Assembly (NCBI GenBank): GCA_029557965.1
Contig: JAKQIM010000042.1
Coordinates: forward strand, 1-64,000
From: Chloroflexota bacterium
Lineage (GTDB): Bacteria > Chloroflexota > Anaerolineae > Anaerolineales > UBA4823
DNA length: 64,000 bases
Direction: 5' to 3'
Part shown: piece after piece, positions 1 to 64,000 of the stretch
How the letters are laid out: each line of letters begins with the position of its first letter
Position numbering within the stretch: position 1 is the first letter of the stretch
Translations under genes and position numbers: made by a program
The notes under the pieces: model-generated
What the model saw: only the letters and a program-made list of their open reading frames with translations
Databases searched by the model: none
What the model was told of the DNA's origin: nothing

Positions 1-22
1 GAAGAATAGGAAAGTCTACCTC

Positions 23-51
23 TTGACATAGTGTAGTATTCACACTATAAT
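23..51 (+). promoter_or_regulatory. Consensus sigma-A promoter for the radical-SAM pair
   Basis: TTGACA at 23-28 and TATAAT at 46-51 are separated by exactly 17 bp, a perfect match to the housekeeping consensus. Transcription would begin near base 58 and read into the first radical-SAM gene at 89. Such a strong promoter would need repression, which fits the two operators laid over it. Confidence 0.85.
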
Positions 52-73
52 AATTAGTGTATATATTACACAT
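29..73. promoter_or_regulatory. Two tandem palindromic operators over the promoter
   Basis: Site 1 (29-47) is TAGTGTA-N5-CACACTA and fills the spacer between -35 and -10. Site 2 (55-73) is TAGTGTA-N5-TACACAT and covers the start point. The two sites are 26 bp apart and share the same half-site. Half-sites of the GTGTA/TACAC type are known for short GntR regulators of the YtrA group, so the repressor may be encoded just left of the window. That identity is inference; the paired symmetry is directly visible. Confidence 0.7.
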
Positions 74-88
74 AAAAGAGAGGCGCAC

Positions 89-1543
89 ATGAACTTCCAC
101 CCCACTTCCCCCGCCGACCAGGCCCACCATGCCCCCGCCGATGTATTCGCCGCCGGGCTTAAGCTGCACCACATTGCCAACACGGCTTACCCAATCGGTC
201 ACACCAGCACCATGCGCCCTTACCGCGTGCCCAACGCCCAGGCGCAGGCCCTCGGCGCGGCCGCCTGGCAGGGCTGCGACCGCCTGGGGTTGTACGTTCA
301 TATCCCCTTCTGCGAGAAGCGCTGCGGTTACTGCGAGTACTGCGTGGTAGACCCCGCCACGCTGGAGCGTGATGAAGACCTATACTTCGACCTGCTGGTG
401 AGAGAGTTCGAGTTGTACCGCCAGGCCGTGGATACGCCTGCCAAGACGCTGGTGGGCTTCGATATCGGCGGCGGCACGCCCACGGCAGCCAAAACGGCCA
501 ACCTTGGGCGGGTGGTGGCGGCGGCCAGGCGCTGTTTCCAACTGCCCGAGCAGGTGGCGATCAGCATCGAGACCACGCCCAAGATCGCCGCCCTCGAGCC
601 AGAGAAGATGCGGGCGCTGTATGCAATGGGCATCCGGCGCATCAGCATGGGCGTGCAGACTGTCAGCCCACGCCTCCTACAATCCATCGGGCGCACCACC
701 GGCCTGCTGGCCCACAACCAGCAGGCCGCCGAAAATATACGCCAGGCCGGTTTCAAGCGCTTCAACGTGGATGTAATGTACGGCTTTGCCGGGCAGTCGC
801 TGGGCAGTGTCGAAGCCACCATCCAACATGCCATCGGGCTGGCGCCCGAATACATCACCCTGTACCGCATGCGCTACAAAGGCACCGGGCTGGCGGCCCA
901 GGCTGAGCGCGTCACCCTGAACGAAGTGCTGGTGCAGTATGAACGCGCCGCCGAGATTCTGCACGCGGCCGGCTACCAGGCCACACCCGGCAAGAACACC
1001 TTCAGCCGCCTGCCCAGCGACCCCGGCACCAGCCACTACCTCACCCAGCGCGTCATTCACGGCACACCTTACCTGGGGCTGGGCCTGGGGGCGCAGTCAC
1101 TTTCTGAGTTCACCCTGGCTTATAATGCCGGCGCAGCCGATAAACGCCTGGAGCATTACTGCCGCATGGTCACGGCGGGCCGCTTGCCCCTGCAAGATCT
1201 CTACCACCTCTCGCTGCCAGCCGCGATGGGAAAGATGATCTCGGTTTCGTTCTATTTCGGCGAGATCAACCTGGAGAGTTTTGAGCGCAAATTTGGGGTA
1301 CCGCTAGTGCGGGCCTTCTCAGCAGAGGTGGACTTTTTGCTCAACCAAGGCCTGGTGGAATCCACACCCACCACCCTGCGCCTGACCAAAGCCGGGGTGC
1401 GGGCTTCAAACGGCGTCATGGCCCTCTTCTACGCGGCTGCCGTCAAAGCATATTTGTTAGAAAAAGCTTCTAACCACAGGAATACAGATGGTGTCCAAAA
1501 ACGCGCCACAGATGATTCTGCGCACTCAGCGTCTCTGCGGTAA
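89..1543 (+). CDS. Radical SAM enzyme, HemW/HemN (coproporphyrinogen oxidase) family
   Basis: This is a cytoplasmic [4Fe-4S] radical-SAM protein of 484 residues. Residues 71-82 read HIPFCEKRCGYC, so C75, C79 and C82 are the CxxxCxxC cluster ligands; C85 follows as an extra cysteine. GGGTP at 127-131 is the family's SAM-contacting glycine loop. HemW members are heme chaperones and HemN members oxidise coproporphyrinogen III, and the sequence alone does not decide between them. The AUG at 89 follows GAGAGG at a good distance. The neighbour 17 bp downstream is a second radical-SAM protein, so the two may act on one substrate. The last dozen or so codons lie in a dispersed repeat, so the tail is probably not part of the fold. 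Confidence 0.85.
   Translation: MNFHPTSPADQAHHAPADVFAAGLKLHHIANTAYPIGHTSTMRPYRVPNAQAQALGAAAWQGCDRLGLYVHIPFCEKRCGYCEYCVVDPATLERDEDLYFDLLVREFELYRQAVDTPAKTLVGFDIGGGTPTAAKTANLGRVVAAARRCFQLPEQVAISIETTPKIAALEPEKMRALYAMGIRRISMGVQTVSPRLLQSIGRTTGLLAHNQQAAENIRQAGFKRFNVDVMYGFAGQSLGSVEATIQHAIGLAPEYITLYRMRYKGTGLAAQAERVTLNEVLVQYERAAEILHAAGYQATPGKNTFSRLPSDPGTSHYLTQRVIHGTPYLGLGLGAQSLSEFTLAYNAGAADKRLEHYCRMVTAGRLPLQDLYHLSLPAAMGKMISVSFYFGEINLESFERKFGVPLVRAFSAEVDFLLNQGLVESTPTTLRLTKAGVRASNGVMALFYAAAVKAYLLEKASNHRNTDGVQKRATDDSAHSASLR
1517..1541. repeat. Arm of a dispersed inverted-repeat family inside the 3' end of the radical-SAM gene
   Basis: These 25 bases differ at only about three positions from the right arm of the intergenic repeat at 20467-20492 and are clearly related to the arms at 15270-15333. 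A weakly matching left arm (ACCACAGGAATACAG) may lie about 40 bases upstream. The stop codon TAA of the radical-SAM gene begins within the last base of the repeat. Confidence 0.6.
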
Positions 1544-1559
1544 GGAATGATATTCTACA

Positions 1560-2303
1560 ATGGCTTACGACTTCGCCAGCCTGCTCTTCGCCGGGCCCTG
1601 CAATGCCCGCTGCCCCTTTTGCATTGGCAAGCTGGTGGACCCACGGTTGAATGTGGATAACCTGGGCATCTACCCGCCGCGCGGCCTGGAGCGTTGGATG
1701 GCGTTGATCTGGGAACACAACATCCGCCAGGTGACCTTCAGCGGCACCACCACCGATCCCCAGCTTTACCGCCACGAGGCCCGCCTGCTGGCGTACCTGC
1801 GCCAGCACCTGCCGGGCCAGACCCAATTCTCCCTGCACACCAACGGGCGGCTGGCGCTGCGCAAGATGGCGGTCTTCAACCAATACGATCGCGCCAGCCT
1901 CTCCATCCCCAGCTTCGAGGCCAGCACCTACCGGCGCATGATGGGGGTCAGCGGGCCGCCGGATATCGAAAATATCTTACGATTAACTGATATAAAAATC
2001 AAAATATCTTGCATCACCGGCGATGAAAACAGCCCGCAGATAGGCCAATTCCTGGAGCACTGTGCCGGGCTGGGCATCCGCCGCGTGGCGCTGCGCAAGC
2101 CCTACGGCGAGGTGCGCCCCTGGACCGCTCTGCTGCCGCTGGATAAGCTGGGGCTGGTGCTGCGCTCGGAATACCGCAGCAATCCGGTCTATGATTACCG
2201 GGGGATGGAGGTTACACTGTGGGATTTTGAACAGACCGCCAGCAAAGCGATCAATCTTTTCAGCAATGGAACAATCAGCACAGACTACCGGCTGATACAG
2301 TAA
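1560..2303 (+). CDS. Small radical SAM protein
   Basis: This is a 247-residue radical-SAM protein. The CNARCPFC motif near its N-terminus gives C14, C18 and C21 as the CxxxCxxC ligands of the [4Fe-4S] cluster. The protein is short, with no extra C-terminal cysteine cluster visible, so no SPASM or B12 domain is present. It starts 17 bp after the HemW-like gene and shares its promoter. I do not recognise a named subfamily. Pairing with a HemN-like protein under a tightly repressed promoter suggests a regulated, probably anaerobic, modification pathway. That role is inference. Confidence 0.8.
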   Translation: MAYDFASLLFAGPCNARCPFCIGKLVDPRLNVDNLGIYPPRGLERWMALIWEHNIRQVTFSGTTTDPQLYRHEARLLAYLRQHLPGQTQFSLHTNGRLALRKMAVFNQYDRASLSIPSFEASTYRRMMGVSGPPDIENILRLTDIKIKISCITGDENSPQIGQFLEHCAGLGIRRVALRKPYGEVRPWTALLPLDKLGLVLRSEYRSNPVYDYRGMEVTLWDFEQTASKAINLFSNGTISTDYRLIQ

Positions 2304-2329
2304 GGGATGGGCAGAGGGTGCCTGCTGGG

Positions 2330-3190
2330 CTAAAGGACCATGCGCATGCCGCGTTCCATTTGCTGGTACATCACCTGGATGTTGTTTTGGTAGCGCTCCA
2401 ACTGGCCCTCGACGTAATGCGGAAAGGCCGGGTCGGCAAGGGTCTCTTCCAAGGCGTGCCCTTTGGCAAGGTGTTCGGCAACCAGCCTCCAGGTGCCTTC
2501 CAGGTAGGCTTGCAAAGCCAAGATATCCCCCTCATGGCATAGGGGACCGTGCCCAGGCACAACGATCGTGGCATTGTATTCCGACAACCTGCCAAGAGCT
2601 TCGACCCAGGCGGGCACATCGGCATCGCGCAGGTATGGGTAACGCCCCACGAAGATCAGGTCTGAGGCAAAGAGCACGCGCGCCTCTGGCAGCCAAACCA
2701 CGGTCAGATCCGATGTATGCGCGCCGTAATGGGTCAGCTCGATGCGCACGCTGCCCAGGTCAGCGCTGAACCAGCGTTCGAAGGTCTGGTTCGGCAAGAC
2801 AATGCGCAGGTCGGCAGCCTTCTCACGCATGACCTGGGCCTGCTGGGGATCGCTTTGCGCCATATCCTCAATCATGGCCTGGATGGCCTCAGGCCGCCAT
2901 TCATTCTCCAGGCTGGCCTGCATGCGTTCTTTGCAGATCTTATGCGCCAGGATGGGGCATTCAAAAAGCTGGTTGCCCCAGGTATGATCCCTGTGGTGGT
3001 GGGTGTTGATTACCAGGCAAACGTCCTTTGCATGCACCTTGGCGGCGGTTAACAATTTTTGCATATCACTGGGGTATGAGGCGGTGTCAATGACCACAAT
3101 TCCATCGGCGGTGCGCACAAACCCAATATTGGCCCCCTCTTCAGGACGGATGACCGCTGTTACGCCAGCATAGACTTCCAGCAGTTCCAT
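2330..3190 (-). CDS. Metallo-beta-lactamase-fold hydrolase
   Basis: This MBL-fold zinc hydrolase (286 residues) has the THHHRDH metal motif in its first third, followed by the family's later His and Asp ligands (HYGAHTSDL; FASDLIFVG; VVPGHG). The start at 3190 is chosen over one at 3211 because a GGAGGG ribosome-binding site sits between the two. The gene begins inside the last 31 bases of the PyrD-like gene, so it is translationally coupled to it. The substrate is unknown; the family includes lactonases, thioesterases and glyoxalase II. Co-transcription with PyrK/PyrD-like proteins hints at a hydrolytic step on the same small molecule. Confidence 0.85.
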   Translation of the reverse strand: MELLEVYAGVTAVIRPEEGANIGFVRTADGIVVIDTASYPSDMQKLLTAAKVHAKDVCLVINTHHHRDHTWGNQLFECPILAHKICKERMQASLENEWRPEAIQAMIEDMAQSDPQQAQVMREKAADLRIVLPNQTFERWFSADLGSVRIELTHYGAHTSDLTVVWLPEARVLFASDLIFVGRYPYLRDADVPAWVEALGRLSEYNATIVVPGHGPLCHEGDILALQAYLEGTWRLVAEHLAKGHALEETLADPAFPHYVEGQLERYQNNIQVMYQQMERGMRMVL

Positions 3191-3948
3191 ATCTGTAATC
3201 CCTCCTTCCATATTATACCGTCAAGTTGCACAGCCAGCGCGCCAGATGCCAACATGGCCCTGGCCTGCTCGACGGTATAGATGCCGCCCGCGCCAATCAC
3301 CGGCAGGCCGCGTGCAGTGATCGCCCGCACCGCAGCCAGCGCCAGGGGATATACAGACGGGCCGTAGAGGCGGCCTTCTACCAGGTGAGGCGAGCCAGAT
3401 TTATTGGCGACCAACAGGGTGCCGCGCGGCGGCGATAGGCTGACAGCCGCCGCACCGGCATCTACCACGGCAGGGGCCAGTTGCACCGCCTGCTCGAACG
3501 GCAAGCGCACGATCACCGGCAGCTCTCCGGCTGCAGCCCGGGTAAAGGCCACCGCGGCACTGGCATCAACTTCAGGGGGCAGGCCAACCTCCAACCCGCC
3601 CAATCCTTCCAGCCTTTCCAGGCGTGGCAGCATCCATGACAGGTCTTCTACCTTTTGCACCAGCAGGTGCACGATCACTGGCTGCGAGGCCCGCGCCCAG
3701 CGAGCGGCGTGGCGGCGCAGGGCTGTATTCAAGCCCGGGTTTGGGTAACCGGTGTGGAGCAAAAAACCGCCCGGGTAAGGAAGGCAGTGCGGCCCATGTG
3801 CGGGCGTGCGCATCCCCAGGCTGAGCGGGTCTGTAACAAATGCACCCAGGCCGCTCAAGGCCTGGGCATCGTGCGAGGCCGGGGCAAAGCCCAGGGTGCC
3901 GGCGGCGTTCATCAGGGGGTTGGCAAAAACCAGGTCATACTTCGACAT
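3160..3948 (-). CDS. Divergent dihydroorotate dehydrogenase (PyrD)-like protein
   Basis: The TIM-barrel outline of class 1 dihydroorotate dehydrogenase is recognisable: FANPLMNAAGTLGF at the N-terminus, a YPNPGLN loop, and GAGGI near the C-terminus for phosphate binding. The usual catalytic landmarks are missing. The Lys of the T-K-S type motif is replaced in VTDPLSLG, and the NxSCPN loop bearing the catalytic Cys is replaced by LEVGLPPEV. At 262 residues it is shorter than the usual ~300. It may be a flavoprotein with a changed substrate or a non-catalytic relative. It follows the PyrK-like gene by 3 bp, as in pyrK-pyrD operons. Confidence 0.7.
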   Translation of the reverse strand: MSKYDLVFANPLMNAAGTLGFAPASHDAQALSGLGAFVTDPLSLGMRTPAHGPHCLPYPGGFLLHTGYPNPGLNTALRRHAARWARASQPVIVHLLVQKVEDLSWMLPRLERLEGLGGLEVGLPPEVDASAAVAFTRAAAGELPVIVRLPFEQAVQLAPAVVDAGAAAVSLSPPRGTLLVANKSGSPHLVEGRLYGPSVYPLALAAVRAITARGLPVIGAGGIYTVEQARAMLASGALAVQLDGIIWKEGLQIWNCWKSMLA

Positions 3949-3951
3949 GTA

Positions 3952-4638
3952 TCACCACCAGGCCCTCAAGTCAAAGACCGGCCCGTCCTGGCAGGCCAGC
4001 TTCCAACCGCGCCGCACCGGGATGGCACAGGCGCCGCATCCACCCGACCCACCGCAGGGCATGGCCGCACTCACCAAGGCCTGGCCGGGGCAGGCAGGCG
4101 GAAGCCCGCCTTGCAGCCCCAAAACGCCCGCCAAAGACTCTACCTGTTCCACGCTCAGATCGACTGCTAAGAAATCGGCCCAGGCAAGGGCCTCTGGCAG
4201 CATGCCGAGCGGGTTGATCTCGATCGAAGAAGGCAGGCGCGGCAGGGCTGCCGCCGTGAACAAGGCCACGGATAGGTCCTGGCGCAGGGCTTGCTGGGCC
4301 AGGGGCAGCAGGCGGGCCGCAGAGCCGCCCAGCGCGGCCAGCGCCAGGCGCCGGACATCCCCCGGCAAGGCGAAGCCTTTCCCCAGCGGGCCGCGCAACG
4401 CTAACACCAGGCCCGGCTGCCAGGCGGGCGGCAGGGGCGCAGCCGCCCAGAAGCCATCTGCCAACAATTCTGCGGCAAACAAGGGGGTTGCCAGGGCCGC
4501 GCTCGCGTCCTGTGGATCATAGGCCAGCAGGTATTGCCCTGGTGCGGGCAGGGCTGCAGGGGGGCAATCCAGGCGAGCCTGGACCTGGCCGGCAGGGTCT
4601 AAGCGCAACTCGCCGATGCGAGCCTGGTAAGCATGCAT
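3952..4638 (-). CDS. PyrK-like iron-sulfur electron-transfer protein
   Basis: This 228-residue protein resembles the PyrK subunit of class 1B dihydroorotate dehydrogenase. Its C-terminus carries the [2Fe-2S] motif CGGSGGCGACAIP followed 10 residues later by another Cys (KLACQDGPVF), the four-Cys pattern of PyrK. The middle is poor in the FAD and NAD motifs normally seen: there is no clear RxYS, and GGSAARLLPLA is only a weak nucleotide loop. It is the first gene of a PyrK-PyrD-MBL operon. I infer electron transfer between the paired flavoprotein and an unknown acceptor. Confidence 0.7.
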   Translation of the reverse strand: MHAYQARIGELRLDPAGQVQARLDCPPAALPAPGQYLLAYDPQDASAALATPLFAAELLADGFWAAAPLPPAWQPGLVLALRGPLGKGFALPGDVRRLALAALGGSAARLLPLAQQALRQDLSVALFTAAALPRLPSSIEINPLGMLPEALAWADFLAVDLSVEQVESLAGVLGLQGGLPPACPGQALVSAAMPCGGSGGCGACAIPVRRGWKLACQDGPVFDLRAWW

Positions 4639-4785
4639 ACATTCATCGTATCATATTTTTATCCCCGCAGCACATTCAATTCTTGCCCGAGGGCCTGTCA
4701 AACCCGAGCCTTTCGCCGGCCTGGTTCTCCTAAGCCGGGCCCAAAACAGGTATAATGTTTACATTCACTTTCCCGGAGGTATACC

Positions 4786-5859
4786 ATGGACGTTGCCAGT
4801 GTTGTCAAATTCATCTCAAGCATTGCCTGGATGCTGTTCATCGGCGGCATTGCGTTAGCGGCCTTCATGGCCTACCGCGGCCGCAGTGTCAAACCGGCCA
4901 TCACTTTTCTGGTGGTCATGGGCATTGCCGCCCTGGCTTTGACCAGCCTGGGAATGGGTATGGTCTTTATCGCCCCTCAAGAACGCGGCGTGGTCATCTC
5001 AGCCGTCTCTCCACTGGGCTACCGCGAACAGGCATTGCAGCCCGGCCTGCGCTGGATCATTCCATTCTTTGAGAGCGTGGTGCGCTACCCCATCTCAAAC
5101 CAGACCTACACCATGTCCATCGCGTCATCAGAGGGACAGATCCAGGGTGACGACTCGATCACTGCCCGCACATCCGATGGGCAAGAGATCTTCGTCGACG
5201 CCTCGGTCATCTATGCCATTGACCCGGCCCAGGTAGTGGACGTGCATATCACCTGGCAAGACCGCTATGGTGATGGCCTGGTGCGCCCCCTGGCGCGCGG
5301 CATCATCCGCGATGTGGTCTCGCAGTATGGGGTAGAAGAAGTTTACAGCACCCAACGCGTGGCCATGAACACCGCCATCAGCGAAGAAATGTCAACCCAA
5401 TTAAATGCCAACGGGCTGATGCTGGTGAGCTTTATCCTGCGCAACATCACTTTCTCAGAAGAGTATGCCGCTTCGGTGGAGCAAAAGCAGATCGCCGAAC
5501 AGCAGGCCCAGCAAGCCGTCTTTGTGGTCGAATCTAAGAAACAAGAGGCCGAGCAGGCCCGCCAAACAGCCCAGGGTGTGGCCGATGCCGTGGTGATCCG
5601 CGCCCAGGGTGACGCAGAAGCCCTGATCATTGCCGCCAACGCCGAAGCCGAGGCACGCGTCATTGCCGCCAACGCCGAGGCCGAAGCCCTGCGCCTCATT
5701 GCCGACGCGCTGGGTGAGAACCGCGATCTGTTGTTGTACCAATATATCGGCCATCTGTCACCGGGCATCCAGGTGATGCTGGTGCCCAACGACAATCCCT
5801 ACCTGCTGACCCTGCCCACCCTGCCTACCGGCGACGAAACCACGGTTCCTGCACCATAA
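4786..5859 (+). CDS. SPFH/band 7 (stomatin-prohibitin) membrane protein
   Basis: Two hydrophobic segments (about residues 7-27 and 37-60) anchor a prohibitin-type SPFH domain that starts with FIAPQERGVVIS. A long Ala/Glu/Gln-rich coiled coil follows (about 215-310), containing a near-perfect internal duplication of an IIAANAEAEA unit. Such proteins form ring-shaped membrane scaffolds and often partner with proteases or small membrane proteins. TATAAT at 4751-4756 and GGAGGT at 4775-4780 give a plausible promoter and a strong ribosome site. Two small hydrophobic proteins follow at 9 bp and then 0 bp, which points to a shared membrane complex. Confidence 0.9.
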   Translation: MDVASVVKFISSIAWMLFIGGIALAAFMAYRGRSVKPAITFLVVMGIAALALTSLGMGMVFIAPQERGVVISAVSPLGYREQALQPGLRWIIPFFESVVRYPISNQTYTMSIASSEGQIQGDDSITARTSDGQEIFVDASVIYAIDPAQVVDVHITWQDRYGDGLVRPLARGIIRDVVSQYGVEEVYSTQRVAMNTAISEEMSTQLNANGLMLVSFILRNITFSEEYAASVEQKQIAEQQAQQAVFVVESKKQEAEQARQTAQGVADAVVIRAQGDAEALIIAANAEAEARVIAANAEAEALRLIADALGENRDLLLYQYIGHLSPGIQVMLVPNDNPYLLTLPTLPTGDETTVPAP

Positions 5860-5868
5860 AGGAGTGAA

Positions 5869-6081
5869 ATGACGACTGCTATCCCAGCCTTCTTACTACC
5901 ATTGATCTGCGGCCTGCTGATCGGCCTGGCCGCGCTGGCAGGGGGAGGCATCTTATTGGCGCAGAACAAAGAGCGCGGCATTGCCATTGCTGTGTTGGTG
6001 GCAGGCGTGCTGTGCATCGTCGCCATCCTGGGCATTGTGCTGGTTTATGCCATCATGATGGCCCGCACAGGGAGCATGTAA
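5869..6081 (+). CDS. Small two-helix membrane protein, copy 1
   Basis: This 70-residue protein consists of two transmembrane helices joined by a short charged turn (QNKERG). It has GGAG-type ribosome-site bases just ahead of its AUG and lies 9 bp after the SPFH gene. Its layout and loop match the next protein (QGKDRG), so the pair arose by tandem duplication. I do not recognise a family. Position and topology suggest subunits or regulators of the SPFH assembly. Confidence 0.75.
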   Translation: MTTAIPAFLLPLICGLLIGLAALAGGGILLAQNKERGIAIAVLVAGVLCIVAILGIVLVYAIMMARTGSM

Positions 6082-6300
6082 ATGGCCATCAGCACACTTG
6101 CCATCTTTCTGCCGTTGTTATGCGTACTGCTGCTCAGCCTGGTTGGAACCGGCGTCGGCGCGGCATTGTTGATGCAAGGTAAAGATCGCGGCCTGGCCTG
6201 GGGCATCACCGCCATTGGATTGGTGTGTTTCATGATCAGCCTGTGCGCAGTGGCCTTTTTCGCCTTGAGAATTCTATTTGGATTTAACCTGACCCTATGA
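6082..6300 (+). CDS. Small two-helix membrane protein, copy 2
   Basis: This 72-residue sister of the preceding protein begins on the very next base after its stop codon. It has two hydrophobic helices with a QGKDRG turn in the same place. Its own stop overlaps the selD start (ATGA), so SPFH, both small proteins and selD look like one translationally coupled operon. The function is unknown. Confidence 0.75.
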   Translation: MAISTLAIFLPLLCVLLLSLVGTGVGAALLMQGKDRGLAWGITAIGLVCFMISLCAVAFFALRILFGFNLTL

Positions 6301-7367
6301 CCAACCCCGAATCATCCCCCTCTGGACGGCAGATCCGCCTGACCACGCTTTCAAGCTGCGCCGGCTGAGCATCCAAGCTAAGCGCGGAAACGCTGGCGCA
6401 GGTCCTGCGCCCCATTGAAAGCCTGTTCAACCCTTCAGACTACCCCAACCTGTTGGTAGGGCTGGGCGACCCTGATGATGCCGCTGTTTGGAAGCTGGAC
6501 GAAGAACGCGCCCTGGTGGTCACGACGGATTTCTTCACCCCGGTGGTAGATGACGCCTACGATTACGGCGCCATCGCTGCCGCCAACGCCCTTTCAGATG
6601 TATATGCCATGGGCGGGCGCCCCTTCTTGGCACTCAACCTGGCGGCACTGCCCCCCTCCCTGCCCCCTGAGATGATCAGCGAGGTGCTGCGCGGCGGGGC
6701 CGAGACTGCCCGCCAGGCCGGCGTGGTCATCGCCGGCGGGCATACCATCCAAGATCAAGAACCCAAATACGGGCTAATGGTATTGGGATTTGCCGACCCG
6801 GCTCGCCTGCTGACCAAAGGCGGGGCCCAGCCCGGCGATATCCTTTTGCTCAGCAAGCCGCTAGGTTTTGGCACCACCACCACCGCCCTCAAACGCGGCC
6901 TGGCCGAACCGGCCGATATTGCCGAGGCGGTGGGCTGGATGAAGACCCTGAACAAGAAGGCTTCTGAGCTGGCGCTGGAATTCGGCGTGCGCTGTGCCAC
7001 TGATATCACCGGTTTCAGCCTGCTGGGGCACGCCATCGAAATGGGCCAGGCCTCAGGCGCAGGGCTGAGCCTGCACTTCAGCCAGGTGCCCTTCATCAGC
7101 GGGGCGCGCCGCTATGCCCGAGAATTCATCTTCCCTGGCGGCGCGTCCGATAACCGCCTGTACTTTGGGCCCGAGGTGCACTTTGCCCCTGAGATCGATG
7201 AAGCCTCGCAAATGCTGCTCTTCGACCCGCAGACCAGCGGCGGGCTGTTGTTGGCTGTGCCGCCTGCCCAGGCAGAGGCCCTGCTGGCGAAGGCCGCCCA
7301 AATCGAGCAGCCCCTGTGGCAGATCGGCGAGGTGGTGGCAGGGGCAGGGATCGAAGTATTGCCCTGA
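6297..7367 (+). CDS. selD: Selenide, water dikinase with selenocysteine at the active site
   Basis: SelD makes selenophosphate from ATP and selenide for selenocysteine and selenouridine synthesis. Reading from AUG 6297, an in-frame UGA (6366-6368) falls at residue 24 in CAGUASK, at the position of the catalytic Cys17 of E. coli SelD, with the catalytic Lys three residues later. The rest is ordinary SelD: GDPDDAAVW, VTTDFFTPVVDD, a glycine-rich AGGHT loop, TDITGFSLLGH and DPQTSGGLL. A caller that stops at UGA would begin this gene at about 6453 and lose the active site. It overlaps the preceding gene by ATGA. The product is 356 residues. Confidence 0.93.
6381..6394 (+). promoter_or_regulatory. 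Candidate bacterial SECIS hairpin of selD
   Basis: A 4-bp stem (AGCG 6381-6384 with CGCT 6391-6394) closes a six-base loop CGGAAA. The loop starts 16 bases after the UGA and has G among its first two bases, as in the usual model of bacterial SECIS elements read by SelB. The stem is short, so this assignment is tentative. Confidence 0.45.
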
Positions 7368-7787
7368 ATGGAACCCATCATCACCCGCTGCGGCTACCGC
7401 TGTGACCTGTGCCTGGCTTATCGGCCCAACGTCGAGAAGAACCCCGCCAACCAACAAAAGCTGAGCGACGGCTGGCACAAGTACTTTGGCTTTCGCATCC
7501 CGCCCGAGCAGATCCTGTGTGATGGCTGCATGGCGCCAGGAACTCCGAAACTGATCGACCAGAGTTGCCCGGTGCGGTCCTGCGTGATCGAACAAGGACT
7601 GGATCACTGTGCCCAATGTATGCAGTACACTTGCAAGAAACTGACCGAACGGATCGTGGCATATGAAGAGATCAGGCAGCGCGTGGGTGAAGAAATTCCC
7701 GAAGACGATTACCTGTCTTTCATCCGACCTTATGAGAACCGGGAACGCTTAGATGCAATCAGAACTTCCGAACATGAAAATTCGTAA
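7368..7787 (+). CDS. DUF3795 cysteine-rich protein, copy 1
   Basis: This 139-residue protein starts on the base after the selD stop. Its cysteines are grouped as CGYRCDLC near the N-terminus, CDGC in the middle, and CPVRSC and CAQCMQYTC later. This is the layout of the uncharacterised DUF3795 family, which probably binds zinc or an iron-sulfur cluster. A second member lies at 9922-10272. Its exact abutment to selD suggests co-translation, though a functional link to selenium is unproven. Confidence 0.8.
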   Translation: MEPIITRCGYRCDLCLAYRPNVEKNPANQQKLSDGWHKYFGFRIPPEQILCDGCMAPGTPKLIDQSCPVRSCVIEQGLDHCAQCMQYTCKKLTERIVAYEEIRQRVGEEIPEDDYLSFIRPYENRERLDAIRTSEHENS

Positions 7788-8313
7788 AGCCATCGAAAGT
7801 GATTGCCCCGGCATCGCCCGTGTGCAGGTAGACAGCTACCGCACCGCCTATGCCCCCATCTTCCCCCAAGAATATCTGGACCATTTTACGTACGAAGAAC
7901 AAGAAGGAGATTGGCGCGGTCTGCTGGCCTCTGCCGACCAGGGCACGGTGCTGTACGTGGCAGTAGACGATGCAGATGAGGTGATTGGTTATGCCTTGGG
8001 CGCCCCTTCAAGCGAGATGCCGCCCTACGAAAGCGAGCTGGTGGCCCTACACGTGTGTCAAACCTACCAGGGGCAGGATGTGGGCCGCCAATTGGTTGCT
8101 GCGGTGAGCGCGGCATTATACGCCCAGGGCTGCCAATCCCTCTTCCTATGGGTACTGGCCGATAACCCGGCACGCGCCTTTTACGAAAAGCTGGGCGGGG
8201 TGCTGGTGGGCAAAAAGCCCTGGGAAAACAACGAATACTTCAAGCTGGATATCTACGAGATGGCCTATGGCTGGCCAGATATCCACAAGCTGGCTGGGCC
8301 GTCTGGAAGCTGA
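7774..8313 (+). CDS. GNAT-family N-acetyltransferase
   Basis: This GNAT fold transfers an acetyl group from acetyl-CoA to an unknown acceptor. It opens with IRKAIESDCPGIARV, and the acetyl-CoA pyrophosphate loop is QGQDVGRQL. The C-terminal WVLADNPARAFYEKLGG stretch is typical of the RimI-like branch. The start at 7774 (MKIRKA) places the fold at the N-terminus and overlaps the DUF3795 gene by 14 bp; an AUG at 7753 is the alternative, adding seven residues. Neither has a strong ribosome site, which fits translational coupling. Confidence 0.85.
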   Translation: MKIRKAIESDCPGIARVQVDSYRTAYAPIFPQEYLDHFTYEEQEGDWRGLLASADQGTVLYVAVDDADEVIGYALGAPSSEMPPYESELVALHVCQTYQGQDVGRQLVAAVSAALYAQGCQSLFLWVLADNPARAFYEKLGGVLVGKKPWENNEYFKLDIYEMAYGWPDIHKLAGPSGS

Positions 8314-8318
8314 CCTTA

Positions 8319-9275
8319 ATGGAGAAAATATCTGCAATCCACCCCGAGCTGCACAACATCGCCAGAACGCTCCCACGGTTCTCTTTCAGCCGCGAGAATC
8401 TCTGGCTTTGGCGTTGTGCGAATCCCTTGCTGCGCCTCCTCCAGGCCCCCAAAGATATCCATATCGAAAACATTCGCATCCCCAGCCAAGAGGCGGGGAG
8501 GCTGATCCGACTGCGCATCTACCGCTCTAGGGATGGCAACGCCCCCGCCCCGGCTTTGCTCTGGATGCATGGCGGCGGGTACATCATCGGAACAGCCGAG
8601 CAAGATGACCCCGGCTGCATCCACTATGTACGCCAACTGGGGCTGGTAGTCGTCTCAGTAGATTACCGCCTGGCGCCGGAACACCCCTTTCCAGCTCCGT
8701 TGGAGGACTGCTACCAGGCGTTAATATGGATGGGGGCGCATGCGGCAGAGTTGGGTATAGATGCCAACCGCATCGCCATCGGCGGCAGCAGCGCCGGAGC
8801 AGGCTTAGCAGCCGCCCTGGCACACATGGCTCACGACCGGCAGGAGATCAAGCCTGCCTTCCAACTGCTCGTTTACCCGATGCTCGATGACCGTACCTGC
8901 ACCCGCACAGACCTCACAAAACAGGAACGCCTGGTTTGGACCTTAGACAGCAACTGTTTTGGCTGGCAGGCCTACTTGAGAGAACACTACGGCACAGCCC
9001 TGATTCCGGTTCACGCGGTGCCCGCCCGGCGGGCGAACCTTACTGGCCTGCCCCCAGCCTGGATTGGGGTCGGCACGCTTGACCTGTTCTATGATGAAGA
9101 TGTCGCTTACGCCCAAAGGCTGTTGGACTGCGGCGTACCCTGCGAACTGGTCGTCGTCCCGGGAGCTTTTCACGGCTTTGACGTAGCTGGGACAAAATAC
9201 CAGGTAGTGCAGGAGTTCCGGGAATCGCAGATCGCTGCGCTGAAGAAGTGTTTGCTGCCAGCAAACACCGGCTAA
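8319..9275 (+). CDS. Alpha/beta hydrolase, hormone-sensitive-lipase family esterase
   Basis: This 318-residue carboxylesterase belongs to the HSL family. HGGGY forms the oxyanion hole, and GGSSAG carries the nucleophilic Ser. An Asp (GTLDLFYDED) and a His (PGAFHGFD) complete the triad near the C-terminus. There is no signal peptide, so it is cytoplasmic. It is the last gene of the plus-strand run and meets the nitroreductase tail-to-tail with a 4-bp gap. The family acts on short acyl esters; the natural substrate cannot be read from the sequence. Confidence 0.9.
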   Translation: MEKISAIHPELHNIARTLPRFSFSRENLWLWRCANPLLRLLQAPKDIHIENIRIPSQEAGRLIRLRIYRSRDGNAPAPALLWMHGGGYIIGTAEQDDPGCIHYVRQLGLVVVSVDYRLAPEHPFPAPLEDCYQALIWMGAHAAELGIDANRIAIGGSSAGAGLAAALAHMAHDRQEIKPAFQLLVYPMLDDRTCTRTDLTKQERLVWTLDSNCFGWQAYLREHYGTALIPVHAVPARRANLTGLPPAWIGVGTLDLFYDEDVAYAQRLLDCGVPCELVVVPGAFHGFDVAGTKYQVVQEFRESQIAALKKCLLPANTG

Positions 9276-9279
9276 CCTC

Positions 9280-9906
9280 CTACCAGCCATTCAGGTGAAT
9301 TTTGTCCTCCAGGCGGATTTCATGCTGTTTCATCCGTTTTGCCCCGCCTTTGGGATACCCCAATGCCAGGTAGCAAGGCACTTCATAACCCTGCGGGATG
9401 TGTAGATGGCGGCGCAAGCTATTACGCTCCTCTTCGAAGGGGATGCGTGTCACCCCATAGATGCCTTCGCTGGCTGCCGCCACCAGGATATTCTCGATAC
9501 AGCACCAGATGGAAGCAAAACTGTTCAACGCAGACAGCGTTTCGGGCTGCAAGAGCGGGCCGCTGGTGTAAAAATAGGGGATGACCAGCGCCCCCGCCTC
9601 TAACAGCATGGCGTGCTGCTTTGGGATGGCATCAATATACATCTCTCTCTGAGATTGCTCGACCAACCCCCACTCGTTGACCAGATTTGTCGCTCCCTGC
9701 GTATCTTGAGGGGCGCGGATCGACTGGATCAGCGCTCTGCGCCTGGCCCGATCCTGGATGATGACAAATTCCCACCTTCTCAGGTGGTCGTTGGAGGGGG
9801 CTTTCAACCCTGCATCGATCAGCTTGCAGAGCAGCGCCATCGGTATCTCCCGCGCCTCAAAGTCGCGGATGGTCTGGCGACTGGCGATCGCCTCGTAAAC
9901 ATCCAT
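9280..9906 (-). CDS. Nitroreductase-family flavoprotein
   Basis: This 208-residue FMN-dependent oxidoreductase starts MDVYEAIASRQTIRDF, the signature in which Arg residues bind the FMN phosphate. It continues with LKAPSNDHLRRWEFVII and a GYP turn near the C-terminus. GGAGG lies just ahead of the AUG. It follows the second DUF3795 gene by 15 bp on the same strand. Members reduce nitro groups, quinones or enones with NAD(P)H; the substrate here is unknown. Confidence 0.88.
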   Translation of the reverse strand: MDVYEAIASRQTIRDFEAREIPMALLCKLIDAGLKAPSNDHLRRWEFVIIQDRARRRALIQSIRAPQDTQGATNLVNEWGLVEQSQREMYIDAIPKQHAMLLEAGALVIPYFYTSGPLLQPETLSALNSFASIWCCIENILVAAASEGIYGVTRIPFEEERNSLRRHLHIPQGYEVPCYLALGYPKGGAKRMKQHEIRLEDKIHLNGW

Positions 9907-9921
9907 ATGTCCTCCGCAGGC

Positions 9922-10272
9922 TTATCGCGCCGCCCGGATGGCATCCAGCGTCTCGCGTGCCGGCGGCACCATGGCAAAAAAGCCCCGGATCTTCTCGCAG
10001 GCATCATACTCGGCGCAGTAAGCGCAGTTGACCACACCGTGCACCACGCCGCAGGCGCGGATCTCACATTCTGCACAGTGACCGCACTTGTGGATGCCGG
10101 TCAGGCAGCCATCACACATCACCGATTCAACTGTGATATCTGGGGCATGGTATTCTTCCCGCCACTGCGCCGCCACCTGCTCCAACGCCGCCGGGTCGCC
10201 GGATTGCGTGGCAATATAAGCTGAACAAGCGCTGCAAACCAATCCACAATAGGCAACGATCGTGTTTTCCAT
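9922..10272 (-). CDS. DUF3795 cysteine-rich protein, copy 2
   Basis: This 116-residue protein has CGLVCSAC at the N-terminus and then CDGC, CGHCAEC and CAYCAEYDAC. It is a shorter, more cysteine-dense relative of the protein at 7368-7787. It heads a two-gene operon with a nitroreductase. Cysteine spacing suggests two metal sites, but the metal is not known. The ribosome site AAGGAGA sits just upstream on the minus strand. Confidence 0.82.
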   Translation of the reverse strand: MENTIVAYCGLVCSACSAYIATQSGDPAALEQVAAQWREEYHAPDITVESVMCDGCLTGIHKCGHCAECEIRACGVVHGVVNCAYCAEYDACEKIRGFFAMVPPARETLDAIRAAR

Positions 10273-10327
10273 TTTATGTTCTCCTTAGATTCTGGGTGGA
10301 AATTCATTCTAGTACATATGTTCTGCT

Positions 10328-10355
10328 TTGTCAAGAAAACAATTCATTGTATAAT
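10328..10355 (+). promoter_or_regulatory. Promoter of the bacteriohemerythrin gene
   Basis: TTGTCA at 10328-10333 and TATAAT at 10350-10355 are 16 bp apart in an AT-rich gap between divergent genes. A strong GGAGGA ribosome site follows at about 10365-10370 before the AUG at 10381. Confidence 0.65.
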
Positions 10356-10380
10356 TTCCACACAGGAGGAAAGAAGCTCA

Positions 10381-10784
10381 TGACTGTCAAATGGAACTAC
10401 GAAGAAATGACCACCGGCCTATCAGAAATTGATGAACAACACAAGGAATGGTTCCACCGCTTCAATATGTTCCAAGAGGCGATCGTCAATGGGCAGGGCC
10501 AGGCTGCCTTGCGCAGCGCTCTAAGCTTCTTGGCCGACTATGCCGAAGTCCACTTTGAACGCGAAGAAGCCTACATGCAGCGCTACCACTGTGCCACCCA
10601 GGCCAAAAACCTGGAACAACATGCCGAATTCCGCGCCAAGCTGGCTGAGATCCAGAACTGGGTTGACCAGGGAGGGGCCACGATGGTAGAAGTGATGGCC
10701 CTACACCTGGCCCTGGAAGAATGGATGATCAAGCACATCTGCGATGTGGATGTGCACTTGCGCGCTGTGGTCGAAGTCCCCTAA
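10381..10784 (+). CDS. Bacteriohemerythrin, O2-binding di-iron protein
   Basis: This 134-residue four-helix bundle binds a non-heme di-iron centre that reversibly holds O2. The ligand pattern is visible: SEIDEQHKEW (first His pair region), HFEREEAYM (His and Glu), LEQHAEF (His), and HLALEEWMIKHICDVD (the C-terminal H-x4-D-type ligands). The AUG at 10381 is preceded by GGAGGA. Likely roles are oxygen storage, delivery or scavenging in a microaerobic cell. It ends 7 bp before the gamma-glutamyltransferase gene. Confidence 0.93.
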
Positions 10785-10791
10785 CCAGCAC

Positions 10792-12420
10792 ATGCCCACC
10801 GAATTCTCCTTCCACTCCCGCCGCTCCCCGGTTTACGGGCGGGGCGGCATGGTGGCGGCATCCCAGCCGCTGGCAGTGGCCGCCGGGCTAGAGATGCTGG
10901 CCCAGGGGGGCAGCGCCGCCGATGCCGCCATTGCCGCCGCTGCAGCGCTGAACGTCACCGAACCCACCTCCACCGGCCTGGGCGGCGACTGCTTTGCGCT
11001 TTACTACGAAGCTTCCAGCGGGCAGATCAGCGCGCTGAACGGCTCTGGGCGCGCCCCAGCCGGCCTGAGCCTGGAACGCCTGGCGCGAGAAGGCCTGGCC
11101 CAGGCCCTGCCGCCCTACCATCCCCACACCATCACCGTGCCAGGGGCCTGCGCCGGGTGGTGCGACCTGTTGGAACGCCACGGGCGACTGCCGCGCAGCA
11201 CCGTGCTGGCCCCGGCTGTGCGCCTGGCCGAAGAGGGCTTTCCGGTGGCACCGGTGACAGCCTATTTTTGGGAGCGCGGCGTCGAACGGCTGCGCCAGGC
11301 CCCCAATGGCGCAGAGCTGACCATTGATGGCCGCTCCCCAGGCCCCGGCGAGCTCTTCCGCAACCCCGGCCTGGCGCGCACCCTGCGGGCGGTAGCTGAG
11401 GGCGGCAAAGCAGCTTATTACCAGGGAGAGATTGGCGAGGCGATTGCCTCCGTCATCCAGCAGGCCGGCGGCTGCATGAGCGTGGAAGACCTGGCAGCCC
11501 ACACCAGCACCTGGGAACAACCCATCAGCGTGCCTTACCGCAACCTGCGGGTTTGGGAATGCCCGCCCAACGGGCAGGGCCTGGCGGCACTGCTGGCCCT
11601 GAACATCCTGGAGGGTTTCGAGTTGGCAGGGCAAGACCCGCTCGGAGCGCCGCGCCTACACTTGCTCATCGAAGCCATGCGCCTGGCCTTTGCCGACACA
11701 CGCTGGTACGCCGCCGACCCGGCCTTTAAGCCGGCACCGCTGGCATGGCTGCTTTCGAAAGAATACGCCGCTGAACGGCGCCAATTGATCCACCCCCAGC
11801 GCGCCACGCTCGACCACCAGCGCGGCACGCCTACCGCTGGCTCAGATACGGTTTACCTATGCGCAGTAGATTCGGCAGGCAATGCCTGTTCCTTTATCAA
11901 CAGCAACTACATGGGCTTTGGCACCGGCCTGGTGCCCAAAGGCTGGGGCTTTAGCCTGCAAAATCGCGGCTACAACTTCAGCCTGGATCCGACCCACCCC
12001 AACGCCCTGGCGCCGCGCAAGCGCCCCTACCACACCATCATCCCCGGTATGCTGACCTACGAGGCCGATGGCAGGCTCTATGCGCCCTTCGGCGTGATGG
12101 GCGGCTTCATGCAGCCGCAGGGTCACATGCAGGTGGTGGTGGGGTTGGTGGATGATGGCCTCAACCCACAGGAAGCCCTCGACCGGCCGCGCTTCTGCAT
12201 CAGCGACGACACCATGAACGGCCAGGTCAGCCTGGAAGAGGGCCTGCCAGGAGAAACCATGGCTACTTTGCAGCGCATGGGCCACCCGGTCAAACCAGTT
12301 AGCGGTTACGCACGCGCCGTCTTTGGTCGCGGGCAGATCATCCACCGCAACCCACAGACGGGTATATTATGTGGGGGCTCTGACCCGCGCTCAGACGGCT
12401 GCGCCATGACAATTCTCTAA
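10792..12420 (+). CDS. ggt: Gamma-glutamyltransferase family enzyme
   Basis: This 542-residue Ntn-hydrolase cleaves gamma-glutamyl bonds, as of glutathione, after self-processing. The N-terminal part has MVAASQPLAVAAGLEML and GLGGDCFALYY. The processing site and nucleophile is the Thr in GSDTVYLCAVD, with CSFINSNYMGFGTG just after it. There is no signal peptide, unlike E. coli GGT, so it resembles the cytoplasmic YwrD-type proteins. The AUG at 10792 is preferred; upstream in-frame codons overlap the hemerythrin gene. An MBL-fold hydrolase and a peptidase follow, giving an apparent peptide-turnover group. Confidence 0.9.
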   Translation: MPTEFSFHSRRSPVYGRGGMVAASQPLAVAAGLEMLAQGGSAADAAIAAAAALNVTEPTSTGLGGDCFALYYEASSGQISALNGSGRAPAGLSLERLAREGLAQALPPYHPHTITVPGACAGWCDLLERHGRLPRSTVLAPAVRLAEEGFPVAPVTAYFWERGVERLRQAPNGAELTIDGRSPGPGELFRNPGLARTLRAVAEGGKAAYYQGEIGEAIASVIQQAGGCMSVEDLAAHTSTWEQPISVPYRNLRVWECPPNGQGLAALLALNILEGFELAGQDPLGAPRLHLLIEAMRLAFADTRWYAADPAFKPAPLAWLLSKEYAAERRQLIHPQRATLDHQRGTPTAGSDTVYLCAVDSAGNACSFINSNYMGFGTGLVPKGWGFSLQNRGYNFSLDPTHPNALAPRKRPYHTIIPGMLTYEADGRLYAPFGVMGGFMQPQGHMQVVVGLVDDGLNPQEALDRPRFCISDDTMNGQVSLEEGLPGETMATLQRMGHPVKPVSGYARAVFGRGQIIHRNPQTGILCGGSDPRSDGCAMTIL

Positions 12421-12433
12421 GGAGATGAACGCA

Positions 12434-13087
12434 ATGAACGCACAAGAACTGGTCAAGCACATCCATTGGCTAGGACATGATTCCTTCCGCATCGAGGCTG
12501 AGAAGCTGGTGATCTATATAGACCCCTACCAGTTGCCGGCCAGGGACCTGCCCAAAGCCGACCTGATCCTGATCACCCACCACCACGGCGACCACTGCTC
12601 ACCGCAAGATGTGGCCCGCATCCAGGGCCAAGAGACGGTCATCGTCACCGTGCCCGACGCGGCGGCCAAGCTAATCGGGCAGGTGATGCAGGTGCAACCT
12701 GGTGATACGCTCCAGGTGAAGGGCATCACGGTACAGGCTGTGCCCGCCTATAACACCAACAAGTTCCGCAGCCCGGGCAACCTGTTCCACCCGCCGCACC
12801 TGAAGCTGGTGGGCTTCGTGCTCACATTGGAAGGGCTGCGCGTCTACCATGCTGGCGACAGCGACCACATCCCCGAGATGGCCCAGACCCACGCTGATAT
12901 CGCCCTGCTGCCCGTCAGCGGCACCTATGTGATGACCGCCGAAGAGGCCGCCAAAGCTGCCGCCGACATCCGGCCGCAGATCGCCATCCCCATGCACGTT
13001 GGTGCCGATATCGGCAGCCCCGATATGGCTGAGACATTCAAATCTTTATGCATAGTTCCGGTGGTGGTGCTGCCACTGGAACGATAA
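12434..13087 (+). CDS. UPF0173-like metal-dependent hydrolase (MBL fold)
   Basis: This 217-residue MBL-fold protein has THHHGDHCSPQD as its zinc motif and YHAGDSDHIPEM carrying the bridging Asp. MHVGA near the end supplies the last His. It begins with HIHWLGHDSFRIE, typical of the L-ascorbate-lactonase-like/UPF0173 group. The AUG at 12434 is chosen because AAGGAG at 12419-12424 is at the right distance; an AUG at 12425 would be too close. The substrate is unknown. Confidence 0.88.
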   Translation: MNAQELVKHIHWLGHDSFRIEAEKLVIYIDPYQLPARDLPKADLILITHHHGDHCSPQDVARIQGQETVIVTVPDAAAKLIGQVMQVQPGDTLQVKGITVQAVPAYNTNKFRSPGNLFHPPHLKLVGFVLTLEGLRVYHAGDSDHIPEMAQTHADIALLPVSGTYVMTAEEAAKAAADIRPQIAIPMHVGADIGSPDMAETFKSLCIVPVVVLPLER

Positions 13088-13096
13088 GGAAAATCC

Positions 13097-15256
13097 ATGC
13101 CCGAAAACACCTCCCCTTACCAGCCCACGCTGCGCGACATGCTGGCGCTCGAAATCCCCTACGAAGTCAAGCTGTCTCCCAGTGGCAGCAAAGCCGCCAT
13201 CCTGGCGCACACCACCAACTGGAGGGACAACCGTTACGAGAACATCTGCTATGTGCAAGACCTGGCGCGCAGCGCATCCAAAGCCGCTCCACGCCGCCTG
13301 AACCGCAGCGGCAGCGTCAGCCAGGTGGAATGGGTGGACGATGACACGCTGGCCCTGCTGAAATCTGGCGATGAGGGGCAACCACCCCAGGTCTGGTTGT
13401 ACGAAGGGCTGGTCGGCGAAGGCTGGCAGGTGACGTCTCACAAAGACGGCGTGGCAGAATTCGAACCCTTTGCCGGGGGCTTGCTCTACCTGGCAGAAGA
13501 CCCCGAGCGTGCAGAGAAGAAAGAACGCACCGGGCGTTTCGGCAGTTATTGGCATTTTGAGCAAGAAGACAGCGCCTCAGCCTTGTACTACACCGGCCTG
13601 GAAGCGCTGCACCAGTATGAGGCCCGGCAGCGCGCCGCCACAGAAGAAGAAGCAGAGAAACTTGAAAAGCCGGTGGTAGAGCTGAGCCGCTTATTGCCTG
13701 GGCCGCTGTACATCAGCAGCATGATCCCCGCGCCAGATGACAAGTCGGTGTACCTGAACTGCCGCCGGCGGGACGACTACGTATACTGGCTTGAGACCAG
13801 TGTCTTTTGTTTGCAGATCGACGCCCCAGCCGCGCTGGCTGAACACCTGCGCCGCGCCCAAGAGAAGAAGGAAAAGCAGGTTGAGAAACCGGCCGATAAA
13901 GCCGAAGCAGAGCCTGCCGAAACCCCCGAAGAACTGACCTACCTGGGCACCCTGAAACGCCTCAATTTCCCCTCGCAGTGCTCCATTCAAGATGTCTCTC
14001 CAGATGGCACCCGGCTGCTGCTCCACTTCCAGGGCCGCGACAACCACTTCTATACCCAGCCTGACCTGTGGGTGACAGATGTGGCGGCGGCGCTCTCGGC
14101 ATCCGATGAGCAAGCCGCACGCGCCCAGATGCACTGCCTGACGGCATCTTTGGATCGTTTTGTGATGCAGGCCTATTGGGTGGCAGACGGCATCTTTGCC
14201 AGCTATGTAGATGGGACGGTGGTCAAGGTCGCACGCATCGCGCCGGATGGGCAGATCACAGCGCTTGATTTTGGCGGATTTTCTTTGGACGAAGATTTCC
14301 ACGTCTGCGCGGCCGGGCGCATTGGTCTGATCGCCGCTAACGCCACCTCTTTCCCCGAAGCCTTCGCCACTGGGCCGGGCAATGGGGCGCACTGGCCCCT
14401 CCAGCCGCTCACCAATTATGGGCAGCAGGTGCGGGGGTGGGATTTGGGCACAGTGGAAACCATCCACTGGAAAAGCCAGGATGGCACAGAGATCGAGGGG
14501 GTGCTGCGAAAACCAGCCAACTTCGACCCCACCAAGAAGTACCCGCTGGTCTTTGTCGTTCACGGCGGGCCGACCGGCTATTCGCCCGAAGTGCTGGTCA
14601 GCTATGAAGAGCGCCGCTATTACCCGGTGCCGCAATTCCTACAGCAGGATGTGCTGGTGTTGAAGCCCAATTACCGCGGCTCGATCGGCCGCGGCCAGGC
14701 CTTCTTGGAATTGAACGTGAACAACCTGGGCGTGGGCGATCTGTGGGACCTTGAAAGCGCCATTGCCCACCTGGATGCCCTGGGCTGGATCGACCCCCAG
14801 CGGGTGGGCTGCATGGGCTGGTCACAGGGCGGCTACATTTCGGCTTTTGCCGGACTGCACTCAGACAAGTTCAAGGTCGTCTCGGTGGGGGCGGGCATCT
14901 CAGATTGGTACACCTACCACATCAGCAACGATATTCCCCACTTCACCAACGAATACCTGTCTATCTCGCCCTTCAAAGACCGCAGCATTTACGAAAAGAC
15001 CTCGCCCATGAGCGGGCTAGCCCAGGCCAAGACGCCGATGCTGATCCAGCACGGCTCAGATGACCAGCGCGTGCCGCTCTCGAATGCCAAGGAACTGTAT
15101 CGCGGGCTGAAGGAAATGGGCGTGCCGGTCGAGTTGTTCATTTTCCCCGGCATGCGGCATCCCATCACCCGCCCGCGCGAGAACCACGCCGTGATGCACC
15201 AGAACCTGACCTGGTTTGGGCATTATCTGCTGGGCAAAGAATTAGACCTCGAATGA
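13097..15256 (+). CDS. S9-family serine peptidase (acylaminoacyl-peptidase type)
   Basis: This 719-residue enzyme joins an N-terminal beta-propeller (about residues 20-430) to a C-terminal alpha/beta-hydrolase domain. The triad is visible: Ser in GWSQGGYIS, Asp in HGSDDQRVP and His in PGMRHPITRP. A charged Lys/Glu segment near residues 255-280 interrupts the propeller, likely as a flexible loop. There is no signal peptide. AAGGAAAA precedes the AUG by a few bases. It would clip short peptides or N-acylated amino acids, which fits the preceding gamma-glutamyltransferase and hydrolase. An inverted repeat follows, then a convergent gene. Confidence 0.9.
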   Translation: MPENTSPYQPTLRDMLALEIPYEVKLSPSGSKAAILAHTTNWRDNRYENICYVQDLARSASKAAPRRLNRSGSVSQVEWVDDDTLALLKSGDEGQPPQVWLYEGLVGEGWQVTSHKDGVAEFEPFAGGLLYLAEDPERAEKKERTGRFGSYWHFEQEDSASALYYTGLEALHQYEARQRAATEEEAEKLEKPVVELSRLLPGPLYISSMIPAPDDKSVYLNCRRRDDYVYWLETSVFCLQIDAPAALAEHLRRAQEKKEKQVEKPADKAEAEPAETPEELTYLGTLKRLNFPSQCSIQDVSPDGTRLLLHFQGRDNHFYTQPDLWVTDVAAALSASDEQAARAQMHCLTASLDRFVMQAYWVADGIFASYVDGTVVKVARIAPDGQITALDFGGFSLDEDFHVCAAGRIGLIAANATSFPEAFATGPGNGAHWPLQPLTNYGQQVRGWDLGTVETIHWKSQDGTEIEGVLRKPANFDPTKKYPLVFVVHGGPTGYSPEVLVSYEERRYYPVPQFLQQDVLVLKPNYRGSIGRGQAFLELNVNNLGVGDLWDLESAIAHLDALGWIDPQRVGCMGWSQGGYISAFAGLHSDKFKVVSVGAGISDWYTYHISNDIPHFTNEYLSISPFKDRSIYEKTSPMSGLAQAKTPMLIQHGSDDQRVPLSNAKELYRGLKEMGVPVELFIFPGMRHPITRPRENHAVMHQNLTWFGHYLLGKELDLE

Positions 15257-15269
15257 AGGGTACTTGATA

Positions 15270-15333
15270 ACCGCTGAGACGCAGAGCACGCAGAGAGAAA
15301 CAAAAAACTCAGCGAACTCCGCGTCTCAGCGGT
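15270..15333. repeat. Dispersed inverted repeat, intergenic copy 1
   Basis: Two 17-base arms (15270-15286 and 15317-15333) are complementary at 16 of 17 positions around a 30-base spacer. The arms contain the core GCTGAGACGCAGAG. The element lies between convergent genes and could also act as a transcription stop for both. Related sequence occurs at 20422-20492 and at 1517-1541. Confidence 0.85.
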
Positions 15334-15352
15334 AAAATCTCTGATTTGCAGG

Positions 15353-15817
15353 TTATTCAGCCAGCAAAGGCCCTTCGCCATCGCCCTCTGAGGTTGGCTC
15401 TGAGGCTGCGTCGGCTGGACCCACGCCAATATCCACCTTTTCTTCCATGGTCACCTGGCCGCGCAAGAAGGCACCCTCCTCGGTCGAGAAGGCGGCTGTG
15501 ACCACGCTGCCCCACACGCGGCCCGTAGAACGGATATCCAACCGCTCGGATACGATATCGGCCTTGACCACGCCCGCCACGATGACGGTGTTGGCGCGCA
15601 ACACCTGGCAGGTTACCCGCCCGGTCTCGCCAACCACCAGGATACCGCGCAGGGCAATTTCCCCTTCAAAGGTGCCTTCGATGCGCACACCGCCGCTGCC
15701 GCCCAACTGGCCTTTCCACGAGATGCCCGAGCTCAGCACCGATGTGATGCGATCAGCCGGTGCGGCAGCAGAAGTGGTATCAGGGGTAGAAGAAGAGTCA
15801 CTGCGTTTTCGGAACAT
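15353..15817 (-). CDS. Bactofilin (polymer-forming cytoskeletal protein)
   Basis: This 154-residue protein has a central bactofilin beta-helix with the short hydrophobic/Gly rhythm typical of the fold: VRIEGTFEGEI, RGILVVGETG and GVVKADIVSERLDIR, ending in GAFLRGQVTME. Flexible tails flank it, with a Ser/Thr/Ala-rich N-terminus and an acidic C-terminus. Bactofilins self-assemble without nucleotides into filaments that anchor envelope enzymes. It lies 6 bp after fabI, in what appears to be a three-gene minus-strand operon. Confidence 0.92.
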   Translation of the reverse strand: MFRKRSDSSSTPDTTSAAAPADRITSVLSSGISWKGQLGGSGGVRIEGTFEGEIALRGILVVGETGRVTCQVLRANTVIVAGVVKADIVSERLDIRSTGRVWGSVVTAAFSTEEGAFLRGQVTMEEKVDIGVGPADAASEPTSEGDGEGPLLAE

Positions 15818-15823
15818 AAGCCT

Positions 15824-16612
15824 CTATTCACATTCCGGCGGCTCAGGCACGCCAACAATATTGTACCCTGAATCCACGTAAACAACCTCTCCGGTGACGC
15901 GTTTTGAGAGGTCTGAGCAGAGCGCCACTGCCATGCTGCCCACGTCTTCGATCCCCACGTGCTGTTGCAAGGGGGCCAGCTTGTTGAAGTGGCGGTACAT
16001 ATCTTTGAAACGGGCCACCCCGGCTGCCGCCAGGGTGCGGATGGGCCCGGCAGAAATGGCATTGACGCGCACGCCCTGTGGGCCCAGGTCATAGGCCAGG
16101 TAGCGCACCGAAGCCTCCAGGGCCGCCTTGGCCACGCCCATCACATTATATCCAGGGGCCACCTTTTCAGAGCCGTAGTAGGTCAGGGTGAGCAGGGCCC
16201 CCCCCGGCCTGAGCAAAGGCTGAAAGGCGCGCGCCAGGGCCGTAAACGAATAAACGCTGATATCCATTGCCACACGGAAGCCTTCGCGGCTGGTGCGGTA
16301 ATAAGGCCCGCTCAACTCTTCACGGTTGGCGAAACCGATCGAATGCACCAGGATATCCACCTGCCCAAAGGCCGCCGCAGTTTTATCTGCCAGGGCCTGG
16401 ATGGCCTCGTCGCTGGATACATCACAAGGCTCGACGAAATTGCAATCGATGGTTTGGGCCAGGCTCTTAACACGCCGCTCCAACATCTCACCGGCATAGC
16501 TCAGGCCGAGGGTGGCGCCGTGTTCGTGAAAGGCCCTGGTAATGCCCCAGGCAATGGACCGTTCGTTAGCCACCCCAAAGATGAGGGCTGTTTTACCATT
16601 GAGAAGCGACAT
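15824..16612 (-). CDS. fabI: Enoyl-[acyl-carrier-protein] reductase
   Basis: This SDR-fold enzyme performs the last step of each round of type II fatty-acid elongation. MSLLNGKTALIFGVANERSIAWG is the FabI N-terminus with its atypical glycine motif. The Tyr-x6-Lys pair is in YNVMGVAKAALEAS, and NAISAGPIRTLAA forms the substrate-loop region. The start at 16612 is fixed by AGAGGAAA upstream; in-frame upstream sequence overlaps the M28 gene and has no family match. The length of 262 residues is normal. The triclosan-type inhibitor site looks intact. Confidence 0.95.
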   Translation of the reverse strand: MSLLNGKTALIFGVANERSIAWGITRAFHEHGATLGLSYAGEMLERRVKSLAQTIDCNFVEPCDVSSDEAIQALADKTAAAFGQVDILVHSIGFANREELSGPYYRTSREGFRVAMDISVYSFTALARAFQPLLRPGGALLTLTYYGSEKVAPGYNVMGVAKAALEASVRYLAYDLGPQGVRVNAISAGPIRTLAAAGVARFKDMYRHFNKLAPLQQHVGIEDVGSMAVALCSDLSKRVTGEVVYVDSGYNIVGVPEPPECE

Positions 16613-16632
16613 AATTTCCTCTGATCTTAAGC

Positions 16633-18636
16633 TCACGCCTCGTGAATTTCCACAAGGCCGAATGATCGCAAGAGCTGCACATACGCATGCACATATTCCA
16701 GGCTGCCATCGCGAGTTTCGAGCATGGTTTCTTTGGCAATCTCCCACAGCGATCTTTTGCCATCCATATAGAAGCCCACCACGGCATCGAACATGTACCC
16801 GGAATGCAGCTTCGATTGGTGCTGCTGTACATGCACCTTGCAGGCTTCCATCTTCACCGCATCGCCCAGGGCGTAATCTTCCAGGTGGACGATGGGCCCC
16901 GTGAACTTGCGCACCGGCACATAGCGGTAGATCTCGGGGATGGAGGCGGGCGCGGGCACAAAGCCGGGCGCAAAATCTTCCTGGTAGCGCCGCCACATCG
17001 CAGACCTCATCTCTTCGAGCAGGCGGTTTTCTTTGTTGACCGCTTCTTGCACCTGGGCAAGCTCTTGCCCCTGGAAGAAACCCATACAGGCCCGGTTGCA
17101 GGCCAGGTAGAAGTCACGGTAATGCCTGATGCATTCGTGCAAGTCGGCAGGGTCTCCGCCGGTTTCAACCGCCAGGGCGATCTGCTTTGACAGCTCAGCC
17201 ACGAAGCGCTCCCGGCTCTTATACAGGATCAGGGGGATATCTTCAACCGCCAGGGCAGCCAGGGTATAAGCGAAACAAGCGCAGATCGAAGCCGTCTTAT
17301 GCAAGATGAAGGGATCAACGACCTCCGCAGTATCGCCGCTGGTATGGTAATTCAAATCTGGCCATTGCCCCAGCATCACAGCCGGGATATTGATCGTCGG
17401 ATCAGATAGAACCAGGTGGTCGCTGCCCGGTTCAAACTCCGAGATCACGGCATTGAACATCGGCAGGTAACTGTCTTTGCCGGCTGAGGGCACATTCTTG
17501 CGTACCTCGTCCATGATCAGCGCCGCCAGGTCGACGATGAAAGACGGGCTGGCGTGCGGCAGGCCGCTGAGGTTGACCGGCCCATAGCCGTGCGATTGGC
17601 GCCCGCCCACCATATCCAGGTTGATGCCGGCCTTGATGCGCCGGGTGCGCTCGCCCAGCTCGTGCAGGTAAGGATAGGTGCCGGTGAACTCGGGCACAAA
17701 GATCATGCGGATACTGCGCTTCAAACCCGGCAGGGCTCCGCTGGCAACCAGGTCGCGGATCACCTTCAAGGCTTCCATCGAGGCCGCCACGCCGCTGGCA
17801 TTGTCATTGGCCGAAGAACGCGGGTGGCACAGGTGCGAGACGATCAGCACTTCCTCTTCCGTTTGGCCTTTCAAGAGCGTTTCAACTACCTCAATCTCGC
17901 CATCATAAAGATCGGCATCCACGTAACAGGTGGCCTTGGGGTAAGCATCTTGGGAGGGGTCTTTGGCGTGCGCCGCTGCCGCCTCTTTGCACAGGCGGGC
18001 CAACTGGTCACCCTGGCGCGGGGTGAGCACAAAGCCAAAGGTATGCGGCTCGTCGGGGGTATGCTTCCACCAGAAAGAAGTGTAGTTCAGGATATCTACC
18101 AGGTCATGCCGCTCGCGGGCGCCCTTGACTGGGCGGATAAAATCGGTGACAAAGCCCAGCGCGCCACGCTCTTTGACAGCCCAATCCACAAAAGCCTGGA
18201 AGTGCTCGCGCACGAACACCAGCTTACCCTTTAGATCCAACCCTTCGTAAGCCTTGGGGGCACTGCCCTGGTCCAGCAAAACGATATCCAACGGCTGAGA
18301 GCGAAAATCGCAAGGATAGCTGCGCTGGATGATCGACAGGTTATTGGCCCTGAAATCTGCCAGGCACTCGGCCGGTGAAACCAGGTTCAGTTGGGCATCC
18401 CGGCAATCCCATTCTTGGAACATCTTGGAGGTGTAGTACCAGGTCTTGCCGTCTGCAGGGTAGGTTTTGATGGAGACATCCAGCCCATTTTCTTCCAGGC
18501 GCTGCTTAACATGGTAAGCAGCAGCCCGGTAGCCGGTGGAAGCCTGGATGCGGTGAAAATTGGCAATTTCACGGACAGAATAGAATGCCCGCTCACCTGA
18601 GATAGACTGAATGATCCTCTGAAATGCCGTTCGCAT
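16633..18636 (-). CDS. M28-type (DUF4910) aminopeptidase-like protein
   Basis: This 667-residue protein has a di-zinc M28 peptidase core. HLCHPRSSANDNASG carries the first His and bridging Asp, FVPEFTGTYPYLHE the Glu, INLDMVGG an Asp, and FEPGSDHLVLSD and LNYHTSGDT the later ligands. A protease-associated-like segment precedes the core (LDLKGKLVFVREHFQ). The C-terminal ~80 residues look like a small winged-helix or PqqD-like add-on (GKRSLWEIAKETML). No signal peptide is present. It begins the minus-strand group with fabI and bactofilin, though the gap to fabI leaves room for separate control. Confidence 0.8.
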   Translation of the reverse strand: MRTAFQRIIQSISGERAFYSVREIANFHRIQASTGYRAAAYHVKQRLEENGLDVSIKTYPADGKTWYYTSKMFQEWDCRDAQLNLVSPAECLADFRANNLSIIQRSYPCDFRSQPLDIVLLDQGSAPKAYEGLDLKGKLVFVREHFQAFVDWAVKERGALGFVTDFIRPVKGARERHDLVDILNYTSFWWKHTPDEPHTFGFVLTPRQGDQLARLCKEAAAAHAKDPSQDAYPKATCYVDADLYDGEIEVVETLLKGQTEEEVLIVSHLCHPRSSANDNASGVAASMEALKVIRDLVASGALPGLKRSIRMIFVPEFTGTYPYLHELGERTRRIKAGINLDMVGGRQSHGYGPVNLSGLPHASPSFIVDLAALIMDEVRKNVPSAGKDSYLPMFNAVISEFEPGSDHLVLSDPTINIPAVMLGQWPDLNYHTSGDTAEVVDPFILHKTASICACFAYTLAALAVEDIPLILYKSRERFVAELSKQIALAVETGGDPADLHECIRHYRDFYLACNRACMGFFQGQELAQVQEAVNKENRLLEEMRSAMWRRYQEDFAPGFVPAPASIPEIYRYVPVRKFTGPIVHLEDYALGDAVKMEACKVHVQQHQSKLHSGYMFDAVVGFYMDGKRSLWEIAKETMLETRDGSLEYVHAYVQLLRSFGLVEIHEA

Positions 18637-18674
18637 GTGATCTCCTCCAAAAGGGTTGTGCAGGTTGCAGATCG

Positions 18675-20384
18675 CTACGCCAGCAAGGCATCACGCGCCG
18701 CCAGCGGGGCAGCATCGGCGCGCAAGATGGATTGACCGGCGCTGTGCAAGCGCGGAAGTTGTTCGGCGGCGTAGGCCTGGGCCAATAGGCGTTTGCGCTC
18801 AGAGGCAGAGGCATCTTGCAGCAGCAGCCAGGAATTGAAGAGCGGCAGCGCCATGTTCATCAGGTCTAAAGAGTAGTAATCGATCACCGGGCGTTCTTGC
18901 TGTTTGAGAAAATCGCCGGCCCGGTGGAAAAGATCGGTGGCCTCCAATAGCTGCGCCTTGAGGGGGGCCAGCTCGGGGCCGTAATCTTGCGCCGCCCACT
19001 GTTCAAAAAGCGGATCAAGGGCGCGCCCCAACAGCTTGCCCAGGGCCGCCACCACCTGAAGCTGGCTGGTGCCTTCATATATATTAGTTACCCTGACATC
19101 GCGGAAGTGGCGCTCGACATTGAACTCGCGCATGTAACCCACCCCGCCGTGCACCTGCATGGCCTGGTAGCAAACGCGGTTGCCCATTTCGGTGGCGTAG
19201 AATTTCGCCATCGGCGTCAGGGCTTCGGCCAGGCCTGAAGCCAGCTTTTGCTTTTGGCGCAGGGCCGGGTCGGGATTCTCAGCAGACTGCTTCTCATAGG
19301 CCTTAAGCAGGTCCACCCAGCGCCCGGTCTCACACAGTAGGGCCCGCGCCGCCTCGATCTCGCCGCGCATGCTCAACAGCATGCGTGCTACAGCCGGCAA
19401 CTCGGCGATGGGTTGGCCAAACTGGCAGCGTTCTTGGGCGTAGCGGTAGGCTTCTCGATAAGCCGCCTCTGCAATGCCCAGGGCCTGGGCCCCCACCGCC
19501 AGGCGGGCGCCGTTCATCAGCGCCATGGCATAGCGCAGCAGGCCAAAACGCCGCTTGCCCAACAGCACAGCCGGGGTGCCGTTATACTGCACTTCGCAGG
19601 TGGGCGAGGCGTGGATACCCATCTTATTCTCCAGTCGCCGGATGTGCACCGTTTCATCGCGCTCGGCGACGAAAAGCGACAGCCCGCGGGCATCGGTAGA
19701 GCCGGGCTCGCTGCGCGCCAGCACCACGTGCACATCCGCACAGCCATTGGTAATAAAGCGCTTGACGCCATCCAGCTTCCACTTGCCGGTTGCCTCGTCC
19801 AGGGTGGCGCGCATCTGCACCGCCCCCAGGTCTGACCCGGCATCTGGCTCGGTGAGCACCATGGCGCCCGCCACCTCACCGCGCCCAAAGCGCGGCAGGA
19901 TGCGCTGCTTGGTCTCTTCATCGCCATACTCTTCGATACAAGAGGCGATCTCTTGCAAGCCGTAAATGGTCATCAGCCCGGCGTCGGCGCGCGAGACGAT
20001 CTCCACCATCATCTGGTAGACCGATTCGGGCAGGTTCAGCCCGCCGTACTCCCAGGGCAGCATGGCGCCCATCATCCCTGCCTGGCGCAGGGCCTGCAGG
20101 CCTGCCTGGGTAGCCTCGGCATAGACCACCTCCCCAGCCTGGATGACGGCGCCGTGTTCATCGGCCTCGGCAGCGCGCGGCGCTATCACGGTGGCGCACA
20201 CCTCGCCCAACACTTCCAACAGCAGGCGGTAATTATCCTTGGCGTCAGCATAAGAGCGCGGCGCGGCAGGGTGTTGGGCATGGTGGCGGTAGCCCTGCTC
20301 TTTGATCTCGAGCACTTCTTGCAGATCCAGCCGTTCCAGGCGGAACTGCATATCGGGGTTATCTAGGAAGAAATTATCGCTCAT
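18675..20384 (-). CDS. Acyl-CoA dehydrogenase
   Basis: This FAD-dependent acyl-CoA dehydrogenase has 569 residues, longer than the ~380 of classical members, with an extra C-terminal helical domain. Signatures visible are VLTEPDAGSDLGAVQMRA (FAD/substrate contact) and QVHGGVGYMREFNVERHFRDVRVTNIYEG (dimer/FAD region). The start at 20384 (MSDNFFLDN) is preferred over one at 20513, because the intervening bases belong to an inverted repeat. The ETF genes lie just upstream on the same strand, so electrons can pass straight to ETF. Confidence 0.92.
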   Translation of the reverse strand: MSDNFFLDNPDMQFRLERLDLQEVLEIKEQGYRHHAQHPAAPRSYADAKDNYRLLLEVLGEVCATVIAPRAAEADEHGAVIQAGEVVYAEATQAGLQALRQAGMMGAMLPWEYGGLNLPESVYQMMVEIVSRADAGLMTIYGLQEIASCIEEYGDEETKQRILPRFGRGEVAGAMVLTEPDAGSDLGAVQMRATLDEATGKWKLDGVKRFITNGCADVHVVLARSEPGSTDARGLSLFVAERDETVHIRRLENKMGIHASPTCEVQYNGTPAVLLGKRRFGLLRYAMALMNGARLAVGAQALGIAEAAYREAYRYAQERCQFGQPIAELPAVARMLLSMRGEIEAARALLCETGRWVDLLKAYEKQSAENPDPALRQKQKLASGLAEALTPMAKFYATEMGNRVCYQAMQVHGGVGYMREFNVERHFRDVRVTNIYEGTSQLQVVAALGKLLGRALDPLFEQWAAQDYGPELAPLKAQLLEATDLFHRAGDFLKQQERPVIDYYSLDLMNMALPLFNSWLLLQDASASERKRLLAQAYAAEQLPRLHSAGQSILRADAAPLAARDALLA

Positions 20385-20421
20385 GATTTGATCCGTGGTC
20401 TTTCTTGTAGAGAGCTTTTTT

Positions 20422-20492
20422 ACCGCAGAGCCGCTGAGTACGCTGAGTTTTAAGCCCAATGCTTTTCTCTGCGCTCTCAGCATCTCTGTGGT
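20422..20492. repeat. Dispersed inverted repeat, intergenic copy 2
   Basis: The left arm at 20422-20447 (core GCAGAGCCGCTGAG) and right arm at 20467-20492 are imperfectly complementary over about 26 bases around a 19-base spacer. The copy lies in the gap between etfA and the acyl-CoA dehydrogenase gene, so it may set their relative expression by a folded mRNA. It is related to the copies at 1517-1541 and 15270-15333. Confidence 0.8.
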
Positions 20493-20496
20493 GAAC

Positions 20497-21522
20497 CTAC
20501 TTGGCCTTCTCACGCAGGGTCTTGATCAACAAAGGCAGCACTTCAGCCAAATCACCGACGATCTTATAATGCGCCACCTGGAAGATGGGGGCAGTAGGAT
20601 CGGTGTTGATGGCGATGATCTTGTTGGATTTATCCATCCCGGCCCGGTGCTGGACTGCACCCGAGATGCCCGCAGCAATGTACAGGCGCGGGCGCACCGT
20701 CAGGCCAGTCTGGCCCACCTGGTGTTCGCGGCTGACCAGCCCGGCATCTACGGCAGCCCGGCTGGCGCCCACCTCGCCGCCCAGCAAGTTTGCCAGGTCT
20801 TGGATCAGCTCGAATTCGCCTGGGCCATCCACGCCCGCGCCGCCCGCCACGATCACGGGGGCATCTTTGAGGCGCACGGTTGGCGGGCGCATCTCATGGC
20901 TGAGCACCTGCAGGGCAAAGTCTTGGGGCTGGAAGCCCGGCCTGACCGCTTCAACCGTGCCCTGGCGGCTGGGGTCGGGGGTGCGGCGGCGCATAACGCC
21001 TTCACGCACACTGGCCATTTGTGGGCGGGTTTTAGGATTGACAATGGTGGCAATGATATTGCCGCCAAAGGCCGGGCGGATCTGGTAAAGCAGATCCTTA
21101 TACAACGTGTTTTCTTTCTTGTACAAGAAGTCGCCAATCTGCAAATCGGTGCAGTCGGCGGTCAGCCCCACCCGCACCGCGCTGGCGATGCGCGGGGCCA
21201 GGTCACGCCCTACCGGTGAGGCGCCAATCAAAAAGATATAGGGCTGGTGTTGTTTCACCAGGCCCACTGCCACACGACAGTAAGGCAGTGTGCGGTACAC
21301 TTCCAGCTCAGGGTGATCGGCCAGCAGCACATGGTCCGCGCCGTGCTGGATGACCGTTTCAACCAGGCCTTCGACCTGGTAACCGCACAGCAGCGCCCAC
21401 ACCTGGCTGCCCAGGTGCTGGGCCAGTTCGCAGGCCTTGCTTAGCAGCTCCAGGCTGACATCAGCAACCTGCCCATCTCCTTGCTCGATGAAAACCCATA
21501 CGTTACGCGCTTCGCTCATCAT
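20497..21522 (-). CDS. etfA: Electron transfer flavoprotein, alpha subunit
   Basis: EtfA carries the FAD that accepts electrons from acyl-CoA dehydrogenases. The C-terminal FAD domain is clear: RPRLYIAAGISGAVQHRAGMDKSNKIIAINTDP, then FQVAHYKIVGDL. The product is 341 residues, a normal length. It follows etfB by 9 bp. AUG codons at 21522 and 21519 are both possible starts. No extra iron-sulfur motif is present, so it is the ordinary rather than the bifurcating iron-sulfur-fused form. Confidence 0.95.
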   Translation of the reverse strand: MMSEARNVWVFIEQGDGQVADVSLELLSKACELAQHLGSQVWALLCGYQVEGLVETVIQHGADHVLLADHPELEVYRTLPYCRVAVGLVKQHQPYIFLIGASPVGRDLAPRIASAVRVGLTADCTDLQIGDFLYKKENTLYKDLLYQIRPAFGGNIIATIVNPKTRPQMASVREGVMRRRTPDPSRQGTVEAVRPGFQPQDFALQVLSHEMRPPTVRLKDAPVIVAGGAGVDGPGEFELIQDLANLLGGEVGASRAAVDAGLVSREHQVGQTGLTVRPRLYIAAGISGAVQHRAGMDKSNKIIAINTDPTAPIFQVAHYKIVGDLAEVLPLLIKTLREKAK

Positions 21523-21531
21523 ACGCTCCGC

Positions 21532-22425
21532 TTACCCAACGATATATTCTTCAACCAGCTCTTCGATCAACGCCCGGATGCCTTCGGGCGTGGGAGAGAT
21601 GTCTTTGCTCTCAGTGCCTTCGAGCACCACGTAATTGACCTTGTAAACCTGGGTCGGCGAGCCGCTCAGGCCCAGCTCAGCCTCGTTCACAGGCAGGTCG
21701 GCCGCGTTCCACACGGGGATCTTCAGGCCTTGCTGCACCAGCAGGGCATCCAGGCTGGCCTCATCACCCAAATCAGGCCACTGCTGAAGCAAGCGAGGAT
21801 ACTCAGCCGGCACACAGGCCAGCTTGTAGGCAATACGCTTGCGGGCCGAGGGCGGGCGCGGCTGGTTGGCCGAACCAACCACCGTCAGCAGGCAAGGCAG
21901 TTTACACTTGACCAGTTCAATACCCAGGTCAAAGGCCCGCCTCACCACGATCTCATCCTGCTCCAGGCTGAGGATAGCTTCGGCATAGGTGATCTGAGGC
22001 AGGCCAAGCTTTTCGGCAGTCTGCGGGCCCACCTGGGCCGTATCGCCGTCAATCGCCTGGCGTCCGCAAAAGACCAGGTCAAAGGCGCCCAGCTTTTCTA
22101 CCGCACATTTGAGGGTATAAGAGGTAGCCTGAGTATCGGCGCCAGCAAATTTGCGGTCCGAGAGCAGCACCACGCGGTCTGCACCCCGGTAAAGGGCCTG
22201 CCGCAGCACTTCAGCGGCTTGCAGTGGGCCCATCGTCAGCACGGTAACGGTTCCCCCGTGCTGATCCTTGACCTGCAGAGCCATCTCCAACGCGTTCAGA
22301 TCTTCAGGGTTGAAGATGGCAGGCAGGGCGCTGCGATTCATGGTGCCATCTGGGGTTATCACATCCCCGCTGACGCTGCGGGTATCGGGCACCTGCTTGA
22401 CGAGCACAATCGAATGATAGGGCAT
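21532..22425 (-). CDS. etfB: Electron transfer flavoprotein, beta subunit
   Basis: EtfB (297 residues) begins with IVLVKQVPDT and has the family's DLVFCGRQAIDGDTAQVGP stretch, which binds AMP or a second FAD. It is longer than mitochondrial EtfB (~255), mainly at the C-terminus. Its AUG overlaps the stop of the glycosylase gene by one base (TAATG), so it is co-translated with it. With etfA and the dehydrogenase it forms a beta-oxidation electron branch. Confidence 0.94.
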   Translation of the reverse strand: MPYHSIVLVKQVPDTRSVSGDVITPDGTMNRSALPAIFNPEDLNALEMALQVKDQHGGTVTVLTMGPLQAAEVLRQALYRGADRVVLLSDRKFAGADTQATSYTLKCAVEKLGAFDLVFCGRQAIDGDTAQVGPQTAEKLGLPQITYAEAILSLEQDEIVVRRAFDLGIELVKCKLPCLLTVVGSANQPRPPSARKRIAYKLACVPAEYPRLLQQWPDLGDEASLDALLVQQGLKIPVWNAADLPVNEAELGLSGSPTQVYKVNYVVLEGTESKDISPTPEGIRALIEELVEEYIVG

Positions 22426-23033
22426 TATGCCTCCAATAAAGAGGGGTTATCCACGCGGAAGCGCCAGGGGAGGCTCTTCCACGGTTCTGGCACAGTATAT
22501 AAACCCACCCGCGGGCCAATCGTCACGCTTGCATCCAGAATCGGTGCGGCGGACTCAACAAATATCTCCGCGCCGGGCGCACACAGATCCAGGTCATTAC
22601 AGCGGCGGTCGATTCCCAAGGCCTGGCACAGCTTGGCGGGGCCGTCTGTCCAGCGGGCGGGCGGCAGGCTGTCGGCTGCCCGCCCGCGCCGCCGGCGCAT
22701 CACATCCAGCCCATCGGTGGGCAGCACAGCCCGCAGCAGCACCGCGGCAGGAAAACCCTCGGCTTCGGAGACGAAATTGAACATCCAGTGCATGCCGTAT
22801 GTAAAGTAAACGTAAGCATGCCCGGCAGCGCCATACATCACCTGGGTGCGGGGCGTAAGCCCGGCCCGGGCATGGCAGCCCAGGTCCTCCTCGCCCACAT
22901 AGGCTTCGGTCTCAACGATCAGACCCGCCAGGCGCTGTTCTCCTTCCAGGCGCACCAGGCGCATACCCAACAAGTCGCGCGCCACCTGCAATGTGGACCG
23001 GGCAAAGAAAGAACGCTGCAAGATGGTGGTCAT
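22425..23033 (-). CDS. 3-methyladenine DNA glycosylase, AAG/MPG family
   Basis: This 202-residue base-excision enzyme removes alkylated purines. Family marks are ARDLLGMRLVR, IVETEAYVGEEDLGCHARAG (catalytic Glu in the ETEAY segment), GHAYVYFTYGMHWMFNFV, and a C-terminal PRVGLY. The start at 23033 (MTTILQRSFF) fits the family N-terminus; an upstream AUG at 23078 would add 15 residues. It is unexpectedly the first gene of the ETF operon, overlapping etfB by one base. Confidence 0.92.
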   Translation of the reverse strand: MTTILQRSFFARSTLQVARDLLGMRLVRLEGEQRLAGLIVETEAYVGEEDLGCHARAGLTPRTQVMYGAAGHAYVYFTYGMHWMFNFVSEAEGFPAAVLLRAVLPTDGLDVMRRRRGRAADSLPPARWTDGPAKLCQALGIDRRCNDLDLCAPGAEIFVESAAPILDASVTIGPRVGLYTVPEPWKSLPWRFRVDNPSLLEA

Positions 23034-23188
23034 GTGAGCAATTGTAGCACATACAAATTCATTGGTGTGTGCAAGCACCTCTCGTTGGCTAGCATTTAAG
23101 CATAATCATGTTGTGGTATGATTAGACATATTCCAATCGACGCAGAGCCATATTATTGGTAAACGTGTTACAAAGGGTTTTGTGATCT

Positions 23189-24829
23189 ATGCTAACGACT
23201 GAAGCTTTGCTCCCGCTGCTGGAACGCGCCAACCAGGTGGCCGCAGCCAGAACGTTGGGCGACCTTTTGGATGGTATCTTGGCGCTGTTGGCAGAGCTAT
23301 GTGCCGCTCCAGCAGGGGTATTGTATCTACATACGCCCGAAACAGGCGGTGTAACTTGCCTGGCAGTGCGCGGTCTGCCAGGCGAGGTGGAACAGGTTTG
23401 CCGTGGAGCCCTGGCCAACCATGGCCCAGCCAGCCAGGCTTTGCACAGCGGACTGCCGCTGCACCAAGAGCTTTCGGCAGGCCAGGCCTGGGCGGCAGAC
23501 CTAGAAGCCCTACAGGCCATCCCAAAGACCAACATCTTATCGATTCCCCTTCTCTCTGATAACCAGCCGGTTTGCGTAGTGCAGCTCTTTGACTGCCAGG
23601 CCATGCCGCTGGAGGTGCTGGCAGTGCTTGCCGCCCGCCTGGCATCTGATGTTCAGCGCGCGGCGCGCTCCGAAGAATATGCCATGCACGCCGAGCGCCT
23701 GGCAGCCCTGATCTCGATCTTCGAGCAAATCGGATCAACCCTGGACCGCGACCAACTGCTGCGCATGATGATTGAGCATGCGCGCGAGGTGATCGATGCC
23801 GAAGCCTGCTCGCTTTTCCTGGTCGAAGGAGAGACTGAAGAAAATGTGCTTCACCTGGCAAGCAACGCCAACCAGCAGATCAGCCTGAGCCAGGTACGGG
23901 TGCCCAAAGGCAAGGGCATCATCGGCCACGTGGTTGAAAGCGGGCAAACCGTACTGGTCCCTGATGTGAGCCAGGATGCCCGCCATTACCGGCAGATCGA
24001 TCAAGCCATCGGCTTCGTGACGCGTGCCATCCTGGCGGTGCCGCTGCGCACCCGCACCGTAGTCTTGGGCCAGGAACGCGGCTCCATCTCAACCCGTGTG
24101 ATTGGCGGGTTTGAGGCAGTCAACAAACAACAGGGCACTTTTGATGACGAAGATGCCCAACTGCTGGTCACGCTGGCCAACCAGGCCGCCACCGTGCTGC
24201 AAATCGCCGACCTGTACAGCGATGCCAATGAGCTGTTTCTCGATCTGATCAAAGCATTGGCGGCCTCCATTGATGCCAAGGACCCCTACACCGAAGGTCA
24301 CTCGCAGCGCGTCTCCGATTACTCGGTTGAGATAGCCCGCCAGCTCAATTTGCCGGCCGAGATGGTGCACCATGTGCGCATTGGCAGCCTGCTGCATGAT
24401 GTGGGCAAAATCGGCATTCCAGATCATATCCTGGTCAAGCCGGGCCGCCTGACGGACGATGAATTCCATGTGATGAAACAACACCCCACGATCGGCGCCA
24501 ATATATTGAGCCAGGTGCGCAAGCTGCACGCCGAGCTGCCGGCCCTGGCTGAACACCACGAACGGCTGGACGGCACCGGCTATCCACTTGGGTTAAAAGG
24601 CGATCAGATCTCGCTCATGGGGCGCATTGTCGCCGCTGCCGACGTCTTCGATGCCATGACCTCCGACCGGCCCTATCGCGCCGCCATGCCGGTGGAAGAA
24701 GTGTTGGATTATCTGTATCAAGGGGTGAACTTACACTACGACGGCACCTGCGTGCAGGCCCTGACCACCGCCTACGTCAAAGGCAGTATCCGCACCCAAA
24801 AAGAGCGCGAAATGCTGGGCCTTCAATGA
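23189..24829 (+). CDS. GAF-GAF-HD-GYP cyclic-di-GMP phosphodiesterase
   Basis: This 546-residue cytoplasmic signalling protein has two GAF-type sensor domains (about residues 15-155 and 170-350) followed by an HD-GYP domain (about 355-530). The catalytic motifs are intact: GHSQRVSDYSVEIA, LLHDVGKIGIPD (HD), HHERLDGTGYP (the GYP motif) and ADVFDAMTSDRPYR. HD-GYP enzymes break c-di-GMP down to pGpG or GMP. The first GAF is weak in ligand residues. It is a lone gene ending at a strong bidirectional hairpin, so it is its own transcription unit. Confidence 0.92.
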   Translation: MLTTEALLPLLERANQVAAARTLGDLLDGILALLAELCAAPAGVLYLHTPETGGVTCLAVRGLPGEVEQVCRGALANHGPASQALHSGLPLHQELSAGQAWAADLEALQAIPKTNILSIPLLSDNQPVCVVQLFDCQAMPLEVLAVLAARLASDVQRAARSEEYAMHAERLAALISIFEQIGSTLDRDQLLRMMIEHAREVIDAEACSLFLVEGETEENVLHLASNANQQISLSQVRVPKGKGIIGHVVESGQTVLVPDVSQDARHYRQIDQAIGFVTRAILAVPLRTRTVVLGQERGSISTRVIGGFEAVNKQQGTFDDEDAQLLVTLANQAATVLQIADLYSDANELFLDLIKALAASIDAKDPYTEGHSQRVSDYSVEIARQLNLPAEMVHHVRIGSLLHDVGKIGIPDHILVKPGRLTDDEFHVMKQHPTIGANILSQVRKLHAELPALAEHHERLDGTGYPLGLKGDQISLMGRIVAAADVFDAMTSDRPYRAAMPVEEVLDYLYQGVNLHYDGTCVQALTTAYVKGSIRTQKEREMLGLQ

Positions 24830-24837
24830 TCCAAAGA

Positions 24838-24885
24838 CCAGAAACGTAAAGGGCGGCGCAAAAGCGCCGCCCTTTACGTTTCTGG
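24838..24885. terminator. Perfect 22-bp hairpin between convergent genes
   Basis: The arms at 24838-24859 and 24864-24885 are complementary at all 22 positions around an AAAA loop. The GC-rich core GGGCGGCGC is flanked by AT-rich ends. It stops the HD-GYP gene on the plus strand and the yceI gene on the minus strand. Confidence 0.9.
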
Positions 24886-24909
24886 AAAGAAGTGGGGGTT
24901 ACTGACCGG

Positions 24910-25434
24910 CTAAGCTTGTTTGATCAGCTCAACCTCGATGTTGATCTTTACTTCTTCACCCACCAGCACGCCGCCGGTTTCAAGGGCCACGTTCCAAACC
25001 AGGCCCCAATCTTTGCGGTTGATCGTGGTGGTTGCAGTAAAGCCAGCCGACTCGGTGCCCCAAGGGCTTTTGGCCATGCCAGAATACTCCACATCCAACA
25101 CCACTTCTTTGGTCACATCGCGTATGGTCAGGTCACCATAGATGCGGCCGTGGCTGGCATCCAAGGCTTCGACTCGGCTTGATTTAAAGGTCATATAGGG
25201 AAATGCCTCGGCATTGAAAAAATCAGCCGAGCGCAGGTGTGCATCGCGCTGCGCCTCTTTGGTGTTGATACTGCCAACCTCAATTTGCACATCGACAGTC
25301 GAGTTGGCAATGTTCTTCTCGTCGCCTTCAACAAGGCCATCAAACTTTTCGAACCGGCCGCGAACGTTTGAGATCATCATGTGACGAACAGTGAAGTTGA
25401 TTTCAGAATGAGCAGGGTCAATTTTCCAGGACAT
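24910..25434 (-). CDS. YceI-family lipid-binding protein
   Basis: This 174-residue lipocalin-like beta-barrel opens with WKIDPAHSEINFTVRHMMISNVRG and continues with GDLTIRDVTKEVVLDVEY, both typical of YceI. No signal peptide is visible, so it is probably cytoplasmic, unlike E. coli YceI. YceI proteins bind polyisoprenoids or amphiphiles and are often stress-induced. GGAGGTATC precedes the AUG. It follows a MarR regulator by 54 bp on the same strand and is probably its target. Confidence 0.92.
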   Translation of the reverse strand: MSWKIDPAHSEINFTVRHMMISNVRGRFEKFDGLVEGDEKNIANSTVDVQIEVGSINTKEAQRDAHLRSADFFNAEAFPYMTFKSSRVEALDASHGRIYGDLTIRDVTKEVVLDVEYSGMAKSPWGTESAGFTATTTINRKDWGLVWNVALETGGVLVGEEVKINIEVELIKQA

Positions 25435-25488
25435 AGGGATACCTCCAAATTTGGTTTTGAGATTAGATGGTTTGTACCAATAATTTAT

Positions 25489-25941
25489 TCAAGAATTCTC
25501 TTTGCGGCCTAGCTTACGGCACAATTGGCCTAAGGCTTCTTGTTCGCCAGGCTCTAAGACACTTATTTCTTCTGCGATTGCCGCCGCATGCAGGGGAAAG
25601 ACCTGCGCGATCAGGGCTTGCCCGGCTTCGGTAAGCGATACGGTGATGTAACGCCGATCTTGAGAATCGCGCTGGCGCTGCACCAGGCCGCGTTTTTCAA
25701 GGTTATCGATCACCAGGGTGATATTGCCGGTGCTGAGCAGCAACTTGCTGCTGATCTGGCTCTGGCACATCGGCCCCAGGTGGTAGAGGGTTTCTAGCAC
25801 ACCAAACTGGCTGAGTGTCAGACCGCCCATACTGCCGTGCTGGTGCAAACGCGCCGTCAACGAGTCGACCGCACGGGTCAACTTGATGAAGGTATCAAGG
25901 GCGAGTACTTCACGTGGGGATCCCTGGTAATGTGTAGGCAT
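25489..25941 (-). CDS. MarR-family transcriptional regulator
   Basis: This 150-residue winged-helix repressor has its DNA-recognition region at LTLSQFGVLETLYHLGPMCQSQISSKLLLSTGNITLVIDNLEKRGLV. The wing is RQRDSQDRRYITVSLTEAG, with the conserved Asp-Arg pair. No conserved oxidation-sensing Cys is seen at the N-terminus, so it is not an obvious OhrR. A palindromic operator lies directly upstream, so it most likely represses itself and yceI until a ligand releases it. Confidence 0.93.
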   Translation of the reverse strand: MPTHYQGSPREVLALDTFIKLTRAVDSLTARLHQHGSMGGLTLSQFGVLETLYHLGPMCQSQISSKLLLSTGNITLVIDNLEKRGLVQRQRDSQDRRYITVSLTEAGQALIAQVFPLHAAAIAEEISVLEPGEQEALGQLCRKLGRKENS

Positions 25942-25949
25942 ATGTCTCT

Positions 25950-25987
25950 ATATCAAGTAATTATATATCAAATAGTTTGATATCAAA
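25950..25987 (-). promoter_or_regulatory. MarR operator array overlapping the marR promoter
   Basis: ATATCAAATAGTTTGATAT at 25965-25983 is a perfect 8+8 palindrome with a 3-base centre. TTTGATATCAAA at 25976-25987 is a second, overlapping perfect palindrome, and a further half-site ATATCAA lies at 25950-25956. On the minus strand TATAAT falls just downstream of the palindromes, so bound protein would block RNA polymerase. Confidence 0.8.
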
Positions 25988-26116
25988 ATAATACCGCGCG
26001 GCCGCCAATCTGTCAAGAGGAAAAACCAGATATATCCCCCATTTTGCTATAATTGATCATGGAACCGGCCTGGCGATGACCGGCTATTCATTAAGAATTC
26101 TTCTGGAGTGAATGAC

Positions 26117-26590
26117 ATGGGTTTGAGAGAATATACGGTTTGCTACCCTATCCAAAACGGGCGCGTGCTGTTGGGTTTTAAAAAGCAAGGGTTTGGCAGC
26201 GGGAAGTTTGCCGGGTTTGGCGGCAAGCTCGAGCCAGGCGAGACGCCGCCCATCTGCGCCGGGCGCGAATTGCGCGAAGAATGCGGCCTGCATATCGAAC
26301 CCAGCAATGGGCAGGCCTTGGCCTATGTGGGTGCGCTAACATTTATCTTCCCGGCCCGGCCAAATTGGGACGAGCTGGTACACGCCTTTGTGGTGCACGC
26401 CTGGCAAGGGCAGGTGACAGAGAGCAACGAAATGCGCCCGGCCTGGTTTGCCTTGGATGCCATCCCTTTTGACCAGATGTGGGACGATAACCGCTATTGG
26501 CTGCCCCAGGCCTTAGCCGGCAGCAAATTGAACGGGCGTTTTATATTCAAAGACGACTGCCAAACCGTGCACGAGTACCGCCTGTGGTAG
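26117..26590 (+). CDS. Nudix hydrolase, MutT/MTH1-like
   Basis: This 157-residue Nudix enzyme has a complete Nudix box at residues 36-58 (GX5EX7REUXEEXGU), including GKLEPGE and RELREECGL. The pattern around it (KFAGFGGKLEPGE before the box; W and D/E residues in WDELVHAFVVH after it) resembles MTH1-type oxidised-purine triphosphatases. The AUG at 26117 is chosen because CTGGAG lies 9 bases upstream; GUG 26108 is too close. It stands alone between a regulator and glnA. Confidence 0.88.
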   Translation: MGLREYTVCYPIQNGRVLLGFKKQGFGSGKFAGFGGKLEPGETPPICAGRELREECGLHIEPSNGQALAYVGALTFIFPARPNWDELVHAFVVHAWQGQVTESNEMRPAWFALDAIPFDQMWDDNRYWLPQALAGSKLNGRFIFKDDCQTVHEYRLW

Positions 26591-26783
26591 TTAGCCCCGC
26601 CAGCGGCCTGCCAGGGTCAAAATTCATCCCTTCATACCCTGCGGCAGGGAGTCTGGCGGCCAAAACAGGATAACCCGCGGGCCATTTGATGATGGAATCC
26701 ACTTCACCTTAGGAAAGATTTGCACTAGGATAAGAGATACTGGAACGATCATCATATAAAGCTTCAGAGGAGGAGATTGGGTT

Positions 26784-28205
26784 ATGTTCAAAGACTTTGA
26801 TCAGGCTCGTCGCTACATGGATGAGCATGGCATCCAAATGGTGGATATGAAGTTTTGCGATCTGTGGGGGAGATGGCACCACCTGAGCGTGCCGGTCAGC
26901 CAGTTCACACCTGACCTGATGGAACAGGGGATTGGCTTCGATGGCTCATCGGTTGGGTTGAAGAGCGTCAAAGCCGGTGATATGGTACTGGTGCCCGACC
27001 TGCCCACAGCAGTTCGCGATCCCTTCTGGGATGTACCAACCATCAGCTTCATCTGCACCACGCTCGAAGCGGATACACATGCCATCTTCACCAATGATCC
27101 CCGCAACATCGCCATCCGAGCAGAGGAACATTTGCGCAAAACCGGCGTCGCAGACGAGAGCCGCTGGGGGCCGGAATACGAGTTTTACATCTTTGACAAC
27201 GTTTCTTTTGAAAACGGCGTCAACCGCGCCAGCTATCGCATCGACTGCGTAGAGGCTGATTGGAATAGTGCCGAAGGCGGTCACGGGCATTACATTCCAC
27301 TGCACGGCGGCTACCATGCCATTCCTCCCAAAGACCAATCGTACAACTTGCGCACCGAGATCAGCCTGCTGCTAGAAGCCATGAACATACCGGTGAAGTA
27401 CCACCATCACGAGGTGGGCGGGCCGGGGCAGTCGGAGATCGAAACGCCGCTGATGGGCCTGGTGCAGTCTGGCGATGCCACGATGATGATCAAATACACC
27501 ACCAAGATGGCCGCCCGCCGGCACGGGAAGACTGCCACCTTTATGCCCAAGCCGCTGTATGGCGAGGCCGGCTCAGGGATGCACTTCCACCAGCAATTGT
27601 TGAAAAAGGGACGCAATCTCTTCTATGATGCCAAGGGCTATGGCTGCATGAGCAAAGAAGCTCTATATTATATCGGCGGCCTGCTGGCTCACGGCCCAGC
27701 GCTGCTGGCCCTGACCAACCCCAGCACCAACTCCTACAGCCGCCTGGTTCCTGGCTACGAGGCCCCGGTGAACGCTTTCTTCTCGCTGGGCAACCGTTCG
27801 GCGGCCGTGCGCATCCCCAAGTATGCCACCCAGCCCGATACCGCCCGCATGGAGTTTCGTCCTCCGGATGCAACCTGCAACGTTTACCTGGCGCTGGCGG
27901 CTCAGCTCTTGGCTGGCATGGACGGCATCCAGCGCAAGCTGGACCCGACCGAAGCCGGCTTTGGGCCGATCGATGACAACATCTTCTCTTGGAGCGATGA
28001 ACAGCGCGCCAAGATCAAGAGCCTGCCATCCTCGCTCAACGAGGCATTAGAGGCCCTGGAGCAGGATATGGATTTCTTGCTGGCGGGGAACGTCTTCAGC
28101 GCAGATATGCTGCGCCGCTGGATCGATTTCAAACGCAACCAAGAGTATTACCAGGTGCGCAACCGCCCTCATCCTTATGAGATGAGCCTGTACTTTGATG
28201 TTTAG
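26784..28205 (+). CDS. glnA: Glutamine synthetase, type I
   Basis: Ammonia assimilation: glutamate + NH3 + ATP gives glutamine. The product is 473 residues. Landmarks are MEQGIGFDGSSV, WGPEYEFYIFD (metal Glu), GEAGSGMHFHQQL (metal His), the substrate loop NPSTNSYSRLVPGYEAPV and ATP-site Arg residues in NRSAAVRIPKY. The adenylylation loop that reads NLYDLPPEE in enteric GS reads NIFSWSDEQ here, so the modified Tyr is absent and GlnE-type control is unlikely. A GGAGGAG site lies before the AUG at 26784. A strong terminator hairpin follows at once. Confidence 0.95.
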   Translation: MFKDFDQARRYMDEHGIQMVDMKFCDLWGRWHHLSVPVSQFTPDLMEQGIGFDGSSVGLKSVKAGDMVLVPDLPTAVRDPFWDVPTISFICTTLEADTHAIFTNDPRNIAIRAEEHLRKTGVADESRWGPEYEFYIFDNVSFENGVNRASYRIDCVEADWNSAEGGHGHYIPLHGGYHAIPPKDQSYNLRTEISLLLEAMNIPVKYHHHEVGGPGQSEIETPLMGLVQSGDATMMIKYTTKMAARRHGKTATFMPKPLYGEAGSGMHFHQQLLKKGRNLFYDAKGYGCMSKEALYYIGGLLAHGPALLALTNPSTNSYSRLVPGYEAPVNAFFSLGNRSAAVRIPKYATQPDTARMEFRPPDATCNVYLALAAQLLAGMDGIQRKLDPTEAGFGPIDDNIFSWSDEQRAKIKSLPSSLNEALEALEQDMDFLLAGNVFSADMLRRWIDFKRNQEYYQVRNRPHPYEMSLYFDV

Positions 28206-28749
28206 AGGAATGCGCTATACGAACAGCTTCAGCCATTTTGGATGGCTGAAGCTGTTCCTTTTTTTCCTCATGCTGCTGCCATGGTTGGCGGCTTGCAATT
28301 CAAATGCGGCCCCCACCTCGGCGCCTTTGACAGAGTTCAACCAGAACGGCGTGACCGTGCGCATTGTCCTCGAACAAGATGTGCATGGGGGCACCGCCCT
28401 GACCGCAACCTTCACCCCCGATGAAGAAGATGCGCACCTGTATAGCATGGACCTGCCCCTAGAGGGGGTAGATGGTCTCGGCCGTCCCACCCGCTTGGCC
28501 TTGGCGCCCGGCACATCTCTCCAGGCATCGGGTGATCTGCAAACTGCCGCCGTAGCCGAGAGCATCATCGTTGCTCCTGACCTGCCGCCCTTGCCGGTCT
28601 ACCCGGCCGGACCAGTGGTGCTGCGCCTGCCAGTGCAACTGCCCGAAAGTACCCGCCTGGAGCAGGTGCTGGTCACTTATATGGCTTGTTCGCCGCGCGG
28701 CTGTTATCGGCCTGTGATAGAAAAGGCAGTGGATATTCAACTGCCGTAA
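28198..28749 (+). CDS. DsbD-alpha-like lipoprotein
   Basis: This ~183-residue lipoprotein has a hydrophobic segment ending in LPWLAAC, a signal-peptidase II lipobox; the mature protein would begin at that Cys. The C-terminal part resembles the N-terminal (alpha) domain of DsbD, with the two Cys in TYMACSPRGCYRP standing where DsbD has a CX5C redox pair (CX4C here). Its role would be receiving electrons and passing them to another surface thiol protein. The start is uncertain: 28198 and 28210 are possible, and 28271 would leave a very short signal. The glnA terminator is encoded inside this leader. The Sec-thioredoxin gene follows after 32 bp. Confidence 0.65.
   Translation: MFRGMRYTNSFSHFGWLKLFLFFLMLLPWLAACNSNAAPTSAPLTEFNQNGVTVRIVLEQDVHGGTALTATFTPDEEDAHLYSMDLPLEGVDGLGRPTRLALAPGTSLQASGDLQTAAVAESIIVAPDLPPLPVYPAGPVVLRLPVQLPESTRLEQVLVTYMACSPRGCYRPVIEKAVDIQLP
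28221..28267 (+). terminator. glnA intrinsic terminator
   Basis: The 16-base arms (28221-28236 and 28242-28257) are fully complementary around TTTGG and are followed by a run of seven T after CC. It starts 15 bases after the glnA stop codon. It lies within the apparent signal-peptide codons of the next gene. Confidence 0.9.
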
Positions 28750-28781
28750 AATCCAGTTCACCTGAGAATACCCATCTGATT

Positions 28782-29447
28782 ATGAGCCATTCAACACAAA
28801 GGCGCCATTCCGCTCAAATCCTGTTGGCAGGATTCTTCCTGCTGACCACACTGGCCTGCCAGGCTGTGTCTGGAGCGGTTCCCACAGCCGCCTTGCCACC
28901 CACAGCAGTGGCACTGCCTTCTGAGACTCTGCCGCCGCCCACCGACACAGCCATACCGCTTACTGACATGGTCGTACCGCTCACCGAGACAGCCGCGCCA
29001 CCCAGCGATACACCCAGTCCCATCCCCCCCTCGCCCACAGCTCCGCCGTCCTACGTAGTGGTCCGCTTATTCCCTTCCAAAGGAGACCTAGCGACCCAGC
29101 TTGCCACCGAAGCCGCCAATGCCAGGTCCATGGGACTAAAACCCTTTGTCGAATTAGAAGCAATGTGGTGACCGGCCTGCCAAGCGATTGCCGTGAGCAT
29201 CGCCGAAAAAGACCCTTTGATGGTAGATGCCTATACCGGTGCATATATCATCCAATTAAACGTGGACAGTTGGGGAGATCAGCTGGCTGGCAGCGATTTT
29301 GACTATCCCTACATTCCAGTTTTCTTTGCCATTGATGAGACCGGCCGGGCAACCGGCGAGGTGATCGATGGCGGCGCATGGAGCGCTAACATCCCCGAGA
29401 ATATGGCTCCTGCGCTGAAGGAGTTTTTCCAAGAGGCAGGGAATTAA
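28782..29447 (+). CDS. Selenocysteine-containing thioredoxin-fold lipoprotein
   Basis: Two abutting in-frame segments join through UGA 29169-29171 into one 221-residue protein. The signal peptide ends LTTLAC (lipobox). A long Pro/Thr/Ser linker (about residues 34-92) holds the domain off the membrane. The thioredoxin fold starts at YVVVRLF and runs KPFVELEAMW-Sec130-PAC, so the active site is W-U-P-A-C where relatives have W-C-P-x-C. A cis-Pro strand (YIPVFFAIDETG) and a C-terminal helix complete the fold after the UGA. Reading stays open and family-like on both sides, which argues against a broken gene. A SECIS-like hairpin follows. The partner is the DsbD-alpha-like lipoprotein upstream. 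Confidence 0.85.
29184..29203 (+). promoter_or_regulatory. Bacterial SECIS-like hairpin of the thioredoxin-fold selenoprotein
   Basis: GCGAT (29184-29188) pairs with ATCGC (29199-29203). A single T at 29189 is bulged, then GC pairs with GC around the loop CGUGA (29192-29196). A bulged U below a GU-containing apical loop is the feature SelB reads in the E. coli fdhF element. The loop begins 20 bases after the UGA. Confidence 0.7.
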
Positions 29448-29471
29448 CCTCAAGAGGTGTGAATTCATCCC

Positions 29472-29499
29472 TTGACATTTGGTTAATCCCTGATAGAAT
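29472..29499 (+). promoter_or_regulatory. cspA promoter
   Basis: TTGACA at 29472-29477 and TAGAAT at 29494-29499 are 16 bp apart. The start point would be near 29506, leaving a 5' leader of about 145 bases before the cold-shock gene, as is usual for cspA-type mRNAs. Confidence 0.75.
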
Positions 29500-29549
29500 C
29501 AGCGGTTGTAGGATGCCAGCAAGTTCTCGTTGGATGAAGTAGAAAGACA

Positions 29550-29586
29550 ACGGCTCGAGGCAAGGTCCTTGGGCCGTTTTGCTTTG
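29550..29586 (+). terminator. Terminator-like hairpin inside the cspA leader
   Basis: The arms 29550-29560 and 29567-29577 form 11 consecutive pairs (two G-T wobbles) around a six-base loop and are followed by TTTTGCTTT. It lies about 45 bases after the predicted transcript start and 64 bases before the AUG, so it could act as an attenuator or release a ~75-base leader RNA. Confidence 0.6.
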
Positions 29587-29649
29587 ACTGCTCCGATGGA
29601 ATTGGACGTGCATCTCAAACTTCTATCATGCCTTAAGGAGGCAAATAAA

Positions 29650-29859
29650 ATGTCTGAACGCATCATCGGCACAGTCAAGTGGTTCAATAACAGCAAGGGT
29701 TACGGCTTCCTGTCGCAGCCCGACGGCGCGGACGTCTTCGTGCACTTCTCGGCCATCGAGAGCGATGGCTATCGCACGCTGCAGGAAGGCCAGAAGGTGG
29801 AGTTCTCCATCGAGAAGGGCCCCAAGGGTCTGCAGGCCGCTCAGGTCAAGGCGATCTAG
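29650..29859 (+). CDS. cspA: Cold-shock protein, CspA family
   Basis: This 69-residue single OB-fold RNA chaperone has RNP1 ([10 protein letters not shown]) and RNP2 (VFVHFSAI) motifs. Length and sequence are canonical. AAGGAGG lies 8 bases before the AUG at 29650. Upstream in-frame codons belong to the structured leader. The gene is flanked by its own promoter and a clean terminator, so it is monocistronic. It likely melts mRNA structure at low temperature. Confidence 0.97.
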
Positions 29860-29880
29860 CTGTTACCTGACTTGACTTCA

Positions 29881-29910
29881 AAAACCCGCCGCTCCATGCG
29901 GCGGGTTTTT
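29881..29910 (+). terminator. cspA intrinsic terminator
   Basis: AAAACCCGCCG (29881-29891) pairs with CGGCGGGTTTT (29899-29909) around a seven-base loop, ending in a T-run. It starts about 20 bases after the cspA stop. Confidence 0.92.
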
Positions 29911-29997
29911 GGTTATACTATACAGCAGTGCAATGTACGTGCCCGGCGGTCTCGCTAGTCGCCAGGCGCTCCCCGATCAGATAGATAGGAGGCTCGT

Positions 29998-30372
29998 ATG
30001 TCTAAGCTGCTTAAGATCACCTTCCTGGCACATGCCATTGTGGCTTTTGTGTGTGGCGCGCCGCTGCTGCTTGCCCCAGGACGTTTCTTGGGGCTCTTCA
30101 ATTGGGCTCCAATTGACCCGGTATTGGCCCGCATACTGGGCGCGGCCCTGCTCGGCCTGGCCTGGAGCTCGCTGCGCGGTTACCAGCAAGCCAGCTTTGA
30201 GAAGGTGGCCTTGCTGGTAGAAACTGAAGCGGTCTTCTGCACGGCAGCCGTGGTGGGCATGCTGCGCCAGATGGCGGGAGCTCGGTGGCCGTTCATCATC
30301 TGGCTGATCCTGGCTGTACTGATCATCTTTGCCATCCTATGGCTTATCAATGGAGTGAGAAAACGAACATGA
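29998..30372 (+). CDS. Small four-helix membrane protein
   Basis: This 124-residue hydrophobic protein has about four transmembrane segments (near residues 6-28, 42-60, 72-92 and 97-118) and no catalytic motif that I recognise. AGGAGG precedes the AUG. Its stop overlaps the aspartase start (ATGA), so the two are translated together. A role in transport or sensing for aspartate/fumarate metabolism is only inference from position. Confidence 0.75.
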   Translation: MSKLLKITFLAHAIVAFVCGAPLLLAPGRFLGLFNWAPIDPVLARILGAALLGLAWSSLRGYQQASFEKVALLVETEAVFCTAAVVGMLRQMAGARWPFIIWLILAVLIIFAILWLINGVRKRT

Positions 30373-31778
30373 AATCAACCCGTATTGAACATGATTTGCT
30401 CGGCGAACGCGAAGTGCCCGCCGAAGCGTATTATGGCATCCAGACCCTGCGTGCCCTGGAGAATTTCAACATCACCGGGGTTCCCATCTCGCATTACCCG
30501 CGCCTGGTGCATTCGCTGGCCTATATCAAAAAGGCCGCCGCGCAGGCCAATGTTGAGTTGGGCCTGCTCGACCCCAAGATCGGCAATGCCATTGTCAAGG
30601 CATGTGATGAGATCGCGGCCGGGGCACTGACCTCTGAGTTTGTTGTCGATGTGATCCAGGGTGGGGCAGGCACCTCCACGAACATGAACGCCAACGAGGT
30701 GATTGCCAACCGCGCCCTCGAACACCTGGGCTATGAGAAGGGCCGTTACGACATTGTGCACCCCCTCAACCACATCAACATGTCGCAATCCACCAATGAT
30801 GTGTACCCCACTGCCATCCGCCTGACCCTGAGCCAAAAAATGGACGGCCTGATGGTCGAAATGACCGGCCTGCGAGATGCACTGCGCATGAAAGGCGCCG
30901 AGTTTGCCGACGTGCTCAAGATGGGGCGCACTCAGCTCCAAGACGCCGTGCCCATGACCCTGGGCCAGGAATTTGAAGCCTGGGCTGTGACCATCACCGA
31001 AGATTTGCAACGCGTGAGCGAGACCCAGGCCCTGATCCGCGAGGTCAACATGGGCGCCACAGCCATTGGCACCGGGCTGAACGCCCACCCTGCCTATGCC
31101 CTGGTGGTGACCGAAAAACTGCGCCAGGCCAGCGGTGTGCCGGTGGTCAAAGCCGAAAACCTGGTGGAAGCCACCCAAGACACAGGGGCTTACGTACAGC
31201 TTTCAGGCGTGTTGAAGCGTGTGGCAGTCAAACTTTCTAAGATCAGCAATGACCTGCGCCTGCTCTCTTCTGGCCCGCGGGCCGGGCTGGGCGAGATCAA
31301 CCTGCCGCCCATGGCACCTGGCTCTTCGATCATGCCGGGCAAGGTCAACCCGGTCATTCCCGAGGTGGTCAACCAGGTGGCCTTCCTGGTCATCGGCAAC
31401 GATGTGACGGTGACCATGGCGGCCGAGGGCGGGCAATTGGAATTGAACGTATTTGAGCCTGTGATGGCTAACCGTCTCTTCAACTCGCTCGACACCCTGG
31501 GGCGGGCCTGCCGCGCCCTGGCGCAGCGCTGCGTTGTGGGCATCACCGCCAACCGCGAGCACTGCCGCAAACAGGTCGAGAACAGCATTGGCCTGGTCAC
31601 CGCCCTTAACCCCATCATTGGTTATGAAAAATCCAGCGACGTGGCCTCTGAGGCACTGCGCAGCGGGCGGGCAGTTTACGAGATCGTGCTAGAGAAGGGC
31701 TATTTGAGCAAAGAACAACTGGATGACCTTCTGCGGCCCGAGAACATGACCCAGCCGCGCTATATCCATCCAGGATAG
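30369..31778 (+). CDS. aspA: Aspartate ammonia-lyase (aspartase)
   Basis: This class II fumarase/aspartase superfamily enzyme (469 residues) interconverts aspartate with fumarate and ammonia. MKSTRIEHDLLGEREVPAEAYYGIQT is the typical aspartase N-terminus. The signature GSSIMPGKVNPVIPE carries the catalytic Ser, and GGAGTSTNMNANEVIANRA and HPLNHINMSQSTNDV line the substrate site. The start at 30369 overlaps the preceding stop. Fumarase is the main alternative, but the N-terminal pattern favours aspartase. Confidence 0.9.
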   Translation: MKSTRIEHDLLGEREVPAEAYYGIQTLRALENFNITGVPISHYPRLVHSLAYIKKAAAQANVELGLLDPKIGNAIVKACDEIAAGALTSEFVVDVIQGGAGTSTNMNANEVIANRALEHLGYEKGRYDIVHPLNHINMSQSTNDVYPTAIRLTLSQKMDGLMVEMTGLRDALRMKGAEFADVLKMGRTQLQDAVPMTLGQEFEAWAVTITEDLQRVSETQALIREVNMGATAIGTGLNAHPAYALVVTEKLRQASGVPVVKAENLVEATQDTGAYVQLSGVLKRVAVKLSKISNDLRLLSSGPRAGLGEINLPPMAPGSSIMPGKVNPVIPEVVNQVAFLVIGNDVTVTMAAEGGQLELNVFEPVMANRLFNSLDTLGRACRALAQRCVVGITANREHCRKQVENSIGLVTALNPIIGYEKSSDVASEALRSGRAVYEIVLEKGYLSKEQLDDLLRPENMTQPRYIHPG

Positions 31779-31797
31779 GATAAAACAATGCTATACC

Positions 31798-31825
31798 AAA
31801 AAAGAGCCCGTCTGGGCTCTTTTTT
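31798..31825. terminator. Bidirectional terminator after aspA
   Basis: AAAAAAGAGCCC and GGGCTCTTTTTT pair around the loop GTCT (31810-31813). The A-run and T-run make it work on both strands, for aspA and for the convergent substrate-binding-protein gene. Confidence 0.93.
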
Positions 31826-31839
31826 GGTTTGGCTCTAAT

Positions 31840-33528
31840 CTACGGCGTTGGGGTTGCCTCGCTGGCCCGGCGGGTAACCAGGAACCAGCTTGTCAGGGTG
31901 TTAAAGCGGTCGGCCGAGTCAAACATCGGGCCCACGCGCACACCCTGCACCTCGGTGGTGACGGCGTAGGTGGCAACCGGGTAGAAAAGCGGCAGGGCAG
32001 GCAGTTCTTGGGCAAAGCGCACCTGGAAGTTGTTATACAGCCGGGTGCGTTCATCGACATCCGTGGTGATGCGCGCCGCTTCCAGGTATTCGCTGGCCTG
32101 GCGGTCATCCCACTGAGAATAATTTTGACCACCGGTGACCTGTGCCTGGTGCCAGAAGGGGTAAGGATCAGGGTCAGGCGAGCGGGACAGGTTGAGGTCG
32201 ACCAGGGCAGCCTGGTACACATGCGTATCCAGGTACTCGGTAACCAGGGTATCGTAATCCACGCCTTCTAGCAATACCTGAACCCCAACATCGGCCCAAT
32301 CGGCCCGGATGGACTCGGCCATGGCTTTGTGCTTTTCGTCAGACGGGTAGAGCAGTGTAAAAGATAGGGCCGTCCCATCCTCGTTCTGGCGCACGTCGCC
32401 GCCGCCTGCTGGGATGGTATAACCGGCCTGGCGCAGCAGGCTGACAGCCGCACCGGTATCATAACCCACCTGCGGTGTGCCGCTGTAATAGGCCCAGGTG
32501 CCCGGGAAGATCGGCCCATCGGCCAGGATGGCCTGCCCGCCCAGCAAACGGTCGATAATGCCCTGGCGGTTGAGCGCCATGAGCAGTGCCCGGCGCACGT
32601 TCGCGTCCTGGAAGAAAGCGGCCTCTGGATTATTGAGGTTGAACAAGACCAGGCTCAGCTCGGGCTGGCGGCTGGTGTAAAGTTTCAGGCCCGGTGCCGC
32701 CAACGCCTGCGGCAGAATTTCGGCTGTCACCTGAGCAATGCCGCCAATCTCACCTTCCTGGTAAGCCGCGAATGCCGATGCGGCGTCAGGATAATAGCGG
32801 AAGGCAATCTGCTCGATGAAAGAGGCTTGAACGTAATAATCTTTGAAAGCGGTCAGCACGACCCCTGCAATCCGCCCATCTTCCACGATCAAGTGGTCAA
32901 AGCGATACGGACCGCTGCCAACCGGCTGTAAGTTAAACGGGGAATCAATGATTTCAGCGACGCTCAAATCACCCAACAGGTGAGAGGGCAGCACGCCAAA
33001 GGTCAGGTAATCCAAGAAGGGGGCATAAGCTTCTGGCAAGACAAACTGGATGGTTTTCTCGTCCAGGCGCTTGACTTCTACCTGCTTCCAGAACTGAACC
33101 AGGTCGGCAGAGAGCGGCGAATCTTCGCCGCGCATCAACTCGATGGTAAAGATCACATCATCACTGGTAACCGGCTGCCCATCGTGCCAGACAGCATTGG
33201 AACGCACCGAGAAGTTGTAAATCACCCCGTCGCGCGAGATGCCCCAAGAGTCAGCCAGGCCGGCCTGGGGCAAACCGCGGTCATCAAATTGCAAAAGCCC
33301 ACTGAAGATCAAGCGGTCTACGTCGCGGTCCACGTTGTTGTAAGTGTCCAGCAGTGGGTTCAGGCGGGTTAATTCGCCGATCAGTCCCTCGGTATATACG
33401 CCGCCTTCGGCTGGTTCAACAACCGGCTCGATGGGGACGAGCGTGACCGGCTTCTGCCCCAGCAAAAGCACGGCAATCGCTACCAATGCCAGCAGGGCAA
33501 TCAACAGGGGCCAACGTAGTTTTTTCAT
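31840..33528 (-). CDS. ABC transporter substrate-binding protein, family 5 (oligopeptide type)
   Basis: This 562-residue extracytoplasmic solute receptor of the OppA/DppA group has a single N-terminal hydrophobic segment (WPLLIALLALVAIAVLLLG) without a lipobox Cys, so it may stay anchored by an uncleaved helix. The family signature region is LADSWGISRDGVIYNFSVRSNAVWHDGQPVTSDDVIFTIE. Typical partners (permeases, ATPases) are not adjacent; secG lies upstream. The ligand could be peptides, nickel chelates or sugars; the sequence does not decide. Confidence 0.88.
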   Translation of the reverse strand: MKKLRWPLLIALLALVAIAVLLLGQKPVTLVPIEPVVEPAEGGVYTEGLIGELTRLNPLLDTYNNVDRDVDRLIFSGLLQFDDRGLPQAGLADSWGISRDGVIYNFSVRSNAVWHDGQPVTSDDVIFTIELMRGEDSPLSADLVQFWKQVEVKRLDEKTIQFVLPEAYAPFLDYLTFGVLPSHLLGDLSVAEIIDSPFNLQPVGSGPYRFDHLIVEDGRIAGVVLTAFKDYYVQASFIEQIAFRYYPDAASAFAAYQEGEIGGIAQVTAEILPQALAAPGLKLYTSRQPELSLVLFNLNNPEAAFFQDANVRRALLMALNRQGIIDRLLGGQAILADGPIFPGTWAYYSGTPQVGYDTGAAVSLLRQAGYTIPAGGGDVRQNEDGTALSFTLLYPSDEKHKAMAESIRADWADVGVQVLLEGVDYDTLVTEYLDTHVYQAALVDLNLSRSPDPDPYPFWHQAQVTGGQNYSQWDDRQASEYLEAARITTDVDERTRLYNNFQVRFAQELPALPLFYPVATYAVTTEVQGVRVGPMFDSADRFNTLTSWFLVTRRASEATPTP

Positions 33529-33545
33529 ATTTTTTTAAAAGAAAA

Positions 33546-33595
33546 GCGCTGCAGGCGAGGCGCAGGCCAGTGACGCCGCGCCTCCCTATCAGCGC
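33546..33595 (-). terminator. Hairpin between secG and the substrate-binding-protein gene
   Basis: GCGCTG (33546-33551) pairs with CAGCGC (33590-33595), and inside it GAGGCGC (33557-33563) pairs with GCGCCTC (33578-33584). Reading in the minus direction it is followed by TTTTCTTTT. It would end the secG transcript just before the next gene. Confidence 0.7.
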
Positions 33596-33607
33596 CTGGG
33601 GTGGCAG

Positions 33608-33832
33608 TTAGCTGCTAACCAGTACGGTCGCAATTGCCAGGATAAAGAACAGCACGCTCAGACCAATGGTGACGAAGAAGAGGGTCTTTTCAATGCCGCG
33701 CCGTGCGGTGAAGATACCGCCCATGTCAGCGCCGGTCAGGCCGCCCAACCCCGCGCCTTTGCTCTGCAAGATCACGCTTGCGATCAAGGCAATCGAGATT
33801 ATAATCAACGAGATGTACAAAACATTTTCCAC
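33608..33832 (-). CDS. secG: Protein translocase subunit SecG
   Basis: SecG is the small third subunit of the SecYEG protein-export channel. The 74-residue sequence has two transmembrane helices (about 5-23 and 50-72) joined by the conserved cytoplasmic loop LQSKGAGLGGLTGADMGGIFTARRGIEK, whose G-rich start is diagnostic. The length matches bacterial SecG. A terminator hairpin follows on the minus strand. Confidence 0.95.
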   Translation of the reverse strand: MENVLYISLIIISIALIASVILQSKGAGLGGLTGADMGGIFTARRGIEKTLFFVTIGLSVLFFILAIATVLVSS

Positions 33833-33892
33833 GCTAGTCCTCCGAAAAAAGTGTCAAGGGATTATACCTTTGCTTGGTGGAATCGTCAAATC

Positions 33893-34966
33893 ATGCCAGA
33901 AACTGCCCACGAGCTTGTAGTCAACCTGCACATGCATACGCCCTATTCCGACGGGCATTGCTCTCACGACCAGATCGCCGCCGCGGCCATGCGCAGCGGG
34001 CTGGACGCTGTCATCGTCACCGACCATAACGTTTGGGTGGGAGGGCCAGAGGATTATTATAAAGATGGCGACCGCCGGGTATTGCTATTGGTCGGGGAAG
34101 AGATCCACGACCAGGCGCGCGACCCACAGAAGAACCACATGTTGGTCTTCGGCGCGCATCGCGAGCTGGCTACGCATGCCTATGCCCCCCAACGCTTGCT
34201 GAACGCCGTCAACCAGGCCGGGGGGCTGGCCTTTTTCGCCCATCCGGTAGACCCTGAGGCCCCGGCCGTGGGCGAGGGGGATATCTCGTGGGTAGATTGG
34301 GACCTGATCGGCTACACCGGTATCGAATTGTGGAACAGCTTCTCAGAATTCAAGGGGCTGCTCAAGAGCAAACTGCACGGCCTGTTCTATGCCTATAGCC
34401 CAAACCGGGTGGCAAGCGGTCCTTATCCCGAGGCCTTTGCCAGGTGGGATACGCTGTTGGGGCAGGGCAAGCGCGTGGTAGCGATCGGCGGCTCAGATGC
34501 GCATGGCATGCCGGCCCGGCTGGGACCGCTTCGCCGCACCCTCTTTCCATACGAATTCCATTTCCGCTGCATCAACACCCATGTCATCGTCCCGCGCCCC
34601 CTGGGGAACGATGCGCTTGCCGATGGGCAGATGATCATCGACGCGCTGCGCCAGGGGCACTGTTTTATTGGCTATGACCTGCCGGCTTCGACGCGCGGGT
34701 TCCGCATCCTTGTCCACGGCGCCGAAAGAAGCGTTGGCATGGGCGACGAAATCTCCAGCAAGAACGGGGTCACCTTCCAGATCCGCCTGCCGATGCGCAC
34801 CGAATGCGTGCTCTTCAAGGATGGCAAGCCGGCGCGCACCTGGAAAAACCACGAGTTGTGCACCTACATCACCACCGAGCCGGGCGTCTACCGTGTGGAG
34901 GCTTACATCCGTTACCTGGGCAAGCGGCGGCACTGGATCATTTCAAACCCGGTCTATGTTCGATGA
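33893..34966 (+). CDS. PHP-domain metal-dependent phosphoesterase
   Basis: This 357-residue PHP-fold protein starts with NLHMHTPYSDGHCSHDQ, where the two His and Asp bind metal. Further ligands are in VIVTDHNVW, LVGEEIHDQ, FFAHPVDP and GGSDAHGM. Such enzymes hydrolyse phosphate esters, often nucleotides. The start at 33893 (MPETAHELV) is used because it sits immediately before the fold; 33851 is possible but adds unrelated residues. The C-terminal ~90 residues are a beta-rich extension. It lies upstream of uvrB. Confidence 0.85.
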   Translation: MPETAHELVVNLHMHTPYSDGHCSHDQIAAAAMRSGLDAVIVTDHNVWVGGPEDYYKDGDRRVLLLVGEEIHDQARDPQKNHMLVFGAHRELATHAYAPQRLLNAVNQAGGLAFFAHPVDPEAPAVGEGDISWVDWDLIGYTGIELWNSFSEFKGLLKSKLHGLFYAYSPNRVASGPYPEAFARWDTLLGQGKRVVAIGGSDAHGMPARLGPLRRTLFPYEFHFRCINTHVIVPRPLGNDALADGQMIIDALRQGHCFIGYDLPASTRGFRILVHGAERSVGMGDEISSKNGVTFQIRLPMRTECVLFKDGKPARTWKNHELCTYITTEPGVYRVEAYIRYLGKRRHWIISNPVYVR

Positions 34967-35046
34967 TTACCGCCTTTATGATATACTCACATCTACCCTG
35001 ATAAGCGGGCACCATCCACTATTCACGATCCACCATCCACTTTAAA

Positions 35047-37089
35047 ATGGACTTCCAACTTAAAGCCCCCTTCCAACCTACCGGCGACCAGCCCGAAGCG
35101 ATTCGCAAGCTGTTACAAGGCATTCGCGGCAGCCAAAAGCACCAGGTTCTACTAGGCGCTACCGGCACAGGCAAGACCTTCACCATGGCCTCCATCATCG
35201 CAGAGACAAACATGCCAGCCCTGGTGATGGCCCACAACAAGACCCTGGCCGCGCAGTTGTATGCTGAATTCAAAGAGTTCTTCCCTGAGAACGCCGTAGA
35301 ATACTTCGTCTCGTATTACGATTACTACCAGCCTGAGGCTTACGTACCGCGGCGCGACCTGTATATCGAAAAAGAAACTGATATCAACGAAGAGATCGAA
35401 CGCCTGCGCCTCGCCGCCACCACCTCGCTCATGTCAAGGCGAGATGTGATCATCGTGGCATCGGTCTCTTGCATTTACGGCCTGGGCAACCCGGCAGAGT
35501 ATGGACGGGTGGTGATCAACATCGAAGCCAACAAGATCTACCGCCGCAACGCCCTGCTGCGCGACCTGGTTGAGGCGCAATACGAGCGTAACGATACCGA
35601 GCTGCGCCCGGCTACCTTCCGCGTGCGCGGCGACACGCTGGAAGTGATGCCCGCCTATCAAGACCGCCAGGGCTACCGGATCACCTTCTTTGGGGATGAG
35701 GTCGAGCGCATTGTCGACTTCGACGCCGTCACCGGCGAGCTGAAGCGCGAGCTGCCCACTGTGGCAATCTACCCGGCCAAGCACTACATCGCCGCCGAAG
35801 ACAAGCTCAAATCTGCCATCACCGATATTGAGACCGAACTACAAGAGCGGATCAATCTCTTCAAATCACAAGAGAAGTATCTGGAGGCCCAGCGCATCGA
35901 ACAGCGCACCATGTACGACCTGGAAATGCTGCGCGAAGTAGGTTACTGTTCGGGCATCGAAAACTATTCGCGCCACCTGGACCAGCGGGCAGAGGGCACC
36001 CCGCCCTGGACGTTGGTGGATTACCTGCCCAGCGATTACCTTCTTTTCATCGACGAGTCGCACATGACCATCCCCCAGGTGCGCGGCATGTTCAACGGCG
36101 ACCGCTCACGTAAAGGCACGCTGGTAGATTACGGTTTCCGCCTGCCCTCGGCGATGGATAACCGCCCGCTCAAGTTCAAAGAGTTCGAAGAACGCATGGG
36201 CTATACCATCTACACATCTGCCACCCCCGGCCCCTACGAGATGGAACGCGCCGAGCAGGTGGTCGAGCAGATCATCCGTCCCACCGGCCTGGTAGACCCG
36301 CAGATCGAGGTGCGCGGGGTCACCGGGCAGATCGAAGACCTGATCCGCGAGATCCGCCAGCGCGTGGAGGTGGGCCAACGCACCCTGGTCACCACCCTCA
36401 CCAAGCGCATGGCTGAGAAACTCTCAGATTACCTGATGGAGATGGGCATCAAGGTGCATTACCTGCACTCAGAGGTCGAGTCGCTGGAGCGTATCGGCAT
36501 CCTGCGCGACCTGCGCCTGGGCGTGTTTGACGTGGTGGTGGGCATCAACCTGCTGCGCGAAGGCCTGGACCTGCCCGAAGTTTCATTGGTGGCGATCTTG
36601 GATGCAGATAAAGAAGGCTTCTTGCGCTCAGAAACCGCCCTTATCCAGACCATCGGGCGCGCCGCCCGCCATGTGCAGGGCAAGGTCATCATGTACGCCG
36701 ACCGCCAAACCGATTCGATGAAGCGCGCCATCGAAGAGACCAACCGCCGCCGCGACAAGCAAGAGGCTTACAACCGGGTCCACGGCATTGAACCGCTCAG
36801 CATTGTCAAGGCGGTGCGAGACCTGACCGACCAGTTGGGAGGGCGCGCCGCCCTGGCTGAGAAGAAGGCCGAATACCGCGCTGGCTCAGCGCGCAGCGGC
36901 ATGCCCAAGAATGAGCTGAAACGCCTGATCGAGGAATTGGAAAAGCAGATGAAAGATGCGGCCCGCAACCTGGAGTTTGAGAAAGCTGCCGTGCTGCGCG
37001 ACCAGGTCTTCGAGCTGCGCGGTGTGCTGGCAGAAGAGAACAACGCCCCACCCTGGGAGCGAGTGCGCTACCTGGCGGGTGAAGCATAA
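35047..37089 (+). CDS. uvrB: Excinuclease ABC subunit B
   Basis: UvrB is the damage-verifying helicase-like subunit of nucleotide-excision repair. The 680-residue product has Walker A GATGTGKT, the beta-hairpin [12 protein letters not shown], the DEAD-type box ([13 protein letters not shown]), helicase motifs [10 protein letters not shown] and RIGRAAR-like (QTIGRAARH), and a C-terminal UVR domain ([17 protein letters not shown]) that contacts UvrC. The start at 35047 gives the conserved N-terminus [17 protein letters not shown]. It is a single gene with a terminator behind it. Confidence 0.97.
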
Positions 37090-37098
37090 ATCAAAAAG

Positions 37099-37133
37099 CG
37101 TGTGCTGAGGCAGTTTACCAGCACACGTTTTTT
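37099..37133 (+). terminator. uvrB intrinsic terminator
   Basis: CGTGTGCTG (37099-37107) pairs with CAGCACACG (37119-37127), preceded by an A-run and followed by TTTTTT. Confidence 0.9.
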
Positions 37134-37158
37134 GTATCATCGAAATATCCATCCCTTT

Positions 37159-37186
37159 TTCACAACCTCTTCACAACTCCTTCACA
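37159..37186 (+). promoter_or_regulatory. Three 11-bp-spaced direct repeats, OmpR/PhoB-type site
   Basis: TTCACA occurs at 37159, 37170 and 37181, exactly 11 bases apart, just ahead of a -10-like TAAACT/ACTATA around 37196-37203. Winged-helix response regulators of the OmpR/PhoB group bind head-to-tail to direct repeats of this spacing. The only such regulator nearby is encoded at 37864. Confidence 0.7.
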
Positions 37187-37249
37187 TCTCTCTGCTAAAC
37201 TATAGGCAGTACAAACCTACTGGTAAAAAATCAAACAGGAGAGAATATC

Positions 37250-37786
37250 ATGTTGAAAAAACTTTTGTGGATCGGTGCTGGTTTTCTATTGGCAGTGGTG
37301 GTGATGGGTGTGACGGGCCTGGCTTATGCACAAACCCAAAATCCCCCCGACGAGGTGGGAAGCTGCCTGGGCATGGCTGGAAACTGCGATGGCTCTGGCA
37401 TGATGGCTGGCGGACACGGCAGGCACGGCCAAGGCGGCGGGATGATGCAGGGCGCTGGCCCTGGCAGGATGGGTGGCGCTGGCGGCCCCGGTCGCCAGGG
37501 CGGATGGATGCAGGAGTACACCCTGCCCCTCGTGGCAGAGGCTCTGGGCCTGAGCGTTGAAGACCTGCAAGGGCGCTTCGAGGCCGGCGAAACCGCCTGG
37601 ACCATTGCCCAGGAGCAGGGTCTGACGGCAGACGCCTTCGGCGAACTGATGACCCAGGTGCACACCGATGCCCTGGCCCAGGCCGTGGCAGACGGGCTGC
37701 TGACCCAAGAACAGGCCGATGCCAGGCTGGCGCACATGAACCAGATGCGGCAAAACGGCCCCAACTGCCCGCTGAACAACCCATAA
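37250..37786 (+). CDS. Secreted Gly/Met-rich protein
   Basis: This 178-residue exported protein has a signal peptide (residues 1-27, ending GLAYA). A low-complexity stretch at about 41-85 is rich in Gly, Met and His (GGHGRHGQGGGMMQG). A helical C-terminal domain (YTLPLVAEALGLSVEDLQGRF onward) resembles the DUF2680-type repeats of exported clostridial and chloroflexal proteins. Met/His-rich exported sequences often bind copper or silver, but that is inference. GGAGA precedes the AUG. The 11-bp repeats upstream suggest control by the two-component system that follows. Confidence 0.8.
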   Translation: MLKKLLWIGAGFLLAVVVMGVTGLAYAQTQNPPDEVGSCLGMAGNCDGSGMMAGGHGRHGQGGGMMQGAGPGRMGGAGGPGRQGGWMQEYTLPLVAEALGLSVEDLQGRFEAGETAWTIAQEQGLTADAFGELMTQVHTDALAQAVADGLLTQEQADARLAHMNQMRQNGPNCPLNNP

Positions 37787-37804
37787 TCAACTAGTTTTTC
37801 AGAA

Positions 37805-37847
37805 CGAAGGTGAAGCTGTGCAATTGCACGGCTTCACCTTCGTTTTT
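37805..37847 (+). terminator. Terminator between the secreted protein and the response regulator
   Basis: CGAAGGTGAAGC (37805-37816) pairs with GCTTCACCTTCG (37831-37842), and an inner palindrome GTGCAATTGCAC extends the stem. TTTTT follows. Readthrough would supply the regulator gene at 37864. Confidence 0.9.
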
Positions 37848-37863
37848 CGAATATAATCATGCT

Positions 37864-38556
37864 ATGTCAACTATCCTGATCATTGAAGATGAGCCCGAGC
37901 TGGTGAAGGTGCTGCGCTCATATCTCGAGCAGGCCGGGTTCAACGTGCTGGCGGCCGGGCGCGGTGATACGGGCCTATCTACCTGGGAACAGAAACACCC
38001 AGACCTGGTGATCCTGGATCTGAACCTGCCCGGCATGGATGGTCTGGACGTGGCGCGTGCCATGCGCCGAAAAAGCAATACGCCGATCATCATGCTGACC
38101 GCCCGCGTGGATGAAACAGACCAATTGATTGGCCTGGAATTGGGGGCAGATGATTATATTCCCAAGCCCTTCTCGCCGCGGGTGGTAGTGGCCCGCGTGC
38201 GCGCCCTGCTGCGCCGGGCAGAACCCACCGCCGCCGCCCAGGTGCTGCGCAGCGCCGATCTAGAGATCGACCTGGATGCGCACACCGCGACCCGCGCCGG
38301 GCAAGCGGTTGAGCTGACCCCCACCGAATTCAGCCTGCTGACGGTAATGGCATCTCAGCCCGGGCGGGCTTTCAGCCGGCTGCAATTGCTAGAAGCCACC
38401 CAGGGCACGGCCTATGAAGGTTACGAACGCACGATCGACGCCCACATCAAGAACCTGCGCGCCAAGCTGGAGCCCGATTCTGCTGGCGGGCGTAAAAACC
38501 CACGCTACATTGAAACCGTCTTCGGTGTAGGCTACCGCTTTGTAAAGGGGGAATGA
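37864..38556 (+). CDS. Response regulator, OmpR/PhoB family
   Basis: This 230-residue regulator has a receiver domain with acidic pocket EDE at residues 8-10, phospho-acceptor Asp in LVILDLNLPG, the switch Thr in MLTAR and Lys in PKPFSPR. The C-terminal winged helix has EFSLLTVMASQPGRAFSRLQLLEATQG and the wing RYIETVFGVGYRF. The start at 37864 (MSTILIIEDE) is the family start; the sequence before it is terminator. It is co-transcribed with a carrier and a kinase at 4- and 16-bp gaps. Confidence 0.95.
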   Translation: MSTILIIEDEPELVKVLRSYLEQAGFNVLAAGRGDTGLSTWEQKHPDLVILDLNLPGMDGLDVARAMRRKSNTPIIMLTARVDETDQLIGLELGADDYIPKPFSPRVVVARVRALLRRAEPTAAAQVLRSADLEIDLDAHTATRAGQAVELTPTEFSLLTVMASQPGRAFSRLQLLEATQGTAYEGYERTIDAHIKNLRAKLEPDSAGGRKNPRYIETVFGVGYRFVKGE

Positions 38557-38560
38557 ACGA

Positions 38561-39787
38561 ATGCCTGCGCTAACCCTGGCTGCCTGGCTGGTGATCTTAT
38601 TAACCCTGGTGGGTGTGGCCATTGGGCGCTACCCCTGGCTGCGCATGAACCGCGCCACTATTGCCCTGGTGGGGGCCACGCTCTTGATCTTGCTCAGTGC
38701 CATCTCACTGCAGGGGGCCTACGCCGCCCTGGATTTGAACACCCTGACCCTCTTGTTCGCCATGATGATCATCAATGTAAACCTGCGCCTGGCAGGTTTC
38801 TTCCAACTGGTCACCGGGGCGGTCATTCGCTGGGCGCGCAACCCGCGCATCTTGCTGGCATTGTTCATTGTCGTTTCAGGCGTGCTCTCAGCCATCTTTT
38901 TAAACGACACCATCGTGCTCATGTTCACCCCCCTGGTGTTAGAGATTACCGCATCCTTGCGCCGCAATCCCATCCCCTACCTGGTGGGGCTGGTCTCAGC
39001 CGCCAACATTGGCTCTACCGCCACTATCACCGGCAACCCGCAGAACATGATCATCGGCATTGCTTCGGGCATTCCCTTCGTCAAGTTCACCGCTTACCTG
39101 GCGCCGGTCGCCATTGCCGGGCTGGTTGTGGCCTGGCTGGTGCTGGTGCTGGTCTACCGGCAAGAATTCTCCTCCGGCGCATTTGAGCAAGTCTACCAGA
39201 TGCCGCCGCGCACTTACCGGCCTTTACTGCGCAAGAGCATGCTGGCAGCCGGCCTGATGCTGGTGGCCTTTGTGATCGGGCTGCCCATCCCGTTGGCGGC
39301 CCTGGCCGCAGCCGGTTTGCTCTTGATCACCCGCCGCCTCAAGCCGCGGCGCGTCTTCCTCGAGATGGACTGGTCTTTGCTGGTCTTCTTCTCTGGCCTT
39401 TTCATCGTCACCGGCGCCATCGAAACCACCGGCCTGACTGAGCGTTTGTTTGCCATTGCCCTGCCCGTGGCCGAGAAGGGGGTGGCGGCCCTGAGCGGGG
39501 TGGCAGTGGTGCTCAGCAACCTGGTTTCAAACGTCCCGGCAGTGCTGCTTTTCCGCCCGCTGGTGCCGGCTTTTCCAGATCCGCAGCGCACCTGGCTGAC
39601 CCTGGCCATGGCCACCACTCTGGCGGGCAACCTGACCCTGCTGGGTTCGGTCGCCAACCTGATCGTAGCCGAGACCGCCAAAGCGCGCGGCGTGCACCTG
39701 ACCTTCGGCGAATATCTCAAAGCCGGCGTGCCGATCACGCTCAGCTCTTTGGCCATCGGCATCATCTGGCTCTCGCTCATACCCTGA
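38561..39787 (+). CDS. ArsB/NhaD-type ion transporter
   Basis: This 408-residue carrier has about 11 transmembrane helices in two inverted halves, each with the family's broken-helix loop: LNDTIVLMFTPLVLEI and, near residue 150, ITGNPQNMIIG; the second half has LSNLVSNVPAVLL and LGSVANLIVAE. These match the ion-transporter superfamily of ArsB, NhaD and CitMHS. The cargo (arsenite, Na+, or an organic anion) cannot be assigned. The location between a response regulator and its kinase suggests that the transported ion or its stress is what the system senses. Confidence 0.85.
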   Translation: MPALTLAAWLVILLTLVGVAIGRYPWLRMNRATIALVGATLLILLSAISLQGAYAALDLNTLTLLFAMMIINVNLRLAGFFQLVTGAVIRWARNPRILLALFIVVSGVLSAIFLNDTIVLMFTPLVLEITASLRRNPIPYLVGLVSAANIGSTATITGNPQNMIIGIASGIPFVKFTAYLAPVAIAGLVVAWLVLVLVYRQEFSSGAFEQVYQMPPRTYRPLLRKSMLAAGLMLVAFVIGLPIPLAALAAAGLLLITRRLKPRRVFLEMDWSLLVFFSGLFIVTGAIETTGLTERLFAIALPVAEKGVAALSGVAVVLSNLVSNVPAVLLFRPLVPAFPDPQRTWLTLAMATTLAGNLTLLGSVANLIVAETAKARGVHLTFGEYLKAGVPITLSSLAIGIIWLSLIP

Positions 39788-39803
39788 TAAAAGCGGATTC
39801 TGT

Positions 39804-41213
39804 ATGCGCGTACGTTTATTCCTGGCTTTTGCATTGATCGTGCTGGCTTCGGTGGTCTCGGTGGCCCTGATCGCCCGGCAAAGCACAGCTCGCGAAGTGC
39901 GGGCCTTCATGTTTGGCAACGGCATGCGCAGCCTGGAACAGATCAGCCGCAACCTGGAAAGCTATTACCAGCAGTCTGAAAGCTGGGAAGGCGCCGAATC
40001 GCTGCTGGATTCGAGCATGGGCAGTGGGGGCGGAGGCGGGGGCATGGGTCCCATGTGGCAGCGCACCCCCGCCGCCGGCCAGGACACCGGCCAGGGCTCG
40101 ATGATGGGCCAGCACTTGCGCCTGGCTGATGCCAACGGGAAGGTGGTGGCAGATTCTGCCGCCGAACCGGCCGGCCAACTGACCCGCTCCGAGCTGGACC
40201 TGGCTTCCCCATTGGAAGTGAACGGCGAGGTTGTTGGCTACCTGTGGGCGCAGAGCAGCATGGGCTACACCGCCAACGATGAACAATTTTTGATCAGCCG
40301 CCTGAACCAGGCGGCATTATGGGCCGGGTTGATCGCGGGAACGCTTTCGCTGCTGCTGGCTCTATTGATGGCTTATACCCTGCTGCGCCCAATACACAAC
40401 CTGACCCGCGCCGCCCGCCAATTGGCACAGGGCGACCTCTCGCAGCGCGTCCCGCAGCGCGGCAAAGGCGATGAGTTGAACACACTGGGCATGGCTTTTA
40501 ACCAGATGGCTGATTCGCTCCAGCAGGCCGAGCAGGCCCGCCGGGCCATGACCGCCGACATTGCCCACGAGCTGCGCACGCCGCTTTCGGTGCAGCGCGC
40601 CAACCTGGAGGCCATGCAAGATGGCCTGTACCCACTCAACGCCGAAAGCTTGCAGCCGGTGCTGGAACAGAACCTGCTGCTCAGCCGTCTGGTGGATGAC
40701 CTGCGCACCCTGGCCCTGGCCGATGCCGGGCAGTTGACCCTTGAACGGGTTCCAACCGACTTCCCCGCCCTGGTTGGCCGGGTGGTAGGGCGCTTCCAGG
40801 CGCAGGCGGCAGCACATCGTATCAACCTGGTCTACACCCCAGGCCCCGCGCCAGCCCCGGTTCAATTGCTGCTCGACCCCATGCGCATCGAGCAGGTGCT
40901 CAACAACCTGCTTTCGAATGCCCTGCGCCACACGCCGGATGGCGGGCGGATCGAGCTGGACCTTTCGGCTGAGGGTGGCGCCGCGCCTGGCTCAATCCGC
41001 CTAGCTGTACACGACAGCGGCGCAGGCATTCCTTCTGAAAGCCTGCCGCACCTTTTCGAACGTTTTTACCGCGCCGACAAATCCCGCGCCCGCCAGGAAG
41101 GTGGCAGCGGCCTGGGATTGACCATTGCCCGCCAGTTGGCCCAGGCCCACGGCGGCGACTTGACTGCCGCCAACCATCCCCAGGGCGGGGCAGTGTTCAC
41201 GTTGAGCTTGTAA
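39804..41213 (+). CDS. Sensor histidine kinase with Gly/Met-rich external loop
   Basis: This 469-residue membrane kinase has TM1 at about 4-24, an external sensor at 25-170, TM2 at about 171-193, HAMP, a HisKA helix with phospho-acceptor H255 (ADIAHELRTP), and an HATPase domain (NNLLSNALRHTPDGG; DSGAGI; GSGLGLTIARQL). The sensor contains a low-complexity Gly/Met run at about 72-104 (GGGGGGMGPM; GSMMGQH) like that of the secreted protein at 37250. Partner of the OmpR-type regulator in the same operon. Confidence 0.93.
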   Translation: MRVRLFLAFALIVLASVVSVALIARQSTAREVRAFMFGNGMRSLEQISRNLESYYQQSESWEGAESLLDSSMGSGGGGGGMGPMWQRTPAAGQDTGQGSMMGQHLRLADANGKVVADSAAEPAGQLTRSELDLASPLEVNGEVVGYLWAQSSMGYTANDEQFLISRLNQAALWAGLIAGTLSLLLALLMAYTLLRPIHNLTRAARQLAQGDLSQRVPQRGKGDELNTLGMAFNQMADSLQQAEQARRAMTADIAHELRTPLSVQRANLEAMQDGLYPLNAESLQPVLEQNLLLSRLVDDLRTLALADAGQLTLERVPTDFPALVGRVVGRFQAQAAAHRINLVYTPGPAPAPVQLLLDPMRIEQVLNNLLSNALRHTPDGGRIELDLSAEGGAAPGSIRLAVHDSGAGIPSESLPHLFERFYRADKSRARQEGGSGLGLTIARQLAQAHGGDLTAANHPQGGAVFTLSL

Positions 41214-41223
41214 ACCACATTCC

Positions 41224-41697
41224 ATGCCCACCAACAATGTCACTCGCCTGCTAGATTCGCACGCCATCCCTTACCAGGCCTTCGAGACGCCGCCCGAAAA
41301 GCTGGGCGCGCTCGAGACGGCCGCCATCTTGGGCGTGCCGCCTGAGCAAGTTTTCAAGACCATTGTCATCCTGCGCGAAGGCAAGGGCAAGCCCATCCTG
41401 GCGATCATCCCCGGCCCATTTGAAGTGGACCTAAAAAAACTGGCTAAAGCAGTGGGCGAAAAGAAACTCTCGCTGCCCACGGAGCGAGAAGCCGAACAAT
41501 TGACCGGCCTGCAAGCCGGGGGCATCTCAGCCCTGGCACTGATGCACAAGGGCTTCCAGGTGGTGTTGGACGAGCTTTCAGGGCTGTTCGATGAGATCCA
41601 CGTCTCTGGCGGGCAGCGCGGCCTGAACATCCGCCTGCCCGTAAAAGCCCTGGTCGAATTGACCAGGGCTTTGGTAGCAGACATCGTGGGGGATTAA
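41224..41697 (+). CDS. ybaK: Cys-tRNA(Pro)/Cys-tRNA(Cys) deacylase, YbaK/EbsC family
   Basis: This 157-residue trans-editing enzyme hydrolyses mischarged Cys-tRNA(Pro). Family marks are YQAFETPPEKLGALETAAILGVPPEQVFKTIVI and the catalytic Lys region VGEKKLSLP, with a C-terminal GQRGLNIRLP segment. It lies 10 bp after the kinase gene and probably rides on its transcript. Confidence 0.9.
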   Translation: MPTNNVTRLLDSHAIPYQAFETPPEKLGALETAAILGVPPEQVFKTIVILREGKGKPILAIIPGPFEVDLKKLAKAVGEKKLSLPTEREAEQLTGLQAGGISALALMHKGFQVVLDELSGLFDEIHVSGGQRGLNIRLPVKALVELTRALVADIVGD

Positions 41698-41707
41698 GCA
41701 GCCGGGC

Positions 41708-42331
41708 TTAGAGGTCGATCGTGCCCAGCAGCTCACCATTCACATATACGTTGTAATCTCCGCCCGAGAAGCTGCCCAGCGGCAGGTTGGCCTCGAACGG
41801 CTCAAGCACGGTGATGCAGATCTTGGCGGGGTCGGCGAGCGAATACAGCTCGATATCCACCCGCTTTTGAGCTTCATCCACCGTGATCACGGCCCGCAGT
41901 TGGTGACAGGGGTCGGGCAGGTTGCCGCGCAGCAGCGCGGTCGCCTGGACGGGGAAGCTTTCCATGACCAACAGTTCGCTCTGCGCCAGCTCGGGAAAAA
42001 CGTTGCCCCGGGTGAGCGATTCATCACCTGGCTGAGGCGCGTACGGGGATTCAGCCGCCTGGCCGCTGTCTGAAGAGACCGGCGCTTCTGGTTCAGGATA
42101 GGGATAGGACGAGGAATCGGTGGGGACGACGTAAACCGTCTCAGGAGGCAGGTAGCTCTCTGGGTCCGCTGCCGTCGGAGCAGGCTGGTTGGACACGGGG
42201 GCCGGGTAAGCGGTGGGCTCGACAGGTGCAGGGGTGTTATCAGCCGGCAAACCACCTTCAGTTGGGGCGGCAGGGGCGCAGCCTGCCAGGAGCAGGGCTG
42301 CCACAGCCAGGGTTATCAATAACTTGTGCAT
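41708..42331 (-). CDS. Lipoprotein of unknown function
   Basis: This 207-residue surface lipoprotein has signal peptide and lipobox LLLAGC at residues 13-18. A Pro/Thr/Ser/Glu-rich spacer (about 20-110) follows, and then a compact C-terminal domain with two Cys (DPCHQLR and AKICITV) that could form one disulfide. The C-terminal beta pattern ends in YNVYVNGELLGTIDL. I do not recognise a named family. It lies tail-to-tail with ybaK, 10 bp apart. Confidence 0.75.
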   Translation of the reverse strand: MHKLLITLAVAALLLAGCAPAAPTEGGLPADNTPAPVEPTAYPAPVSNQPAPTAADPESYLPPETVYVVPTDSSSYPYPEPEAPVSSDSGQAAESPYAPQPGDESLTRGNVFPELAQSELLVMESFPVQATALLRGNLPDPCHQLRAVITVDEAQKRVDIELYSLADPAKICITVLEPFEANLPLGSFSGGDYNVYVNGELLGTIDL

Positions 42332-42433
42332 GGTTCAGATCTCCTTTCACAGTTGGATGAGCACATAGAATAGACGCCAGGGATATTTTAGCGGTTCCAG
42401 GCCCAAACCAAGATGAAGGTTTTCTAATCCGGC

Positions 42434-45415
<2,982 letters not shown>

Positions 45416-45428
45416 TGAGCACCTCGCT

Positions 45429-45860
45429 TCAGACATCGAAAACGATGTTCACTTCCAAACGCCCAGCCTGGCTGCGGATGGCCAGGTTATGGTAGGTAAC
45501 GGCCTTGATCTCTTTCTCGCAGCCAGCCAGGGGGGCGCCATCCAAGACGGCGTACAGGGCCAACATGCCATCCGGGCCAGTCTGCACATCCAGATCGAAG
45601 GTATCAAACGCCAGGCCATCCTGCTGGGCCAGCCAGAGCAGCTCGCCCAAGAATTTCACCAGCAGGCTCTCGGCATCTGGAGCATTCAAGGCCAGGCTTT
45701 GCGCCTGGCGCGGACCGGCAGCCAGGCGCGTGCCTGAGATGGCATACATGCCGCGGGCGGCTGTTTCGAGCAAAGCCGGCAGGTCGGGCGCCCAGGCTTC
45801 CAGCTCCCAATCGGCGGTATGGGCATGTTCGCAATAACCGGCAGGCAGCATTGTTTTCAT
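45429..45860 (-). CDS. Archease, RtcB activator
   Basis: This 143-residue archease speeds RtcB guanylylation and multiple turnover. Family marks are the N-terminal [15 protein letters not shown] (metal-binding Asp), [17 protein letters not shown] in the middle, and the C-terminal [25 protein letters not shown]. It sits directly upstream of rtcB on the same strand, as in many archaea and bacteria. GAGG lies just before the AUG. This supports a working RNA-repair pair despite the intein. Confidence 0.94.
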
Positions 45861-45887
45861 CTCAACCTCAGTGTTAGTATAACATTT

Positions 45888-45928
45888 AAAACTGCCCCGG
45901 CGCTCGAACCTAGCGCCGGGGCAGTTTT
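45888..45928 (-). terminator. Perfect 17-bp terminator hairpin of the giant secreted-protein gene
   Basis: The arms 45888-45904 and 45912-45928 are complementary at all positions around CGAACCT, with flanking A and T runs. It separates the secreted-protein gene from archease-rtcB, both on the minus strand. Confidence 0.93.
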
Positions 45929-45948
45929 GCTTGCAAGCAAACCGTTGA

Positions 45949-48855
45949 CTAGCGTGAAGTGAGCGGCAAGAAGGTCTGGTAGCTGTTTAGGTAGATCACC
46001 AGGTCGTAACTGGAATCACACCTGCCGCCCGAGTATTCATAAGGCGAGACTTTTAGATAATACATCCCCGCGGCAGAAGGCGTCCAATATAGCTCAGACT
46101 CAAGGGTAGCACTGTTCCGGTCATCGTTGGTTGCCACCTGGGTATAGCTGTCATCAGGGCCGTAGAGGGTCAGCACAGTATCTGCCATCTGCCCCAGGTG
46201 AGTGGTGAAGATGCGCACAGACTGTCCAACCATGTCTGCGCTAACCGGCAGGACAACCCAATCTTGGTCTTCATATGCATCAAAAGTATGGGTAGTACGC
46301 CCGCTGTAAGCCGGAGCCGTGTTGAAACTATCGTCATTGTCCTCGTAGGCATCTGGCAGCGAATACTGGGGTGGCGTCTGGTTGCGAATCTCGTTTCCAT
46401 CCGGGCGGTAATAAGACACATACGGCTGAACACAATTGTTACCGATGGTCACATCGATACATCCAAAATCCGTATAGATGTACTCGTCGATAAAGGCTGT
46501 GCTGTAATTGCCGCTGGCATCGGTCGACACCTGGTTAGAAAAGCTATCACTGCACCAACCATCTTTACCACACCAATAGTCGACCCACACGCCCGCCTCC
46601 ACCAATGAATTAGCCGGCGCCTGGCCCTCAATGGTTTGAGTATTCGCATTCCCGGCTATGGTCAAGATAGGCAGGGTAATATCAAAAAAGAGATCACTGC
46701 TGATCAGCAAACGGTTGCCAGCCTGCAAAGGTTGATCAAAGTCGCCGTAATAAGAGCTATCGGTCTCACTTGACACACCATCAAAGGAGTCAAGCAAGCT
46801 GCTGCCATTCCAAGCCTCGCCATGTACATTCGTATTGGGGCTCAGGGTGTATCCCCACGCATCGCCAGAATACAGGTTGACATTCGCAGACGCGGCCTGA
46901 AGATAACGGTAGTTCACATTGCCATTGGTATCCCGGCTGTAGATGTTCGCATCATCAGTGGCGCCAATGGCAAAGTTGCTGTAATCGATGTTGAAAGCTT
47001 CACCCGAGACCGTCAATTCCCGGCAGTCATAGTAGTAGTAACCAGTTTCGGGCCTGAAATCATACAACTTTACCACCAGGGGGCCATTAGGAGCCACGCC
47101 CGCTATGCGCTCGGTGTTGTTATTGAGCGTACCGTTCAACGCCTGGATGGTCATAGTCTCGGTCATCACGCCGTTGCCGACTTCGAGGATATCTCCTGCT
47201 TCCATGTCCACGTCAAAATAGGTGTAGAAGGCGCCTGAAGAGGAGGTTGCATCGACTTGCGAATCTTTCAAGGAATGGGATTGGTCATACAAGTTGGCCG
47301 TTACGTCGGTGTAAGGCACATCCCAATAGCCACGCGCAGAATCATAGTTCAGATAGGCTGCAATCACCCGGCTGTACAGGCGTTGATATTGGTAATTGCC
47401 TTGGGCATCGTACACATAAAAATAGCCGTAATCACCGGGGCGGAAGGTAAACCCCAAGGGCAGGCTGAAGTTACCACTGCCATTGGCAGTGGCGGTAAGG
47501 CAGTACGCACCACTACATTGGTACCTGCCATAAATGTTGGCTATCACATACCGCCCGGGTGCGGTAGTGCCCAGGATCTGGTTAGAGCCCGGCGTAGTAA
47601 TGAGCGTTAAGGGCGCCACCGTGTAGGAATAATCCACACCCGTCCCCACCACGCGAATCACATCCCCAGCCTGGAAAAGGTTACTTGGGTAGATGAAAAA
47701 GAATCCGTTGGAAGATGTTTGACCGGTGAAAGTTTCAATCACCGACGCTCCGCGCGTCAGCGTGACCGTATAAGCATCATCAGGCTGGATCATGCCGTAG
47801 GCATAATCGCTGCCTACGCCTTCGGCGTAGATATAAAAAGCATCAAAGCCAACATACGTGCTGTTGCCATTGGCATCGCGAGCATAGGCATAAGCATAAG
47901 ATTGACCTTTAAAGTCCACCTGGCTGCTGAAGTCATAGGCGAAATTGCCCAGCGCGTCCAGTCCGGTAGACACCGTGTAAGGGGTTAAACCCTCGCATCG
48001 ACCAAATACACTGTACAGGTGAATATCGATGTATCTGCCAGGGGCCTGGGCAATGCCGCCTACCACATTGCTAAAAGTATTGGCCCAGGCAATCATATCC
48101 ACCACCTCGGTAGTAATGGTGCTGCCACCAGCAGTTACCTCTATGATGTCACCCGTATGGGCTTCCCATTCGTAATGGCCATTGCAGCCGCCTGTCCAAT
48201 CGTTGTAGATCGAATAGATGCCATCTTCAGAACTGGTGGTTGAATCAGTAGCCACAACCTGCCCCTGGCGCAGAACGCGCAGGGTAACCAGGGCATTAGA
48301 AGTTGTGCGGCCTTGAACAACTTCAACCCGTCCATTATACGTAAACACATCAATGCTGGGATTGGTCGCCTGGGTGTTATCAGGCGGGGGCACCGTGCGC
48401 CCAGAGCGCAGCGCCTCCGCTTCCAGGCGCTCCATATATCCCGGTGCGCAGCTAGGGATGGGAGAAAATGCCTGGTAACGAGAGAGATCCGCTACCCTAT
48501 CCAACGATTGGACCACGTCCGGGACGCCAGTCATCACCGAGATCGCATTCCGGTCAGGCAAGAGCGCAAACGAGGCCACCTGTCCGCTTTGCTGAAGAGC
48601 ATGCAGTTCATCCAGCGTGGGTTGGGCTTGCTCGCGGATGGCCTCAGCTACAAAACTGGCCGCGTCCTTGGGCGAGATGCCCCGCGGTGCGGCGCTCAAG
48701 TCGGGCGTCTCAAGCCACAGGATGTATTGCCTTGGCGCATCGCCCTGTGCTGGTGCATCAACCGGCGGCTGCGGTGTTTGAGCCAGAGCGGCAGCGCTGC
48801 TCAACACAGCCAGCGCTACCATGACGACAATAAGCAACGAAGTCTTACGCTTCAT
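45949..48855 (-). CDS. Large secreted repeat protein with C-terminal PPC domain
   Basis: This 968-residue exported protein has a signal peptide (1-25, ending ALA). After an N-terminal region with inhibitor-like features (YILWLETPD...DELHALQQSG), it is built from about four repeats of some 130-150 residues. Each pairs a Tyr/Gly-rich beta module with a carboxypeptidase-like beta-sandwich that contains a short disulfide-sized Cys pair (FGRCEG; YQCSGAYC; YYDCREL; YWCGKDGWC). The C-terminus is a bacterial pre-peptidase C-terminal (PPC) domain (DAYEDNDDSFNTA; YYLKVSPY) ending TFLPLTSR. No transmembrane anchor or catalytic motif is evident; it is likely an adhesin or surface-layer component. Confidence 0.85.
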   Translation of the reverse strand: MKRKTSLLIVVMVALAVLSSAAALAQTPQPPVDAPAQGDAPRQYILWLETPDLSAAPRGISPKDAASFVAEAIREQAQPTLDELHALQQSGQVASFALLPDRNAISVMTGVPDVVQSLDRVADLSRYQAFSPIPSCAPGYMERLEAEALRSGRTVPPPDNTQATNPSIDVFTYNGRVEVVQGRTTSNALVTLRVLRQGQVVATDSTTSSEDGIYSIYNDWTGGCNGHYEWEAHTGDIIEVTAGGSTITTEVVDMIAWANTFSNVVGGIAQAPGRYIDIHLYSVFGRCEGLTPYTVSTGLDALGNFAYDFSSQVDFKGQSYAYAYARDANGNSTYVGFDAFYIYAEGVGSDYAYGMIQPDDAYTVTLTRGASVIETFTGQTSSNGFFFIYPSNLFQAGDVIRVVGTGVDYSYTVAPLTLITTPGSNQILGTTAPGRYVIANIYGRYQCSGAYCLTATANGSGNFSLPLGFTFRPGDYGYFYVYDAQGNYQYQRLYSRVIAAYLNYDSARGYWDVPYTDVTANLYDQSHSLKDSQVDATSSSGAFYTYFDVDMEAGDILEVGNGVMTETMTIQALNGTLNNNTERIAGVAPNGPLVVKLYDFRPETGYYYYDCRELTVSGEAFNIDYSNFAIGATDDANIYSRDTNGNVNYRYLQAASANVNLYSGDAWGYTLSPNTNVHGEAWNGSSLLDSFDGVSSETDSSYYGDFDQPLQAGNRLLISSDLFFDITLPILTIAGNANTQTIEGQAPANSLVEAGVWVDYWCGKDGWCSDSFSNQVSTDASGNYSTAFIDEYIYTDFGCIDVTIGNNCVQPYVSYYRPDGNEIRNQTPPQYSLPDAYEDNDDSFNTAPAYSGRTTHTFDAYEDQDWVVLPVSADMVGQSVRIFTTHLGQMADTVLTLYGPDDSYTQVATNDDRNSATLESELYWTPSAAGMYYLKVSPYEYSGGRCDSSYDLVIYLNSYQTFLPLTSR

Positions 48856-49120
48856 GAGTGATTCCTCCTTAGAAATGAATGCAGATGGAATGGTGAAAGA
48901 TCAAAATTGACTTTTATCAATCGAGGAGCAGGTCAGTATGAGTTCATGCCGTTTCACTCACCTCCGTATTCAATTACCGGTCGCGGGGGAACGCCACTAT
49001 TCATTCTATACAAAACAGATTGGCCCAAACAAGTAACGAATGTAAGTTTTTTTAATTATGACCATCATACCCAAGAAAAGCCCTCCCTATATTCCGGGTA
49101 TCTATGGTTAAATTAACCCC

Positions 49121-49927
49121 ATGTCATCTCTCACATCCTTCCTGGCCCGCCTGGAAGCCGGCTTGCAAACCCTGATCGAAGGCCTGGCCGGGAGACTGTT
49201 CCACTCAAAGCAAAGCCCAGACGCCCTGGGCATCTGCCTGCAGCAAGCCCTGGAGAGGGCGGCCCAACCCCCACTGGCCCCCGATCTGTACACCATTGTG
49301 CTCGCGCCCGAGGCGGCGCAGGCCCTGGCAGACGACCTGGCCCACCAGGACCGGCTGCGGGCCGGCCTGGAATGCCTGGCTGCCGAGCGAGGCCTGACCC
49401 TGGCCGCGCCGCCCATCTTGCGCATTGTGCCTGACCCGGCGGCGCAGCAGGCAGCGGCGCAAGCCAGCTTCTCATCCAACCTTGGAGAGACTGGCACTGT
49501 CGAATTGGGTGGCGCAGTTGGCCTCGAACCGGGTGAACTGCATCCCGGCGTTCAGCTGCTCCCACTTTCTGTGCCTGATTTCTTGATCGTCAACGGTGTG
49601 CAAACCTTTGTGGTAGACCGCCCCCTGGTCACCATTGGCCGCGACCCTGGCAATGACCTGGCCCTAGACGACCCGCGCGTCTCCCGCCAGCATGCTCAAC
49701 TGCGCCTGGTGCCCGTCAGCGGCAGCATGCCCCGCTACGTGATCTTTGACCTGGGCTCAACCGGCGGTACCTTTGTCAACGGGCAGCCCGTAACCCAGCA
49801 CAGCCTCTCCCCCGGTGATGTGATCTCCCTGGCTGGCCTGCCGATTGTCTATGGACGAGAAGGGGAAACAAGCACCGAACCCACCCAAGAAATCGATGTT
49901 CCCCCACCGCCCGAGACGGTGGGCTGA
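49121..49927 (+). CDS. DUF3662-FHA protein (FhaA-like)
   Basis: This 268-residue protein has an N-terminal DUF3662 domain (LARLEAGLQTLIEGLAGRLFHSKQSP) and a C-terminal FHA domain with GRDPGNDL, SRQHAQL and GSTGGTFVNG, the phosphothreonine-binding loops. This is the layout of actinobacterial FhaA, which scaffolds cell-wall and Ser/Thr-kinase signalling. The partner FHA protein follows 26 bp later. In actinobacteria this pair sits beside kinase, phosphatase and RodA/PBP genes, which are not present here. Confidence 0.9.
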   Translation: MSSLTSFLARLEAGLQTLIEGLAGRLFHSKQSPDALGICLQQALERAAQPPLAPDLYTIVLAPEAAQALADDLAHQDRLRAGLECLAAERGLTLAAPPILRIVPDPAAQQAAAQASFSSNLGETGTVELGGAVGLEPGELHPGVQLLPLSVPDFLIVNGVQTFVVDRPLVTIGRDPGNDLALDDPRVSRQHAQLRLVPVSGSMPRYVIFDLGSTGGTFVNGQPVTQHSLSPGDVISLAGLPIVYGREGETSTEPTQEIDVPPPPETVG

Positions 49928-49953
49928 AGGCTTTGTGAGGTACAATACAGCCC

Positions 49954-50391
49954 ATGAGCGGTCCTATCCTTTTGATCCTGCGCCTGCTGATAGCAGCCTT
50001 GCTATATGCCTTCTTAGGGTGGGCCCTGTACACCATCTGGCGCGACCTGCAGCAGCAATCCCAGGCGCTGGCGGCTCGCCAGGCCCCGCCCTTCAGCCTG
50101 GTGCTGAAATCTGATGCCGTCCCTGGGACAGAAGATACCCAGCCGCACAGCTTTGCCAAGACCGAGATCGTGCTGGGCCGCAGCCCAACTTGCGATTTGA
50201 CCCTCGACGACAAGACCATTTCGGCCCGCCATGCTCGCTGCGCCTACCATCACGGGCAGTGGTGGCTGGAGGACCTGGGCTCAACCAACGGCACCTTCAT
50301 CAATGGCGAAGTTGTGGAAACAAGCGTGGTCATCACCGATGGCGACGCGCTGCGGTTGGGCAGTGTGGTGGTCACAGTTAAGATCGGGTAA
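49954..50391 (+). CDS. Membrane-anchored FHA protein (FhaB-like)
   Basis: This 145-residue protein has one N-terminal transmembrane helix (about residues 5-27), a short linker, and an FHA domain with GRSPTCDL, SARHARC and GSTNGTFING. It resembles FhaB/FipA-type proteins that read phosphothreonine on kinase targets at the membrane. It forms a pair with the DUF3662-FHA gene. Confidence 0.9.
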   Translation: MSGPILLILRLLIAALLYAFLGWALYTIWRDLQQQSQALAARQAPPFSLVLKSDAVPGTEDTQPHSFAKTEIVLGRSPTCDLTLDDKTISARHARCAYHHGQWWLEDLGSTNGTFINGEVVETSVVITDGDALRLGSVVVTVKIG

Positions 50392-50724
50392 AAGCCCCTA
50401 TGCTTGAAAATGGGCGGCACCGGGCTGCTACCGCAGTCACTACACCCTTGAGGCAGGCATGGATGCCCTGCTTCTCACCCTGCCTTTCTGCACAACCAAT
50501 TATCTTGAGCCAGGCGGCGACGAGCTGCGCGCCGAGTACGATGAAATCCTGATCGACGTGCCGCTGATGGAGGGTCTGTTCGACCGTCCGGTTGATGAGG
50601 CTTCAGCCCTGTAATTCGCCCATGGGTCCGAGGCGGCAGCCTGGCACTCGGCCCATCTGATTTTCCACAGCTTTCTTCCCTATTCCTCCGACAATTTAAG
50701 TTTTAGTAGTTTTTGTATTGCCTA
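50392..50724. other. Gene-free stretch with a possible gene remnant
   Basis: No complete gene is convincing here. In one plus-strand frame, bases 50408-50612 read openly after a UGA (KWAAPGCYRSHYTLEAG, then MDALLLTLPF and EYDEILIDVPLMEG) and end at TAA. An AUG at 50459 would give 51 residues, with a possible weak ribosome site. The residue pattern looks protein-like, so this may be the 3' piece of a decayed gene. I do not recognise the family. The rest, up to the lacI promoter, is AT-rich with no clear signal. Confidence 0.35.
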
Positions 50725-50753
50725 TTGACTTTTATTAAAAATCCCTGTATAAT
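50725..50753 (+). promoter_or_regulatory. lacI-type regulator promoter
   Basis: TTGACT at 50725-50730 and TATAAT at 50748-50753 are 17 bp apart. The start point would be near 50760, inside the operator. Confidence 0.82.
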
Positions 50754-50756
50754 TTA

Positions 50757-50772
50757 GCTAACACGTATTAGC
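50757..50772. promoter_or_regulatory. LacI-family operator (autoregulation)
   Basis: GCTAACACGTATTAGC has perfect 5-base arms and the central CG typical of LacI/GalR operators. It begins four bases after the -10 box, so the regulator would shut off its own promoter. A further TTAGC half lies at about 50781-50785. Confidence 0.7.
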
Positions 50773-50806
50773 AACACGATTTAGCAAACCTATAAATGAG
50801 GCCTTT

Positions 50807-51844
50807 ATGAGTAAACGAGCCACTGCCGCAGAAGTTGCTGAGTTAGCTGGAGTATCTCGCACCACCGTTTCTTTCGTGTTGAACAATGTGGTTGGCATGC
50901 GGATCAGCGAAGAGACCCGCCAGCGGGTGCTGGACGCAGCCATCAAGCTCGATTACCACCCCGATGCAACTGCCCGGCGCATGGTGACAGGGCAGACCAA
51001 GATGATCGGATTTGTGATTCGGCAAAGCCCAGACCAGGCCTTTGCCGATCATTTTTTACCCCAGGTGCTGCACGGGATGAGCAAGGCCGTCTCGGCGCAG
51101 GGTTTTCACCTGCTGTTAGAAGTCATCCCCCCCGAAAATCATACCGGCGTATACATGAAATTGATCAACGAGCGGCACGTCGATGGGATCGTGCTTTCGG
51201 GGCCTCGCTCAGATGATATCGAGCTGAGGCGGGCATATGAAGAAGGGGCCAACATCGTCATGCTGGGCCAACTTCCGGGTGAGAAGATCCCCTTTGCAGA
51301 TGTCAATAACGTTGGCGGCGCCCAATTGGCTACCCAGCATTTGCTGGGGCTGGGCCATACCCGCATCGGGATGATCACCAATGCCCCCCTGGCCTACACC
51401 GCCAGCGCCGACCGCCTGGCAGGCTACCGTTTGGCTCTGGAAGAGGCCGGCCTCATCTACGATGAAAGCCTGGTGCGCCTGGGCAATTTCACCATGGAAA
51501 GCGGCGTCAAAGCCATGCACGAGCTGCTGGCGCTAAAAGAACGGCCCAGCGCCGTCTTTGTAGCCTCAGACACCGTGGCCCTGGGGGCCTTGCAGGCTGC
51601 CCAATTGGCCGGGCTGAAAGTGCCCCAAGACCTTGCCGTCTGTGGTTTTGACGATATCCCTTTGGCCCAATATGTTGACCCCGCCCTCACCACCGTACAA
51701 CTGCCCGCCTTTGGCCTGGGGTGGGCGGCGGCTGAAATGCTAATTCGCATGATCTCCAAAGACAAGGTCAAGAACCCATACATCATGCTCAACACAGACC
51801 TGATCATCCGCAACTCTTGCGGCGCCAGGTTGGCCCCGAAATAA
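50807..51844 (+). CDS. LacI/GalR-family repressor
   Basis: This 345-residue repressor has the family helix-turn-helix and hinge: ATAAEVAELAGVSRTTVSFVLNN and VLDAAIKLDYHPDATAR. A periplasmic-binding-protein-like sugar domain follows (MIGFVIRQSPDQ; DGIVLSGPR; GMITNAP; CGFDDIPLAQYVDP). It stands directly before an alpha-glucoside-type ABC transporter and a GH13 enzyme and should govern them, with an alpha-glucoside as the likely inducer. No second operator was found ahead of the binding-protein gene. Confidence 0.94.
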   Translation: MSKRATAAEVAELAGVSRTTVSFVLNNVVGMRISEETRQRVLDAAIKLDYHPDATARRMVTGQTKMIGFVIRQSPDQAFADHFLPQVLHGMSKAVSAQGFHLLLEVIPPENHTGVYMKLINERHVDGIVLSGPRSDDIELRRAYEEGANIVMLGQLPGEKIPFADVNNVGGAQLATQHLLGLGHTRIGMITNAPLAYTASADRLAGYRLALEEAGLIYDESLVRLGNFTMESGVKAMHELLALKERPSAVFVASDTVALGALQAAQLAGLKVPQDLAVCGFDDIPLAQYVDPALTTVQLPAFGLGWAAAEMLIRMISKDKVKNPYIMLNTDLIIRNSCGARLAPK

Positions 51845-52047
51845 CCCAAGACCCCGATTTCATTAGCAGCCCCGAGACCCGTTCCGGCGCTCGCCGGACC
51901 TACTCGAAAGGAAGTGATGAAGCTCGCTATACCCGACCTAAGCCCTACCCTGCCCCCCTTCAGACAGCCCAATCTATTTCTATCATTCACGAAGCTGTCG
52001 CCCCAAAAACATTCCGCACCACCTACACCCTTGGAGGAGAAAGCAAC

Positions 52048-53406
52048 ATGAAAAAGCAAGCTCTTTATTTGGTTTCGATCCTGATCATCTTTTCGATGAT
52101 CCTGTCGGCCTGCAGCCCAGCGACCGTAGAGGCTACCCAGGCCCCCGAAGCCACCCAGGCTCCTGCTGCCACCCAGGCGCCAGAGCCCACCGCCGCGCCA
52201 GAAACCAGTGCTGCGGGCACCATCGACTGCAAAGGCGCCCAGAGCGGCGATGTGGTCACCATGTTCTACCAGTGGTCGGGCAATGAAGAAGAACGCCTGA
52301 ACCAGATCCTGCAGCCCCTGGTCGACGCCTGCGGCATCGTCGTCCAGCCCGAATCCTCGCGCGACCAGGCCCTGCTCGACACCCGTGTGCAGGCCGGCAC
52401 CCCACCAGACATTGCCTTCTTCAACGTCACCCAGCTCGAGCAGTACCAGGACCTGCTGGTGCCCATGACCGACCTGGGTGCTAACGAAGCCAATTACCCC
52501 GCCTACTGGCGCGAGATCGGCACCATCAATGGCTCCTGGCTCGGCCTGCCCGTCAAGGCTGACCCCAAGACCCTCATCTGGTACAGCCCCGTGGCCTTCG
52601 AAGCCTTCGGCTATGAAGTTCCCACAACCTGGGATGAGCTCGAAGCCCTGGCTGACAAGATGGTCGCTGACGGCAATGTGCCCTGGTCCCTGGGCATGGA
52701 ATCTGGCGACGCCACCGGCTGGACCGGCTCTGACTTCATCCAAGATATCCTGCTCGTCACCCAGGGCCCCGATTACGTCATGGGCCTCATCAGCGGCGAG
52801 ATCCCCTACAACGATCCCGGCGTCAAGCAGGCTTACGAAATCTACGGCCGCTGGGCCTCTGATGCCGCCTACACCGTCGGCGGCGCCCAGGGCACCCTCG
52901 AAACCGGCTTCCTCGATGCCATCTACCTCGTCTTCCAGGACCCCTTCGCTGCCATGATGGTCAAGCAGTCTGGCTTCGCCGGCGGCGAGATCGCCAAGCA
53001 GTACCCTGAACTGGCCTATGGCACCGATTACGACTTCTTCGGCGTCCCCGGCGCACAGGGCCTGCAGGGCGGCTCTGACTGGATGATGGCTTTCAACAAC
53101 ACCCCCGCTGTCCAGGCCCTCGTGGCCTACCTCAGCAGCGAAGCCGGCGGCCAATCTTGGGCCGCAGCCGGTTTCGACGTCACCCCCAACTCGGCCGGCA
53201 TCAGCGCCTACACCGATGAGGCCCTGCTTAAGAAGGCTGAGATGCTCGCCAATGCCACCGGCTTCACCCCTGACCTTGGCGACACCATCCCCGGCGGCTT
53301 TGGCAGCGCCGAATGGGCCGCCATCATCAGCTACCTCAGCGGCGGCGACCTCGATGCTGCCCTCACCAACGTGGCAAACGTCCAGGCTGAAGCCCTGAAC
53401 AAGTAA
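52048..53406 (+). CDS. Alpha-glucoside-type ABC transporter binding lipoprotein
   Basis: This 452-residue extracellular sugar-binding protein has lipobox LSAC near residue 20, then a Thr/Ala/Pro/Gln-rich repeat linker (ATQAPEATQAP units), then a family 1 solute-binding fold (ARWASDAAYTVGG-like and GDFMLCHQ-type positions are only loosely kept). The overall look is closest to AglE. GGAGGA precedes the AUG at 52048; upstream in-frame sequence is untranslated. A terminator-like hairpin follows, which would let it be made in excess over the permeases. Confidence 0.9.
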   Translation: MKKQALYLVSILIIFSMILSACSPATVEATQAPEATQAPAATQAPEPTAAPETSAAGTIDCKGAQSGDVVTMFYQWSGNEEERLNQILQPLVDACGIVVQPESSRDQALLDTRVQAGTPPDIAFFNVTQLEQYQDLLVPMTDLGANEANYPAYWREIGTINGSWLGLPVKADPKTLIWYSPVAFEAFGYEVPTTWDELEALADKMVADGNVPWSLGMESGDATGWTGSDFIQDILLVTQGPDYVMGLISGEIPYNDPGVKQAYEIYGRWASDAAYTVGGAQGTLETGFLDAIYLVFQDPFAAMMVKQSGFAGGEIAKQYPELAYGTDYDFFGVPGAQGLQGGSDWMMAFNNTPAVQALVAYLSSEAGGQSWAAAGFDVTPNSAGISAYTDEALLKKAEMLANATGFTPDLGDTIPGGFGSAEWAAIISYLSGGDLDAALTNVANVQAEALNK

Positions 53407-53420
53407 CGCTCTCCTTAGTT

Positions 53421-53451
53421 GAGGGGCTGTCCCGCCGAGGGACAGCCCCTC
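53421..53451 (+). terminator. Intra-operon hairpin after the binding-protein gene
   Basis: GAGGGGCTGTCCC (53421-53433) pairs perfectly with GGGACAGCCCCTC (53439-53451) around GCCGA. No clean T-run follows (TCTTCTCTC), so it is better seen as a 3'-end stabiliser or partial terminator that lowers permease expression. Confidence 0.8.
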
Positions 53452-53499
53452 TCTTCTCTCTTTCCTTCAAATTTCGCAAGTCTTACGGGAGCAGAAGTC

Positions 53500-54462
53500 A
53501 TGGCAAATAATGCTACTCCCCAAATTATGAAGCAGGGCCGGCTGACGCCGTGGTTATACCTGGCGCCGGCAATCATCGTGATGGGCTTTTTTATCATCTA
53601 CCCCATGTTCACCACGATCTGGCTCAGTTTTCAGAACCGGGATGGTACACAACCCGCCAGCGCCACCTGCGTAGAAGGCCGCCCGTGCTGGGGCATGTTC
53701 GAAAACTACCGCTACGCCCTGACCGCCGAACTGAACACCAGCACCATCCAGACCACATGGCAGACATTTTGGACCTCTTCCTACGGCAACACCATCAAAT
53801 GGATCGCTTTCATGGTCAGCGGCACGGTAGGGATCGGTCTGTTCTTTGCGGTCTTGGCCGAACGGGTCAAGTATGAGGCACTGGCAAAAGCCATCATTTT
53901 CATGCCAATGGCCATTTCCTTCGTTGGGGCCGGCGTGATCTGGGGCTTCGTTTACGATTACGGCGCGGGAGATAAACAAATCGGCCTGCTCAACGCCATC
54001 ATCACCGGCCTGGGGTTCAAGCCCATGGCCTTTATGTCAACCCCCGGCGCCAACACAATTGCCTTGATCGTGGTGGGCATCTGGATCTGGACCGGCTTTT
54101 GCATGACCGTGCTGGCCGCGGCACTCAAATCGGTGCCCGATGAGATCCTCGAAGCGGCGCGCGTGGATGGCGCCAACGAATGGCGGGTATTTTGGTCTGT
54201 CATGGTGCCGATCATCATGCCCACCATCACTGTGGTGGTCACCACCATGGTGATCAACGTCCTCAAGCTGTTTGACATCGTCTATGTGATGACAGGCGGC
54301 AATTACGGCACCGAGGTGATCGCCAACCGCATGTACACCGAGATGTATATCAACTTTAATACCGGGCGCGGCACTGCGGTAGCGGTGATCCTGGTGGTGC
54401 TGATCATCCCCTTTGTTTACCTGAATATTCGCCGCTTCTTGGAACAGGAGGCGATGAGATGA
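53500..54462 (+). CDS. ABC sugar permease, MalF/AglF-like
   Basis: This 320-residue membrane permease has six helices. The EAA loop that docks the ATPase is EILEAARVDGANEWRVFWSVMVPIIMP. FQNRDG early in the first external loop is a mark of AglF-type alpha-glucoside permeases. That loop also holds two Cys five residues apart (ATCVEGRPCWG). The start at 53500 (MANNATP) precedes the first helix; upstream in-frame codons overlap the hairpin. Its stop overlaps the next permease start (ATGA). Confidence 0.92.
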   Translation: MANNATPQIMKQGRLTPWLYLAPAIIVMGFFIIYPMFTTIWLSFQNRDGTQPASATCVEGRPCWGMFENYRYALTAELNTSTIQTTWQTFWTSSYGNTIKWIAFMVSGTVGIGLFFAVLAERVKYEALAKAIIFMPMAISFVGAGVIWGFVYDYGAGDKQIGLLNAIITGLGFKPMAFMSTPGANTIALIVVGIWIWTGFCMTVLAAALKSVPDEILEAARVDGANEWRVFWSVMVPIIMPTITVVVTTMVINVLKLFDIVYVMTGGNYGTEVIANRMYTEMYINFNTGRGTAVAVILVVLIIPFVYLNIRRFLEQEAMR

Positions 54463-55658
54463 GCCAGAGCAAAATTACCCGCAGCAGTATCAATCGTTTC
54501 TTCAACCGCATGCCTCTGCACCTGGCAGTCATCGGCCTGATGCTCATCTGGCTTATCCCTACCATTGGCCTGCTGGTCACCTCGCTGCGCCCGGTACAGT
54601 CGATCAACACCAATGGCTGGTGGATGGTCATGGCGGCCCCTCCGGGGATGGAATCGTACAACCAGTACTGCGGAGAATGCCACGGACCAGACGGCAGCAA
54701 GATCGAAACCGCCGATCTGAGCGACCCGGCTGTGATCGAACAGTATCCACGCTCAATCCAACTGCTGGGCATGCTGCGCCAAGAGATCGATGGCCAGCCG
54801 CACATGGGCGACCTCGAGCTGCCATCTGCCCAAGAAGCCGCCGATATCGCTGCTCAGCTAAAGAAGATGGCCGGCGGCGAAGTCACCCCCCGGCTGACGC
54901 TCAACAACTACATCGACGCCCTGGTGGGCTACCGCGGCACCAACAATTACGTAGATGACTGCGAGGCCGGGGCCCAGGCTGCCGGCATGAACTGCAACAT
55001 CTCAGACCTGCTCAACCCACGCGGCATGGGGCGAGCCTTCATCAACAGCCTGATCGTGACCATCCCGGCGACTATCCTGCCGATCTTGTTTGCGGCCTTT
55101 GCCGGGTATGCCTTTGCCTGGCTCGATTTCAAGGGCCGCTATTGGCTGTTCGCCATCCTGGTGGGGCTGCAAGTCATCCCACTGCAAATGACGCTGGTCC
55201 CAATCTCTCGCCTATACGCACAACTGGGCCTGAACGGCACCTTCTGGGGCGTGTGGCTTTTCCACACCGGCTTTGGCATGCCCTACTCGATCTACCTGAT
55301 GCGCAACTTCTTGGGCACCCTGCCGCGCGACCTGTTCGAATCTGCTTACCTGGATGGGGCCTCCCACTGGACTGCCTTCTATAAGCTGGCCATCCCGCTG
55401 GCCATGCCGGCTATCGCCGCGCTGGCGATCTTCCAATTCCTGTGGGTCTGGAACGACCTGCTGGTTGCGCTGGTCTTCTTAGGCGGCAAGCACCCGGTGA
55501 TGACCTACCAGATCAGCAACATGGTCTCTTCGCTGGGCGCCGGTTGGCACCTGCTGACGGCTGCGGCCTTCTTATCCATGCTGCTGCCGATGATCGTTTT
55601 CTTCGCCTTCCAACGCTACTTTGTGCGCGGTATGCTGGCAGGGGCCGTCAAAGGATAA
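54459..55658 (+). CDS. ABC sugar permease (MalG/AglG-like) with inserted cytochrome c domain
   Basis: This 399-residue permease is normal from about residue 190 ([32 protein letters not shown] loop [21 protein letters not shown]). TM1 spans about 20-43. Between TM1 and TM2, on the extracytoplasmic side, an extra domain of about 62-138 reads as a mono-heme class I cytochrome c: Y70-C71-G-E-C74-H75 for covalent heme, M116 in QPHMGDL as the likely axial ligand, and a closing helix [14 protein letters not shown]. Normal family sequence resumes at [11 protein letters not shown] second short insert has two Cys (DDCEA; GMNCN). The architecture is the window's oddest. Confidence 0.88.
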
Positions 55659-55687
55659 GGCTGGCCCGGCCATACTGCAAGCTAGAT

Positions 55688-57337
55688 ATGGATTTGGTAT
55701 CTCGTATGAGTGAAACCCTCTGGTACAAAAACGCTGTTTTCTATGAGCTGTACGTGCGCGCCTTTTGCGACAGCGACGCCGATGGGCAGGGCGACCTGCG
55801 CGGGCTGGCCTCCAGGCTGGATTACCTACAGAGCCTGGGCGTAGACTGCGTCTGGCTCCTGCCCATCTACCCCTCTCCTCTGCGCGATGATGGGTATGAT
55901 ATCGCCGATTTCTACAACATCCACCCCGATTTCGGCACCCTGGAAGATTTCAAGTATTTCTTGGATCGCGCCCACGAGCTGGGGCTGCGGGTAATCCTGG
56001 ACCTGGTTCTCAACCACACCTCAGATCAGCATCCCTGGTTCCAGGCAGCACGTGCCGACCGTAATTCGCCTTACCGCGATTATTACGTCTGGAGCGATAC
56101 CCCCGACAGGTACGCCGATGCTCGGATCATCTTCCTGGATATCGAAACCTCTAACTGGACCTGGGACGAGCAAGCCGGGCAGTACTTCTGGCACCGCTTT
56201 TTCTCCTCTCAGCCAGACCTGAACTACGAAAACCCCGCTGTGCAAGAAGAGATGTTGAAGGTGGTCAAGTTTTGGCTGGATATGGGCGTGGATGGCTTCA
56301 GGGCTGACGCCGTGCCCTACCTGTTCGAAGAAGAGGGCACCAACTGCGAGAACCTGCCCAAGACACACGTGTTCTTAAAGCGTTTGCGCCGCCATATCGA
56401 CGAGCACTATCCCGGCCGGGTTTTGTTGTGCGAGGCCAACCAATGGCCCGAAGATGTGCGCAGTTACTTTGGCGATGGAGATGAATTCCAGATGGGCTTC
56501 CATTTCCCGGTCATGCCGCGCATCTTCATGGCCCTGGCCACCGCCGACCGCACCCCGGTGGTGGAGATCTTGCAAGCCACGCCCGAGATCCCCGATTCTT
56601 GCCAGTGGTGCACCTTCTTGCGCAACCACGATGAGCTGACGTTGGAAATGGTGACGCCCGAAGAACGCACCTTTATGTGGAACACCTACGCGCCAGAGCC
56701 GCGCATGCGCCTGAACCTGGGCATCCGCCGCCGCCTGGCCCCCCTGCTGGACGGAGAACGCCGCAAGATCGAGCTGTTGAACTCAATCCTCTTCACCCTG
56801 CCCGGCTCGCCCATCATCTATTATGGAGATGAAATGGGAATGGGGGATGATATCTGGCTGCCCGACCGGGATGGCGTGCGCATGCCCATGCAGTGGGATG
56901 ACAGCCCCAATGCGGGCTTCTCTAACGCGCCGGCCGACCAGCTTTACCATGCCCCGGTTGAGGGGGTGGTGTTCGACTACCGCACCCTCAACGTGGCCGC
57001 CCAAAAAGCCGACCAGGGCTCTCTGTGGCACACCATCCGCAAGATGGTAGCCATGCGCAAGACCACCACCGCCTTCGGCTGCGGCGAGCTGGAATTCCTG
57101 GCGCCAGAGAACAAAAGCATCCTGGCCTTCACCCGCGGCTGCCAACAAGAAGTGATGCTGGTGGTGCACAACCTCTCAAGCACCCGGCAGGAGGTGGCCC
57201 TGGACCTCTTGGGGTGGCAGGGAGCTGCGGTCAAAGACATCCTCTCAGCCAAGGATTACCCGCCTGTTGGGCCAGGCCCCTACAGCCTGAACCTGGAGCC
57301 ATACGGATATCTCTGGCTGCGCTTGCAAAATGCCTGA
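55688..57337 (+). CDS. GH13 trehalose synthase-type enzyme
   Basis: This 549-residue GH13 enzyme is close to TreS, which interconverts maltose and trehalose. [28 protein letters not shown] is the family N-terminus. The catalytic nucleophile is D207 in GFRADAVPY, the acid is Glu in [10 protein letters not shown], and the third carboxylate is in FLRNHDEL. No maltokinase domain is fused. The start may be 55688 or AUG 55706; neither has a strong ribosome site. Cytoplasmic: it would process the alpha-glucoside imported by the transporter upstream, so it is probably part of the same transcript. Confidence 0.88.
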
Positions 57338-57342
57338 AAAGC

Positions 57343-57380
57343 CAATGGGGCGGTGCTGGTAGGCCGCCCCATTGACTTTT
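57343..57380 (+). terminator. Terminator of the alpha-glucoside operon
   Basis: CAATGGGGCGG (57343-57353) pairs with CCGCCCCATTG (57364-57374) around a 10-base loop, followed by ACTTTT. Confidence 0.88.
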
Positions 57381-57391
57381 AAGAATCCCCC

Positions 57392-57422
57392 TTGACATTA
57401 ACGTTACGTCATAGTTTATACT
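57392..57422 (+). promoter_or_regulatory. MerR-type promoter with 19-bp spacer
   Basis: TTGACA (57392-57397) and TATACT (57417-57422) are separated by 19 bp instead of 17, the hallmark of promoters that MerR-family activators twist into use. The spacer holds a partial dyad (TGAC...GTCA). The AUG is six bases after the -10, so the message is probably leaderless. Confidence 0.82.
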
Positions 57423-57428
57423 AGGGCC

Positions 57429-58175
57429 ATGTTCACGGTGAAACAGCTCTCCAAAATGGCCGGCGTAACCCCGCGCACCCTGCACTATTACGACCAGATC
57501 GGCCTGCTCAAACCCTCTCAAATAGGCGGGAACGGTTATCGTTACTATGGTGAGGAGGCCCTCTTACGCCTACAGCAGATCTTGCTTTATCGCGAGCTGG
57601 ACCTGCCACTGGAGGAGATCAAAGGGATCATCGAAAGCGATGATTTTGATATCCTGAAGTCGCTTGAAGAACACCAGACCCAGCTCTGCCAACGCAGGGC
57701 TCGCATCGAGCGCCTGATCGATACGGTGAACAACACCATCCTGCACCTGAAAGGAGAAAAAGAAATGAGCCCCAATCAACTATTCGACGTATTCAACGAG
57801 GAACAGCAGGCCGAGTACGAAAAAGAGGCCATGCAGATGTATGACCCCGAGGTGGTAAAAGCATCCTACAAAAAATGGAACCGCTACAGCACAGCCGAAA
57901 AACAGCGCATCGGCGAGGAGGGCAATGCCATCTACCAGGATATCCTCGCCGCCATGCCCAAGGGTGCCGCCTCGCCCGAGGTGCAGGCTGGCATCGAACG
58001 CTGGCGCCGCCATATGGATTACTTCTGGACGCCCAACCTGGAACAGCTCTTGGGCATCGCCCAGGGTTACAGCCAGGATCCACGCTTCAGGGCCAACTTC
58101 GACAAGGTGGACCCCCGCCTGGCAGATTTCATGCTTGAAGCGGTGGATATTTATGTTAAGAACGTGCGGCGCTAA
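57429..58175 (+). CDS. TipA-like MerR-family regulator
   Basis: This 248-residue regulator has a MerR winged helix (FTVKQLSKMAGVTPRTLHYYDQIGLLKP), a coiled-coil dimer helix (about 75-110), and a C-terminal TipAS domain (residues about 115-248; EEQQAEYEKEAMQMYDPEVVKASYKKW) that binds thiopeptide-like and other drugs. Such proteins activate their own promoter on binding the drug. The 19-bp-spacer promoter immediately upstream fits autoactivation. Its last codons form half of a terminator shared with the convergent gene. Confidence 0.93.
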   Translation: MFTVKQLSKMAGVTPRTLHYYDQIGLLKPSQIGGNGYRYYGEEALLRLQQILLYRELDLPLEEIKGIIESDDFDILKSLEEHQTQLCQRRARIERLIDTVNNTILHLKGEKEMSPNQLFDVFNEEQQAEYEKEAMQMYDPEVVKASYKKWNRYSTAEKQRIGEEGNAIYQDILAAMPKGAASPEVQAGIERWRRHMDYFWTPNLEQLLGIAQGYSQDPRFRANFDKVDPRLADFMLEAVDIYVKNVRR

Positions 58176-58191
58176 GGCACCGCACGTTCTT
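58158..58191. terminator. Bidirectional terminator lying inside both convergent coding ends
   Basis: AAGAACGTGCGG (58158-58169) pairs perfectly with CCGCACGTTCTT (58180-58191). GCTTTTT follows on the plus strand. The stem encodes the last residues of merR (KNVRR) on one strand and of the membrane protein on the other; the two stop codons overlap at 58172-58175. Confidence 0.9.
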
Positions 58192-59215
58192 GCTTTTTCG
58201 ACCGCCACAGGGCCAGCAGCCCGTTCCCCAGCATCAACAGCGACAGCACAAAGACGAAGATGACCCCTACCAGGTTGGGGTCTGGTGTACCTTGCGCCAG
58301 GTTGGAATAAGCGATGCCATCCAAGATCGAGATCAGGATCGCCAGCCCCAGCCCGCCCATGAGCGCCAGCACCCGCCGCAAAGGAGATGCGGCCCGGAAG
58401 TAGCCCCAGGCCCCCAGGCCCAGCCCCAGTGTGGTGGCAATGATCAAGGCCGGCAGGTGAGGGTTGTGGACAGAATCGAAGAGCATGAACATGTGGGCAT
58501 ACAAGACGTAAATGGCGAAGGATAAAAGCGTCCATTCCTTCCATAAGCCCGCTGCCAGAGTGCGCAGGGGCTGGATGCTGCGCCGTAGTAAGAGCGCCAG
58601 CACCATCACACCCAACAGCGGCAGCCACATCTCTCCGCCGAAATGATACCCATAAGAGCCCATGTCGCTCCACCACCAGCCAAACAGGATCGCCCAGGCC
58701 AGGTAAGCGTATCCCCAGCGCGGAAAGCCTTTGAGCAGACTGACCAATAAGCCAACCAGCACCAGCCAGTTGAACAACAGGAAGGGATGGCCGGTCAAGA
58801 CCTGCCACAAAGGCGGGTTGGCAGAATACGAGAGATGGAGGCCCAGTTTCTCAGCCAGGGTGCTGAGGCCAAACAGCAAGAAGGGCAGCACCGCCAGGAT
58901 TGTATCCCTCACCGGCAAGGCCGGCACCCCATCACTGCGGTTCAAGATGCTCGTTTGTGTCATTTCGCTTCTCCGTTTCAACAGGAGCTGTCCCCATTGG
59001 GCCAGCACCGTCCAGGTCCAATCCCACAGCACACCCAGCCACAGCCAGGCCAACCCGCTTATACCGGCCTCAGCATATTGGGCGCGGCACAGGCTGCGGA
59101 AGACCTGTGCCATCTCGCCTGCAAAGCGCGTGCGAAAGGCCGGCGGGTAATAACCCAGCAAGCGGCGGTAGAGGCGATCAGACCAGGCCAACTGCGGGGT
59201 ATCCATCCAGCTCAC
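58172..59215 (-). CDS. Multi-pass membrane protein controlled with PadR
   Basis: This 347-residue protein has an N-terminal cytoplasmic segment (DRLYRRLLGYYPPAFRTRFAGEMAQVF), typical of a permease-prefix domain, followed by about seven to eight transmembrane helices. The permease-prefix segment is known to pair with PadR regulators in antibiotic-stress modules. Its start overlaps the padR stop (ATGA), so the two are co-translated. The substrate is unknown. Confidence 0.8.
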   Translation of the reverse strand: MSWMDTPQLAWSDRLYRRLLGYYPPAFRTRFAGEMAQVFRSLCRAQYAEAGISGLAWLWLGVLWDWTWTVLAQWGQLLLKRRSEMTQTSILNRSDGVPALPVRDTILAVLPFLLFGLSTLAEKLGLHLSYSANPPLWQVLTGHPFLLFNWLVLVGLLVSLLKGFPRWGYAYLAWAILFGWWWSDMGSYGYHFGGEMWLPLLGVMVLALLLRRSIQPLRTLAAGLWKEWTLLSFAIYVLYAHMFMLFDSVHNPHLPALIIATTLGLGLGAWGYFRAASPLRRVLALMGGLGLAILISILDGIAYSNLAQGTPDPNLVGVIFVFVLSLLMLGNGLLALWRSKKQERAVP

Positions 59216-59571
59216 TCGCCATCCGCCAACAACATGCCACGCTTTTGGGCGGCGCGCACCAGGCTCGCCAGGCGCTCGGCTTCCAGGCCGGCGACCTTCT
59301 CGCCCAGGGCGCTCAAGCGGTAATAACGCCGGCGCTCGTCATCCAGAGCCGGGTCGGGGCGCTCATCCAGCTCCACGATCCAGCCATCTTCCAGCATGCG
59401 CTTGAGCAGGTTGTAGAGCGTGCCGGGCAGCAGCTTCACCGCACCGTCGGACTGCTGCGCCACCTCGCGTAAGATGGTATAGCCGTGCTTGTCGCCGTCT
59501 TTGAGGGCCAGGAGGATGGAAAAGGCTGCCGGGGAAAGAGGCAGGCGTTTTTGCAAATCAGGGTTTGTCAC
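59212..59571 (-). CDS. PadR-family transcriptional regulator
   Basis: This 119-residue winged-helix repressor has the core LSPAAFSILLALKDGDKHGYTILREVAQQS, then LLPGTLYNLLKRMLEDGWI and the wing ERRRYYRLSALGEKVAGLEAERL. The start is GUG at 59571, with AGGA at the right distance. A symmetric AT-rich operator overlaps the start. It governs the membrane-protein gene that it overlaps by 4 bp. Confidence 0.92.
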   Translation of the reverse strand: MTNPDLQKRLPLSPAAFSILLALKDGDKHGYTILREVAQQSDGAVKLLPGTLYNLLKRMLEDGWIVELDERPDPALDDERRRYYRLSALGEKVAGLEAERLASLVRAAQKRGMLLADGE

Positions 59572-59600
59572 GATATATTCCTAATAAATATATTTATCGT
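59570..59600 (-). promoter_or_regulatory. Palindromic operator of padR
   Basis: ACGATA (59570-59575) and TATCGT (59595-59600) are inverted copies around 19 AT-rich bases that include further TATT/AATA symmetry. It spans the padR start and upstream region, fitting autorepression. Confidence 0.6.
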
Positions 59601-59694
59601 AAATACACTATCGCAATTATATAAAACCGTCAAGAGGATTATCGTCGTACTCATTCCAGGCCTCCCGCATCGTTCACGGGTTTATCGGGTGAAT

Positions 59695-59723
59695 TTGACC
59701 AATCTTCATATTTGTGGCATAAT
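59695..59723 (+). promoter_or_regulatory. ileS promoter
   Basis: TTGACC (59695-59700) and CATAAT (59718-59723) are 17 bp apart, with TG two bases ahead of the -10. Transcription would start near 59730, just ahead of the T-box leader. Confidence 0.7.
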
Positions 59724-59741
59724 ACCCCACTGCACAGCAAA

Positions 59742-60030
59742 AGGCGATGATGGAAACGAGTAAGCCTGGCACTGACTGCCAGCGACCCCGGGGAATGGTG
59801 CGAGCCGGGGCAGATCAGCAGGCTGAAAATCCTTCCGGAGCCGCAATCCGAACGCCCGCCTGGGGCCAGTAAGAAAGCCGGGGTGGTTCCCGTTAGCCAA
59901 ACCGGTGATTACGAGCCAACCACTTGTGATCACGATACCAAGGTGCTTGCCGCAGATGGGCAAGAACCAGGGTGGTACCGCGAGGCGTGTCAACTGCTCT
60001 CGTCCCTGGAGGGATGAGAGTTTTTATTTT
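59742..60030 (+). promoter_or_regulatory. T-box riboswitch of ileS
   Basis: The conserved antiterminator bulge AGGGTGGTACCGCG is at 59969-59982. The competing terminator pairs 59997-60006 (CTCTCGTCCC) with 60011-60020 (GGGATGAGAG), followed by TTTTT. The leader begins with GATGATGGAAACGAGTAAG, the usual stem I opening. An AUC triplet at 59814-59816, in the 3' strand of a stem I internal loop, is the best candidate isoleucine specifier. Uncharged tRNA-Ile would allow readthrough into ileS. Confidence 0.9.
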
Positions 60031-60055
60031 AATGCTTGAAAGCATGGAGGTCAGC

Positions 60056-63000
60056 ATGGCATTCAATGAAGTGCCCAATAAAATGGATTTCCCCGCCCAA
60101 GAGCGGGAAGTGCTCAAATTCTGGAAAGACAGCCAGGCCTTTGAGAAAATGGTGGCCCTGCACAAGGGGCAGCCAAAATGGTCGTTCATTGACGGGCCCA
60201 TAACCGCCAACAACCCCATGGGCGTGCACCACGGCTGGGGCCGCACCTACAAGGATGTCATGCTGCGCTTCCGCACCATGCAGGGCCACGAGATGCGCTA
60301 CCAAAACGGCTTTGACTGCCAGGGGCTGTGGGTTGAGGTCAACGTTGAGCGCGAGCTGGGATTCAAATACAAGAAAGACATCGAAGAATACGGCCTGGCG
60401 CAGTTTGTGCGCAAATGCAAAGAGCGCGTCTTGCGCTTCGCCGCCGTGCAAACCGAGCAGTCGGTGCGCCTGGGCTATTGGATGGATTGGAATGACCCCA
60501 ACTTTTTACGCCAACTGGGCGAAAAGTTGATGGCGGACCCATCTGAGGTCATCACGGTGGAGGGGCCGGAGGGCCCGCTGACCGGCACGGTGGAACAGAT
60601 CGTGGGCCAGTTGGGCATGCCGCAAATGGGCGGCTCTTACTTCACCTTCGCCAATGAAAACAACTATATGATCTGGACCTTCTTGAAGAAGTGCTGGCAG
60701 AAGGGCTGGCTGTACCACGGCGACGACGTGATGCCCTGGTGCCCGCGCTGTGCTACGGGCATCAGCCAGCACGAGATCGCCACCGAAGGCTACCGCGAGC
60801 TGACCCATAATTCGGTCACCCTGCGCTTCCCGCTGCGCGAACGCCCCGGCGAGGCCCTGTTGGTGTGGACCACCACCCCCTGGACCCTGACCAGCAACGT
60901 GGCCGCGGCCGTGGGCCCCGAGCTGACCTACGCCCGCGTGAAGCAGGGCGAAGAAGTGCTGTACTTATCCAAGGGCACCCTGCACATGCTGCGCGGCCCT
61001 TATGAAGTGTTGGGCGAGCTGAAGGGAAGCGAGATGCTCGGCTGGACCTACTCAGGCCCCTTCGACGATTTAGACCCCGCCAACCGTACCGGCGGCTTCA
61101 CCAACCTGACCCAGCTCATCCGCGACGTCAAGCAGAGCGCGGCCGAGGCGCACCGTGTCATCCTGTGGGATGCCGTGGGCGAAGATGAAGGTACGGGCAT
61201 CGTGCACATCGCCCCAGGCTGCGGCGCCGAAGACTTCTTGTTGGGCAAAGAGAACGACCTGCCCCTGATCGCCCCGCTGGACGAAGAGGGCTTCTTCTTA
61301 GAAGGCTTTGGCTGGTTAGCCGGCAAGCAGGTGGGCGAAGTGGCCCCCCTGATCTTTGAAGACCTCAAGCGCAAGGGCGTGCTGTACCACGTGGCCCCCT
61401 ACACCCACCGCTACCCGGTCTGCTGGCGCTGCGACACCGAGCTGGTCTTCCGCCTGGTGGACGAATGGTACATCAGCATGGGCGAGAGCTACGACAAGCC
61501 GCGCGAAGCCCTTACCGCCGAAGAAAAAGAGCGCTCTTTGCGCTACCAGATCATGGACGTGGTGGACCAGATCCGCTGGATCCCCGATTTCGGCTATTCG
61601 CGCGAGATGGATTGGCTGCGCAACATGCACGATTGGATGATCAGCAAGAAGCGCTACTGGGGCCTGGCCCTGCCGATCTGGGAATGCAAGTGCGGCAACT
61701 TCGAAGTCATTGGCGACGAGGCAGAGCTGAAGGCGCGCGCCGTGGCAGGCTGGGATGAATTTGAGGGGCACACCCCCCACCGCCCATTTGTAGACGCCAT
61801 CCAGGTGACCTGCTCGAAGTGCGGCGACCAGATGACCCGCGTCCGGGATGTGGGCAACCCCTGGCTGGATGCTGGCATTGTGCCCTTCAGCACCGTGCAG
61901 TACCGCAGAGACCCCGATTATTGGAAGCAATGGTACCCGGCCCACTGGATCAGCGAATCCTTCCCCGGCCAGTTCCGCAACTGGTTCTATTCGCTGTTGG
62001 TCATGGGCACAGTGGTGGCTGGCAAGCCGCCCTTCTTGCAGAACTTTGGCTACGCCACCCTGCTAGCCGAAGATGGGCGCGCCATGCACAAATCATGGGG
62101 CAACGCCATCGAATTCAACGAGGCCGCCGACAAGATGGGCGTGGATGTGATGCGCTGGCTGTTCTGCATGCACAAGCCCGAGAACGACCTGCTCTTTGGT
62201 TATAACCGCGGCGACGAAGTGCGGCGCGATTTTCTCATCCCGCTGTGGAATATCTACAGCTTCTTTGTCACCTATGCCCGCCTGGACGGCTGGCAGCCCG
62301 GCACCGAGGGCTTCGACCCCAACCACCCCGAAGGCCCCACCCCGCAGAGCGCCAACCTGCTGGACCGCTGGATCCTGGCCTGCCTGAACCAGGTGCTGCT
62401 GCGGGTGACGGCTGCCATCGAAAACTCAGATACCCTGACCGCCACGTTGGCTGTGATGGAGCTGCTGGATGACTTAAGCAACTGGTACGTGCGCCGCTCG
62501 CGCCGCCGCTTCTGGAAGTCAGAACTGGATAACGACAAGAACGCCGCCTACGCCACGCTCTACCACGTGCTGGTCAAGCTGGCCCGCACCCTGGCGCCGT
62601 TTGTGCCCTTCGTCACCGAGGTGATGTACCAGAACCTGGTGCGGGGCATTCAACCGGCGGCTCACGAAAGCATCCACCACACCACCTGGCCCCAGGCAGA
62701 CGCCGCCACGCAGGACGATGACCTGCTCGAGCAGATGACGCTTGCCCGCCGGGTGGCTTCGCTGGGGCTGAGTGCCCGCCAGGGCGCCAACCTGAAGGTG
62801 CGCCAGCCGCTCAGCAAGGTGCTGGTGCACGCTGGCAAAGCCGTTTTGCGGCAAGAGCTGGTCGAGATCGTGGAGGACGAGCTGAACGTCAAGGCCTTTG
62901 AATTTGTGGCCGACGAAAGCCAACTGGTGACCTACAAAGTGCTGCCCGATAACAAGCTGCTGGGGCCGCGCTTCGGGGCGCGTTTCCCGCAGTTGCGCGC

Positions 63001-63460
63001 CGCCCTGGCTGCCGCCGACCCGGCCCGCATCGCCGCCAGCGCCCGCCTGGGCCAGCCGGTGGCCCTGGAAATGGACGGGGAAACGGTCGAGCTGGCCGCG
63101 GCCGAGATCCTGGTCAGCACCCAGCCGGCCCCCGGCCTGGCTGTGGCCGCCGACAAGGTCATCACCGTGGGCATCGATTCAACCCTGACCCCTGAGCTGA
63201 AGACCGAGGGCCTGGCGCGCGAGATCGTGCGCCGCATCCAGGATATGCGCAAGAAGGCCGACTTCAACATCGAAGACCGCATCACCACCTGGTACCAGGC
63301 CTCTGGCGAGCTGGCGCAGGTCTTTGCCGCCTGGGGCACGTACATCTCCGGCGACACCCTCACCACCCAACTGCTCAGCGGCCCGGCCCCTGCCGGCGCA
63401 TACGTGGAAGAGCATAAATTGGAAGAAGAAACGCTGACTTTGGCGATCAAGCAAAACTAA
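60056..63460 (+). CDS. ileS: Isoleucyl-tRNA synthetase, IleRS2-type with GxHH motif
   Basis: IleRS charges tRNA-Ile. The 1134-residue enzyme has the eukaryote-like (IleRS2) order: catalytic core, CP1 editing domain (WTTTPWTLTSNVA; VHIAPGCGAEDF), the Cys pairs of CWRC, CKCG and CSKC, and an anticodon-binding tail. Where most have HxGH, residues 56-59 read G-V-H-H, and the KMSKS loop reads AMHKS at about 676-680. GGAGG lies five bases before AUG 60056; an earlier in-frame start would lie in the T-box. Controlled by the T-box upstream. Confidence 0.95.
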   Translation: MAFNEVPNKMDFPAQEREVLKFWKDSQAFEKMVALHKGQPKWSFIDGPITANNPMGVHHGWGRTYKDVMLRFRTMQGHEMRYQNGFDCQGLWVEVNVERELGFKYKKDIEEYGLAQFVRKCKERVLRFAAVQTEQSVRLGYWMDWNDPNFLRQLGEKLMADPSEVITVEGPEGPLTGTVEQIVGQLGMPQMGGSYFTFANENNYMIWTFLKKCWQKGWLYHGDDVMPWCPRCATGISQHEIATEGYRELTHNSVTLRFPLRERPGEALLVWTTTPWTLTSNVAAAVGPELTYARVKQGEEVLYLSKGTLHMLRGPYEVLGELKGSEMLGWTYSGPFDDLDPANRTGGFTNLTQLIRDVKQSAAEAHRVILWDAVGEDEGTGIVHIAPGCGAEDFLLGKENDLPLIAPLDEEGFFLEGFGWLAGKQVGEVAPLIFEDLKRKGVLYHVAPYTHRYPVCWRCDTELVFRLVDEWYISMGESYDKPREALTAEEKERSLRYQIMDVVDQIRWIPDFGYSREMDWLRNMHDWMISKKRYWGLALPIWECKCGNFEVIGDEAELKARAVAGWDEFEGHTPHRPFVDAIQVTCSKCGDQMTRVRDVGNPWLDAGIVPFSTVQYRRDPDYWKQWYPAHWISESFPGQFRNWFYSLLVMGTVVAGKPPFLQNFGYATLLAEDGRAMHKSWGNAIEFNEAADKMGVDVMRWLFCMHKPENDLLFGYNRGDEVRRDFLIPLWNIYSFFVTYARLDGWQPGTEGFDPNHPEGPTPQSANLLDRWILACLNQVLLRVTAAIENSDTLTATLAVMELLDDLSNWYVRRSRRRFWKSELDNDKNAAYATLYHVLVKLARTLAPFVPFVTEVMYQNLVRGIQPAAHESIHHTTWPQADAATQDDDLLEQMTLARRVASLGLSARQGANLKVRQPLSKVLVHAGKAVLRQELVEIVEDELNVKAFEFVADESQLVTYKVLPDNKLLGPRFGARFPQLRAALAAADPARIAASARLGQPVALEMDGETVELAAAEILVSTQPAPGLAVAADKVITVGIDSTLTPELKTEGLAREIVRRIQDMRKKADFNIEDRITTWYQASGELAQVFAAWGTYISGDTLTTQLLSGPAPAGAYVEEHKLEEETLTLAIKQN

Positions 63461-63472
63461 AATCACCGCGCA

Positions 63473-63530
63473 GACGCGGCGCTTGCAGAGCCCAGGATGA
63501 AAAGCTCTATGAGCGCCGCGTCTTTGTATT
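63473..63530. terminator. ileS terminator hairpin
   Basis: GACGCGGCGCT (63473-63483) pairs perfectly with AGCGCCGCGTC (63512-63522). An inner AGAGC/GCTCT pair extends it. TTTG TATTT follows. It may be a decayed relative of the dispersed GC-rich repeats but is not a clear member. Confidence 0.8.
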
Positions 63531-63555
63531 TAAATTGGCGAATCGGGCATTTCGC

Positions 63556-64000
63556 TTATGAAAGCACCACTTCTTGAAGCAGATCAGCCACCGGCCTCAT
63601 AGGGGGACCCGGCAGCAGAGGAGGAATGCGGTTCCCCAATTCGACAGAGAGTGGGATCCTCGCGAACATCAGCAATATGGCAAACGCCATGGAGATAAGT
63701 ATCCCCCCCGCGCCCCGCGTTTGCGCATTCAACGCCGCAGCCCATCCTCCCAACACAGGTAACATGCCAAATATCAGCACAACAATGCCCGCGATCACGC
63801 CAAAGCCGATATATTTCCGCCACCGGCCGGAATAATTGGTGATTTCATGCGAGCGCTGTGAAAGGGCAATATACAATGGCAGGTTATCTTGCGGGGGGAG
63901 GCTGGTTTGCAGTTTTTGGGCCAATTCATCGATCCGCTGGCGGTGGCGCTGCCAAAGCTCAGAAGGTTGTTCGGTATCCACCAGCTCCACATGATACCCC
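63556..64000 (-). CDS. Membrane protein, N-terminus cut by the window edge
   Basis: The visible ~148 C-terminal residues carry a charged helical stretch (WQRHRQRIDELAQKLQ), two transmembrane helices (about GFGVIAGIVVLIFGMLPVLGG and the GGILISMAFAILLMF region), and a short tail. A GUG at 63990 is a possible start, but the frame stays open to base 64000, so the gene probably continues beyond the window. No family is recognised. Confidence 0.6.
   Translation of the reverse strand, partial: GYHVELVDTEQPSELWQRHRQRIDELAQKLQTSLPPQDNLPLYIALSQRSHEITNYSGRWRKYIGFGVIAGIVVLIFGMLPVLGGWAAALNAQTRGAGGILISMAFAILLMFARIPLSVELGNRIPPLLPGPPMRPVADLLQEVVLS

Follow-up and report, generated by a model that had tools for sequence, protein, structure and literature searches.

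The usual regulation of sugar importers acts from within the cell, through PTS proteins, ligands of the ATPase subunits or transcription. The described systems closest to the importer reported here are LpqY-SugABC, with the permease SugB, and Escherichia coli MalFGK2, with the permease MalG; both resemble it in fold and in an operon context of trehalose or maltose enzymes. In contrast to the permease of our locus, SugB and MalG have no cytochrome domain, and the sugar-binding protein (SBP) of our locus matches AcbH, whereas LpqY was not among its sequence matches to solved structures. To our knowledge, the ABC transporter CydDC contains no c-type heme domain. Effects of heme on the ATPase activity of CydDC have been published (PMC4132815), and CydDC is an exporter-type transporter for which heme is reported as a modulator or substrate, which sets it apart from the protein considered here. 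Cytochrome c domains are known to share one open reading frame (ORF) with the iron permease FTR1 and, among Chloroflexi, with the nitrite reductase NirS (PMC8756737). These fusions are comparable in that they, too, link cytochrome c to a different membrane or redox protein, but FTR1 is not an ABC protein, NirS is an enzyme, and neither is an insertion into the loop of a sugar permease. Finally, the class I mono-heme cytochromes c, among them CcoP domains and MtoD, a published class 1 cytochrome with bis-His ligation (PMC4412085), share with the domain described below the CxxCH motif, the Cytochrome_CBB3 profile and the cytochrome fold. In the literature that we searched, which included few subscription papers, we found no ABC permease described as carrying a c-type cytochrome; this agrees with a preliminary description of the same DNA, made from its letters, whose author knew of no such transporter.

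The locus lies in a window of 64,000 nucleotides, by which we mean the whole stretch of DNA analyzed. The window lies on a single contig of a draft genome that is 56% complete, and the closest relatives found were Anaerolineales metagenome-assembled genomes (Chloroflexota). An operon in the window encodes, in order, a LacI-family regulator, a sugar-binding lipoprotein, a MalF-like permease, a MalG-like permease carrying the cytochrome domain, and TreS (Table 1). Orthologs with and without the heme motif, referred to below as heme-bearing and heme-less, lie in the same operon, in which TreS usually follows the permease of the heme-bearing ones. Elsewhere, the gene after the permease encodes TreT_GT1 (L036 and L037), a GH65 protein (L046) or a GH63/trehalase-like hydrolase (L014, L017 and L031). 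Because these neighboring genes are trehalose related and the fold of the permease matches that of SugB, the substrate of this CUT1-type importer is most likely trehalose or a related disaccharide or alpha-glucoside. On one side of the operon are two adjoining FHA-domain proteins (49121-50391, +), of which the first matches FhaA_N, and a secreted-looking protein of 968 amino acids without a Pfam match (45949-48855, -). On the other side, a MerR/TipAS regulator (57429-58175, +) faces a membrane-like protein of 347 amino acids, likewise without a Pfam match (58172-59215, -).

Table 1. Features of the sugar importer operon and of its cytochrome-bearing permease (window coordinates)
Feature	Position	Strand	Evidence or remark
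LacI-family regulator of operon	50807..51844	+	Pfam LacI and Peripla_BP_3; upstream of orthologs too
Sugar-binding lipoprotein (SBP)	52048..53406	+	Matches solved sugar-binding proteins, best AcbH; operon member in relatives
MalF-like permease subunit	53500..54462	+	Pfam BPD_transp_1, 1e-20
MalG/SugB-like permease with inserted cytochrome c domain, 399 aa	54459..55658	+	AF2, Foldseek, Pfam
TM1 helix, residues 8-43	54480..54587	+	AF2 secondary structure
Inserted mono-heme c-type cytochrome domain (putative heme binding), about residues 62-140	54642..54878	+	Pfam, conservation, isolated-domain model
CGECH heme attachment motif, residues 71-75	54669..54683	+	C71, C74 and H75 invariant, 41/41
H115, probable distal heme ligand	54801..54803	+	Invariant
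M116	54804..54806	+	Variable among orthologs
LTLNNY-to-TM2 region with lineage-specific hairpin, residues 148-190	54900..55028	+	
C168	54960-54962	+	Invariant
C179	54993-54995	+	Invariant
BPD_transp_1 permease core, residues 212-392	55092..55634	+	Pfam E 2.8e-15
TreS-type maltose/trehalose enzyme	55706..57337	+	NCBIfam TIGR02456, 865 bits (cut-off 678)

The MalG-like protein can be assigned to the MalG/CUT1 permeases by its BPD_transp_1 core, its MalG-like fold and an operon shared with a MalF partner and an SBP. Its AF2 model had a mean pLDDT of 88.4, with block means of about 90-95 in the cytochrome core, and the best Foldseek matches of the whole-protein model were SugB of LpqY-SugABC and MalG. 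An insert of ~80 residues sits in the permease's first outer loop, after TM1 and before the LTLNNY segment. Pfam placed Cytochrome_CBB3 (PF13442) at residues 61-132 with an E-value of 2.4e-4, which is below the curated cut-off (25.9 bits versus 27). The same profile was matched by all 41 aligned insert domains, with a best E-value of 2.7e-8. When the domain was modeled alone, its core reached a pLDDT of 91-93, and the Foldseek matches listed for it were cytochromes or proteins that contain a cytochrome, although their E-values were weak (best, 8.5e-3; probability, 0.99). By its CxxCH motif, family profile and predicted fold, the insert is a class I c-type cytochrome domain with putative heme binding. 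Given the protein families involved, the domain would be exposed on the membrane's outer face, the side of c-type heme attachment. The preliminary description had seen a complete mono-heme cytochrome domain with a CGECH motif between TM1 and LTLNNY of a MalG-type permease, a view borne out by the ORF, by Pfam and by the 41 permeases.

To survey the distribution of the insert, 84,980 species genomes were scanned by exact peptide words, and the best 80 loci were taken. A CxxCH motif was present at the same position in 40 of these loci, all from Chloroflexota assemblies; the window's own locus makes 41. Another 15 of the 80, of the Anaerolineaceae type, were without the CxxCH insert, and no insert was found in the remaining, mostly actinobacterial, homologs. 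As the scan matched exact peptide words, permeases with the insert may also occur outside the Anaerolineae. In one heme-less locus (L061:4688-6666, +) the coding sequence of MalG falls into two frames, which reflects either a broken gene or an assembly error. A search of 396 genomes of the class with the DNA pattern GWW...CxxCHG gave many chance matches and was too loose for counting members. Of the pattern places, 20 were read out: 16 hold insert-bearing orthologs, in part from genomes that were already in the set, and the other four (L090, L091, L105 and L106) do not. The last of these (L106:3432-5588, +) is a frame of 719 amino acids with seven CxxCH motifs that is unrelated to the permease. 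Together, the pattern scan and the read-out place insert-bearing orthologs in several families of the class. Assembly artefact and chance are ruled out by the 40 additional genome loci that retain the insert; a check of related genomes had been proposed earlier, on the grounds that absence of the insert there would have meant an artefact. The insertion, called clean at the outset, is indeed a clean and ancient one, and it occupies the same position in all 41 permeases.

The heme site itself is strictly conserved. C71, C74, H75 and H115 are invariant in the 41 aligned permeases, and the distinct domains each have one CxxCH and no other Cys. The second His was present in every one of the 51 distinct domains, 40 residues after the proximal His in 49 and 41 residues after it in 2. 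The residue that follows H115 is Met in 29 of these domains, Leu in 11, Val in 7, Ile in 3 and Thr in 1; thus, 22 of the 51 have another residue in place of the Met, and 20 lack a Met nearby. Among the aligned permeases, M116 is a Met in 26 of 41. Because H115 is always present while the adjoining M116 is often replaced, bis-His coordination by H75 and H115 is likelier than His/Met coordination, to judge by the alignment. The preliminary description had included a distal Met in the domain; on conservation, M116 is rejected in favor of H115. The domain thereby departs from the class I cytochromes, in which a distal Met is usual, and it differs from them also in sitting in the outer loop of an ABC permease.

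A further suggestion of the preliminary description, that heme might pass electrons along the transporter, does not fit these data well. Each domain has a single heme site, and no second cofactor motif was seen in MalF or MalG, so that the transporter is unlikely to act as a transmembrane electron wire. A single outer heme could alter conformation or docking and could exchange electrons with other external cytochromes.

We asked how heme-less orthologs are related to heme-bearing ones. In a tree built from the permease columns, the heme-less clade was nested inside the heme-bearing orthologs, but an AU test on this permease-only alignment did not reject monophyly of the heme-bearing group (p-AU, 0.32). 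Concatenation of MalF, SBP and MalG led to rejection of that monophyly (delta lnL, 132; p-AU, about 1e-60) and placed the heme-less orthologs as sister to L021, a heme-bearing member of the Anaerolineaceae (SH-aLRT, 99.9). Because the three-gene tree nests heme-less within heme-bearing orthologs, it indicates that the cytochrome domain was present in the ancestor of the clade and was lost in part of the Anaerolineaceae. Gain of the domain after the heme-less lineage had split off is rejected by the same tree, although the permease-only tree could not reject it. Since support for a single heme-less group is weak (51.6), the number of losses is possibly one or a few.

If the heme has a respiratory role, the genes for heme attachment and respiration might be expected to accompany it. 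Ccm genes (PF01578) were found in 36 of 36 heme-bearing and 9 of 15 heme-less genomes tested. An O2 reductase of the COX1 family or cytochrome bd was found in 33 of 36 versus 2 of 15, where the COX1 profile (PF00115) takes in NO reductases too and some genomes are incomplete. Ccm genes and an O2 reductase occurred together in 33 of 36 heme-bearing genomes versus 0 of 15 heme-less ones, a contrast that is mostly one clade-level difference, so that neither the genome counts nor their p-values are independent. The two heme-less genomes with an oxidase (L046 and L047) had no PF01578 match. The window's own genome contains Ccm genes (PF01578), and no O2 reductase was found in its 56% complete assembly. 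On another contig of that genome (genome G000, contig C55, 6756-14132, -), two PF01578 (Ccm-type) matches flank a frame of 697 amino acids with two Cytochrome_CBB3 matches. The gene distribution is as predicted for a heme with a respiratory role and suggests such a role, and the Ccm and oxidase gene counts point to a fermentative heme-less lineage.

The reading that we favor, to which we give a probability of about 0.45, is that the cytochrome is a redox-responsive domain linking sugar import to the respiratory cytochrome pool. One c-heme, covalently attached by the Ccm system and probably held by H75 and H115, would lie outside the membrane in a domain that loops out between TM1 and the remaining permease. 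Electrons would pass between the heme and the respiratory c-type cytochromes of the same cell, and the redox state of the heme would adjust the engagement of the binding protein with the permease, so that sugar uptake would track the respiratory state. The preliminary description had suggested that import is coupled to, or gated by, the external redox state; redox gating may occur, and it fits the distribution of the domain. More doubtful is the proposal that the attached c-heme, touching the respiratory chain, sets the rate of uptake through its redox state, which would make this the first known heme-gated sugar importer. Gating of this kind, if it occurs, would be a direct link at the protein level from electron transport to carbon uptake. 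A conserved external heme on a permease would allow respiration to control carbon uptake without a signaling step, and the heme-less orthologs, which share the operon context, are natural controls. We rank redox-responsive control first, followed by a docking tether, a surface electron-transfer partner, a passenger or structural role and a gas sensor.

The domain might serve as a tether that keeps the importer beside respiratory complexes or external cytochromes, with the redox state of the heme having no effect on transport. The retention of the domain by respiring lineages and the invariance of the heme site are compatible with such a function, but the net charge of the cytochrome domain ranges from -10 to +3 across orthologs, which gives no sign of a conserved charged face for docking, and no partner was identified. 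We therefore consider a tether unlikely. It is less likely again that the permease merely anchors a heme that trades electrons with an external redox enzyme near the importer. Cytochrome domains often play such a part (PMC8756737), and respiratory chains are present in the heme-bearing genomes, yet the operon encodes no redox enzyme and the neighboring genes are for glycoside enzymes.

If instead the loop is simply permissive, the domain could be a passenger or structural element whose heme has little or no function. Loss of the domain is evidently tolerated, as the operon is intact in the heme-less orthologs of the Anaerolineaceae. Moreover, in every pair for which both ratios could be computed, dN/dS was higher in the domain than elsewhere in the protein, and the domain evolved faster than the permease in most pairs. 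However, its dN/dS was 0.07-0.28 in the 10 of 13 pairs for which dS was computable, which indicates purifying selection, and the domain has been kept with invariant ligands in many families of the class. This makes a passenger improbable, and we place it below an electron-transfer partner. Regulation of import by O2, NO or CO binding at the heme can be largely set aside, despite the external position of the heme in lineages with O2 reductases, as the invariant second His suggests a six-coordinate heme with no free site.

The permease has a second conserved element. The flanking permease sequence had been called normal, which does not hold for the region that follows LTLNNY, where there is a second, lineage-specific insertion containing C168 and C179. 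These two residues are invariant in heme-bearing (41/41) and heme-less (14/14) orthologs, and the hairpin is absent from outgroup permeases. The conserved pair probably forms a disulfide. That all 14 heme-less orthologs compared retain the hairpin weakens the idea that heme and Cys hairpin act as a single redox unit. Conserved Cys residues also occur in the MalF-like subunit (alignment columns 58, 64 and 202) and, as a pair, in the SBP (alignment columns 62 and 96). We infer that the Cys pairs of the MalG hairpin, MalF and the SBP are structural disulfides of the external parts of the importer, independent of the heme.
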